This document shows positions 1 to 44,157 of a stretch of 44,157 nucleotides of DNA, one piece after another. Under the pieces are notes generated by a model, which did not search any database, had not been told where the DNA came from, and saw nothing but the letters and a program-made list of their open reading frames with translations. The translations under genes were made by a program, and so were the position numbers. Source of the DNA: Eubacteriaceae bacterium (GTDB lineage: Bacteria; Bacillota; Clostridia; Peptostreptococcales; Anaerovoracaceae); the NCBI GenBank assembly GCA_028727785.1, contig JAQYNQ010000038.1:1-44157 (forward strand), in the 5' to 3' direction. Each line of letters begins with the position of its first letter. Within the stretch, counting starts at the first letter, position 1.

Positions 1-16
1 CAGGAGGAATGATACA

Positions 17-487
17 ATGATTAAAATACTATTCATCTGCCACGGCAACATTTGTCGCAGTCCGATGGCGGAATATGTTTTTAAAGATATGGTAAGAAAG
101 CTGAATATTGAGGACCGGTTCATAATTGAATCGGCGGCCACCAGCAGAGAGGAAATAGGAAATGATGTGCATCGGGGTACACGGCGCAAACTGGCAGAAG
201 AGGGAATCGCGTGCCCATCACGTCACGCGAGACAGGTGACGAAGAGAGACTATGAAAGTTTTGATTATCTGCTGATCATGGACGAAAACAACCGCAGAAA
301 CCTTATGCGAATCCTGGGGGGTGACCCGGAGCACAAGGTTTACGGTATGCTGGACTGGGCGAAGAGACCGAGAGATATTGCTGACCCATGGTACACGGGG
401 AATTTTGACATAACATACGACGACATCAGAGAAGGATGCGAAACCTTTCTGGAACACCTTAAGGTGACCGGAGAACTATACATATGA
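17..487 (+). CDS. Low-molecular-weight protein-tyrosine phosphatase
   Basis: A cytosolic phosphatase that hydrolyses phosphotyrosine or a related phosphoester. The N-terminus shows the P-loop signature CHGNICRS, giving nucleophile Cys8 and phosphate-binding Arg14, followed by the usual SPMAE helix start. The general-acid loop is ADPWYTG, with Asp123. At 156 residues it has the normal length of the family. An AGGAGG ribosome site lies at 2-7, just before the ATG. The promoter lies outside the window. The hydrogenase gene starts 28 bp downstream on the same strand, so the two are probably co-transcribed, but the functional link is unknown. A 23-bp piece of this gene (222-244) reappears in the intergenic region near 1998. 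The family assignment is secure; the physiological substrate cannot be read from sequence. Confidence 0.95.
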   Translation: MIKILFICHGNICRSPMAEYVFKDMVRKLNIEDRFIIESAATSREEIGNDVHRGTRRKLAEEGIACPSRHARQVTKRDYESFDYLLIMDENNRRNLMRILGGDPEHKVYGMLDWAKRPRDIADPWYTGNFDITYDDIREGCETFLEHLKVTGELYI

Positions 488-514
488 GAAGAATAATCAG
501 TGAGAGGGTTGAAA

Positions 515-1966
515 ATGAGAATATTTGATACAAAGGTACAGGAAATAAAGTACAAGGTGCTCTGCCAGGTGTCCAAGCAGACCTGGGAGGGAAATGACTC
601 CTTTGCTGCATTTAACGACATAGCGAAGGTTGTTGTAACTAAAGAAGATACCACTAGGTGCTGCATTTACAAGGAGCGAGCCATTGTGGCAGAGAGAATC
701 AAAATTGCACTGGGGGGAAATCAGGATAATCCTAATGTGGTTGAGGTAATCGATATTGCCTGTGATGAATGTCCGGAGGCCGGCCATGTTGTTACAGATT
801 TATGCAGAGGCTGCCTGGCACATCGCTGCAAGGATGCGTGCCGCCTGAACGCCATACATTTTGACGAGAAGAACAAGGCAAAAATTGACAAGAGCAAATG
901 TGTGGAATGCGGCAAATGCGCCAAGGTCTGTCCGTATCGTGCCATCAACAATTTCGTAAGACCGTGTGAACAAAGCTGTAAAGTTCATGCGATACATATG
1001 GGTGAGACAGGTGCTGCTGAAATTGATGCGGAAAAATGCACTGACTGCGGTGCATGTGTGTATACCTGCCCGTTTGGTGCAGTGGTAGACAAGTCCTATA
1101 TTGTACAGACCATTCACCTGATAAAGGAAAGCAGACGAGAAAACTTTGAAGTATATGCGATAATGGCACCGGCAGTTGCAAGCCAGTTTACATATGCCAG
1201 CTTCGGACAGGTAATCACCGCCATGAAAAAGATAGGATTTGATGGAGTGATGGAAACTGCACTTGGAGCAGACATGACGGCAGAAGCGGAGGCACGTGAA
1301 CTGCTGGAAAAAGGTTTTGTTACATCCAGCTGCTGTCCTGCTTTTGTGAAATATGTAAAGAGTAAATTCCCTGCCATGACGGATAAGATTTCCCATACTC
1401 CGTCACCTATGGCCATGTTGGGAAAAGCAATTAAAGAGAGAGATCCACGGGCAAAGGTTATCTTTATCGGACCATGCACCGCCAAAAAAGCAGAATGGAA
1501 AAGACCTGAAGTACAGCCATATATCGATTGTGTGCTCACTTTTGAGGAACTTCAGGCATTGATTGACAGCATGGATATAGATATTGAGAATCTGGAGGAA
1601 TCCGTGCTGGACGAAGCTTCCGGCTTCGGAAGGGGTTTTGCATGCAGCGGAGGAGTTACAACTGCAGTGGAACAGGCCGTGCGGGAAATAGCAGAAAAAG
1701 AAGGACCAGATTCACCGGCAGCCGGTTTTGAGGTGAAGTCAGCCGTTTGCGACGGAATTGAAAGCTGCAGAAACATCCTTTCAAGAGCCAACAAGGGTCT
1801 TCTGAAGGAAAATTTTGTCGAAGGAATGGCCTGCAAAGGAGGATGTGTCGGTGGTGCAGGTTGCCTGACACATGGCGAAAAGAACCGTCAGACTATTGAA
1901 AACCACATCAGTGAAGCCAGCAGAACGACGATTCTGGACAGAGGCGATCTGTCAAAGCACATGTAG
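515..1966 (+). CDS. Monomeric [FeFe] hydrogenase, group B-like
   Basis: Catalyses reversible proton reduction with ferredoxin-type electrons, in the cytoplasm. H-cluster motifs are present: TSSCCPAFV (Cys273/Cys274), GPCTAKK (Cys321) and MACKGGCVGG (Cys440, Cys444). The PAF in the first motif and the GPC in the second match the group B branch rather than the classical TSCCPGW enzymes of group A. The N-terminal part carries many cysteines: CDECP, CRGC, CVECGKCAKVCP (around 129-140) and CTDCGACVYTCP (around 175-186), so at least two [4Fe-4S] ferredoxin modules wire the active site. ATG 515 is preferred over GTG 500 because GAGAGG sits about 7 bp upstream of it. The partner or electron carrier is not encoded nearby. 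Family secure; subgroup by motif reading only. Confidence 0.93.
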   Translation: MRIFDTKVQEIKYKVLCQVSKQTWEGNDSFAAFNDIAKVVVTKEDTTRCCIYKERAIVAERIKIALGGNQDNPNVVEVIDIACDECPEAGHVVTDLCRGCLAHRCKDACRLNAIHFDEKNKAKIDKSKCVECGKCAKVCPYRAINNFVRPCEQSCKVHAIHMGETGAAEIDAEKCTDCGACVYTCPFGAVVDKSYIVQTIHLIKESRRENFEVYAIMAPAVASQFTYASFGQVITAMKKIGFDGVMETALGADMTAEAEARELLEKGFVTSSCCPAFVKYVKSKFPAMTDKISHTPSPMAMLGKAIKERDPRAKVIFIGPCTAKKAEWKRPEVQPYIDCVLTFEELQALIDSMDIDIENLEESVLDEASGFGRGFACSGGVTTAVEQAVREIAEKEGPDSPAAGFEVKSAVCDGIESCRNILSRANKGLLKENFVEGMACKGGCVGGAGCLTHGEKNRQTIENHISEASRTTILDRGDLSKHM

Positions 1967-1997
1967 CCGAACACGGCATCAGAATAGTGGCTGTCAG

Positions 1998-2046
1998 GTC
2001 ACGCGAGACGAGACAGGTGACGAAGTGTTACGTTGTGAGTTTTGAT
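1998..2046 (+). repeat. Fragment resembling an internal piece of the phosphatase gene
   Basis: Bases 1998-2025 repeat the 23 bases at 222-244 inside the phosphatase gene exactly, except for a 5-base tandem duplication (GAGAC) in this copy. After an unmatched stretch of about 10 bases, AGTTTTGAT matches again (2038-2046 against 260-268). It lies between the hydrogenase and DUF2284 genes and is not part of an open gene. A decayed partial duplication is the simplest reading. Confidence 0.55.
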
Positions 2047-2084
2047 ACTGTAAAAAAATCCGGAGAAAGGTAAAAGGAAAATAA

Positions 2085-2564
2085 ATGTTTGATCTTATAA
2101 AGCTTGCACTTAAGCATGGCTTCCATAACGCCGGAATAATCGGCGTAGAACAGTTGAGTTTTGTTCCTGAATATCGTAAATTCTGCGAGGATAACCTGTG
2201 CGGACAGTATGGCAGTAATCCTGCCTGTCCTCCGGTTTCAGGCACAGTGGAGGATATGATTGCCGGCTGCAGAAGGTATTCCAAAGCACTGGTGCTTCAG
2301 GTGATATCCGACTGCTCTCCCGCAGACAACATGGCAACAAAAGCCGAAAAGCATCGGATGAACCTGATGACAGAGGAACTTATAAAAGAAATGAACAGCA
2401 AAGGCTTTTCTGACACGCTGATGATGTCTGCAGGGCCTTTCAAGGACAATTCATGCATGTCCGCCTACTGCGTGGATGCCCAGAAAATGGCTGATGCTGT
2501 AGGTATCCCATGCTGGGTTGACGATGGAAAATGCAGGTTTTTTACACTTGTTCTCTTTAATTGA
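2085..2564 (+). CDS. DUF2284 family putative metal-binding protein
   Basis: A small cysteine-rich soluble protein of 159 residues. The N-terminal half has Cys34, Cys39 and Cys48 in the pattern C-x4-C-x8-CPP, with further cysteines in the middle and C-terminal third. The C-terminal stretch GIPCWVDDGKCRFFTLVLFN is typical of DUF2284 proteins, which are predicted metal or Fe-S binders of unknown role. AAGG-rich Shine-Dalgarno sequence lies just before ATG 2085. It follows the hydrogenase by 118 bp on the same strand, with no clear terminator between them, so co-transcription is possible. Convergent with the transporter gene downstream; both share a hairpin terminator. Function not known. Confidence 0.85.
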   Translation: MFDLIKLALKHGFHNAGIIGVEQLSFVPEYRKFCEDNLCGQYGSNPACPPVSGTVEDMIAGCRRYSKALVLQVISDCSPADNMATKAEKHRMNLMTEELIKEMNSKGFSDTLMMSAGPFKDNSCMSAYCVDAQKMADAVGIPCWVDDGKCRFFTLVLFN

Positions 2565-2596
2565 AAAGATATCGTAAAGAAACCAATAAAGAAACA

Positions 2597-2634
2597 AAAA
2601 AGAGACCATGACTTTTGAAGTCAAGGTCTCTTTT
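2597..2634. terminator. Bidirectional intrinsic terminator
   Basis: AGAGACC (2601-2607) and TGACT (2609-2613) pair with AGTCA (2619-2623) and GGTCTCT (2625-2631), leaving a 5-base loop. The stem has A-runs on its left and T-runs on its right, so it can end transcription of both converging genes. Confidence 0.85.
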
Positions 2635-2659
2635 GTAATACACAATAAGCTGTATTCCC

Positions 2660-4054
2660 TTAGAAAATTCCAAGTGCCTGTGCAAGCAGTACAATCAGAA
2701 GAAGTGGAGCAACAACCTTTACCATTGCAATGTAAAGAGTTTTTCTGCCGAATTTTTCTCCGTTAAGAGTAACTTCTTCGATAACTGTCTGAGGCTTCAG
2801 AATCCATCCAACCAGGATACATTCACAGATAGCAACGATTGGCATGAAGATGTTGTTACTGATGTAATCCATAACGTCAAGAATCTGAGCTGTAGCACCA
2901 TTTGGTAATGGTAATTCAAAGTACCAGATGTTATATCCAAGGCATACTACCACACCAAGAATAAGAGCGTAAACTGTAACAACAGCAGCACTTGTCTTTC
3001 TTGTCATATGCCACTTGTCCATCAGACCGGAAACTACAGCCTCCTGTACGGATACGGCTGATGTTACAGCAGCGAAAGTAACCATGATAAAGAACAGGAT
3101 ACCGATAATTCTGCCGAATCCACCCATTGCAGCGAATACCTTAGGAAGTGAAATAAACATCAGTCCAGGACCGCCAGTCATACCGTCAGCACCCATGAAA
3201 GTAAATACTGCAGGGATAATCATCAGACCGGCAAGTAATGCAACTGCAGTGTCGAAAATCTCGATCTGATTGATTGACTTCATAAGGTTAACATCCTTCT
3301 TAACGTATGAACCATATGCAACCATGATACCCATAGCAACTGAGATAGAGTAGAATAACTGTCCCATTGCATCCATTACTACAACGAAAATATCCTTTAC
3401 ACCCATGCCGGAAAAGTCAGGAATCAGGTAAATCTTCAATCCCTGAAGACCGGTTCTTGTAACGCCTTCAGCATCAGTGTGACTTAAAGTCAATGAGAAA
3501 ATTGAAATTCCTGCTACAAGCACAACCAGTGCAGGCATGATAATTCTGCTGTACTTTTCGATACCCTTGTTAACTCCGTTGAATACAACGAAAGCAACCA
3601 TAGCAAGGAATACTACCATCCATATGATAGGTGAAAACTGGCTGGTAATATGACCTGTAAAGAATCCATCTTCTGCTGCGGCACCTGTTCCTGCTGTAAT
3701 AAATTCAGCAAGATACTTAAGTACCCATCCGCCAATTGTACAATAATAAGGTAAGATAATAATTGGAACTACCCATGCAAAGAATCCGATGAACTTTGCG
3801 TTGCTGTGCAGTTTTCCATAAGCAGTCAGTGGACCGTGTGCAGTCTTTCTACCGATTGCTACTTCTGTTGTTAAAATTGCGAAACCGAAAGTCAGAGCAA
3901 GTATAATATAAATGAAAATAAACACACCGCCGCCATCTTTAGCAGCTAGGTATGGGAATCTCCAGATATTACCAAGTCCAACAGCACTTCCGGCTGCAGC
4001 CAGTACGAAGCCGATTGTTCCGCTAAATGTACTCCTTTTCTTAGCTTCTGCCAT
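2660..4054 (-). CDS. Neurotransmitter:sodium symporter (NSS/SNF) family amino-acid transporter
   Basis: A multi-span membrane protein of 464 residues that would import an amino acid with sodium. The signature GLGNIWRFPYL (residues 26-36), which forms part of the sodium and substrate sites in LeuT-fold NSS proteins, is intact, and the GGGVF segment follows. About 11-12 hydrophobic spans are visible. Bacterial relatives (MhsT, TnaT, Tyt1, LeuT) move hydrophobic or aromatic amino acids; the substrate here cannot be decided. A GGAGGAG ribosome site lies just upstream of the ATG, and a promoter at 4094-4122 supports independent transcription. It ends at the shared terminator near 2597-2634. Confidence 0.92.
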   Translation of the reverse strand: MAEAKKRSTFSGTIGFVLAAAGSAVGLGNIWRFPYLAAKDGGGVFIFIYIILALTFGFAILTTEVAIGRKTAHGPLTAYGKLHSNAKFIGFFAWVVPIIILPYYCTIGGWVLKYLAEFITAGTGAAAEDGFFTGHITSQFSPIIWMVVFLAMVAFVVFNGVNKGIEKYSRIIMPALVVLVAGISIFSLTLSHTDAEGVTRTGLQGLKIYLIPDFSGMGVKDIFVVVMDAMGQLFYSISVAMGIMVAYGSYVKKDVNLMKSINQIEIFDTAVALLAGLMIIPAVFTFMGADGMTGGPGLMFISLPKVFAAMGGFGRIIGILFFIMVTFAAVTSAVSVQEAVVSGLMDKWHMTRKTSAAVVTVYALILGVVVCLGYNIWYFELPLPNGATAQILDVMDYISNNIFMPIVAICECILVGWILKPQTVIEEVTLNGEKFGRKTLYIAMVKVVAPLLLIVLLAQALGIF

Positions 4055-4093
4055 TTTTTGTTCTCCTCCAAAATTATATAGTTAACCTTATGT

Positions 4094-4122
4094 ATTTTAC
4101 ACAAAAATTGTCCCGATGTAAA
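4094..4122 (-). promoter_or_regulatory. Sigma-70-type promoter of the NSS transporter gene
   Basis: On the minus strand TTTACA (-35), 17 bp, TAAAAT (-10), about 35-40 bp before the ATG at 4054. Fits the vegetative consensus closely. Confidence 0.6.
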
Positions 4123-4239
4123 GGAAAACTTTCGCGTTTTTTGTGTTATTCAATAATTTGTGTGCCTCCCACAATAACAAGACGAATTAAGATGGAGAAA
4201 ATTGTATCTTAACAATAGAAAACAATAGAGAGCAAAAAA

Positions 4240-4273
4240 GGAAAGACCTCAGTCTTCCGACTGAGGTCTTTCC
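4240..4273 (-). terminator. Intrinsic terminator of the APC transporter gene
   Basis: A perfect 15-bp stem (GGAAAGACCTCAGTC with its complement) and a TTCC loop. Read on the minus strand it is followed by a run of six T, so it ends the transporter gene whose stop codon is at 4314. Confidence 0.92.
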
Positions 4274-4313
4274 CATGTAATGATTGTATAGGTAATTATA
4301 ACTAGATTGCTTA

Positions 4314-5762
4314 TTATAGTGAAATGTTACCCTGTAGTAGCTGAACTAGTGAATATGCTGCAAGAAGTACAAGAACAACACCGATCACTAACTCGTAAGT
4401 CTTGTCGAACAGCTTTTCTCCCTTTTCTTTTCTACCGATTGCGTAGATGATCAGACCAGGAGCATACAGGATTGTTGATAGAAGCAGGTAATCCAGACCG
4501 GATGAATATAGCATCCAGAATCCGTAGATTGTACCAAGTCCACCGAAGATGTAAGCCTTAGCTTTGTCTGAACCTGTCTTGATTAATTCTCCCTTGTCGC
4601 AGATTGCGAACTTCAGATAGTATGCACCACTGAACAGGTAAGGAAGCATAATCATTAATGTTGAGATTCCGTAGAATAACTGGTAAGTTGATTCGTTGAA
4701 GTACATAACAATCAGGAATATCTGAACGATTCCGTTAGTGATGATCAGTGATGAAACCGGTGCATCATATTTGTTTGACTTAGCAAAGAACTTAGTGAAT
4801 ACACCCTGCTGAGCTGCTGAGTAAGGGCAGTCAGCTGCGATGATTGTCCAGCCAAGGAATGCTCCAAGCAGTGAAAGAACAACACCGAAGTTAACCAGAG
4901 CTGCACCCCAAGGACCAACTGCTGTTTCAAGAACCTGAGCAAGCTGTGGAGTATCAAACTCTGCAAGCTGTTCAATCGGAACTGAACCAACTGTTAGAAC
5001 AGCGATTAATACATATAATGCTAACAGGCAAAGGAAACCTGTGATAGATGCTTTACCAACATCACTTGATTTCTTAGCTCTTCCTGAAAGTACTACAGCA
5101 CCTTCTACACCGATGAAGGACCATACTGTAGCTGAAGTTGTGCTCATAACCTGATCAGGTACTGAGATTTCTCCTGTTCCCCAGAAGTTATCCATAAAGA
5201 TAGCAGGATCAAATGCTCTGAACACGATGATTGCAATAATGAATACCAATAATGGTAGAACTTTTGCAACTGTAGTAATAACATTTAAGAACGCAGCACT
5301 GGATACTCCTCGCATAACTAATGCTGCCATAAACCAAACGAATACTGAACCAACTACGATGGAAAGAAGGTTGTTACCTGCGCCAAATGCAGGAATGAAG
5401 TAACCTAATGCTCCAAATAGAAGGCATACATAAGATACATTGCAAAGTAAGGCGCTAATCCAATAGCCCCATGCTGAGTTAAATCCCATGAAATGTCCGA
5501 AGCCTTCGCTGGCATAGCTGTACACTCCGTTTGTCAAGTCAGGTCTATATTTGTTAAGTCCGTAATAACTCATCATAAGTGCAAGCATACCTACGCCTGC
5601 AATTGCCCAACCGATAAGAATTGCTCCAGTGTGTGCACCGCTGGCAGCCATATCTCCTGTTACAGTGAAGATACCACTACCCAGTGTAGAACCGATAATA
5701 ACGGCAACCAGCTTGGTAAAGCCTAGTCCCTTGTCAGCTCCCTGCTGCATGTTATTGTCCAT
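4314..5762 (-). CDS. APC-superfamily basic amino acid / polyamine antiporter
   Basis: A 482-residue membrane protein with about 12 hydrophobic spans. The first span carries GSTLGSGIFTVTGDMA (24-39), the substrate-binding helix break of APC permeases, and the sequence overall resembles arginine/ornithine antiporters (ArcD/APA type). Such antiporters exchange a basic amino acid against its breakdown product. No arginine deiminase genes lie in the window, so the substrate is an inference. The ribosome site GGAGG precedes ATG by about 9 bp. It has its own terminator (4240-4273) and faces the divergent Re-citrate synthase operon across a 437-bp AT-rich spacer. Confidence 0.88.
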   Translation of the reverse strand: MDNNMQQGADKGLGFTKLVAVIIGSTLGSGIFTVTGDMAASGAHTGAILIGWAIAGVGMLALMMSYYGLNKYRPDLTNGVYSYASEGFGHFMGFNSAWGYWISALLCNVSYVCLLFGALGYFIPAFGAGNNLLSIVVGSVFVWFMAALVMRGVSSAAFLNVITTVAKVLPLLVFIIAIIVFRAFDPAIFMDNFWGTGEISVPDQVMSTTSATVWSFIGVEGAVVLSGRAKKSSDVGKASITGFLCLLALYVLIAVLTVGSVPIEQLAEFDTPQLAQVLETAVGPWGAALVNFGVVLSLLGAFLGWTIIAADCPYSAAQQGVFTKFFAKSNKYDAPVSSLIITNGIVQIFLIVMYFNESTYQLFYGISTLMIMLPYLFSGAYYLKFAICDKGELIKTGSDKAKAYIFGGLGTIYGFWMLYSSGLDYLLLSTILYAPGLIIYAIGRKEKGEKLFDKTYELVIGVVLVLLAAYSLVQLLQGNISL

Positions 5763-5808
5763 AATTAAAATCCTCCAAAAATAGCTTACCGTTTAATTGC
5801 TTAAACAA

Positions 5809-5836
5809 ATAATAAAAGTGATAAATAATAGTGCAA
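5809..5836 (-). promoter_or_regulatory. Candidate promoter of the APC transporter gene
   Basis: On the minus strand TTGCAC, 16 bp, TATTAT, ending about 45 bp before the ATG at 5762. The -35 is imperfect and the spacing one short of ideal, so the call is tentative. Confidence 0.35.
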
Positions 5837-6093
5837 ATTCAATTCATCGACTAGAACATTATCACAATTTTCAAGGGGTTTCAACTAAAAAAACAACTAC
5901 CCAATTCGCTTTAATGCGATAAAACTCGGTCAAAAACGCACCGGATGATAATAACTATTAAGCTAAATGGTTAAAAATTTGACAAAATGCTTTAACAATA
6001 TACAAAGTTTGCATAAACGTCAAAAATTATACACGTGAAACAAATGTGTCAAAGGAATTCGTAAAAACAATAAAAAAACATTTATACATTATC

Positions 6094-6122
6094 TTGACAT
6101 TGATTTTTAATAGCGGTATACT
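6094..6122 (+). promoter_or_regulatory. Strong promoter of the citrate-to-2-oxoglutarate operon
   Basis: TTGACA (6094-6099), 17 bp, TATACT (6117-6122): a near-perfect vegetative promoter, leaving a leader of about 70 bases before ATG 6200. Confidence 0.8.
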
Positions 6123-6129
6123 TGTATAC
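6116..6129. promoter_or_regulatory. Candidate GntR operator over the -10 element
   Basis: Two GTATAC hexamers separated by TT (6116-6121 and 6124-6129) form a dyad that covers the -10 box. GT-N2-AC half-sites are typical of FadR/FCD-type GntR regulators, and such a regulator is the second gene of this operon, so autorepression is a reasonable inference. Confidence 0.5.
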
Positions 6130-6199
6130 ATCAAAAACGTAGGACAAAAGTTTCCTATATGAAGGCGTATGACTAAATACATGAGAAAGAGGTGTAGAA

Positions 6200-7570
6200 A
6201 TGCTAGAGAGATCCAAGAAATCTAACTTATTAGAACCAGGCGGATTCAAGTATTCATTACAGGATATACCTGAACCAAATTTATATAGAGATCAGTTCCC
6301 ATATGACGAGGTACCCAAGCTTGCTTTCAACCACAGACGTGTACCTATGAATATGCCGGAAGACATTTGGATTACAGATACATCTTTCAGAGATGGTCAG
6401 CAGTCCATGGCACCATACACAGTAGAACAAATCGTACATTTATATAAGCTTTTGTCCAGGCTGGGTGGTCCTTACGGATTAATCAGACAGTCAGAGTTCT
6501 TCGTTTACACAAAGAAAGACAGAGAAGCAGTTGAAAAATGCATGGAATTAGGTCTGAAATTCCCTGAAATCACAGCCTGGATTCGTGCAAGCAAGAAAGA
6601 CTTCCAGCTGGTTAAGGACCTGGGCATCAAGGAAACGGGAATTCTTGTTTCCTGCAGTGACTACCATATCTTTAAAAAGATGGGAATGACAAGAAGACAG
6701 GCAGTTGACTTCTATCTGGAAACAATCAGAGATGCTTTTGAAGCAGGGGTCGTTCCTAGATGTCACCTGGAAGATATCACAAGAGCAGACTTTTACGGTT
6801 TTGTTGTTCCTTTCGTAAACGAAATCCATGAGCTGTCAGAAGAAGCCGGAATCCCGGTAAAGATTCGTGCATGTGACACTATGGGTTATGGCGTACCTTA
6901 CACAGAAGCTTCACTTCCACAGAGTGTTGCCGGTATCATTTACGGTTTACAGCACTACTCAGGCGTTCCAAGTGAAATGCTTGAATGGCACGGACATAAC
7001 GACTTCCATAAGGGCGTTGCAAATGCATCCACAGCATGGCTTTACGGCTCATGCGCTGTTAACTGCAGCCTGCTTGGAATCGGTGAACGTACAGGTAACG
7101 TTCCTCTGGAAGCAATGGTTTTCGAATATGCAACCCTTAGAGGCTCATTTGACGGAATGGATCCGACGGCAATTACGGAAATCGCAAGATACTTCCGGGA
7201 CGAAATGGGATATAAAATTCCTCCAATGACTCCTTTTGTAGGAGAAAACTTCAACGTTACAAGAGCAGGCATTCATGCCGACGGACTGATGAAGGACGAG
7301 GAAATCTACAATATATTCGACACAAAGAAGATTCTGGGAAGAGCGCCCGGAGTAACAGTAAGCAAGACAAGCGGAATGGCCGGAATTGCTTACTGGATTA
7401 ACGACCATTATGGACTGAAAGGCATCGACATGATGTCAAAGGACAGCCCGATAGTTGCAGAACTGAAAGAATGGGTTGATGAAATGTATGCCGACGGCAG
7501 AACAACAGCCCTTGCAAATATTGAACTGGAAACAAAGATTAATGAGCTGACTGGAGGCAAACTGAAATGA
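6200..7570 (+). CDS. Re-citrate synthase-type enzyme (isopropylmalate/homocitrate synthase family)
   Basis: Condenses acetyl-CoA with an oxo acid; context points to oxaloacetate and hence citrate. The HMGL-like TIM barrel begins with DTSFRDGQQS (60-69), where Arg64 and Asp65 are the expected catalytic and metal residues, and the metal-binding HGHND motif is at 264-268. The protein is 456 residues, without the C-terminal allosteric LeuA domain seen in longer isopropylmalate synthases. Genes for a GntR regulator, aconitase and isocitrate dehydrogenase follow directly, which fits the Re-face citrate synthase known from Clostridium kluyveri and other anaerobes. No Si-type citrate synthase is in view. 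Homocitrate or isopropylmalate synthesis is the alternative but suits the neighbours less. Ribosome site AGAGGTG. Confidence 0.82.
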   Translation: MLERSKKSNLLEPGGFKYSLQDIPEPNLYRDQFPYDEVPKLAFNHRRVPMNMPEDIWITDTSFRDGQQSMAPYTVEQIVHLYKLLSRLGGPYGLIRQSEFFVYTKKDREAVEKCMELGLKFPEITAWIRASKKDFQLVKDLGIKETGILVSCSDYHIFKKMGMTRRQAVDFYLETIRDAFEAGVVPRCHLEDITRADFYGFVVPFVNEIHELSEEAGIPVKIRACDTMGYGVPYTEASLPQSVAGIIYGLQHYSGVPSEMLEWHGHNDFHKGVANASTAWLYGSCAVNCSLLGIGERTGNVPLEAMVFEYATLRGSFDGMDPTAITEIARYFRDEMGYKIPPMTPFVGENFNVTRAGIHADGLMKDEEIYNIFDTKKILGRAPGVTVSKTSGMAGIAYWINDHYGLKGIDMMSKDSPIVAELKEWVDEMYADGRTTALANIELETKINELTGGKLK

Positions 7571-8211
7571 TAGAATACAAGAGCATGTCACTGGCGAACC
7601 AGATATATGATGAGTTAGAACACAGAATACTAACAGGCGAATATGCTCCCGGCGAAGTGATCTCAGAGAAGCGACTTGTTGCAGAGCTTAACGTAAGCCG
7701 CACACCTATCAGAGAGGCACTTAGCAGATTAAATCAGGAACGTCTTATCAAAGATACACCTGCAGGCAATGAGGTAGTTGGTGTGAGCAGACAGGACGCA
7801 TATGATATGTTCCTTGTAAAGAGCCAGCTGGAAAACATTGCAGTGAGAAGAGCCGCCGAAAACATTACAGATGAAGAGCTGGAACAGCTTCAGATGATTT
7901 ATGACAAACAGGAATTCTACGCACAGAGAAAAGACTATAAGACAGTCCTGGATCTTGACAACGAATTCCACGAAGCGATATATAAGGCAAGCAGAAGCAT
8001 TACTCTGGAAACCATTCTTGAAGGTGTACACCGCAAAATGTTCAAATACAGAATGAATTCCATCGAACACGAAAACAGAGTAGACGCATCTGTTGCAGAA
8101 CACAAGGCAATTCTTGAGGCTATCAAAGCCCACAATGGCGATGCCGCCGAAGCAGCTTTGTACGTACATGTAGAAAATGCATGCGAATATTTTGTCGGAG
8201 GTGAAAAATAA
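7567..8211 (+). CDS. GntR-family regulator with FCD ligand domain
   Basis: A DNA-binding repressor or activator of 214 residues. The winged helix spans about 9-75, including ISEKRLVAELNVSRTPIREAL, and the helical FCD effector domain covers about 80-205. The FCD metal site is complete by position: Asp131, His135, His179 and His201. Metal-containing FCD domains often bind carboxylic acids such as citrate, which would suit this operon. The gene overlaps the synthase gene by 4 bp (ATGA) and ends 1 bp before the aconitase start, so it is translationally embedded in the operon. A GTATAC dyad over the operon promoter is a plausible binding site. Effector and sign of regulation are inferred, not shown. 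Confidence 0.9.
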   Translation: MIEYKSMSLANQIYDELEHRILTGEYAPGEVISEKRLVAELNVSRTPIREALSRLNQERLIKDTPAGNEVVGVSRQDAYDMFLVKSQLENIAVRRAAENITDEELEQLQMIYDKQEFYAQRKDYKTVLDLDNEFHEAIYKASRSITLETILEGVHRKMFKYRMNSIEHENRVDASVAEHKAILEAIKAHNGDAAEAALYVHVENACEYFVGGEK

Positions 8212-8212
8212 A

Positions 8213-10147
8213 ATGGGATTAACTATTGCACAGAAGATAATTAAAGAACATTTAATCAGCGGAGACATGACAGTAGGAAGTGAAGTGGCTCTAAGAATAG
8301 ACCAGACTTTAACACAGGATGCTACAGGAACTATGGCTTACCTGGAATTCGAAACTATGGGAATTCCAAGAGTAAGAACCGAGCTTTCCGTGGCATATAT
8401 CGACCATAACACACTGCAGTCAGGCTTCATGAATGCTGATGACCACAGATTCATCCAGTCCATGGCAAAGAAATACGGTCTGTATTTCTCCAGACCGGGA
8501 AATGGAATCTGCCATCAGGTACACCTTGAAAGATTCGGCAAACCCGGAAAGACTTTAATCGGTTCTGACAGCCACACTCCAACAGGTGGCGGAATCGGTA
8601 TGCTTGCATTCGGAGCAGGCGGTCTGGACGTTGCCGTTGCAATGGGCGGCGGTGCATACTACATCACAATGCCTAAAATGTATAAAGTTAATCTTACAGG
8701 AAAACTTCAGGATTTCGTAACAGCTAAAGATGTCAGCCTGGAAATTCTGAGAATCCTTTCAGTAAAGGGAGGCGTAGGCGCAATCATCGAATGGGGTGGC
8801 CCTGGTGTGGCAACACTATCCGTTCCTGAAAGAGCTACTATTACAAATATGGGAACTGAACTTGGAGCAACAACTTCAATCTTCCCTTCAGACGAAGTAA
8901 CTCGCGCATTCCTTGCAGCAGAAGGCAGAGAAGAAGACTATGTTCCTCTTGCAAGCGATGAGGACGCAGTTTACGACAGAGTTATCGACATTGACCTGTC
9001 AGCTCTTGAACCGCTTATCGCATGTCCTCACAGCCCTGACAATATCGTAAAGGTTTCCGAATTAAAGGGAACTAAGGTTGACCAGGTCTGCATCGGTTCA
9101 TGCACAAACTCATCACTGATGGATATGCTGAAGGTTGCAGCTCTTCTTAAGGGCAAAACAATCCGTCCGGACGTAAGCCTTTCAATCTCACCGGGATCCA
9201 AGCAAGTTCTTGCAATGCTAGCTGACTGCGGTGCATTGTCAGACATTCTGGCAAGCGGTGCACGTGTACTTGAATGTGCGTGCGGACCATGCATCGGAAT
9301 GGGCTTCTCACCTAACTCAGGCGGAGTTTCACTGAGAACGTTCAACAGAAACTTTGAAGGAAGATCCGGAACAAAAGACGGTCAGGTTTACCTGGTATCA
9401 CCGGAAACTGCAGTTGCAGCAGCACTTACAGGTGAAATCAGCGACCCAAGACTTCTTGGTGCTGATGGAGCAGGAATGCCGGAAATCGCAATGCCTGACG
9501 CATTCAAGATTGATGACAGCGCAATCATTCCTCCGGCAGACATTGAAGAGGCAAAGGAACTTCCAATCCTTCGCGGACCGAATATCAAAGCCTTCCCGGA
9601 CAGCAAGCCGCAGGAAGATGAGCTGACTGCTAATCTGACATTAAAGGTAGGAGACAATATTACAACTGACCACATTATGCCGGCCGGTTCAAAAATTCTT
9701 CCTTACCGTTCAAATATTCCTCATCTTTCACAGTACTGCTTCGAAGTATGCGATGAAACATTTGCAGAAAGAGCAAAGGCTGCAGGTGAAAGCATCATCG
9801 TAGGCGGAAACAACTACGGACAGGGTTCATCAAGAGAACACGCAGCACTGGTACCTCTATACTTAGGTGTCAGAGTTGTAATCGCAAAGAGCTTTGCACG
9901 TATTCACATTGCAAACCTGATTAACGCGGGTATCATGCCGCTTACATTCAAGAACCCTGACGATTACGACAAGCTGAACCAGGATGACAAACTTACTATA
10001 AAAAATATCTATGACGGCATGGACAGCGGAAGTTTTGTTATGACAAGCGACAAGGGCGCAGAAATCCAGCTTGAGGGAAGCTTCACTGACAGACAGAAGG
10101 ACATCCTGAAGTCAGGAGGACTTCTGAAATACGTAGCAAGAGGATAA
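8213..10147 (+). CDS. acn: Aconitate hydratase (single-chain, about 644 residues)
   Basis: Isomerises citrate to isocitrate with a [4Fe-4S] cluster. Motifs are GSDSHTPTGGG, IGSCTNSS (Cys297) and CACGPCIGMG (Cys357, Cys360), giving the three cluster ligands; the C-terminal swivel domain has the NNYGQGSSREHAALVP active-site loop. The length fits the compact bacterial aconitase/IPMI-like family rather than the roughly 890-residue AcnA. The start at 8213 is chosen because GGAGGTG lies at 8197-8203 and the upstream ATG (8177) would extend into the regulator gene in another frame. It is third in the operon, between the regulator and isocitrate dehydrogenase. A homoaconitase role is possible only if the first gene makes homocitrate. 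Confidence 0.93.
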   Translation: MGLTIAQKIIKEHLISGDMTVGSEVALRIDQTLTQDATGTMAYLEFETMGIPRVRTELSVAYIDHNTLQSGFMNADDHRFIQSMAKKYGLYFSRPGNGICHQVHLERFGKPGKTLIGSDSHTPTGGGIGMLAFGAGGLDVAVAMGGGAYYITMPKMYKVNLTGKLQDFVTAKDVSLEILRILSVKGGVGAIIEWGGPGVATLSVPERATITNMGTELGATTSIFPSDEVTRAFLAAEGREEDYVPLASDEDAVYDRVIDIDLSALEPLIACPHSPDNIVKVSELKGTKVDQVCIGSCTNSSLMDMLKVAALLKGKTIRPDVSLSISPGSKQVLAMLADCGALSDILASGARVLECACGPCIGMGFSPNSGGVSLRTFNRNFEGRSGTKDGQVYLVSPETAVAAALTGEISDPRLLGADGAGMPEIAMPDAFKIDDSAIIPPADIEEAKELPILRGPNIKAFPDSKPQEDELTANLTLKVGDNITTDHIMPAGSKILPYRSNIPHLSQYCFEVCDETFAERAKAAGESIIVGGNNYGQGSSREHAALVPLYLGVRVVIAKSFARIHIANLINAGIMPLTFKNPDDYDKLNQDDKLTIKNIYDGMDSGSFVMTSDKGAEIQLEGSFTDRQKDILKSGGLLKYVARG

Positions 10148-10171
10148 TTGAAGGGAAAAGAGGATATATAA

Positions 10172-11305
10172 ATGACTGAATACATAGAAAAAGCCTGTGA
10201 GCAGTTCCGCACACTACTTGAGGAGCAGCTTGCAAGAGTAGAAAATATGGAAAAGGGTGCAGAAGCAAAGGACTTTTCCAAGATGGAAACCATCACAGTA
10301 GGACTTGTCGGTGGAGACGGTATCGGCCCGATCATTATGAAGCAGGCTGAAGCCGTTGTAAGAAAGCTGCTGGCTGAAGAAATCGAAAGTGGAAAGATTG
10401 TTCTGAAGACTATTGATGGTCTGACAATTGAAAACAGAATGGCTCTTGGACAGTCAGTTCCTGCAGATGTTCTTGCAGAAATCAAAAGCTGCGACGTTCT
10501 GCTGAAGGGTCCGACAACTACTCCTAAGGGAGGCACAATGGAAAGTGCAAACGTTACTCTGAGAAGAGAACTTGACCTTTATGCAAACGTAAGACCTGTT
10601 CAGGTTCCTGCTGAAGGAATTGACTGGATGTTCTACCGCGAAAACACTGAAGGTGAATACGTTCTTGGAAGCAAGGGTGTGGAAGTGCCCGGAAAGCTTT
10701 CCATGGACTTCAAGGTTACAACAGAACCGGGAACTAAGAGAATTGCCAGAGCCGCATTCGAATACGCAAAGGCTGCAGGAAAGACAAGAGTTTCCGTAGT
10801 AACCAAGGCTAATATAATGAAGAAAACAGATGGAAACTTCAGCAGAATTTTCCACGAAGTTGCTGCTGACTATCCTGAAATCGAAACAGACGAATGGTAC
10901 ATCGACATTATGACTGCAAATCTGGTTAACACGAAAATCAGAAATCAGTTCCAGGTGTTTGTACTGCCTAACCTGTACGGAGACATTATCACTGACGAAG
11001 CTGCTGAAATTCAGGGCGGCGTTGGCACTGCAGGAAGTGCAAACATGGGTGACCAGTATGCAATGTTTGAAGCAATCCACGGCAGCGCACCAAGAATGAT
11101 CGAAGACGGTCTGGGCGAGTACGCTAATCCGTCAAGCATCTTCAAGGCTGCAGAAATGATGGTTCGCCACATTGGCCTTATTGACAAAGCTGACAAGCTG
11201 GCAGCAGTTCTTGCTGATTCCCAGGAAAACGGTCCTAAGGTAACCGGCCTTGCAGACGGTGCAAAAGGAAGCGAACTGGCAGACTATGTAATCCAGAGAT
11301 TATAA
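10172..11305 (+). CDS. icd: Isocitrate dehydrogenase (isocitrate/isopropylmalate dehydrogenase family)
   Basis: Oxidatively decarboxylates isocitrate to 2-oxoglutarate. The beta-decarboxylating dehydrogenase fold shows GGDGIGP (47-53), the substrate segment SANVTLRRELDLYANVRP, YRENTEGEY, and the metal-binding DIITDEAAEIQGG region near the end. About 38 extra residues precede the usual start of the fold. With 377 residues it is of the short NAD-dependent type, but cofactor choice is not decided by what I can see. It is the last gene of the operon, 24 bp after aconitase, and is followed by a terminator. Isopropylmalate dehydrogenase is the alternative; the aconitase and citrate synthase neighbours favour isocitrate. 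Confidence 0.88.
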   Translation: MTEYIEKACEQFRTLLEEQLARVENMEKGAEAKDFSKMETITVGLVGGDGIGPIIMKQAEAVVRKLLAEEIESGKIVLKTIDGLTIENRMALGQSVPADVLAEIKSCDVLLKGPTTTPKGGTMESANVTLRRELDLYANVRPVQVPAEGIDWMFYRENTEGEYVLGSKGVEVPGKLSMDFKVTTEPGTKRIARAAFEYAKAAGKTRVSVVTKANIMKKTDGNFSRIFHEVAADYPEIETDEWYIDIMTANLVNTKIRNQFQVFVLPNLYGDIITDEAAEIQGGVGTAGSANMGDQYAMFEAIHGSAPRMIEDGLGEYANPSSIFKAAEMMVRHIGLIDKADKLAAVLADSQENGPKVTGLADGAKGSELADYVIQRL

Positions 11306-11332
11306 GAGTTTGAAAAATTAAAGGCGTAAAAT

Positions 11333-11400
11333 AAAAAAACATGGTATCTCAGTTTTCCCGCAGGTATGCTGCCCGAGGATTTCTGGGATACCATTTTTTC
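11333..11400. terminator. Bidirectional terminator between icd and deoD
   Basis: ATGGTATCTCAG (11341-11352) pairs with CTGGGATACCAT (11383-11394), with one G-T pair, around a loop that holds a small inner GCAG/CTGC stem. An A-run on the left and a T-run on the right let it serve both converging genes. Confidence 0.85.
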
Positions 11401-11404
11401 AACT

Positions 11405-12112
11405 TTATGCGATTTCCAGTGCAATTTCCATCATCTTTGTGAAAGTAGTCTGTCTTTCCTCTGAAGTGGTCTGTTCTCCGGTTAAGATGTGGTCGGAAAT
11501 TGTGCATAGGCAAAGAGCGTTTTTGCCGGCCTTCATTGCTTCATAGTAAAGAGCAGCTGATTCCATTTCTACGCCCATTACGCCCAGTTCCTTAAGTTTC
11601 ATCTGAGTATCAGTCATGTCATAAAAAATGTCAGAAGAGTACATAGTACCTACATGAGCAGTAACGCCTAAATCTTCGGCAGCCTTAACAGCCTTCTGGA
11701 GAAGTTCAAATGAGCAGACTGCAGGAACCTGAGCATTAACTTCAAACTGAGAAGACCAGTTTGAGTTAGTTACACTTGCCATAGCAATTGTAACATCTTT
11801 AACCTTAACATCTTCCTGAAGAGAACCTGCTGTACCTACTCTGATGATATTCTTTACATCGTAGAAGTTGAACAGTTCATGTGAGTAGATACCGATTGAA
11901 GGCATACCCATACCGGAAGCCATTACAGAAACTCTTTTGCCTTTATAAGTACCTGTGTAGCCCTGAACTCCTCTTACGTTATTAACAAGAACAGGGTTTT
12001 CCAGGAAAGTTTCAGCGATGAACTTTGATCTTAGCGGATCTCCCGGCATGATAACTGTTTCAGCGAAATCCTCTTTCTGACATGATATATGTGGTGTTGG
12101 AATATTTGACAT
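11405..12112 (-). CDS. deoD: Purine-nucleoside phosphorylase, DeoD type
   Basis: Phosphorolyses purine (deoxy)nucleosides to base and (deoxy)ribose-1-phosphate in the cytoplasm. The sequence has the hexameric PNP signatures: TPHISC at the start, MPGDPLRSKFIAE, the phosphate-binding RVGTAGSL, the substrate motif GVEMESAALY, and the catalytic Asp207 in TISDH. At 235 residues it matches the E. coli enzyme length. GGAGGGG precedes the ATG. Its promoter (12154-12182) occupies the short divergent gap shared with the asparaginase gene. It stands alone, without other deo genes. Confidence 0.96.
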   Translation of the reverse strand: MSNIPTPHISCQKEDFAETVIMPGDPLRSKFIAETFLENPVLVNNVRGVQGYTGTYKGKRVSVMASGMGMPSIGIYSHELFNFYDVKNIIRVGTAGSLQEDVKVKDVTIAMASVTNSNWSSQFEVNAQVPAVCSFELLQKAVKAAEDLGVTAHVGTMYSSDIFYDMTDTQMKLKELGVMGVEMESAALYYEAMKAGKNALCLCTISDHILTGEQTTSEERQTTFTKMMEIALEIA

Positions 12113-12153
12113 TTTAATCCCCTCCTATATGTGCTAAAATAATTGATACATAT

Positions 12154-12182
12154 AATGTACCCAAAAGATTAATATTTGTCAA
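12154..12182 (-). promoter_or_regulatory. deoD: Promoter of deoD
   Basis: On the minus strand TTGACA, 17 bp, TACATT, about 42 bp upstream of the ATG at 12112. On the opposite strand a TATAAT (12151-12156) overlaps its -10; that could serve the asparaginase gene but has no good -35. Confidence 0.6.
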
Positions 12183-12195
12183 AGGAAAAAGAACA

Positions 12196-13209
12196 ATGAG
12201 AAATAAGAAGGTTTGTATAATATACACCGGCGGAACCATTGGAATGGTAAATACAGAGAACGGCTTTGCACCTAAGAAGGGCTACCTGCCGGAGGTTTTA
12301 TCGCGAATAGACGATTTGCACCACGAAAGTATGCCTGCGTGGGACATCATTGAATTTGAGCCCCTGCTGGACTCGTCCAACGTGGCTTTCGAACAGTGGA
12401 ACCAGATAGGACATGCAATAGCAGACAATTATTCGGAGTATGACGGTTTTGTTGTCCTTCACGGCACCGACACCATGGCATACACTGCATCGGCACTTTC
12501 CTTTATGCTGGAAGGATTATCCAAGCCTGTAGTAATCACAGGCTCCCAGATTCCTCTTTCTGAAATCAGAAGTGACGGAAGAGACAATCTTATAACATCA
12601 GTGATTATTGCCGGGCAGGGAACCGTCCGCGAAGTTTGCCTGTACTTCGGAAGCAAGCTTATAAGAGGAAACTGCGCGACAAAATCATCAGCTGACGGAC
12701 TGATTGCATTCGATTCGCCCAATTTCCCTTATCTTGCAGAAGTGGGAATAGATATTAAATACAACCTGCCACACCTGATGGAGGCGGCAGATGAAGAATT
12801 GCGGCTCATAGAACTGAAACAGACATCCATAGGGGTTTTGAAAATTTTTCCGGGCATTCAGTTCAGCCTGTTTGAGAAAATAATGACAGAAAGCCTGAAG
12901 GGCATCGTACTTGAGGGTTTTGGTGCGGGAAATATCCCAAGCACAGACCAGAGCCTTCTTCATATAATTGAAAAAGCTTTCAGCCACGGAACTATTGTAA
13001 CCGTATGCTCCCAGTGTCACAGCGGAACAGTCAAGCTAGGCGCATATGAAACAAGCTCAGCTCTGACTAAGGCCGGTGCAGTAAGTGGATACAGCATGAC
13101 CACAGAAGCCGCTGTTGCCAAGCTGTATTATCTGTTCAGTAAAGGGTACGAAAGAGACCGAATCAAGGAGCTTATGGAAGAAAACCTGAGGGGCGAGTTG
13201 TTGAAATAA
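12196..13209 (+). CDS. ansA: Type I (cytosolic) L-asparaginase
   Basis: Hydrolyses asparagine to aspartate and ammonia. The nucleophile motif TGGTIGM places Thr14 as in E. coli AnsA, and HGTDTMAYTASALSFML (89-105) contains the second catalytic Thr-Asp pair; ITGSQIPLSEIRSDGRDNL follows as expected. It is 337 residues, has no signal peptide and so acts in the cytoplasm. The start follows an AAAGGA site. It is divergent from deoD with an 83-bp gap. Aspartate from this reaction can feed oxaloacetate into the citrate operon, though the two loci are separately transcribed. Confidence 0.94.
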   Translation: MRNKKVCIIYTGGTIGMVNTENGFAPKKGYLPEVLSRIDDLHHESMPAWDIIEFEPLLDSSNVAFEQWNQIGHAIADNYSEYDGFVVLHGTDTMAYTASALSFMLEGLSKPVVITGSQIPLSEIRSDGRDNLITSVIIAGQGTVREVCLYFGSKLIRGNCATKSSADGLIAFDSPNFPYLAEVGIDIKYNLPHLMEAADEELRLIELKQTSIGVLKIFPGIQFSLFEKIMTESLKGIVLEGFGAGNIPSTDQSLLHIIEKAFSHGTIVTVCSQCHSGTVKLGAYETSSALTKAGAVSGYSMTTEAAVAKLYYLFSKGYERDRIKELMEENLRGELLK

Positions 13210-13229
13210 CAACAAAATTATGATATTAT
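13201..13229 (+). promoter_or_regulatory. Promoter of the first acyl-CoA ligase gene
   Basis: TTGAAA (13201-13206), 17 bp, TATTAT (13224-13229). The -35 lies in the last codons of the asparaginase gene; the leader is about 48 bases. Confidence 0.6.
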
Positions 13230-13283
13230 ATACAGTTAGTAGTATTGAAAACCGGATAACACAGAGATAAAGAGGAAAAGACT

Positions 13284-15014
13284 ATGAATAAGAAGAAATA
13301 TGATGGCGTATTATATGATGTCAGAGAAGTAAGAGACCTGAAAGATATGATCAGCAGCAGCGCAAAATTATTCAAGGACGATGTTGCGTACCTGCAGAAG
13401 GACAGACCCGGAGGAGAATTCCAGCCACTGACTTACGGCGAATTCTACAAGCAGATGGAAGCACTTGGAACCAGACTTCTGGACCTGGGCCTGAAGGACA
13501 AGAACATTGCAGTAATCGGGGACAGCTGCTATGAATGGATTATGACATATTTTGCAGTTGTTTGCGGCGTAGGTGTAATTGTGCCGCTGGACAAGAACCT
13601 TCCTCGCGAGGAACTTAACAACCTTGTGAAGCGTTCCGGTGCAGCAGCAATTGTTTACACAAAGAAGAGCGAAAAGAGCCTTCAGGATATTATGGCAGAG
13701 CCCGGCACTGTGGAATACTTCATTTCCATAGGCGACGACCAGCACACAGATAAGGCGCTTTCTCTGTCAAAACTTATTGAGGAGGGTAATCGCCTTCTGA
13801 AATCAGGTATCCGTGATTACATGGATGCAGAAATTGAACCGGACAAGATGGCTACATTAATGTTCACATCCGGTACTACCGGAATGGCGAAGGGTGTAAT
13901 GCTGTCCCACAAGAACATTGTTGCCAATGTTTACAGCATGTCCAAGTATGTAAGGATTCCTAAGAACGGAATTGTACTTTCAATTCTTCCTATTCACCAT
14001 GCATACGAATTTACCTGCAGCATCTGCACTACTTTCTATCAGGGAAAAACTATTGCAATATGTGAAGGAATTAAATATATCCAGAAGAACATGCAGGAAT
14101 CCAAGGCAAATGTAGTGCTGGGAGTTCCCCTTGTATTCGAGAAGATGTACAAGGGCATGTGGAAGCAGGCCGAAAAGAGAGGCGAGGCAGAGAAACTTCG
14201 TAAAGCAATCGACCTGTCAAGAAAGATGAAGCTGTACAATAACACCGCTTTGATGAAAAAGCTGTTTAAGGCAGTTCATCACTCCTTCGGTGACAACATC
14301 AAGCTGTTCATTGCAGGTGGTGCGGCAATCGATCCTGTTGTAATTGAAGATTTCGAGGCTATGGGTCTTCCAATGATTCAGGGCTACGGAATGAGTGAAT
14401 GTGCACCTATTATTGCAGTAAACCAGGATAGATACAGCAAGGCTGCTTCTGTTGGAAGACCTATGCCGGGCACTGAAGTCAGAATTGACAATCCCGATGA
14501 TAACGGCATCGGTGAAGTTGTCTGCAAGAGTGATTCAGTTATGATCGGATATTATGAGAATCCGGAAGCAACTGCAGAAGTTCTTGAAGACGGATGGCTT
14601 CACACAGGTGATCTGGGATATATGGACGAGGATGGATTCCTTTATCTGACAGGAAGAAAGAAGACGGTAATTGTTACTAAGGGCGGCAAAAACATTTTCC
14701 CTGAGGAAGTGGAAGCTATTCTTATGGAAAGCGAATTCATTCAGGAAGTAGTCGTTTACGGACAGGTTGATGAGAAAGTCGGAAATGTTATAGTCAGTGC
14801 GGCCATTTACCCTAACATGGGAGTTCTTGAAGAAGCTAAGGGAAAGATGAGTGATGAAGAAATCTACGATTTCTTTACAGAAATTGTGGATGCCGCCAAT
14901 AAGAGAATGCCGTCATATAAGGCAGTTAAGAGAGTAAGCATCAGAGATAAAGAATTTGAAAAAACCACAACAGGCAAGATTAAGAGATACGGCAACGTCA
15001 GCGAATCCGAGTAA
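13284..15014 (+). CDS. AMP-dependent acyl-CoA synthetase (long-chain fatty acid type), copy 1
   Basis: Activates a carboxylic acid, probably a fatty acid, to acyl-AMP and then acyl-CoA. ANL-superfamily motifs are present: the P-loop FTSGTTGMAKG (about 194-204), YGMSECAP (about 368-375), the hinge region LHTGDLGYMDEDG, and GRKK, with the C-terminal lysine in TTGKIKRYG. The protein has 576 residues and no signal peptide. The second gene downstream is a diverged paralogue 26 bp away, so both probably share the promoter at 13201-13229. Substrate chain length cannot be inferred. Ribosome site GAGGAAAAG before ATG. Confidence 0.9.
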   Translation: MNKKKYDGVLYDVREVRDLKDMISSSAKLFKDDVAYLQKDRPGGEFQPLTYGEFYKQMEALGTRLLDLGLKDKNIAVIGDSCYEWIMTYFAVVCGVGVIVPLDKNLPREELNNLVKRSGAAAIVYTKKSEKSLQDIMAEPGTVEYFISIGDDQHTDKALSLSKLIEEGNRLLKSGIRDYMDAEIEPDKMATLMFTSGTTGMAKGVMLSHKNIVANVYSMSKYVRIPKNGIVLSILPIHHAYEFTCSICTTFYQGKTIAICEGIKYIQKNMQESKANVVLGVPLVFEKMYKGMWKQAEKRGEAEKLRKAIDLSRKMKLYNNTALMKKLFKAVHHSFGDNIKLFIAGGAAIDPVVIEDFEAMGLPMIQGYGMSECAPIIAVNQDRYSKAASVGRPMPGTEVRIDNPDDNGIGEVVCKSDSVMIGYYENPEATAEVLEDGWLHTGDLGYMDEDGFLYLTGRKKTVIVTKGGKNIFPEEVEAILMESEFIQEVVVYGQVDEKVGNVIVSAAIYPNMGVLEEAKGKMSDEEIYDFFTEIVDAANKRMPSYKAVKRVSIRDKEFEKTTTGKIKRYGNVSESE

Positions 15015-15040
15015 TTTTTCAGGATTGATGGGAGACTGAG

Positions 15041-16861
15041 GTGAATATGGGGTTTATTCAGACTAAGCGCGCAGAAGTTGAAAGAGCGCAGAAATTTGTT
15101 GATGAGTATATTAATGAGTCGGGGGACCATGTAGTTCGTTACAGGGAAAGCAGGCCAATTACGGACATAAAGAATATGTTAGAGACCAGTGTGGAATTAT
15201 ATGGTGACAATGTTGCCTTCAGGCAGAAATTTAAGAAAAATGAACCGTATAAGAGCATTACCTATAAAGCTGCTTACGATGATGTAAACGGCTTGGGCAC
15301 GGCTTTGATAAACCGTGGGCAGAAAGGGAAAAGGATTGCGGTTATCGGGGAGACCTGTTATCAGTGGGAGAGCTCATACCTTGCAGTAATATGTGGCACC
15401 GGTCTGGTGGTGCCCCTTGATAAGGAACTTGACAAGGAAGACCTTGAAGGGCAGATTATTGATGCAGAAATATCCACAATATTTTTCGATAACAAATATG
15501 AGAAAATGTTCAGGGAAATCAAGGCAGGTGGGAATACCGGCCTTGAAATTCTTATTAACTTCAATTCAGAAGAACATACAGAAGATGTTTTGTCCTGGGC
15601 GGCTTTGATAAAGGAAGGAAAGAATCAGGTGGCACAGGGTGACAGATCCTTTGCGGATGCGGAAATCTGCGGGGATGAGCCGGCGGTGATTCTGTACACC
15701 TCCGGTACTACGGGAATTGCCAAGGGAGTAATGCTTTCGCATTACAATCTGGCTTTTGACCTGATGAGTGCACCGTCCATGCTTAAGGTTAATTCATGGG
15801 ATATTTTCTTTTCAGTGCTGCCTGTGCATCACACCTATGAGTGTACCTGTGCGTTTCTGATGCCTTTATATAAGGGGGCATCTATTGCGTACTGTCAGGG
15901 ACTGAAGTATATTGCAAAAAACCTTGAAGAGGTAAAGCCGACGATGCTTCTTGGTGTGCCTGTTCTGATAGAGTCTCTTTATAAGAAAATCTGGAAGGGT
16001 ATCAGGGAAAAAGGTAAGGAGGACACTTTCCGTCGTCTTCTTGCCATCAATAAAAAAACTGAACGTCTTGGAATTAATGTGGTGAAACCTTTTGCAGAAG
16101 AGATTCTAAAGGTACTCGGCGGGAATATGCGAGTGCTTATTTCAGGCGGTGCGGCTATTAATCCGGATATTCTGGAGTTTTTTAACGCGCTGGGAATTGT
16201 TGCAGTTCAGGGATACGGACTGACGGAATGTGCGCCTATGGTGGCTTTGAACCCGGACGTTCGTAAGGATATGAGAAACCGCTCGGCGGGTCATCTGCTT
16301 CCCGGAATGGAGGTGAAGATTTCTGATGCTGATGAAAACGGCATTGGGGAAATCTGCTTCAGGGGCGGCAATGTAATGCTGGGTTACTATAACAACCCTT
16401 CTGCAACGGCGGATGTTATCAGGGACGGATGGTTCCATACAGGAGACCTGGGATATGTGGATAAGGATAATTATGTCTTTATCACAGGCAGAAAGAAGAA
16501 TGTTATTATCACGAAAAACGGCAAGAATGTGTTCCCTGAAGAACTGGAATATCTGATCTGCCAGATACCATATATTAATGAGGCAATGGTCTGGGGCAGT
16601 GAAGAGGAAGGTGAAGGTGAGGACACCACTATTGCGGCTACAGTGACCCTTGACAATGAACAGGTTGCTGAGGCACTGGGTGACGGCTACACTGTCCGCC
16701 AGGTGGAAGCCTTAATATGGTCTGAAATTGACAAGATAAACGGGAAAATTCCTTTTTTCAAGAGAATTAAGAAGCTGGTAGTGAGAAAAGAGGATTTTGA
16801 AAAGACAACGGGCAAGAAAATTAAACGCTTTGTGGACAGTAATAGGTCTGTAAATCGTTGA
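15041..16861 (+). CDS. AMP-dependent acyl-CoA synthetase (long-chain fatty acid type), copy 2
   Basis: Paralogue of the preceding gene with the same order of motifs: LYTSGTTGIAKGVMLSHYN, GYGLTECAPM, WFHTGDLGYVDKDN, GRKK and a C-terminal TTGKKIKRF lysine motif. It is longer (606 residues) because of about 30 additional N-terminal residues. Two starts are possible: GTG 15041 with GGAG about 6 bp upstream, or ATG 15047 with GAGGTG immediately upstream; I keep the GTG. It follows copy 1 closely, giving a two-gene operon. Its stop codon lies inside the -35 element of the greA promoter. Having two adjacent ligases suggests different substrates, but this is not visible in sequence. Confidence 0.9.
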   Translation: MNMGFIQTKRAEVERAQKFVDEYINESGDHVVRYRESRPITDIKNMLETSVELYGDNVAFRQKFKKNEPYKSITYKAAYDDVNGLGTALINRGQKGKRIAVIGETCYQWESSYLAVICGTGLVVPLDKELDKEDLEGQIIDAEISTIFFDNKYEKMFREIKAGGNTGLEILINFNSEEHTEDVLSWAALIKEGKNQVAQGDRSFADAEICGDEPAVILYTSGTTGIAKGVMLSHYNLAFDLMSAPSMLKVNSWDIFFSVLPVHHTYECTCAFLMPLYKGASIAYCQGLKYIAKNLEEVKPTMLLGVPVLIESLYKKIWKGIREKGKEDTFRRLLAINKKTERLGINVVKPFAEEILKVLGGNMRVLISGGAAINPDILEFFNALGIVAVQGYGLTECAPMVALNPDVRKDMRNRSAGHLLPGMEVKISDADENGIGEICFRGGNVMLGYYNNPSATADVIRDGWFHTGDLGYVDKDNYVFITGRKKNVIITKNGKNVFPEELEYLICQIPYINEAMVWGSEEEGEGEDTTIAATVTLDNEQVAEALGDGYTVRQVEALIWSEIDKINGKIPFFKRIKKLVVRKEDFEKTTGKKIKRFVDSNRSVNR

Positions 16862-16886
16862 CAAATAGCCATTTATAGTATATAAT
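16858..16886 (+). promoter_or_regulatory. Perfect-consensus promoter of greA-lysS
   Basis: TTGACA (16858-16863), exactly 17 bp, TATAAT (16881-16886). The -35 overlaps the TGA stop of the upstream acyl-CoA ligase. A 57-base leader follows; it holds two GCGATA copies and one TATCGC that can pair as a 6-bp stem (about 16903-16922). Confidence 0.88.
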
Positions 16887-16943
16887 ATTGCGATACGTTA
16901 TAGCGATACAGACATTTATCGCACGCCAGAAGGAGGAAAAATA

Positions 16944-17423
16944 ATGGCAGAAGAAATTCTTTTAACCCAGGAGGGTTATGATAAATTAGAAGAAGAAAGA
17001 GATTATCTAGTTGCTGTAAGAAGAAAAGAAGTTTCCGAAAGACTTAAGGAAGCCATCTCATACGGAGACTTGTCTGAAAACGCTGAGTATGATGCAGCTA
17101 AGAATGAACAGGCTGAACTGGAAGAAAGAATTCTTAAAGTTGAAAATATGCTTAAGAACGCAAGAATTATCAACGAAGAAGAAATTTCAGACGACCAGGT
17201 TAATGTAGGTGTTACAGTAACTGTAACTGATATAGATCACAACGAAGAACTTCATTTCGTTATCGTTGGATCAACTGAAACTGACCCTTTTGCTGAACCG
17301 GCAAAGATTTCAAATGAATCTCTGGTAGGACAGGGACTTCTTGGCAAGAAGCTGGGTGAAGTTGCTGAAATTATTGTACCGGACGGAACACTTCATTACA
17401 GAATTGATAATATTGAAAAGTAG
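16944..17423 (+). CDS. greA: Transcription elongation factor GreA
   Basis: Rescues backtracked RNA polymerase by stimulating transcript cleavage. The 159-residue protein has the N-terminal antiparallel coiled coil with the acidic tip (GDLSENAEYDAAKNEQ, about 46-61) and the C-terminal FKBP-like domain ending in GTLHYRIDNIEK. AAGGAGG precedes the ATG. A perfect-consensus promoter lies upstream and lysS follows by 26 bp, the conserved greA-lysS arrangement of many Firmicutes. Confidence 0.97.
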   Translation: MAEEILLTQEGYDKLEEERDYLVAVRRKEVSERLKEAISYGDLSENAEYDAAKNEQAELEERILKVENMLKNARIINEEEISDDQVNVGVTVTVTDIDHNEELHFVIVGSTETDPFAEPAKISNESLVGQGLLGKKLGEVAEIIVPDGTLHYRIDNIEK

Positions 17424-17449
17424 AAAAGTATAGAAAAGGCGGTAGACAA

Positions 17450-19402
17450 ATGAGTGAGGAAAAGAACGTAAACGTTAACCCGGAAGCTGAAGAGCTTACG
17501 GAAGAAAACATCAGTGAACAAAGAAAGATCAGAAGAGAAAAGCTGAAGAAGCTTCAGGAAGCCGGAAGAAATCCTTTTGTTCATGAAACATGGGATGTAA
17601 CTGCACACAGCATGGATATCAAGGATAACTTTGATGCTATGGAAGACGAGGAAGTGTCATGTGCAGGAAGAATCATGGCTTTCAGACAGATGGGTAAGGC
17701 ATCTTTCATTGACATTCAGGATAAACAGGGTAGAATCCAGTGCTATGTAAGAAAAGACATGATTGGTGATGAAGAATACAGCTGGTTTAAGACTTATGAC
17801 ATCGGTGATATCGTAGGTGTTGAAGGTACAGTATTCAAGACTAAGCACGGTGAAGTATCCATTAAGGTTGAAAAAGTTGTACTTCTTTCCAAATCACTAC
17901 AGGTTCTTCCAAATAAATGGCATGGATTAAAGGATACGGACATCAGATACAGACAGAGATATACTGACCTTATCATGAATCCTGAAGTAAGAGAAACATT
18001 CTACAAGAGATCTAAGATTATTCATGAAATCAAGAGAGTTCTTGAAGAAGACTACGGATATCTTGAAGTAGACACTCCTATTCTTACTCCAATTGCAGGT
18101 GGTGCTGCAGCAAGACCTTTTGAAACTCATCACAACACATTAAACATGGATCTTAAGATGAGAATTTCCAACGAATTATATCTGAAGAGACTTATCGTTG
18201 GCGGTCTGGACAGAGTTTACGAAATGGGTAAGATGTTCAGAAATGAAGGTATGGACAGAAACCACAACCCTGAATTTACTTCCATGGAATGTTACATGGC
18301 ATATGGTAACATGGAATCAACTATGGACGTAACTGAACAGGTTGTATATAAGGCAGCTTTAGCTGTTAACGGCTCACCAATTATCAAATATCAGGGCAAG
18401 GAATTCGATGTAACTCCTCCTTGGAGAAGATTAAACATGGCTGATGCTGTAAAGGAAATCACAGGCGTTGATTTCGCTAAAATTGATACTGACGAAGAAG
18501 CTAGAGAAGCTGCTGCCGCTTACGGTATGGATGCTGAAGAAATCAAGGATTATACTAGAGGTAAGCTGATTGCTGAAATGTTCGAAGAATACTGCGAAGA
18601 CGTTCCCGGATACTTAGACGGCCCTGTTTTCGTTATCGGACATCCGGTTGAAATTTCTCCTCTTGCTAAGAGAGACCCTGAAGATCCAAGAATCACAAGA
18701 AGATTCGAAGCTTACATCAACTGCTGGGAAATCGCTAATGCATTCTCCGAGTTAAACGATCCTATCGACCAGTACGAAAGATTCGTTGAACAGCAGGCTC
18801 AACTTGATTCAGGTGAAGACGATGAAGCTCATCCAATGGATATGGACTTCGTAAATGCTCTTGAAGTAGGTCTTCCTCCAACAGGTGGACTTGGAATCGG
18901 TATCGACCGTGTAATCATGCTGATTACCGACTCTCCAAGCATCAGAGATATTATCCTGTTCCCGACTATGAAGCCTGAAAAGAAGGGTGGAGTAAAGGCT
19001 GCTGAGGAAAAGAGAGTTCAGATTACTGACAAGACTAAGATTGAAGTTGAACCTTTATTCGAGGAATATGTAGACTTCGACTCATTCTCAGCATGCGATT
19101 TCAGAGCTGTAAAGATCAAGAAGTGCGAAGCTGTTCCTAAGAGCAAGAAGCTTCTGAAGTTCGTTCTTAACGACGGTTCCGGCACTGACAGAATCATTCT
19201 ATCAGGTATTCACGATTACTATGAACCTGAAGAGCTTGTTGGAAAGACTGCAGTTGCAATCACAAACCTTCCGCCAAGAAAGATGATGGGTGAGGAATCC
19301 AACGGTATGCTTCTGTCATGCGTAAACAACTACGATGGCAAGGAAATGCTGAACTTCATCCTGTTAGACGATGCAATTCCAGCAGGAGCAAAGGTTTACT
19401 AA
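17450..19402 (+). CDS. lysS: Class II lysyl-tRNA synthetase with C-terminal tRNA-binding domain
   Basis: Charges tRNA-Lys. Residues about 1-530 form the standard enzyme: an OB-fold anticodon domain (KASFIDIQDKQGRIQCYV region), motif 2 FRNEGMDRNHNPEFT and motif 3 GLGIGIDRVIMLITDSPSIR. Usual LysRS length is about 490-500 residues, but this one is 650. The extra C-terminal part (about 535-650) resembles the EMAP II/Trbp111-type OB fold at the end of many MetRS proteins, with FDSFSACDFRAVKIKKCEAV, SKKLLKFVLNDG, SGIHDYY and MGEESNGMLLSC. It probably raises affinity for tRNA. It is co-transcribed with greA and followed by a terminator. Identity is certain; the added domain is called from recognisable motifs. 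Confidence 0.96.
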   Translation: MSEEKNVNVNPEAEELTEENISEQRKIRREKLKKLQEAGRNPFVHETWDVTAHSMDIKDNFDAMEDEEVSCAGRIMAFRQMGKASFIDIQDKQGRIQCYVRKDMIGDEEYSWFKTYDIGDIVGVEGTVFKTKHGEVSIKVEKVVLLSKSLQVLPNKWHGLKDTDIRYRQRYTDLIMNPEVRETFYKRSKIIHEIKRVLEEDYGYLEVDTPILTPIAGGAAARPFETHHNTLNMDLKMRISNELYLKRLIVGGLDRVYEMGKMFRNEGMDRNHNPEFTSMECYMAYGNMESTMDVTEQVVYKAALAVNGSPIIKYQGKEFDVTPPWRRLNMADAVKEITGVDFAKIDTDEEAREAAAAYGMDAEEIKDYTRGKLIAEMFEEYCEDVPGYLDGPVFVIGHPVEISPLAKRDPEDPRITRRFEAYINCWEIANAFSELNDPIDQYERFVEQQAQLDSGEDDEAHPMDMDFVNALEVGLPPTGGLGIGIDRVIMLITDSPSIRDIILFPTMKPEKKGGVKAAEEKRVQITDKTKIEVEPLFEEYVDFDSFSACDFRAVKIKKCEAVPKSKKLLKFVLNDGSGTDRIILSGIHDYYEPEELVGKTAVAITNLPPRKMMGEESNGMLLSCVNNYDGKEMLNFILLDDAIPAGAKVY

Positions 19403-19435
19403 TATCCTTAAAAATATAAATAAAATGCATAATTG

Positions 19436-19461
19436 GACCCGGTGATGAGCCGGGTCTTTTT
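19436..19461 (+). terminator. Intrinsic terminator of greA-lysS
   Basis: GACCCGG (19436-19442), a 7-base loop, CCGGGTC (19450-19456), then five T. Confidence 0.9.
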
Positions 19462-20000
19462 GTTGTGGGATGGGCGGTACGGCTCGGGAAGTATGGAATT
19501 TTGTGGTGGAATGCCCGATTTCACTTGGTTTACGCTGAATGGGACGCGAAAACGGCCTCTTATTATCGAATAATATGTTTCGGGGCGCTTCAGCATCATA
19601 TGTTCTTATGGCATCATTCTGCCTATGAATTCTTATTCACAATCAATTGTTTTTATTACAGCATTTTTCCCTTAATTTACCATCTAAGCCTTTATCAAGC
19701 TGTTATCTTATTGCATTACATCAAAATTAAAGCATAAATAATTCCCTGTGCTGCGTTTGTTGTACATTATCAAAGGCTGTTCCTGCGAAACCATGAAGTT
19801 TCACGGCCTATTTTTTAAAAATAAATCAAACAAGGGCATTTAGGCGGCCCAACTATAGAATATTGCTCTTCATCGGGCGCCAGGACAATAATCTATCATT
19901 ATTCACGACGAAGATCGTCGGTAGCGGATGACACGTGTGCAAATGAATCGCCGATTTTATGTAATTATTTGATGTTTCCATTAATACGCTTTTAGGTTCA
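19462..20000. other. Gene-poor stretch, no convincing gene
   Basis: About 540 bp after the lysS terminator. Open frames exist on both strands (for example 19465-19737 plus) but they lack a ribosome site, a recognisable domain and protein-like composition. A weak GAAAC/GTTTC hairpin followed by T-rich sequence lies near 19793-19816. Together with the broken gene immediately downstream, this looks like decaying accessory DNA. Confidence 0.5.
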
Positions 20001-20258
20001 CCAAGGCAACTGATTTGCCAATGTTGCGGTATGCCACTTGACGACTCTACGATTGGCAAAGAAACAGATGGTGCTTTCAATGAAGAATATTGCAAGTGAT
20101 GCTATGTGGACGGAAAGTATACATACAATAATATTGATGATCTGATTAACTTTTGCTCTGAACATATGGCAAATGAAAACTGGTCATCAGAGCAAGTACG
20201 ATCATATATGTCGGATATGTTACCCAAATTGAATTACTGGAAACAGTCAAACAAGTAA
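20001..20258 (+). pseudogene. Broken zinc-ribbon protein gene (PF12674-like)
   Basis: Reading in frame from 20007 gives QLICQCCGMPL, an acidic linker, EYCK, an in-frame TGA (20097-20099), then CYVDGKYTYNN, a helical part with NFCSEHMANENWSSEQVRSYM and a C-terminal LPKLNYWKQSNK ending at TAA 20256-20258. The four-cysteine ribbon CQCC...YC-x-x-C and the LPKL-x-x-W ending match the small putative zinc-ribbon family. Trp is common at the position where the TGA stands, so a TGG to TGA change is the simplest explanation. No in-frame ATG with a ribosome site is visible upstream of the first cysteines, so the 5' end is decayed as well. Other genes here use TGA as a normal stop, so a changed code is not supported. 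Confidence 0.75.
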
Positions 20259-20385
20259 TGCAGCCGGAAACCCACATAATTCCATGCGTCGCTATATTAC
20301 TGGCTATTTTGCCATCCAAGCGACGCGATTTGTCATCAAAACCATAATAATAGGCTCCGCACCATTTTCTTTGACTAAGCGAAAT
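20259..20385. other. Intergenic spacer with an inverted repeat
   Basis: GCGTCGC near 20287 and GCGACGC near 20320 form a 7-bp inverted repeat with a 28-base loop. There is no T-run, and I see no gene here. Confidence 0.35.
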
Positions 20386-20838
20386 CTATTGATGGATATA
20401 CATTCTTGCCATGCCGGATTCGCCATTGCACTGTACCATACACAAAAACTCCCAGCCGTATCTTTCATAAAAACCGGTATGATCCGTGACCAGATAAATA
20501 GGTGAAATACCTTTGGATTTCATATCCTCGACAACTATATTGAGCAGATGACCTGCTATTCCTTTGCATCGGTAGTCTTTTTCTGTATAGACTGCACAGA
20601 CGTTTGGGGTAAGGTCCTTCCTGTTATGGAAATCATTTTCGATTACTCCCATACCGCCGACAATTTTGTCACCGTACATGCAGAGATACCAACCGTATTC
20701 TGTTTCTTTTTTCAGATAAGCCTCCATACATTCCAGATAGGCTTCCGTTGGAACGCCCCATTTACAATGGAACCACTCTGCCGCACTATTCTTTAATTCC
20801 GCTCTGTCTCTCAATGTTATATAGTCAAGACTTTTCAT
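20386..20838 (-). CDS. GNAT-family N-acetyltransferase
   Basis: A 150-residue single-domain acetyltransferase using acetyl-CoA. The pyrophosphate-binding loop appears as YRCKGIAGHLLNIVV (motif A, Q/R-x-x-G-x-G/A) after the beta strand NVCAVYTEKD, and the C-terminal TGFYERYGWEFL is the usual motif B. The ribosome site GAGGGGG precedes the ATG. It is convergent with the broken zinc-ribbon gene and divergent from the TetR gene, and no partner gene indicates its substrate. Small-molecule or protein acetylation cannot be told apart. Confidence 0.88.
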   Translation of the reverse strand: MKSLDYITLRDRAELKNSAAEWFHCKWGVPTEAYLECMEAYLKKETEYGWYLCMYGDKIVGGMGVIENDFHNRKDLTPNVCAVYTEKDYRCKGIAGHLLNIVVEDMKSKGISPIYLVTDHTGFYERYGWEFLCMVQCNGESGMARMYIHQ

Positions 20839-20949
20839 CTACAACCCCCTCACAAATATACCCGCCGTAAATCAGCGTTTACACCATGTGCAAAGAACTT
20901 AACGATTCTCCAGACGCAATGCATGTTGCATAGATTTTTATATAAGCAA

Positions 20950-20978
20950 TTGACATCAGATGTCACAAATGGTAATAT
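20950..20978 (+). promoter_or_regulatory. Promoter of the tetR-hypB-oxidoreductase-hypA operon
   Basis: TTGACA (20950-20955), 17 bp, TAATAT (20973-20978), about 55 bp before the TetR start at 21034. Confidence 0.75.
20951..20965. promoter_or_regulatory. Palindromic operator overlapping the -35 box
   Basis: TGACATCAGATGTCA is a perfect 7-bp inverted repeat around a central A. It overlaps the -35 hexamer and the spacer of the promoter that drives the TetR gene, the classical position for an autorepressor site. Confidence 0.65.
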
Positions 20979-21033
20979 CAAGGAAACTGGGAAACTGAAT
21001 TTGGTTTACGGGTTTCCGCGTGGAGGAAATATC

Positions 21034-21597
21034 ATGAAAGAACTGAGAGAGAGGATTATTGATGTTGCCATTGAAGAATTCACTCGGGGCGGACTGAAAT
21101 TCACTATGAGTGATGTGGCGAAGAATCTTGGGATCAGTAAAAAGACAATATATACTGTTTTCGAGAGCAAACAGGAGGTACTGATCGGGATAGCTGACCG
21201 TTATACTGGAGATTTTCGTAAAATGCAGGAAGAACTGGAGGCAGATGATGATTTGACAGCAGTTCAGAAGCTGGAAAAACTTCTGTGTGCACTGCCAGAA
21301 AAGTACTATAACATCGGGCTTAACCGGATTTATGAGTTGTCGGAGAAGTACCCCGGACCATATAAGTATCTGATGACATCAGTTAATCATGGCTGGGAAC
21401 TGGCGGAGAAATATCTTAAAAAGGGAATCGAAGAAGGAGAGATTCAGAAAGTATCAATTCCGGTTGTAATGTCAATGGTAAAAGGTACAGTGCTCTGCTT
21501 TATGGAAAGTAGTATTCTGTATGAAAACAAGCTGACATATGAACAGGGGAAACTGGAAATGGTAAGAATACTGATGAAAGGAATTGAAGTCAAGTGA
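21034..21597 (+). CDS. TetR/AcrR-family transcriptional regulator
   Basis: A 187-residue repressor. The N-terminal helix-turn-helix covers about 1-50 and includes FTMSDVAKNLGISKKTIYTVFESKQEVL; the remainder is an all-helical ligand or dimer domain with no recognisable subfamily. The start at 21034 is chosen because TGGAGGA lies just upstream; an upstream ATG at 20923 would place the promoter and palindrome inside the gene. It overlaps hypB by 4 bp (GTGA), so it is the first gene of the operon and probably senses a condition that calls for the downstream redox genes. The effector is unknown. Confidence 0.92.
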   Translation: MKELRERIIDVAIEEFTRGGLKFTMSDVAKNLGISKKTIYTVFESKQEVLIGIADRYTGDFRKMQEELEADDDLTAVQKLEKLLCALPEKYYNIGLNRIYELSEKYPGPYKYLMTSVNHGWELAEKYLKKGIEEGEIQKVSIPVVMSMVKGTVLCFMESSILYENKLTYEQGKLEMVRILMKGIEVK

Positions 21598-22265
21598 AGG
21601 ATGTAAGAATCATTGAGATCAAGGAAAGTGTGTTTGCCGATAATGACAGGCAGGCAGAGGCCCTTAGAAGCAGCCTGAAGGAAAAAGGTGTATTTCTTTT
21701 AAATCTGATGTCCTCTCCGGGTTCGGGAAAGACAACAACCCTTACAGGGACCATAGCTGCACTGAAGGACAGTCTGCGTATAGGGGTCATGGAAGCGGAT
21801 ATTGACTCAGATGTAGATGCGAAAACTATTGCTGAGACCGGTGCAAAGACAGTTCAGCTGCATACAGGCGGTATGTGTCATCTTGATGCAGAGATGACAA
21901 GACAAGGGCTCGATGCACTTGGAATAGACGATGTAGATCTGGCAATCCTTGAGAATGTAGGAAATCTTGTATGTCCGGCTGAGTTTGATACAGGGGCAGT
22001 TATGAATGTAATGATTCTTTCTGTTCCCGAAGGTCATGACAAGCCGCTTAAGTATCCGCTGATGTTTGAAGTGTGTGACGCTGTTCTTATAAACAAGATT
22101 GATGTACTGCCATACTTTGATTTCGACATGGAACTTGTGAAAGAGTACATCCATATGAGAAACCCAAAGGCAGATATATTCCCAATCAGTGCGAAGACAG
22201 GTGAGGGAATGGGAGAATGGACAGAATGGCTGAGCAGACAGGCTGCTGAGTGGAAGTGTAAATGA
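21594..22265 (+). CDS. hypB: HypB-type nickel-insertion GTPase
   Basis: A SIMIBI-class GTPase that delivers nickel with HypA. The P-loop SSPGSGKTT lies at 40-48, and the conserved metal-binding pair Cys95-His96 appears in GGMCHLDAEM. The GTP specificity segment NKIDVLPY and ENVGNLVCPAEFD are as in HypB. It lacks the His-rich N-terminal nickel store found in some HypB proteins. Start is GTG overlapping the TetR stop by 4 bp; AAAGGA precedes it. It is separated from hypA by the oxidoreductase gene. No NiFe hydrogenase or urease genes lie in the window, so its client is unknown. Confidence 0.93.
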   Translation: MKDVRIIEIKESVFADNDRQAEALRSSLKEKGVFLLNLMSSPGSGKTTTLTGTIAALKDSLRIGVMEADIDSDVDAKTIAETGAKTVQLHTGGMCHLDAEMTRQGLDALGIDDVDLAILENVGNLVCPAEFDTGAVMNVMILSVPEGHDKPLKYPLMFEVCDAVLINKIDVLPYFDFDMELVKEYIHMRNPKADIFPISAKTGEGMGEWTEWLSRQAAEWKCK

Positions 22266-22281
22266 TAAAGGGAGATAAGCG

Positions 22282-25068
22282 ATGAAAAAGGAACTGGATA
22301 AAGAACTGTATCCGGACTATGTCTATCCGGTGTTTAAGCCTGATTTAGGTGAACCTTTTCGCGAGCCTATTGCGAAATTAGGTAAAAAAATCACGGACCG
22401 TATCCCGCAGAAACTGGGACTGAAAAAGATTACAAAAAATGATCCGGAATACTGGGGACTTGCCGGCGTGCTGACTGATGAAGAGGCGGAGCTGGCATAT
22501 AAGCTGGGCGTAAGAAAGCCGAAGACACTACCGGAAATTGTTAAGATTTCCGGAATGGTAGAAAAGGAATGCGAGGCACTGCTGGAAGAGATGTCCCGCA
22601 AAGGTATTCTGGAATATAACTGGGAGAATGATGCCCACGAAAAGCAGTATGTTCTGCCTATGTATGTGCCGGGGTGTGCAGAATTCTTTAATATGAATGC
22701 AAGCATTCTTAAGTCTAATCCTGAGATGGGAACTTTCTTTGAGCATATGTCACGTCTGCCCCTGGAGAAAATTACACCTTTCGTGCCAGAGGGCGGTGCA
22801 GGTATCGGAATGCATGTAATACCGGTTGAAAAGGCGATTGAGATGGAAAACGAATCCATAGATCTGGAGCACATATCATACTGGCTGGATAAATACGACG
22901 GCAAATACGCTGCCAGTCCTTGCTCCTGCAGACGCTCACGTCTGACTCACGATGAAGGCTGTGCTGACGATCCGGAAGGATGGTGCATTGCTGTGGGCGA
23001 TATGGCAGATTATGTTGTTGAGACACAGAAGGACGGCCGCTACATTTCAAGGGAAGAGGCGCTGGATATATTCCGGCAGGCCGAAGACAACGGATTCGTA
23101 CATCAGATTACAAATATTGATGGGGCACACAAGATTTTTGCCATATGTAACTGTAATGTCAATGTATGTTATGCACTGCGTACTTCACAGCTGTTTAACA
23201 CTCCTAATATGTCACGTTCAGCCTACATTGCCGATGTGGATAAAAAGAAATGTGTTGCCTGCGGAAAATGTGTGGAGAGTTGTCCTGCCGGTGCAGTAAA
23301 GCTTGGACAAAAGCTTTGCGATAAGGAAGGCTGTGAGATTACATATCCAAAGATGCCGCTGCCGACAGAGCAGCCATGGGGAGAGCATATGTGGTCTCAT
23401 AACTACAGAGATACTAACAGAATCAACTGCTATGACACGGGAACATCACCATGCAAGACTGCATGTCCTGCTCATATCGCGGTGCAGGGATATCTTCAGC
23501 TTGCCAAGGAAGGCCGCTATGATGAAGCTCTGGCACTGATTAAGAAGGATAATCCGCTGCCTGCCGTATGTGGCCATGTGTGCAACAGGCGCTGTGAGGA
23601 CGCCTGCACCAGAGGAGAAATCGATGAGGCGGTTGCAATAGATGAGGTCAAGCGTTTTGTTGCAGAAAGAGATCTGAATGCAGAAACACGCTATATTCCT
23701 AAGCCTGTCATTCCGTCACTGCGCGGTGGTTTCAGCGAAAAAATTGCAATAATCGGAGCCGGGCCTGCAGGTCTTTCCTGTGCATATTATCTGGCTCTGA
23801 CAGGATATAAGCCGACTGTATTCGAGAAGAGTGAGGAACCGGGAGGCATGTTGCGTTACGGTATTCCATCATACAAGCTGGAGAAGGATCTTCTGGCAGC
23901 AGAAATTGATGTAATTCGTGAAATGGGCGTAGAAATTCGCTGCGGTGTGGAAGTTGGTAAGGATATTACAATTGAAGAACTCAGAGAACAGGGATATAAA
24001 GGTTTCTATGCAGCTATAGGCTGTCAGAGAGGAAGGAAACCGGGTATAACAGGAGAAAACGCTGAGGGTGCTTATACTGCAGTAGATTTTCTGAAAGAAG
24101 CAGGAGCTAAGGAAAGTTTTGATTTAGAAGGCGATGTTGTTGTTATCGGCGGCGGTAACGTGGCAATAGATGCAGCAAGAGTCAGCACACGCTGTACAGA
24201 TGCGAAGGTTTCTATGTTCTGCCTTGAACAGAAGAGTGATATGCCTGCAAGTGAAGAGGAGATTGCTGAGGCACAGGAAGAAGGAATTGAAATAAACTGT
24301 GGCTGGGGACCAAAAGAGATTATAGAAGAAAACGGTCATGTGAGCGGAATTGTATTCAAAAAATGCGTACGTGTATTTGACGAACAGGGCAGATTTTCAC
24401 CGGAATATGATGAAGATGATACTGTGACAGTGGAATGCAGCCATGTGATTTTCTCCGTTGGACAGACAATAGAATGGGGAAGCATGCTGGATAATCTGCA
24501 TGTGGCGCTTCGACCAAATGGCAGTGTACTCGCTGACAGGCTGACTTATCAGACATCAGAGCCGGATATATTCGCCGGCGGGGATGTTTACACTGGTCCT
24601 AAATTTGCAATAGATGCTATTGCGGCCGGAAGAGAGGGAGCTATATCACTGCATAGATATGTCCATGAGCATTGCACACTGACTATCGGCAGAAATCGCC
24701 GTGATTATATTGAACTTGATAAGGGAAATATAAAAGTGGACACCTATGACGAATCAAAGCGTCAGATTCCACCAAAGGCAGATGTAAATAAGCAGGCAGA
24801 AACCTTCCGTGATTTGTCTTCAAGCTTAACAGAAGAACAGATCAGGAAAGAAACATCACGCTGTCTGTCATGCGGTGCTTCTGTGGTAGATTCCAACAAA
24901 TGTATCGGATGCGGGGTCTGCACAACGAAGTGTGTATTTGATGCAATTCACCTGCACAGAGAACTTCCGGGGGCTTCTGTTATGCGTTCGTCAGAGGAAA
25001 AACTGAAATATATTCTTCCGAATATGATTAAGCAGTCCATCAAAGTAAAATTCCGTAAAAAAGAATAG
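22282..25068 (+). CDS. Large FAD/NAD(P)-dependent Fe-S oxidoreductase (GltD-like core)
   Basis: A 928-residue soluble electron-transfer enzyme. Residues 1-210 include a winged-helix-like part (LTDEEAELAYKLGVRKPKTL) and a Cys-containing region PCSCRRSRL (Cys214, Cys216) with CNCNVNVC later. A ferredoxin motif CVACGKCVESCP starts at 324. From about 391 comes the Fer4_20 domain of glutamate synthase small subunits (CKTACP, CGHVCNRRCEDAC), then FAD-binding IIGAGPAGLSCAYY (about 490) and NAD(P)-binding VVIGGGNVAIDAAR (about 621). The end carries CLSC and CIGCGVCTTKC (874-884). It is therefore able to pass electrons between NAD(P)H and low-potential Fe-S partners. Its reaction is not recognised. 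It lies between hypB and hypA in one operon. Ribosome site GGGAG. Confidence 0.85.
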   Translation: MKKELDKELYPDYVYPVFKPDLGEPFREPIAKLGKKITDRIPQKLGLKKITKNDPEYWGLAGVLTDEEAELAYKLGVRKPKTLPEIVKISGMVEKECEALLEEMSRKGILEYNWENDAHEKQYVLPMYVPGCAEFFNMNASILKSNPEMGTFFEHMSRLPLEKITPFVPEGGAGIGMHVIPVEKAIEMENESIDLEHISYWLDKYDGKYAASPCSCRRSRLTHDEGCADDPEGWCIAVGDMADYVVETQKDGRYISREEALDIFRQAEDNGFVHQITNIDGAHKIFAICNCNVNVCYALRTSQLFNTPNMSRSAYIADVDKKKCVACGKCVESCPAGAVKLGQKLCDKEGCEITYPKMPLPTEQPWGEHMWSHNYRDTNRINCYDTGTSPCKTACPAHIAVQGYLQLAKEGRYDEALALIKKDNPLPAVCGHVCNRRCEDACTRGEIDEAVAIDEVKRFVAERDLNAETRYIPKPVIPSLRGGFSEKIAIIGAGPAGLSCAYYLALTGYKPTVFEKSEEPGGMLRYGIPSYKLEKDLLAAEIDVIREMGVEIRCGVEVGKDITIEELREQGYKGFYAAIGCQRGRKPGITGENAEGAYTAVDFLKEAGAKESFDLEGDVVVIGGGNVAIDAARVSTRCTDAKVSMFCLEQKSDMPASEEEIAEAQEEGIEINCGWGPKEIIEENGHVSGIVFKKCVRVFDEQGRFSPEYDEDDTVTVECSHVIFSVGQTIEWGSMLDNLHVALRPNGSVLADRLTYQTSEPDIFAGGDVYTGPKFAIDAIAAGREGAISLHRYVHEHCTLTIGRNRRDYIELDKGNIKVDTYDESKRQIPPKADVNKQAETFRDLSSSLTEEQIRKETSRCLSCGASVVDSNKCIGCGVCTTKCVFDAIHLHRELPGASVMRSSEEKLKYILPNMIKQSIKVKFRKKE

Positions 25069-25105
25069 GCGGCATGAGAAGGTTTTGGTGTAAAGGAGTT
25101 AAAAA

Positions 25106-25450
25106 ATGCATGAGCTTGGTGTAACCTTTCATATCATGGATCACGTGGAGAAGGTGGCTGCAGAAAATGAGGTATCTCGTGTTTGCAGGGTCACACTTGA
25201 GCTGGGTGAGGTCTCGACAGTAATTGAATCCTATCTGCAGAACTGCTGGGCGTGGGCTGCGAAGAAGCGCCCACTATTCAATGAATGTGAGCTGACTGTG
25301 GAGACTCTGCCTGCCATCACGTACTGTGAGGGCTGTGAAAAAACATATCCTACGGTACAGTACGGAAAAATCTGCCCTCATTGCGGCAGCGAACAGACTT
25401 ACCTGTTGCAGGGAAATGAGTTTAATATTAAGGAAATAGAAGTAGAATAG
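25106..25450 (+). CDS. hypA: HypA-type nickel metallochaperone
   Basis: A 114-residue nickel-binding accessory protein. It starts with MHE, whose His2 is the nickel ligand in HypA, and has the zinc site CEGC (74-77) and CPHC (90-93). Length and the motif VCRVTLELGEVSTV match HypA/HybF. AAGGAG precedes the ATG. Downstream of the oxidoreductase in the same direction, 37 bp away, and 13 bp before the membrane protein gene. The usual partners HypC-HypF are not in the window. Confidence 0.92.
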   Translation: MHELGVTFHIMDHVEKVAAENEVSRVCRVTLELGEVSTVIESYLQNCWAWAAKKRPLFNECELTVETLPAITYCEGCEKTYPTVQYGKICPHCGSEQTYLLQGNEFNIKEIEVE

Positions 25451-25463
25451 GAGGTAAATTTTT

Positions 25464-26498
25464 ATGTTCTTTCAGATATATGGAGAAACAGCTGGGTGGC
25501 AGCTTCTTGGATGGCTGATGGTTTTTACCGGCCTGGTTGTTATGAATGAAATTGCAAGAAGGTCGAAGGCGGGTGGAATCGCTTGCTTTCTGGTTCTTCC
25601 GGCAGCCCTGACTGTATACTTTATTGCTATATATGTGGGTGCGGCAAGAGGCGCTGAATGGGCGCTGAACAACGACACTTATGTACATATGAACAGCTGG
25701 TTCCACTATGCTAAGCTGTATGCTGCTACTGCAGGGTGTATCGGATTCATGATTCTGAAATATCACTGGGGAAAGCTTGGAAAGTCTGTAAACTTTAAGG
25801 TATTTCCTTTTGTAATAGTTGCAATCAATATTCTTATCGCTGTGGCTTCTGACTTTGAATCTGCAATCCGTGCAGGTTCTCTCGCCGGCGGCTGGTGGCT
25901 GTCTTCGGAAGGCGTATGGCTGTACGGCGGATGGTGGAATGTGCTGAACGGTCTTGCAGGTCTTCTGAATATTTTCTGCATGACAGGATGGTGGGGTATC
26001 TACTCATCAAAAGATCAGAAAGACATGCTGTGGCCGGATATGATATGGGTATATGTGCTGGCTTATGATATCTGGAACTTCCAGTATACATATCTGAATC
26101 TGCCGACACACTCATGGTACTGCGGTCTGGCTCTGCTGCTCGCACCTACATTTGCAGCGGCACTGTGGAATAAGGGTGGATGGATTCAGAACCGTGCAAA
26201 TACACTTGCACTATGGTGTATGTTCGCCCAGGTATTTCCGGTGTTTCAGGATGCAAGCCGCTTTACAACAGTTACATCAGTATATGCAGAAGGCGGAATT
26301 GCGGCGGCTATGGGAAGCAGTATGCCGACAGCTGCTGATCCGACAGCACAGGGACTTATTTCTGTTGTGTCCATCGCAGTAAATGTATTCGTATTCGCTT
26401 ATATTCTGAAGAGGGCTAAAGAACAGAAGAAAAATCCGTGGAAGAACGAAATATTTACAGATACAAAAGACTATATCGAAGCTATGGATCGTGCATAG
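25464..26498 (+). CDS. Trp-rich integral membrane protein (DUF5692-like)
   Basis: A 344-residue polytopic membrane protein with roughly eight to nine hydrophobic spans and an unusual number of tryptophans, several as WW pairs (GGWWLS, GGWWNV, GWWGIY). It resembles the uncharacterised clostridial DUF5692 family; I recognise no cofactor motif. The C-terminus is a charged cytoplasmic tail (KRAKEQKKNPWKNE). The ribosome site GGAGG precedes the ATG and the gene is the last of the TetR-hyp operon, followed by a strong terminator. A membrane anchor or substrate channel for the oxidoreductase is only a guess. Confidence 0.8.
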   Translation: MFFQIYGETAGWQLLGWLMVFTGLVVMNEIARRSKAGGIACFLVLPAALTVYFIAIYVGAARGAEWALNNDTYVHMNSWFHYAKLYAATAGCIGFMILKYHWGKLGKSVNFKVFPFVIVAINILIAVASDFESAIRAGSLAGGWWLSSEGVWLYGGWWNVLNGLAGLLNIFCMTGWWGIYSSKDQKDMLWPDMIWVYVLAYDIWNFQYTYLNLPTHSWYCGLALLLAPTFAAALWNKGGWIQNRANTLALWCMFAQVFPVFQDASRFTTVTSVYAEGGIAAAMGSSMPTAADPTAQGLISVVSIAVNVFVFAYILKRAKEQKKNPWKNEIFTDTKDYIEAMDRA

Positions 26499-26533
26499 CA
26501 CAGATACAACATATGCAGATAATTGGACACATG

Positions 26534-26562
26534 AAAAGGCCGGAGCAGAATTCCGGCCTTTT
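26534..26562 (+). terminator. Intrinsic terminator of the hyp operon
   Basis: AAAAGGCCGGA and TCCGGCCTTTT pair over 11 bp around a 7-base loop; the right arm ends in a T-run. Confidence 0.92.
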
Positions 26563-26726
26563 AACATATAACATCATTCTTTTGCTGCAAGGCTTTGGAA
26601 ATGCATCAAAACCCCTATAACATCATGGCGGTTAATGATATAATAAGCTAAACATTAATCTATTTTTAATGAAAACTAACTTTTTTCTTAATTATTTAAA
26701 GTCTATATGGGAAAAATACTATTTTG

Positions 26727-26755
26727 TTGATATGGGTCTACTATTGTGATAAAAT
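26727..26755 (+). promoter_or_regulatory. Promoter of the pilus operon
   Basis: TTGATA (26727-26732), 17 bp, TAAAAT (26750-26755). It is the only good promoter between the hyp terminator and the signal peptidase gene. Confidence 0.65.
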
Positions 26756-26836
26756 TAATATCTAAATTAAAGTATAAAAATAGATATTATTCAAGTATTC
26801 GGTTATATGTGATGCAGGGGGGCAGAGCATGTTTTG

Positions 26837-26901
26837 GGCCGATTGTAATATCTGTAAAGGTTTTGATTACGGGGCAGGGGATTGATAATCACCGGCCTTT
26901 T
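26837..26901 (+). promoter_or_regulatory. Foldable 5' leader of the pilus operon
   Basis: AAAGG (26856-26860) and GATTA (26865-26869) can pair with CCTTT (26896-26900) and TAATC (26886-26890); alternatively GGCCG (26837-26841) pairs with CGGCC (26893-26897). The two structures compete for the same CC. This could be an attenuator, but I recognise no known riboswitch class in it. Confidence 0.3.
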
Positions 26902-26935
26902 ATTGTTTATTTGCATGAATGGGGAAAGGATTATA

Positions 26936-27511
26936 ATGAAAGCGACTGAACTTCCAAGTGTGGATCAGCTGAAAGAGGAGCTGGACAGGGAGAGATATAA
27001 AGCACGATATAACAGGGTTTTGCGCAGTACGGTTTACTCGCTGATCGTTGTGGCAGCAGTTGCTGTGCTGGTGGCAACCATATGGCTTCCGGTGCTGCAG
27101 ATATACGGAAGTTCCATGACTCCTACTGTTGACGAAGGCGATATTGTTGTATCAGTAAAGGGAACGGATTTCGAACCTGGAGATTTAGTGGCTTTTTATC
27201 TGGGTAATAAAATACTTGTAAAGAGATGCATCGCAGGACCGGGGTCCTGGGTGAATATTGATAAAGACGGAAATGTTTATGTGGACGGCAGTATGCTGGA
27301 CGAGCCTTATCTGACAGAAAAGGCTATGGGTGACTGCAACATTGTGTTCCCATATCAGGTTCCTGATAACCGATATTTCTGTCTTGGCGACCACAGAGCG
27401 ACTTCGGTGGACTCGAGAAATTCCACTGTGGGCTGTGTGTCAGAAGAACAGATTGTTGGAAGAATAGTATTTCGTGTATGGCCCCTGTCAGGGTTCGGAA
27501 CTCTGCAATAG
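26936..27511 (+). CDS. lepB: Type I signal peptidase of the pilus locus
   Basis: Removes signal peptides from exported proteins at the outer face of the membrane. After a charged N-terminus, one membrane span (about 31-53) leads to the catalytic GSSMTPT motif (Ser60) and to KRCIAGPG (Lys96), the Ser-Lys dyad; GDHRATSVDSRN is the family box E. The start at 26936 has AAAGGA about 6 bp upstream, better than a TTG at 26882. With 191 residues it has normal length for Gram-positive SipS-like enzymes. As the first gene of the operon, 17 bp before the tip protein, it is probably dedicated to pilin processing. Confidence 0.92.
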   Translation: MKATELPSVDQLKEELDRERYKARYNRVLRSTVYSLIVVAAVAVLVATIWLPVLQIYGSSMTPTVDEGDIVVSVKGTDFEPGDLVAFYLGNKILVKRCIAGPGSWVNIDKDGNVYVDGSMLDEPYLTEKAMGDCNIVFPYQVPDNRYFCLGDHRATSVDSRNSTVGCVSEEQIVGRIVFRVWPLSGFGTLQ

Positions 27512-27528
27512 TGAGGAAGTGTAATTAA

Positions 27529-30500
27529 GTGAGACAGAATGTGCTACAGAAGATAGCAAAGTACTTAACTGAATATAAGGGCAGAAAGCGCTGGCAGAAA
27601 GTTGTTACCTGCATGGCGGCAGTTGTGGTTTTTTGCACTACATATGCGCTGATACTTCCTGCAATTACAATGGAAGATACTTACTGCGGCATGGAAGAGC
27701 ATGTTCACAGTGATGCATGCTATACAGAGGTGACTACAGGAGGAGAAAGAATTCACGAACATACGGACCAGTGTTATGCCTATGAGCCGGGTGAGCTTAT
27801 CTGCGGGCTGGAAGAAGGCGAAGCAGTTTCTGAAGAGGGAGATGTGCATCAGCACGACGAAAACTGCTATGAAAAGGTTAAAGTACTGGTATGTGATAAA
27901 GAGGAATTTTCCTCTGCGAAAACTGAAAAGAAGCTGACCTGTGGATTACAGGAGCATAGACACAGCGACAGCTGTTATACAGATCTCACATCTGATGTGG
28001 AAACGGCTGAGATGTGGGAGGCATCATTCTCTGATGTTAAACTGACCGGAGACTTTAGGGTTGACGTTCTGAATATTGCAAAGACTCAGCTTGGATATGA
28101 GGAAAGCAAGAAAAACTACGTTGAGACAGAGTCAGGCGACAGAAACGGATACACACGTTACGGAGCCTGGTACGGAGATACATATGGTGACTGGTGCGCA
28201 ATGTTTGCCTCATTCTGTCTGCACTATGCGGAGGTTGAGGATATGCCTGTAGATGCAGGCTGCCAGACATGGATTAAGGAGCTGTGCAGAGAAAAATATG
28301 ATCTGTACAGGGAGGCGCACAGATATACACCTGAAGCAGGTGACCTGGTATTCCTGGACTGGGATGATGACGGCAAATCAGACCATGTGGGTTTTGTTGC
28401 TGAAGTAATCCCTGAGAAGGAGGATAAGCCGGCACAGATCAGAACTATTGAGGGAAACTCCGGAGACTGTGTTCAGAGTCTTACTTACGAGCTGAAGGAC
28501 AGCCGAATTCTTGGATACGGAATGCTGCCGGAGCAGAAGTTCTACTGTGGGGAAAAGGGTCACGTTCATGACGACGACTGCAGAAACAGCGATGGTGAGC
28601 TTTTCTGTGAGCTGAAGGAGCACGTTCACAAGAAGTCATGTAAGGAGAAACCTGCAGAGAAGCTGAAGGAGCTTTCTTTTAAAGGCGAAGATTACACTGT
28701 TGTCGTAAAGTATGGCTCCGATGCAAAACTGCCGGCAGACGTAACTTTGAAAGTGTCTGAAATATCAGAGAAATCTGAAGAATATAAGAATTACTATAAT
28801 AAAGCCGTGAAGGCAATGGGCGTGGATAAGGATGCGGAAAAGGTTGTTCTGGCACGATTCTTCGACATTGAATTCCTGGTGAACGGTGAAAAAGTTGAAC
28901 CGGCTGCACCTGTGTCGGTAACTATTGTCTATGATGAAAAGGTGAAGACTGAAGAGGATATGAACTGTCAGTCAGTCCACTTTACAGATAAAGGACTTGA
29001 ACTGTTAGATGTTGATGTGAAGAAATCAGGTGATGAAACTGTAAGCTTCACCCATGAACAGGACAGCTTTTCCGTAGTCGGAAATGTTGTGGCTGTAAAA
29101 TCTTCATATAACAGTACTGATGTTGGAGACTCGCCTCTGAAGGTTGACTACTATGTATGTATAGACGGAACCTGGACTTTGGTAGGTTCTACTCGCACAG
29201 GCTGGTATGGTGATTATACGGCAACCGGCTGGTCGGATACCAACAGAGACTATATTACTGTAGCTCAGGCAGAGTCTATTCTGGGTCCATACGGATTCGA
29301 TGCCGGTGACAGTAATCCTGCACGAAGGACTGCATATCAGCAGAAGTCAGGTGACACGAAAATTTATTCAGATACGAATACTGTGGAGAAAGACGGAAAG
29401 AGAATAATACCTCTTGCAAGAAATGGAGAGCATCCGGGATATAATCTGTATTATCTTCCTGCTAATTCGGAGTCATTTAAGTCAGTAACATCCGCAGACA
29501 ATCTGGATAAAGTGAATAATGGATTCTATACGGTATCTGTATATGATCCTAACCATCTGGCATACACAGAAGGTGAAGACCTTCCTGAAAGCAAGCTGGT
29601 TAGAAATGGCGGAAGCTATACTGTAACAGTAAAGCCGGTAAAAGATTCATCCGGTGCTTCATGGCAGTGTGTAAGCAGCAACTGGCAGAAGGTTGCAGAG
29701 GGAACTGTAAATGCAGATGGCAGTGTGACATATAATCTGACAAATGTTAGTCAGCAGATTGTGATAACACCGATGAGCGGTGATCTTGGAACGGCATATT
29801 CTAACAGAACTGTTCATTACTATGTATATGTTGACGGAGTCTGGACGGAAGTGGGAAGCACCGCGACCATATACAAGAGTGAAGGACATGACAGATATTA
29901 TGTCACATCTTCACAGGCAGAAAGCGTTCTGGCACCGTACGGATTTACAGGTAGCACATACAGTTTCAACACCGGCGAGGGAAACAAATTTGCCCATCAG
30001 GTGGGCGGTGATATAGATTTAAATAAGACTTTCTATACAGACAATGACTCATGGCAGCTGGCTGATGGAAGCTGGGCAATAGGTTTAAGCTACAGTGAAA
30101 ATGACTATGCACTGTATTATCTGCCGGCAAACACTCGCAGTTTCACTGACAGGACACCGACAAACTTTGCAGCATCAGCCGAGATGAGCGGTAACCGATT
30201 CTGGTCGGTAAAGGTTATTGACGATGAACGCAGAATATATGACAGTGCTCAGCTGGAAAGTCTGACTCAATATGTAAGAGAGGGAACATCAGCTGAGGTG
30301 ACTGTAGAGAATGCAGACGGCATAATCTGGTCATGTGTGGGGAAGAACGGTCAGAAACCTGATGTTTCTGCAACTCAGTCAGGTGGTTATACAACCTTTG
30401 CTATTGATAATATTAACCAGCCTGTAGAAATTGCAGCAACTCTGGCAAATCCGTCTTTCACAGTGCAATACTATGGAAACATACCGAGATTTGCCACATC

Positions 30501-32445
30501 CGGCGATAATGCACTGAAGGTAATTGATACCTCCGGGAAAGCCCTTCCTACTAACGGTGGTTCCATGGCAACAAGAAGTCTGTATCTGGAGGCAGCGGGC
30601 GGCAACACAAATCAGAACGCAGGAACAGCAACACCGCTGTATAAGGTAAAGACTGAAACCAAGCTTGAAAAGCTGTACACTGAGAAGAAGTGTGAATATG
30701 AGACCTCTCCGGATCTCTACTATTTCAACAAGCTGAAAGATAACGAAAGCTATACCCTGAAGGAAATCTGGGTACTGAAAGAAGGTAAGAGCAGCAGTAG
30801 CGTTAACAGAGCCGACTGGGACATTTATCCTTATGTGGAAGGAAAGACGGGAACTGACGGAACGCGATTTACAAATGAAGCGGGCGAAGCCTACGGAGAT
30901 ACCATACTCATTCGCGATGGCGCGGTAATCCGACTGGTAACTGACAGCAGCTCCGGAAGCTACCACAATGGAACAACATTCTATGACTATAACATATCCA
31001 GCGGACAAAACGCTGATGGACGATGGAGAACCGGAATAACCGGAATAAACGAAGAATCAAACTACGGTACCAGCAGAAATGGTCAGCGAAACTGGAGGTC
31101 AGGAGCAGATATCCTTGCTTTCGGTAATGCAAACTGCGGAACCGGAATGTCGGGTTACCTGTTTGATGGCAGTACGTTGAATAAATATAGTAGTAAAAAC
31201 AGCAATTACTATGGTGCAACCTTTAGATTAGTCAACAGTCTGAACAGTGACGGTACTATAAAGTATAACGAATGGATTGTCGCACCTAAGCTGTTTAACG
31301 ATGGAGATGCAAACGGAAAGCAGACCTACAGCGGAAGCTCATTAGAATTCAGCAGAGTAGGTGATACCTATACCTTAAATTCAGCTACACTGAAGAACTC
31401 TAACGGACAGAATAACACACTGAGCAACCTGCAGTATTTCTTCAATCCGTCACCAACGACAGGCACTACACATACTCACATTTTCACAAATAACTTCTGG
31501 CCTATGGATTCTGCAGCCGGAAAAACAGATGCGCTGTGGGGAGAGTACGGCAGTCCTGGCAGCTTCCAGGGATATACTGAGAATAACACTTATAGTTGGG
31601 CAAATCTTGCAGCAGACTTCCCTGTTAGTGACGACGGTCGAGCACATAACTGGTTCTTTGGCATGAACTTCTCACTGAGCTTCAGCCTGACAGCAGACTA
31701 TGAAGGTCCTCTGGAATACTACTTCTTCGGCGACGATGACTTGTGGGTATTCCTGGACAACCAGCTGATTTGTGATATAGGCGGTGTACACAGTTCAATC
31801 GGTGAATATGTAAACCTGAGAGATTATCTTCCTGTAGGTTCTTCAGGACAGCATACTTTAAGCTTCTTCTATACAGAAAGAGGTGCTTCCGGATCAACCT
31901 GCTACATGAGCTTTACGCTTCCTTCTGTATCAAGTGCAACCACTTCACGTGATACAGGAAGTTTGAATATACAGAAGGCTCTAAAGGATGTACATGGTGC
32001 GGACTATAGTGAAGAAGAGTATGAATTCCAGGTAGATCTTTTGAGTAGTGAAAACGGAAGTCCGCTGAACCAGACTTTCGGATTCAGCAAAAATGATGGC
32101 ACTTTTGGAACAATCAGAAGTGGAGGAAAGGTAAGGATGAAAGCCAAGGAGTCCATTACCATAAGTGGAATTCCGGCAGGAGCTTACTATCAAGTAACAG
32201 AATTATCCAGGGATGGATATAGGATAACGGCTAATGGCGAAAAAGGCTATATAGTCAGTGGTAAAATACAAACAGGGGAAGTCAAACCGGCAAGCTTCGT
32301 AAACACGCCGGATTATGAACTTCCTGAGACCGGTGGACCGGGTACAAAATGGTATACGTTAGGAGGACTGCTGTTGATTGCGGCCTCAGGATTCTTCCTG
32401 CTGTATAGATATATGCGAGGAAAGGAGGAATTTGAGTCTTCCTGA
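27529..32445 (+). CDS. Giant LPxTG surface protein with CHAP and fibro-slime domains (probable pilus tip)
   Basis: A 1638-residue surface protein. An N-terminal hydrophobic export segment (TYALILPAITM near 40-50) is followed by His/Cys repeats of the type C-x-EH-x-H-x3-CY (about 52-160 and 338-375). Between them lies a CHAP-like amidase domain with Cys223 (GDWCAMF), His286 (SDHVGFV) and Asn310. Two related modules of about 220 residues start at 539 (VDYYVCIDGTW) and 762 (VHYYVYVDGVW). A fibro-slime/PA14-like region follows (about 1270-1465, FFGDDDLWVFLDN), then a Cna-B/SpaA domain and the sorting signal LPETG (1598-1602), a span and a charged tail. Start is GTG with GAGGAAG upstream. It sits before the main pilin, as tip adhesins do. 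Confidence 0.88.
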   Translation: MRQNVLQKIAKYLTEYKGRKRWQKVVTCMAAVVVFCTTYALILPAITMEDTYCGMEEHVHSDACYTEVTTGGERIHEHTDQCYAYEPGELICGLEEGEAVSEEGDVHQHDENCYEKVKVLVCDKEEFSSAKTEKKLTCGLQEHRHSDSCYTDLTSDVETAEMWEASFSDVKLTGDFRVDVLNIAKTQLGYEESKKNYVETESGDRNGYTRYGAWYGDTYGDWCAMFASFCLHYAEVEDMPVDAGCQTWIKELCREKYDLYREAHRYTPEAGDLVFLDWDDDGKSDHVGFVAEVIPEKEDKPAQIRTIEGNSGDCVQSLTYELKDSRILGYGMLPEQKFYCGEKGHVHDDDCRNSDGELFCELKEHVHKKSCKEKPAEKLKELSFKGEDYTVVVKYGSDAKLPADVTLKVSEISEKSEEYKNYYNKAVKAMGVDKDAEKVVLARFFDIEFLVNGEKVEPAAPVSVTIVYDEKVKTEEDMNCQSVHFTDKGLELLDVDVKKSGDETVSFTHEQDSFSVVGNVVAVKSSYNSTDVGDSPLKVDYYVCIDGTWTLVGSTRTGWYGDYTATGWSDTNRDYITVAQAESILGPYGFDAGDSNPARRTAYQQKSGDTKIYSDTNTVEKDGKRIIPLARNGEHPGYNLYYLPANSESFKSVTSADNLDKVNNGFYTVSVYDPNHLAYTEGEDLPESKLVRNGGSYTVTVKPVKDSSGASWQCVSSNWQKVAEGTVNADGSVTYNLTNVSQQIVITPMSGDLGTAYSNRTVHYYVYVDGVWTEVGSTATIYKSEGHDRYYVTSSQAESVLAPYGFTGSTYSFNTGEGNKFAHQVGGDIDLNKTFYTDNDSWQLADGSWAIGLSYSENDYALYYLPANTRSFTDRTPTNFAASAEMSGNRFWSVKVIDDERRIYDSAQLESLTQYVREGTSAEVTVENADGIIWSCVGKNGQKPDVSATQSGGYTTFAIDNINQPVEIAATLANPSFTVQYYGNIPRFATSGDNALKVIDTSGKALPTNGGSMATRSLYLEAAGGNTNQNAGTATPLYKVKTETKLEKLYTEKKCEYETSPDLYYFNKLKDNESYTLKEIWVLKEGKSSSSVNRADWDIYPYVEGKTGTDGTRFTNEAGEAYGDTILIRDGAVIRLVTDSSSGSYHNGTTFYDYNISSGQNADGRWRTGITGINEESNYGTSRNGQRNWRSGADILAFGNANCGTGMSGYLFDGSTLNKYSSKNSNYYGATFRLVNSLNSDGTIKYNEWIVAPKLFNDGDANGKQTYSGSSLEFSRVGDTYTLNSATLKNSNGQNNTLSNLQYFFNPSPTTGTTHTHIFTNNFWPMDSAAGKTDALWGEYGSPGSFQGYTENNTYSWANLAADFPVSDDGRAHNWFFGMNFSLSFSLTADYEGPLEYYFFGDDDLWVFLDNQLICDIGGVHSSIGEYVNLRDYLPVGSSGQHTLSFFYTERGASGSTCYMSFTLPSVSSATTSRDTGSLNIQKALKDVHGADYSEEEYEFQVDLLSSENGSPLNQTFGFSKNDGTFGTIRSGGKVRMKAKESITISGIPAGAYYQVTELSRDGYRITANGEKGYIVSGKIQTGEVKPASFVNTPDYELPETGGPGTKWYTLGGLLLIAASGFFLLYRYMRGKEEFESS

Positions 32446-32511
32446 CAAGTTGCAGATAAATCAAAATAAAATAAAACCCCAAACAGAATTTTAAAGAAAG
32501 AGGATGAAACG

Positions 32512-33984
32512 ATGAAGAAAATGAAAAAGGTTGGCAGTCTGTTGTTAGCCCTAATCATGGTATTTTGCATGAGTACAACAGTATTTGCCGCAAACACCAA
32601 TTCACACACCATTACAATCAAAAATGACAAAGCAGGACACACTTACAGTGCATATCAGGTTTTCAAAGGAGATATCTCCAATGGCAAGCTGACAAATATC
32701 GAATGGGGAGCTGGAGTAGACGGAGCAAACCTGTTAACAGAGCTAAAGAAGAAGACAGCCTTTGCTAAATGCACTGACGCTGAGTCTGTAGCTGATGTTG
32801 TTGCAACATTAAGTGATACTGACTTAGATGCCTTTGCAAAGACTGTGAACGGTTTTTTAAGCACAACAGTTGCAGCAAGTGTTAGTACAAAACCGTATAC
32901 TATGACTGTATCTGGCGACGGATATTATCTTGTTAAAGATAAAGCAGCTGTTACAGGTGACGATGCAGCAACTAAAATTATATTAAAAGTTGTTAATGAT
33001 GTAGAAGTGACACCAAAATCATCTACACCTTCCATTGACAAGGTTATTGTAAATGCAGATGACACTAAAGGAAATGGAACAGCACAGGATGTAGGAAGTG
33101 TTGTTAAATTCAAACTTACATCATCAATTCCTGCTATGGACGGATATGACACATATAAATATGTCGTAAACGATACAATGTCTGCAGGATTGACTCCTGT
33201 TGACGCAGACGAAGACGGAAAAATAGATGTTTCAGTTACAATTGGCGGCACATCATACTCAAATTTCACTGTTGAACAGAATGGTCAGAAATTTACAATT
33301 ACTTTCGATAACCTTAAAGGTCAGAAAGTGGGTGATGTTGTAGAGATTACATATTCTGCAACAATCAATGAAAACGCATTAACTACAGACAAGGAAACAA
33401 ATACAGTTAACCTGCAGTATTCAAATGATCCGAACAATAGCAATTCTTTAGGTAAGACACCTGATAAGACAGTTTATGTATATGACTTCGACATTAAAAT
33501 CGACAAGTTTGCAGCTGGAACAAATGAAAAGCTTGCAGGAGCAGAATTCATTCTCTACAAGATGGATGGACAGAATAAGTTATATTACAAATATAATACG
33601 ACAGACAAGAAAGTTGAGTGGGTAGCTGAAGCTGATGCAACAAAGGTTGTTACTGATGCAAAGGGAGTTGCCAGCTTCAAGGGTCTTGATTCAGAAACAT
33701 ACTATATGCACGAAACAGCAGCTCCTAAAGGATACAATCTTTTGAAGAGCGATGTAGAAGTTACTATCACTGCTACATATGGAGATAATGGTCAGATTAC
33801 TTCAAGTACTGCAGTATCATCTGCCGGTGGACAGTATATCCAGACTAAGAGTATCGAGAATAAATCAGGTGCTGAGCTTCCGGCAACTGGTGGTATCGGT
33901 ACAACTATATTCTACATTCTGGGCGGAGTTCTTCTGGTTGGAGCAGCTGTAATGCTTGTAGCAAGAAGACGTATGAGAGACTAA
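32512..33984 (+). CDS. Major pilin (SpaA-type isopeptide-forming fimbrial subunit)
   Basis: The backbone subunit of a sortase-assembled pilus. The 490-residue protein has a clear signal peptide (KKVGSLLLALIMVFCMSTTVFA), a central isopeptide-forming fimbrial D2 domain (about 180-320, ending TPDKTVYVYDFDIKIDK with the candidate pilin lysine region), a Cna-B domain with the E-box YYMHETAAPKGY (Glu401), the sorting signal LPATG (456-460), a membrane span and a KRR-like tail (RRRMRD). The ribosome site AAGAGG precedes ATG. It lies 66 bp after the tip gene, and a GC-rich hairpin separates it from the sortase gene, which would favour high pilin expression. Confidence 0.93.
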   Translation: MKKMKKVGSLLLALIMVFCMSTTVFAANTNSHTITIKNDKAGHTYSAYQVFKGDISNGKLTNIEWGAGVDGANLLTELKKKTAFAKCTDAESVADVVATLSDTDLDAFAKTVNGFLSTTVAASVSTKPYTMTVSGDGYYLVKDKAAVTGDDAATKIILKVVNDVEVTPKSSTPSIDKVIVNADDTKGNGTAQDVGSVVKFKLTSSIPAMDGYDTYKYVVNDTMSAGLTPVDADEDGKIDVSVTIGGTSYSNFTVEQNGQKFTITFDNLKGQKVGDVVEITYSATINENALTTDKETNTVNLQYSNDPNNSNSLGKTPDKTVYVYDFDIKIDKFAAGTNEKLAGAEFILYKMDGQNKLYYKYNTTDKKVEWVAEADATKVVTDAKGVASFKGLDSETYYMHETAAPKGYNLLKSDVEVTITATYGDNGQITSSTAVSSAGGQYIQTKSIENKSGAELPATGGIGTTIFYILGGVLLVGAAVMLVARRRMRD

Positions 33985-34027
33985 TGTTTGATTTATCTAA
34001 GAGGAAATAACTAACATGCTGTGAATA

Positions 34028-34048
34028 CGGGGAGGAGAATCCTCCCCG
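34028..34048 (+). promoter_or_regulatory. GC-rich intercistronic hairpin between pilin and sortase
   Basis: CGGGGAGGA (34028-34036) and TCCTCCCCG (34040-34048) form a perfect 9-bp stem with a GAA loop. There is no T-run, so it is more likely an mRNA-stabilising or processing element for the pilin message than a full terminator. Confidence 0.65.
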
Positions 34049-34075
34049 GCCCACAGCGGTAAGGAGAGCGCTACT

Positions 34076-34909
34076 TTGAAAGCAAAGAAGAAAAAAGGTC
34101 AATTAACAACAGTATTACTTGTTTTGATTATGCTTGTAGGGCTGTCCTTACTGCTGTACCCGACGGTCAGCGATTACTGGAATTCGTTCCATCAGACCAG
34201 AGTTATTGAAAGCTATGCTGAGACTGTTTCACGAATGGATCCTGCCAAGTGCGAGCGCATCCGGGAGGAAGCCAGAAAATATAACAGGTATCTCAGAGAA
34301 GGCGGTCATGACTATAATCTTAATAAAGATGAACGGAGAGAATACGACAGACAGCTGAATATATCCGGTGATGGTGTCATGGGATACGTTCAGATTCCGG
34401 GAATCAACTGTTCGCTTCCGATTTACCACGATACAGAAGATACCATTCTGCAGGTTGCTGTGGGACATCTGCCGTGGTCCAGCCTGCCTGTGGGCGGCAA
34501 GAGCACACACTGCGTAATTTCAGGCCATCGCGGTCTGCCCAGCGCCAAGCTTTTTTCGGATCTGGATAGAGTTGTTGAAGGTGACCTGTTTATGCTCAAT
34601 GTTCTGGACGAAACCCTATATTATGAGGTGGATCAGATTCTCATAGTTAAGCCGGAGGAAACAGAGGAACTTCAGATAGTAGAAGGTGAAGATTACTGTA
34701 CTCTGGTTACGTGCACTCCGTACGGAATCAATTCTCACAGACTTCTGGTGCGCGGTCACAGGATCAACCCGGAAGATCTTGAGGGAATGAATGTTTCACC
34801 GGACGCAGTACAGATAGAGCCATTGCTGGTGGCACCGGTAATAGCATTGCCGATTCTATTGGTTTTGATAATGATAATTTTTGTTCCTAAAAAAAGAAAG
34901 AAGGACTGA
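34076..34909 (+). CDS. Class C (pilin-polymerising) sortase
   Basis: Links pilin subunits through their LP-x-TG signals. The 277-residue protein has an N-terminal membrane span, the sortase core beginning VMGYVQIPGINCSLPIYHD, the catalytic His151 (SGHRGLPSAKLF), Cys213 (TLVTCTPYG) and Arg222 (NSHRLLVRGHR), and a C-terminal hydrophobic span with a KKRKK tail, the class C layout. I do not see the usual DP-aromatic lid motif in the expected segment (REGGHDYNLNKDERREY), so the lid may be different. The start is TTG 34076, with AAGGAG at 34061-34066; no closer ATG exists. Position after the main pilin supports its role as polymerase. Confidence 0.93.
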   Translation: MKAKKKKGQLTTVLLVLIMLVGLSLLLYPTVSDYWNSFHQTRVIESYAETVSRMDPAKCERIREEARKYNRYLREGGHDYNLNKDERREYDRQLNISGDGVMGYVQIPGINCSLPIYHDTEDTILQVAVGHLPWSSLPVGGKSTHCVISGHRGLPSAKLFSDLDRVVEGDLFMLNVLDETLYYEVDQILIVKPEETEELQIVEGEDYCTLVTCTPYGINSHRLLVRGHRINPEDLEGMNVSPDAVQIEPLLVAPVIALPILLVLIMIIFVPKKRKKD

Positions 34910-34939
34910 AAAGGCTAAGGGAAGGGGACTGAAAATCTT

Positions 34940-35434
34940 ATGACTGATGTAGAACTTCGCAAGTTAAAAAGGGCAGACCTTTTGGAAATCCTGGTAGAAC
35001 AGGGGCAGGAAAACGAAGCTCTGAAAGCCAGAGTTGAAGAACTGGAGAAAAAGCTGGAGGATAGAGAAATCCGCATTAATAATGCAGGGACTATCGCGGA
35101 GGCGGCCTTTGAAATGAATGGGGTGCTGGAGGCGACTCAGGCTGCGGCACAGCAGTACCTGGATAACATTAAACTGCTTAGTGAAAGGCAGGAAAAGGTC
35201 TGCAGTGAAAGGGAAGAAAAAACTCTTAATGCATGTGCTGCTTTAAAGGAATCAGTTCAGGCACAGTGCGAAAAGATGAAAGCAGATACAAAGAAGGAAT
35301 GTGACCTGATGAGAAAAGTGGCAGAAACAGATGTGGAAGCCAGGTGGAAGGAACTGACCACAAGAATGGAAGACTTCTGTAATGCACATGAGGATTTGAA
35401 GAACCTTCTGAAGGCTTCAGGTCTTCAGAAGTAA
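34940..35434 (+). CDS. Coiled-coil protein of the pilus locus, function unknown
   Basis: A 164-residue cytoplasmic protein with no signal peptide. It begins MTDVELRKLKRADLLEILVEQGQENEALKARV, a heptad-rich start that continues as a coiled coil to about residue 50, then long helices with several cysteines (around 92-127). I recognise no enzymatic motif. Similar proteins with the same N-terminus occur inside clostridial sortase/pilin loci. It is placed between the class C sortase and the basal pilin with gaps of 30 bp, so it is surely co-transcribed. It may act at the inner face of the assembly site, but that is inference. Confidence 0.8.
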   Translation: MTDVELRKLKRADLLEILVEQGQENEALKARVEELEKKLEDREIRINNAGTIAEAAFEMNGVLEATQAAAQQYLDNIKLLSERQEKVCSEREEKTLNACAALKESVQAQCEKMKADTKKECDLMRKVAETDVEARWKELTTRMEDFCNAHEDLKNLLKASGLQK

Positions 35435-35463
35435 GATATAGCTAAGGAAACGAGGACTAAACC

Positions 35464-36411
35464 ATGCAAAAGCAGAAAATGAAATTAAGACTACTGATCT
35501 GTGGTCTAATCTGCATAATAATATGCCTGTTCAGTGCGACAACGTCTGTTTTTGCATTGGAGAGCATAAATCCGGATGCGAAAGCCGGCATTACAATTAA
35601 ATACAGCGTGGAGGACACCGAATTTGCACTGTACAGAGTAGCCGGCGTGTCATCAGAAAATGTTTTTACACCGACAGAAGATTTTAAAGATTATCCTCTG
35701 GAGTGGAACGGTCTGGATGCAGAGGGCTATCGAGCCCTAGCTGAAACTCTGGGAATATATATTAAGAGAGACAATATTAAGAGAACAGCAACAGCCGTGG
35801 TAAACGAATCCGGCCTTGCAACGGCTGACAATCTGGAAACAGGTTTGTATTACGTCATCGGAATTCAGCCGGAGTACGCAGTGAGCGAAGTGAAACCGCT
35901 GCCGTTCCTTGTTTGTCTTCCATCAGGTCCCGAAGATGACCGATGGGTATACCATCCTACTGTAGTCGCAAAGAGAATGGTAGACGATTCCCATCTTATT
36001 GATTCTACAGAGAGACGAGTAATCAAAGCCTGGGAGGACGCATCAAACAAGGAAAACCGTCCTGACAGTGTAGAAATAGAGCTGTTAAGAGACGGCAAGG
36101 TTGTAGATACAGTAGAACTTAACAAAAAGAACAACTGGTCACATACATGGGAAAACCTTTCAAAGGATTATGAATGGAGTGTCATGGAAAAGAATGTGCC
36201 GGAGGACTATACAGTTTCCGTTGTACGAGAGAAGACAACTTTCTTCGTTACCAACAAGTATGTCTCAGATGGAAGGCCTCTTCCGGATGACCAGCATCTG
36301 CTGCCATATACGGGACAGCTGTGGTGGCCGGTTCCTGTTCTTGCAATGGCAGGCATGATATGCATGATTATAGGACTGCTGCGCAGAAAGATCGGTGAAG
36401 AGGATGTTTAA
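35464..36411 (+). CDS. Minor (basal) pilin with Cna-B domain
   Basis: A 315-residue secreted subunit with a signal peptide (LLICGLICIIICLFSATTSVFA), an N-terminal part resembling pilin D1 domains, one Cna-B domain (VIKAWEDASNKENRPDSVEIEL through FFVTNKY, about 184-265) and the sorting signal LPYTG (280-284), a span and a basic tail. The different signal (Y in place of E or A) suggests recognition by a different sortase, likely the one encoded next, which would fix the pilus base to the wall. The stop overlaps the start of that sortase gene. Which subunit is basal is inferred from size and order. Confidence 0.88.
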   Translation: MQKQKMKLRLLICGLICIIICLFSATTSVFALESINPDAKAGITIKYSVEDTEFALYRVAGVSSENVFTPTEDFKDYPLEWNGLDAEGYRALAETLGIYIKRDNIKRTATAVVNESGLATADNLETGLYYVIGIQPEYAVSEVKPLPFLVCLPSGPEDDRWVYHPTVVAKRMVDDSHLIDSTERRVIKAWEDASNKENRPDSVEIELLRDGKVVDTVELNKKNNWSHTWENLSKDYEWSVMEKNVPEDYTVSVVREKTTFFVTNKYVSDGRPLPDDQHLLPYTGQLWWPVPVLAMAGMICMIIGLLRRKIGEEDV

Positions 36412-37003
36412 GAAAAAAGGTTCACGGTTTATTGCCTTTGGAGCAGCGCTGATTCTCATAGCTGCAGGTCTGGCCGCATATAATGTGTATGATTCGTGGC
36501 ATGCGGAAAAAGTGTCTGAAGAGGTTTACGTGCAGCTGAGTGATGCTATGGAGGGAAACTCTGTGGAGAATGGCGTGATTAATCCTAACAGAGACATGCC
36601 TACAGAGGAAATCGACGGCTACCTATATATTGGTGTCCTTGAGATTCCGGCGCTGAAGCTGAAACTGCCGGTTATGGAGGAATGGGACTATACCAGGCTG
36701 AGAATATCACCCTGCCGATATGAAGGTTCTGCATATAAGGATAATATGATTATTGCAGGGCATAATTATTCATCCCATTTCGGCAATCTGGACCAGCTCC
36801 CTACAGGTGCACGGGTACGATTCACTGATGTTGAGGGCAACGTATTTGACTATACACTCAAGTGGGTGGATATTCTGGAACCGGAGCAGACGGAGGAAAT
36901 GCTGGAGGGCGACTGGGATCTGAGCCTGTTTACATGCACCTATGATTTAAGTCGAAGAAATGTATTAAGATGTGTGAAAGACATTAACAGACAATCTCTT
37001 TAG
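36404..37003 (+). CDS. Second sortase of the pilus locus (small, class B/D-like)
   Basis: A compact 199-residue transpeptidase with one N-terminal membrane anchor (FIAFGAALILIAAGLAAYNVY), the core YLYIGVLEIPALKLKLPVM, catalytic His120 (IAGHNYSSHFG) and Cys178 (SLFTCTYDLSRR), with Arg residues shortly after. It has no C-terminal span, unlike class C enzymes, and could anchor the finished pilus to peptidoglycan. ATG 36404 with GGTGA five bases upstream is preferred over GTG 36395. It overlaps the basal pilin gene by 8 bp. A terminator stem begins inside its last codons and closes the operon. Confidence 0.88.
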   Translation: MFKKKGSRFIAFGAALILIAAGLAAYNVYDSWHAEKVSEEVYVQLSDAMEGNSVENGVINPNRDMPTEEIDGYLYIGVLEIPALKLKLPVMEEWDYTRLRISPCRYEGSAYKDNMIIAGHNYSSHFGNLDQLPTGARVRFTDVEGNVFDYTLKWVDILEPEQTEEMLEGDWDLSLFTCTYDLSRRNVLRCVKDINRQSL

Positions 37004-37019
37004 GGGGTTGTCTGTTTTT
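36986..37019 (+). terminator. Intrinsic terminator of the pilus operon
   Basis: AACAGACAA (36986-36994) pairs with TTGTCTGTT (37008-37016), followed by T-rich sequence. The stop codon of the second sortase (37001-37003) lies in the loop. Confidence 0.8.
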
Positions 37020-37033
37020 CAGTATCGGTACAT

Positions 37034-37063
37034 ATCACAGAAAATATTGAGATTTTCTGTGAT
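37034..37063. promoter_or_regulatory. 12-bp perfect dyad over the -35 of the c-di-GMP gene
   Basis: ATCACAGAAAAT (37034-37045) is repeated inverted at 37052-37063 with a 6-base centre. It covers the -35 box at 37047-37052. No T-run follows, so an operator is more likely than a terminator. Confidence 0.65.
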
Positions 37064-37075
37064 TTTCGATATAAT
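37047..37075 (+). promoter_or_regulatory. Promoter of the GGDEF/HD-GYP gene
   Basis: TTGAGA (37047-37052), 17 bp, TATAAT (37070-37075), with a short leader to ATG 37110. Confidence 0.7.
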
Positions 37076-37109
37076 ATTAAATAATGGTAGTATGTAAGAG
37101 GAAAAAAAT

Positions 37110-40100
37110 ATGACTTATAAATCAATAATAATACTGATTTCAATAGTGATTGCGGGAATGGATGTGACTATTGCCGCTAAAGCTCTTTCGGAGAGAAAGA
37201 AAGAAGGACATTATCTGGCGGGAGCATGTTTTCTGGCAGCCCTGGTGGATATCAGTTATCTGTTATCCCTGTTCTGTGAGAATCCTGTCATATACTCCTG
37301 CCTGACAAGTACATATTTTATCAGTATAGATATTATGCTTATGTTCCTGGTACGTTTTGTTGAAGGGTTTACAAAAATGCCGGAGAATCGGATTCACGGT
37401 GCACTGAGAAAAGCGGCTGTGATATATGCTATAATTGACATTGCACTGCTGGCGTCAAATCCGCTGACCGGCATATGTATAGACTATATACCTCGTGATA
37501 CGGATATTTCATTCTATGCATATGACATGAAGCTGCCGTACTATTGCCATCTTATTTTTGCATATTCCATTGTTGCATTTATTTTTGTCCTGCTGATTTA
37601 TAAATCATGTAAGGTAGCAAAGGAATACAGGAGACTGTACCTTGTAAATTTACTGGTTATTCTGCTGGTACTTGCTGTTAATGCTGTGTTCCTGTACATG
37701 GACAGCTATTTGATTATCAGTCTGCTTGATGCATCAATCTGGGGCTACAGCATAGCGGGCATGACTTTTTACTGGAGCTGCTTCTCATATTCAAGAAAAG
37801 GTATGCTTACATTTTTCAAAGGAAGCATATTTGATAATATAGAGCAGGGGCTGATTCTGTTTGACTACAACGGAGCCCTTATTTTAAGAAATGAAAAAGC
37901 AAAAGAGATGCTTCCTAATATTGAAATGGATGAAGGGGTTTTGCTGGAGGATTTTCTGGAGCAGTGCGGCATCGGAAAGTTTACCGGAGATGATGAGAAT
38001 ACAGAGTCCAACTCACTTCAGATTTATCATCAGATTGAAAGTAAGGAAGTACCTTTCAGATGTGATTACAGACGTATAGATAACAGCAAGAAGAGACTGC
38101 TGGGAAGGCTCTTCGTTTTCTCAGATATGACCATGGAAAGCGACTGGCTGACAGGTTTTCAGAACTGGGACAGCCTATGCTCTTCTATCAGACTAAAAAA
38201 ATACGTTCACGCATATCCGCTGACCGTTGCGGCCTGTGACATTACAGCACTGGCGATTTACAATGCGTCCAAGGGAAGAGCGGCAGGCGATCAGCTTATC
38301 AAGCAGCTGGCTACTCTCCTGCGTCAAAACTTCTCCAGTGGCGCCTACTTTGTCAGAGGTGACGACGCCATGATGATAGTAATGGACTACTCGGGAAACG
38401 AAAAGGCTGCCATCAAGGCTATGAAACAGGTGGAAGAGGACTTCGAAGGCAGAATCGAATACGCAGTGTGCAGTGCAACTGAAGACAGCACCGACATACT
38501 GGATACTATTAATCAGGCAAAGGAGACAATATCGGCCAAGAAACTGCTGAATCAGGAATCGAGGCACTCAACCGTACTGACATCCCTGATGCAGGCTTTG
38601 AAGGAAAGTGATGAAACCACAGAATCTCACGTTCGCCGTACTCAGCTCCTGGGAAGCCGTCTGGGGGAAAGACTTGGCCTGAGCGACCTTGAACAGAGCC
38701 AGTTAAAACTTCTATGCATGCTTCACGATATTGGGAAAATCGGCATTCCGCTGGAAATTCTAAATAAGCCGGGTAAACTCACCGACGAGGAATGGGCAGT
38801 TATCAAAACTCACCCGGACAAGGGATATCAGATTGCTATGAGTGCACCTGAGCTTAACGGAATTGCTGCTATGATACGTCATCATCATGAATGCTGGGAC
38901 GGTTCAGGTTATCCTGATGGAATAAGCAGAGAGAGCATTCCTCTTTTATCGAGAATAATCTCTGTTATTGATACATATGACGCAATGGTAAACGATCGTC
39001 CGTACCGTAAGGGATTGAGCATTGACTGTGCTCTGGCTGAACTGAAACGTCACGCAGGAACTCAGTTTGACCCGACTATTGTGTCCGAATTCCTTCAGAT
39101 TATGAGTAAGGAAGATATGGAGGGAATAAGGGTTATTACGGAAATTACGGAAAATGAAGATAACCGCCAGCGGCAGAGCAGAGGCGTTATACGATTCAAC
39201 AGTCAGGAAGACACTGAAACTGTATTCACTGTAGATTATGCACGATATTATCTGGATGAAAAAATGCACATAATCGATTGTGACAAGCGTTTTGAAGAAA
39301 TAACAGGATATACACTTAAGGACCTTCAGAAAAAAGGAATGCGTCAGGAAGACCTGCTGCCTGAAAACTGCAGGACAGAATATCTGGGCATTGTGAATGC
39401 CCAGCTTGCAAAAAGTGATATCTGTTTTCTTGAACATCGCCTGGTTACAAAGTCAGGCAAGGAAGTCAATGTGTTCTGCATGGGAAGAAGGTATTTTGAC
39501 TATGCCGCTAATACCTTGAGAAGCGAGCTTATCATTACAAAGAGCAGTGACACTCATCTGGCGAGAGTGATTGCTATGCAGGAGCAGAAGAAAGCTCTGA
39601 TACGTCTGGAACAGTGGGAAAACACATACCGATGCGATTCGCTTACGGGGCTTCTGCAGCATTCTCCTTTTAAGAATGATGTGGAAAAGAGACTTCTGGA
39701 CGGAAACTGCAAGGTTATGATGTTAATGATCGACCTGGACAACTTTAAGCAGTACAACGATACTCTGGGACATCAGGCCGGAGACAATCTGCTTGTGATG
39801 CTGGGTAAATCGCTGGAGGAATCTCTGAGACAGACCGATCTGGCATGTCGTATGGGTGGAGATGAGTTCGCGGGAGCTCTGTTCTTTGAACCTGAACAGC
39901 CGGAAGAGCTCTTAATGGGACGAGCTCACGAAATATTTGAAAAGCTGCAGGTTATGCTCCATGCTCTTGAGCTTCCAACCAGTGTGTCCATAGGTGTGGC
40001 GATTTCTGACGAAAACAGCACTTTCAGCAGCCTGTACCAGAAAGCTGATCAGGCTTTGTATGCTGCAAAAAACAACGGTCGTGACAGGATTGAATTCTGA
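37110..40100 (+). CDS. Membrane c-di-GMP enzyme: 7TM, degenerate GGDEF, HD-GYP, PAS, GGDEF
   Basis: A 996-residue sensor. Residues 1-235 form about seven membrane spans resembling the 7TM input domain of some histidine kinases. A PAS-like region follows, then a first GGDEF-type domain whose motif is degenerate (RGDDA, 416-420). The HD-GYP phosphodiesterase is complete: HDIGKIG (His539) and HHHECWDGSGYP (591-602). A PAS domain (about 708-815) leads to a C-terminal GGDEF with intact GGDEF at 916-920 and the inhibitory-site RxxD (RQTD, 907-910) at the exact five-residue spacing. The protein could thus both make and degrade c-di-GMP. It is next to the pilus operon but has its own promoter. MATE and MFS genes follow. 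Confidence 0.92.
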   Translation: MTYKSIIILISIVIAGMDVTIAAKALSERKKEGHYLAGACFLAALVDISYLLSLFCENPVIYSCLTSTYFISIDIMLMFLVRFVEGFTKMPENRIHGALRKAAVIYAIIDIALLASNPLTGICIDYIPRDTDISFYAYDMKLPYYCHLIFAYSIVAFIFVLLIYKSCKVAKEYRRLYLVNLLVILLVLAVNAVFLYMDSYLIISLLDASIWGYSIAGMTFYWSCFSYSRKGMLTFFKGSIFDNIEQGLILFDYNGALILRNEKAKEMLPNIEMDEGVLLEDFLEQCGIGKFTGDDENTESNSLQIYHQIESKEVPFRCDYRRIDNSKKRLLGRLFVFSDMTMESDWLTGFQNWDSLCSSIRLKKYVHAYPLTVAACDITALAIYNASKGRAAGDQLIKQLATLLRQNFSSGAYFVRGDDAMMIVMDYSGNEKAAIKAMKQVEEDFEGRIEYAVCSATEDSTDILDTINQAKETISAKKLLNQESRHSTVLTSLMQALKESDETTESHVRRTQLLGSRLGERLGLSDLEQSQLKLLCMLHDIGKIGIPLEILNKPGKLTDEEWAVIKTHPDKGYQIAMSAPELNGIAAMIRHHHECWDGSGYPDGISRESIPLLSRIISVIDTYDAMVNDRPYRKGLSIDCALAELKRHAGTQFDPTIVSEFLQIMSKEDMEGIRVITEITENEDNRQRQSRGVIRFNSQEDTETVFTVDYARYYLDEKMHIIDCDKRFEEITGYTLKDLQKKGMRQEDLLPENCRTEYLGIVNAQLAKSDICFLEHRLVTKSGKEVNVFCMGRRYFDYAANTLRSELIITKSSDTHLARVIAMQEQKKALIRLEQWENTYRCDSLTGLLQHSPFKNDVEKRLLDGNCKVMMLMIDLDNFKQYNDTLGHQAGDNLLVMLGKSLEESLRQTDLACRMGGDEFAGALFFEPEQPEELLMGRAHEIFEKLQVMLHALELPTSVSIGVAISDENSTFSSLYQKADQALYAAKNNGRDRIEF

Positions 40101-40102
40101 GA

Positions 40103-41464
40103 ATGGAAATGCAAGACAACAAGCTCACTGAAGGAGCGATTTTTCAAAAGTTAATATGGTTTTCACTTCCCATGATTGCCGGGAACCTGCTTCAGCAGGT
40201 CTACAATCTGGTGGATACTCTTATTGTAGGCCGATGGCTGGGAGCAGACGCACTGGCATCAGTGGGCTCATCGTATACTCTCATGGTTTTTATCACGTCA
40301 GTTATCATTGGTCTGTGTATGGGAAGTGGAGCGTTCTTTTCGGCTGATTACGGTGCAGCAAATCTGCACCGTTTAAGGCAGGATATCTGGCTATCGTTTC
40401 TTTTTGTTTTCACGGTGGCCATTTTGATTTGTGTGACAGTATATCTGAGTATGGATACGATTATCCGCATGCTTAGGACCCCGGATGAACTGAGAGCGCT
40501 GTCGAGAGAATACGTCAGCGTAGTATTCGGAGGAATAATCTTTGTATTCTTGTATAATTTCTTTGCTTACCTTATGAGGGCCATGGGCAATTCCAGAATA
40601 CCTCTGATTTTTCTTGCATTATCTTCGGTTGCAAATATTGTCCTGGACATTATCTTCGTAGTAATGCTCCATCTGGGTGTGGGAGGAGCCGCTTTTGCTA
40701 CCGTTATTGCTCAGGGGATTGCAGGAGTTGGAATAGCAGTGTATTCTGTAATAAAAGCACCTATACTCCATGGAATAAGGAATGAGCTTTCATGGAACTC
40801 CCGCAGGATGAAGGAGATAATTATTAACGATATTGCTACGGGTATTCAGCAGTCGGTAATGAATTTCGGTATACTGATGATTCAGGGTCTGGTAAACAGC
40901 TTTGGCCCCATAGTTATGGCTTCATTTGCCGCTGCTGTGAAAATAGACACTCTGGCATATATGCCGGCTCAGGAGTTTTCTAATGCATATTCCCTGTTTG
41001 TGTCTCAGAATTACGGAGCTCAGAAGACGGAACGAATAAAGAAGGGCACCCATATTGCCGTGGCTGTTTCTGTGGCTTTCTGTACTGTGGTTTCTGTTTT
41101 CATAGTTATCTTTGCCGGAACGCTAATGGGAGTGTTCATTGATCCTGAGGAAACAGCAATTATTGTCGAAGGCGTGCACTATCTGAGAATAGAGGGTGCA
41201 GCCTATGTAGGAATTGGAATTTTATTTTTATGGTACGCATACTTCAGAGGGATAGAAAAACCGCAGGTTTCTCTTCTGCTTACAGTTATTTCTCTGGGAA
41301 CCCGTGTGCTATTATCGTATGCCTTGGCTCCGAACACACCTCTGGGTGTGGTCGCAATCTGGGTTTCCATTCCTGTGGGATGGCTGCTGGCAGATGTGAC
41401 GGGAGCAGTATTGTATAGGCACCTTAAGGTAATGAGGCAGGATGGTGAGCGGTATGTGGAATAA
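40103..41464 (+). CDS. MATE-family multidrug exporter
   Basis: A 453-residue transporter with 12 hydrophobic spans in two related halves. The N-terminal helix region LTEGAIFQKLIWFSLPMIAGNLLQQVYNLVD and GSSYTLMVF are typical of NorM/DinF-like MATE proteins, which export cationic compounds with Na+ or H+. ATG 40103 follows the c-di-GMP gene by 2 bp, so it is probably translated from the same transcript. No strong ribosome site is visible; coupling to upstream translation is likely. The substrate is unknown. Confidence 0.92.
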   Translation: MEMQDNKLTEGAIFQKLIWFSLPMIAGNLLQQVYNLVDTLIVGRWLGADALASVGSSYTLMVFITSVIIGLCMGSGAFFSADYGAANLHRLRQDIWLSFLFVFTVAILICVTVYLSMDTIIRMLRTPDELRALSREYVSVVFGGIIFVFLYNFFAYLMRAMGNSRIPLIFLALSSVANIVLDIIFVVMLHLGVGGAAFATVIAQGIAGVGIAVYSVIKAPILHGIRNELSWNSRRMKEIIINDIATGIQQSVMNFGILMIQGLVNSFGPIVMASFAAAVKIDTLAYMPAQEFSNAYSLFVSQNYGAQKTERIKKGTHIAVAVSVAFCTVVSVFIVIFAGTLMGVFIDPEETAIIVEGVHYLRIEGAAYVGIGILFLWYAYFRGIEKPQVSLLLTVISLGTRVLLSYALAPNTPLGVVAIWVSIPVGWLLADVTGAVLYRHLKVMRQDGERYVE

Positions 41465-42719
41465 AAACTTTATTATGATTCTGGTGGGACAGATTATCTC
41501 ACTGTTTGGGAACGGAATTCTGCGATTCGCCCTGCCTTTGTATCTTCTTAACGAAACAGGCTCTGCCGCACTTTTCGGAACTGTATCGGCCTGTGCTTTC
41601 ATACCTATGATTGTACTGGGACCTGTGGGAGGAATATTTGCTGACAGAGTGAATAAGCGAAATATCATGGTTATTCTGGACTTTTCAACGGCCATTCTTG
41701 TTCTGGGCATTATTGTGCTCCTGGGCAGGATGAATCTGGTTGTGCTGCTCCTGTGTGCCATGTTTATTCTATATGGCATCAACGGGGCATATCAGCCTGC
41801 TGTTCAGGCCAGTATACCCGCGTTATTAAAGGACAATGACATAATGAAGGGTAACGCAGCTATTAATCTGGTAGCATCTCTGGCGGGACTGGTTGGACCT
41901 GTTCTGGGTGGAATGCTTTTCGGATTTTACGGAATATCGCCTATTCTCTATGTGAGTATGGGCTGCTTCCTGGTGTCCGCAATTATGGAAATGTTTATTG
42001 TGATTCCTTTTGAGAAAAAAGAGGCAGAAGGGAATATTTTCGCCATAGGTCTGAGTGACCTTAAAGAAAGCATGCACTATATACGTAATGACGACCCGCT
42101 TATTATGACTTTTGCTCTGGCTGTGGGTGTGATAAACATGGTCCTTAGTGCGCTGATTATTATCGGTCTGCCTGTCGTCATAACGCAGATGCTGGGTTTT
42201 GACGGTGATACTGCTAACACTCTGTACGGATATTCGGAGGGCGTCTATGCTGTGGGATCGCTGTGCGGCGGCATGGGTGCCGGAATGCTGGCGGGAAAGC
42301 TTAAGACGGAAAAGGGATATCTCCTACTTCTGCTCTGTGGCCTGACAGTGGTTCCTATAGGACTTTCACTTATGACGGGTATGTTCGGAATGCCTGCTTT
42401 CATTATTATTATGGCCAGCTGTTTTCTCATGGCATGTCTTGCGACACTGTTTTCCATTCAGATTATTTCTTACCTGCAGATTATTGTACCCATGGATCTG
42501 CTTGGAAAGGTAATGGCCTGCGTAAGCTGCATCGGTATGTGTGCTTCTCCTCTGGGACAGGCTGTTTACGGATGGCTGTTCCAGTTTCTTGGAGAAAATG
42601 TATATGTGCTGTTCTTCGCTGCTGCTGCTGCCACGGTGGCTCTTGCAGTTTATCTGAAGAAACCTTTTGAACAGCTGGCGAAGATGCTGGATGGGAATTT
42701 TACGATAAACGTTAAATAA
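41442..42719 (+). CDS. Major facilitator superfamily exporter
   Basis: A 425-residue protein with 12 hydrophobic spans. The loop between spans 2 and 3, GGIFADRVNKRN, is the MFS motif A, and the overall pattern resembles the macrolide/drug exporter branch. It overlaps the MATE gene by 23 bp, and a second start at 41454 with GGTGA before it is possible. The last codons (TINVK) form the first copy of a 20-bp repeat that returns before the next gene, so a regulatory site is embedded in the coding end. Confidence 0.9.
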   Translation: MVSGMWNKNFIMILVGQIISLFGNGILRFALPLYLLNETGSAALFGTVSACAFIPMIVLGPVGGIFADRVNKRNIMVILDFSTAILVLGIIVLLGRMNLVVLLLCAMFILYGINGAYQPAVQASIPALLKDNDIMKGNAAINLVASLAGLVGPVLGGMLFGFYGISPILYVSMGCFLVSAIMEMFIVIPFEKKEAEGNIFAIGLSDLKESMHYIRNDDPLIMTFALAVGVINMVLSALIIIGLPVVITQMLGFDGDTANTLYGYSEGVYAVGSLCGGMGAGMLAGKLKTEKGYLLLLLCGLTVVPIGLSLMTGMFGMPAFIIIMASCFLMACLATLFSIQIISYLQIIVPMDLLGKVMACVSCIGMCASPLGQAVYGWLFQFLGENVYVLFFAAAAATVALAVYLKKPFEQLAKMLDGNFTINVK

Positions 42720-42780
42720 TTGTTGACAAAGAAAAGATACCATAGTATTATGTGAACATAACGATAAACGTTAAATAATT
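42702..42780. repeat. Pair of exact 20-bp direct repeats flanking a promoter
   Basis: ACGATAAACGTTAAATAATT occurs at 42702-42721 and, identical, at 42761-42780, 59 bp apart start to start. The first copy is the end of the MFS gene; the second lies directly after the expected transcription start. Between them lies the promoter 42723-42751. Confidence 0.9.
42723..42751 (+). promoter_or_regulatory. Promoter of the DUF2975-XRE pair
   Basis: TTGACA (42723-42728), 17 bp, TATTAT (42746-42751), bracketed by the 20-bp repeats. Confidence 0.78.
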
Positions 42781-42805
42781 TATGTTTTACGTAGGGGGGT
42801 ATCTT

Positions 42806-43561
42806 ATGAATTCTAGTACACTGGCAAAGGTCCACAAGTTTGGTAAAGTGGGCAAGGTAATAATAACCATTTTTCTTGTTATATCCATTCTGGCAACGGC
42901 TGCTTTATGTGCGGCAACGGTGTTTGTGGCAAAACTGCCTGAGGACGCAGTGACAGTAAAAGTTACCAATAACGCGGAGTTCAGAGTAAATGAAAAGAAT
43001 TTCCCTCTTTTCTGGGATATTGTAAGTGATAATTTTTCTTATTCATCAGACACAGATCCAGGTGAAATTCTTGAAAATGGAGAAATCATGCCGCCTGAGA
43101 ATCAGGAATTTGAAGCAGAGCTTGATCTTCTTAGAAACAATTACTATAAGGCGATAATCCACACTGACGGCGGCACAAAGGTTGTGGAAGCACAGTCATC
43201 TCCATCTGAGTATCGTTCAGGAGAATTTCTAAAGCTGATTGTATCTATGACTCTGCTGCTTGTTTCCATCGTCGTGATGCTGTTCCTGCTGAGAAGAATG
43301 TTCGCGGTACTTGCAGTCTGCGATTCACCTTTCTGTGAGGATTTTGTAAAGGAGATGAGTGCTTTCGGGTATTCACTTCTTCCTGTTGCCCTTTTTGACA
43401 CCATTGGGGAAACACTTTCTGAAAGTTTTCTTTCTGCAGGAAGATCTATAGACATCCGCATTCAGGGAGGTGTTCTCATAGCTTTCGCTGTAACCATGTT
43501 CCTGGTTATGGTATTCAGATATGGTGTACAGCTTCAGAAGGAATCTGATGAAACGTTATAA
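42806..43561 (+). CDS. DUF2975-like membrane protein
   Basis: A 251-residue membrane protein. Spans are seen near residues 18-40, about 140-165, and two in the C-terminal third (around 185-245). The extracellular-type segment between the first two (about 45-135) is acidic. DUF2975 proteins are typically encoded next to a tiny XRE regulator, as here. The start at 42806 has the G-rich ribosome site TAGGGGGG about 8 bp upstream, better than ATG 42782. The function of the family is unknown; a membrane partner that controls or is controlled by the regulator is a common idea, not proven. Confidence 0.75.
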   Translation: MNSSTLAKVHKFGKVGKVIITIFLVISILATAALCAATVFVAKLPEDAVTVKVTNNAEFRVNEKNFPLFWDIVSDNFSYSSDTDPGEILENGEIMPPENQEFEAELDLLRNNYYKAIIHTDGGTKVVEAQSSPSEYRSGEFLKLIVSMTLLLVSIVVMLFLLRRMFAVLAVCDSPFCEDFVKEMSAFGYSLLPVALFDTIGETLSESFLSAGRSIDIRIQGGVLIAFAVTMFLVMVFRYGVQLQKESDETL

Positions 43562-43578
43562 AAGGGGGTTTTACATAG

Positions 43579-43800
43579 ATGGGACATATTGTACTGAGGC
43601 TTGACCGTGTCATGGCGGACAGAAAGATGAGTCTCAACGAACTGTCTGAAAGGGTTGGCGTAGCCAACGTCAATCTGTCTAAAATGAAAAATGGACATAT
43701 AAGCGCTATACGTTTTTCTACACTGGCGGCAATATGCGATGTCCTTCAGTGTCAGCCGGGAGATATTCTGGAATACAGCCCGGAGGACGATGAAGGATAA
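43579..43800 (+). CDS. Small XRE-family helix-turn-helix regulator
   Basis: A 73-residue protein that is almost entirely a helix-turn-helix domain: MSLNELSERVGVANVNLSKMKNGHISAIRFSTLAAICDVLQCQPGDIL. It resembles the small Cro/C1-type proteins (YozG-like) that accompany DUF2975 membrane proteins. AAAGGGGG precedes the ATG, and it starts 17 bp after the membrane protein gene. The exact repeats around the upstream promoter are candidate binding sites. Terminator 43815-43854 follows. Confidence 0.92.
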   Translation: MGHIVLRLDRVMADRKMSLNELSERVGVANVNLSKMKNGHISAIRFSTLAAICDVLQCQPGDILEYSPEDDEG

Positions 43801-43814
43801 CAAGGTCGAATAAA

Positions 43815-43854
43815 CCACTTCCGGGAATTACCCAATTACCCGGAGGTGGTTTTT
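43815..43854 (+). terminator. Intrinsic terminator of the DUF2975-XRE operon
   Basis: CCACTTCCGGG pairs with CCCGGAGGTGG (11 bp, one G-T pair), followed by five T. Confidence 0.92.
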
Positions 43855-43987
43855 GCTATATGTAAGCTGGCGCGTTTACCCCGTGTTTTGTGACACGGGC
43901 TGGAGAGGGACTGGCACGTGGCTCTATTTCTCGGTGGGCGCCGGGCATTTGGTGCTGGGTTGGAGTGGGATTCAAATTCTCGGCAGG

Positions 43988-44157
43988 GCGCCATGATTGA
44001 TGTCATTTCAGGGGAGAACATGGCGCCTGAACCGAGGGCGCGCCATGATTGATGTAATTTCAGAGGTAAACATGGCGCCTGAACCGAGCGCGCGCCAGGA
44101 TTGATGTAATTTACGAGGGAAACCAGGCGCCTGAACAGAGTCCGCGCCATGGTTGAT
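43988..44157. repeat. 52-bp tandem repeat array with internal inverted repeats
   Basis: GCGCC starts recur at 43988, 44040, 44092 and 44144, an exact 52-bp period, with the last unit cut by the window end. Each unit begins GCGCCATGATTGATGT (with small changes) and contains CATGGCGCCTGAAC; GCGCCATG and CATGGCGC form an 8-bp inverted repeat with a 23-base loop. In unit three both arms change (GCGCCAGG/CCAGGCGC), keeping most pairs. The array is much more GC-rich than its surroundings. Confidence 0.9.

Follow-up and report, generated by a model that had tools for sequence, protein, structure and literature searches.

The window, by which we mean the whole stretch of 44,157 nucleotides that was analysed, contains five co-directional genes on the + strand (21034-26498), which encode a TetR-family regulator, HypB, a 928-aa Fe-S flavoprotein, HypA and a DUF5692 membrane protein (Table 1). 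The chaperone genes hypB and hypA lie on either side of the flavoenzyme gene. The spacing between the genes is 13 to 37 bases, and the GTG start of hypB overlaps the stop codon of the TetR gene. A preliminary description of this DNA had placed a TetR gene, hypB, a 928-residue oxidoreductase, hypA and a Trp-rich membrane protein in one gene set, and our profile searches confirmed all five. The flavoprotein is of the type of IsrA, a putative isoprene reductase from Acetobacterium wieringae, whose group was termed "clade 9" by Kronen et al. 2023 (PMC10134865).

Table 1. Features of the gene cluster, with positions in the window
Feature	Position	Strand	Basis
Promoter-like site, TTGACA-17-TAATAT, TG before the second hexamer	20950..20978	+	plausible only
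TetR-family regulator, 187 aa from ATG at 21034	21034..21597	+	PF00440 38.5 bits; GGAGGAA before 21034
HypB, GTPase nickel chaperone, IsrA-linked branch	21594..22265	+	TIGR00073 247 bits; C95, H96, C127; tree
928-aa IsrA-type Fe-S flavoprotein	22282..25068	+	PF14691, PF07992, Fer4; Foldseek; alignments
Cys6-site codons: C214, C216, C235, C289, C291, C296 and H274	22921..23169	+	each in 89/89 aligned proteins
HypA, nickel metallochaperone, IsrA-linked branch	25106..25450	+	PF01155 107.2 bits; H2 and four zinc-type Cys; tree
DUF5692 polytopic membrane protein, Trp-rich	25464..26498	+	PF18948 459.3 bits; modelled structure mostly helical
Terminator-like hairpin with T run, AAAAGGCCGG...CCGGCCTTTT	26534..26562	+	read from sequence; absent from the automatic scan's list

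The promoter and terminator that had also been described fared unevenly. The hairpin is readable, if unlisted by the scan; the promoter is only plausible, because the number of promoter-like sites that the scan returned in the region (14) is no higher than chance predicts (14.1). The open reading frame of the TetR gene opens at 20923, and the GGAGGAA that precedes the ATG at 21034 resembles a ribosome-binding site, which suggests that translation probably starts at this ATG and that the promoter-like site lies upstream of the gene. Comparison of the TetR protein with the Bacillus FadR profile gave a weak row (38 bits, cut-off 200).

The flavoprotein comprises, from its N-terminus, a domain that matches no Pfam family, a 4Fe-4S motif, the PF14691 and PF07992 domains and a C-terminal 4Fe-4S region. 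The six Cys residues of the N-terminal domain (two CxC motifs, C214/C216 and C289/C291, with C235 and C296) and H274 are invariant in our alignment of 89 proteins, from which L129 was dropped for a stop in its translation; L016 and L021 had been dropped before the counts for ambiguous letters. The two CxC motifs start 75 residues apart in the protein described here and 74 residues apart in the seven divergent relatives printed (42–54% identical), while those of IsrA start at Cys180 and Cys254 (PMC10134865). Kronen et al. proposed that this Cys6 site holds the substrate cluster and is a possible nickel site, and also likened it to the nitrogenase P-cluster and the double-cubane cluster (PMC10134865). 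Among 60 of the 108 matches of the N-terminal profile to PDB sequences, we found ferredoxin-type repeats at about profile positions 280–323 and a single weak row elsewhere (positions 38–91, E 0.065). The flavoprotein was modelled with AlphaFold2 at a mean pLDDT of 74.5; values fall below 50 in several Fe-S stretches, and for this reason we did not draw cluster geometry from the model.

Foldseek searches of the PDB identified proteins of Nfn, Stn, dihydropyrimidine dehydrogenase (DPD) and glutamate synthase (GltD) as the best structural neighbours of the flavoprotein, with NfnABC, StnABC, NfnL and DPD in the top rows. This would fit a role of IsrA as an Nfn-like NAD(P)H:ferredoxin oxidoreductase hub that feeds another reductase and is not itself a double-bond reductase, as would the HGD-D proteins found near IsrA and HypA in L120, L123, L126 and L133, which are possible electron takers. 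We regard such a role as improbable, given that the operon described here contains no partner reductase of this kind and that the matches to glutamate-synthase-like profiles start no earlier than residue 348, so that the conserved Cys6 domain appears as an addition that would be without a role in a plain Nfn. We prefer to view the flavoprotein as a double-bond reductase that probably receives nickel from the products of its two neighbouring genes.

HypB scores well above the TIGR00073 cut-off (121.2 bits) and possesses the CH...C site of the G-domain (C95-H96 and C127), with no Cys before residue 95. HypA likewise exceeds the PF01155 cut-off (28.9 bits) and has H2 and two CxxC pairs, whereas its score with the NCBIfam hypA equivalog profile (TIGR00100) is below the cut-off (72.6 vs 88.1 bits). 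To our knowledge, only a few kinds of nickel enzyme are recognised, namely urease, NiFe hydrogenase, CODH, ACS, MCR, Ni-SOD, glyoxalase I, acireductone dioxygenase and lactate racemase. The preliminary description had regarded the chaperones as lacking a known client, and this holds for the organism's own assembly (1.93 Mb, 98.4% complete), in which NiFe hydrogenase, HypD, urease alpha, LarA (lactate racemase) and Prismane/CODH were searched without a match; of the hydrogenase maturation set HypC to HypF, this search covered HypD. Thus, neither HypD nor a hydrogenase large subunit, by which a genome with a NiFe-hydrogenase maturation operon is recognised, was matched here. The only HypA over the cut-off in the genome is that of the operon, a second match (22.2 bits) falling below it. 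Because the usual nickel enzymes searched gave no match, the chaperones probably have their nickel client in the flavoenzyme itself, and the early suggestion that the oxidoreductase could play this part has gained support, as it is now the likeliest client.

To follow the link in other genomes we used a profile of the IsrA N-terminal domain. Of the 148 genomes searched in the class 8 gave a match, as did 4 of 22 in one family and 9 of 32 in another; three genomes were counted twice, and 18 of 192 different genomes are positive. From the 192 we chose 80 clostridial genomes, namely the 18 positives, of which G156 had a partial match only, and 62 negatives; the counts below are therefore not population rates. 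HypA is present in all 18 genomes with IsrA and in 7 of the 62 without it (Fisher 1.4e-12, a value that is overstated because relatives are not independent). HypD occurs in 7/18 vs 12/62 genomes, and 11 of the 18 IsrA genomes have no HypD match. HypA lies within about 3 kb of IsrA at 18 of 19 IsrA places.

Five of the seven IsrA-negative genomes with HypA have HypD, and six of the seven corresponding HypA loci were read: in L083–L086 HypA and HypB stand beside HypD, with the hydrogenase large subunit also present in L083 and L086, and in L105 and L106 no HypB, HypD or hydrogenase large subunit is found nearby. Five of the seven IsrA genomes that possess HypD (G153, G096, G068, G165 and G171) have a further HypA in a HypD cluster, which in three of these genomes also gave a HypB hit. 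Several cases count against the proposal that the pair serves IsrA: G026 (second HypA by LarC) and G156 (a single HypA) both have HypD with no HypD-linked HypA seen, G109 and G005 have HypA without HypD or IsrA, and the IsrA genes of L088, L073, L074, L058, L128 and L132 have no adjacent HypA or HypB.

The chaperones associated with IsrA also form lineages of their own. One branch separates the IsrA-linked from the HypD-linked sequences both in the HypB tree (33 vs 7 rows, support 100/99, with a long-branch warning) and in the HypA tree (34 vs 9 rows, support 95/82), each computed on a thinned set (40 of 77 HypB and 46 of 91 HypA sequences). The LarC-side HypA of genome G026 neighbours the IsrA-linked branch. 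Two residues follow the same partition: HypB H90 is present in 33/33 IsrA-linked vs 0/7 HypD-linked rows, and HypA C47 in 31/34 vs 0/9. A separate branch may mean that the metal has changed, and an Fe-only cluster such as those compared in PMC10134865 is conceivable at the Cys6 site; the chaperones would then supply some other metal, or do no more than assist Fe-S cluster assembly, and IsrA would be no nickel enzyme. We give this explanation little credence, as the nickel and zinc residues of HypB (C95, H96 and C127) and HypA (H2 and the two CxxC pairs) are kept in all 33 and all 34 IsrA-linked rows, respectively, and nickel remains in our opinion the probable cargo. As to the origin of the pair, we also considered a remnant of hydrogenase or urease maturation and rejected it on the unmatched HypD, hydrogenase and urease alpha and on the separate chaperone branch.

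The membrane protein is a clear member of DUF5692 (PF18948 cut-off 27 bits) with 20 Trp in 344 residues. Its model (mean pLDDT 83.1) is mostly helical, and Foldseek and VIA retrieved only helical-bundle background, against which a possible 7TM receptor-like fold does not stand out. In 80 DUF5692 loci (the best 80 of 589 confirmed stretches, many of them on cut contigs) we found IsrA in 70, HypA in 67 and HypB in 59, in several gene orders; L010, whose contig holds only the cut 3' end of an IsrA gene, was scored as lacking it. In nine loci DUF5692 stands alone; all nine genomes have IsrA elsewhere, and in eight of them HypA is beside it. DUF5692 was found only together with IsrA in the 21 genomes tested, while IsrA also occurs in loci without a DUF5692 hit, and for this reason we consider DUF5692 an accessory. 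Chance adjacency of chaperones and IsrA was rejected on the HypA counts in the 80 genomes and on these DUF5692 loci. The neighbourhood, for which a check of conservation had been proposed, is thus conserved, if not complete in every locus, and of the two findings named beforehand as together fatal to the early interpretation, a hydrogenase or CODH elsewhere in the genome without chaperones of its own and a neighbourhood that is not conserved, we encountered neither. We conclude that the cluster is a real, conserved operon of a kind already described.

Other members of the IsrA group are accompanied by GntR-FCD regulators, with one regulator cluster in 19 loci. The HGD-D proteins of L120, L123, L126 and L133 are related to benzoyl-CoA reductase and double-cubane proteins.

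HypA and HypB might instead serve DUF5692 or an unrecognised nickel enzyme encoded elsewhere, and share only their regulation with IsrA. Nickel delivery to IsrA is a prediction from sequence, the IsrA genes of L088, L073, L074 and L058 lack adjacent chaperone genes, and our client search was of NiFe hydrogenase, urease alpha, LarA and Prismane/CODH, which leaves room for a client such as Ni-SOD, Ni-glyoxalase, acireductone dioxygenase or ACS. Still, we judge this unlikely: the presence of HypA follows that of IsrA (18/18 vs 7/62 genomes), the known nickel clients searched have no match in the own genome, and DUF5692 can hardly be the general client when it is missing from the IsrA-HypA-HypB loci L089, L091, L092, L099–L102 and L104.

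We therefore return to IsrA as the client and propose, with a probability of roughly 55%, that the HypB/HypA pair loads nickel into the Cys6 site and that the enzyme uses electrons of NAD(P)H to hydrogenate conjugated C=C bonds. In this scheme NAD(P)H would reduce FAD in the Nfn/GltD-like core, from which electrons would pass through the 4Fe-4S clusters to the Cys6 centre. Nickel would be handed from HypB to HypA and on to the same centre, which is the least tested step, and the substrate would bind there and be hydrogenated at its conjugated double bond. The predicted substrate is a hydrophobic conjugated diene, for instance a conjugated fatty acid; TetR could sense it or a related compound, and DUF5692 may deliver it, anchor the enzyme or exchange electrons with the membrane. 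Conjugated dienes are suggested as substrates because strain Y of A. wieringae acts on isoprene and butadiene and leaves ethene, propene and fumarate unreduced (PMC9765523). Isoprene induces IsrA (PMC10134865). Substrates differ within the group, because Acetobacterium strains with IsrA homologues of 47–49% identity do not reduce isoprene (PMC10134865). For a conjugated fatty acid there are weak hints: the TetR genes that adjoin cluster II homologues and the oleate hydratase beside the homologues of A. woodii and A. fimetarium (both PMC10134865), the FadR row and the GntR-FCD regulators.

More tentatively, and with distinctly less confidence than in the mechanism, we suggest that IsrA-type proteins could constitute a new class of nickel enzymes, in which a Cys6 Ni-Fe-S centre would hydrogenate unfunctionalised conjugated double bonds; the versions with DUF5692 would be the enzymes by which gut bacteria hydrogenate conjugated fatty acids anaerobically, and a HypA/HypB branch of their own would provide the dedicated nickel loaders. 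If a C=C reductase is indeed a nickel enzyme, nickel supply would affect double-bond saturation by such bacteria. A genome whose sole over-cut-off HypA is in the operon, and in which none of the clients searched was matched, is a clean setting for the question whether a C=C reductase uses nickel, and in combination with the genome-wide dependence and the separate branch it makes the nickel question directly testable. The signature residues of HypA and HypB could also separate IsrA-type from hydrogenase operons in annotation, where these genes are now labelled as hydrogenase maturation factors.

The preliminary description had put the operon forward as an undescribed system. This can no longer be maintained, since Kronen et al. 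2023 (PMC10134865) already described the enzyme group with its link to Hyp proteins, proposed nickel and recorded DUF5692 and TetR as neighbours; their survey of the neighbourhoods of 988 homologues gives HypA (0.73), HypB (0.56), DUF5692 (0.40) and TetR (0.21). The present analysis adds the dependence seen across genomes, a chaperone branch that stands apart and a genome in which none of the usual nickel clients searched was matched. Among the matches listed in our literature search we found no paper on the operon in gut bacteria, and among these matches the enzyme is treated beyond Kronen et al. only in two other A. wieringae papers (PMC9765523 and PMC12509576). The available excerpts of the A. 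wieringae literature (PMC10134865, PMC9765523, PMC12509576) report no purified IsrA.

With the Nfn/Stn transhydrogenases, the glutamate synthase small subunit and dihydropyrimidine dehydrogenase the flavoprotein shares the PF14691 and PF07992 core, to which it adds the N-terminal Cys6 domain, the C-terminal 4Fe-4S pair and the Hyp partners. HypA and HypB belong to the same families (PF01155 and TIGR00073) and have the same metal residues as those of NiFe-hydrogenase clusters, but differ in the genome without a HypD or hydrogenase match, the separate tree branch, and H90 of HypB and C47 of HypA. The likeness to IsrA and clade 9 comprises the architecture, the length of about 900 aa, the Cys6 site with two CxC motifs 74–75 residues apart, and adjacent hypA and hypB; it was set by architecture, published Cys positions and gene neighbours. 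None of the 120 matches listed in a protein search for A. wieringae IsrA (VUZ27132.1) was labelled as Acetobacterium. The isr operon of A. wieringae ISORED-2 and strain Y has five genes, isrA, two hypA, hypB and a ferredoxin gene (PMC10134865, PMC9765523), whereas here there is one hypA instead of two and no separate ferredoxin gene, and TetR and DUF5692 are present. These two neighbours are shared with the published clade 9 survey, and, judged by its sequence, the operon belongs with the IsrA (clade 9) reductase operons, among which it represents the DUF5692/TetR type, as distinct from the five-gene isr type.

The distribution of the IsrA operon is patchy: the profile of the IsrA N-terminal domain found no match in any of three genomes from the genus and family of the window's own genome (G097, G001 and G041), yet close relatives of the window's IsrA-type protein occur elsewhere, with identities over the N-terminal domain of up to 99% (one row, at 97%, bearing the name Emergencia sp.) and, in a Blautia locus, of 88% over the full length of the protein. 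Other gene arrangements are collected in the table, together with a surface locus of the window that comprises a signal peptidase S26, a 1638-aa CHAP/DUF7601 protein, a pilin-like LPXTG protein, a sortase and a Cna_B protein.

Gene arrangements in the window and in loci (L) from other genomes (G)
Locus	Positions	Genome	Feature
L089	11005-14431	G042	TetR, FAD/NAD/2Fe-2S reductase and crtI-family FAD protein, all upstream of IsrA
L065	4219-13837		two IsrA, two HypB, one HypA and one DUF5692 in a single stretch
L120	2417-10417		IsrA with HypA, HGD-D proteins (PF06050) close by
L123	3333-9333		as L120
L126	5337-11726		as L120
L133	4569-10991		as L120
L105	7396-10228		HypA-like match
L106	8131-10477		HypA-like match
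L098	7816-10413	G026	HypA immediately 5' of LarC and a CobW-type GTPase
Window	26882-36411		sortase-type surface locus

The crtI-family match in L089 scored 118 bits, below the cut-off of 238. The best NCBIfam row for one HGD-D protein of the L120, L123, L126 and L133 set was double-cubane reductase, at 135 bits against a cut-off of 350. L120 additionally encodes an activase-type ATPase, and another of its proteins shows a weak match to CdhC (ACS beta).

Neither HypD nor IsrA was seen near the HypA-like matches of L105 and L106, whose adjoining genes, judging by the look of the sequences, presumably resemble 2-oxoacid:ferredoxin oxidoreductase. The locus-level search also matched no HypD near the HypA-LarC genes of L098. 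The LarC assignment there is TIGR00299 (207.5 bits against a cut-off of 90), and HypA, LarC and the CobW-type GTPase perhaps form a further nickel-delivery set.
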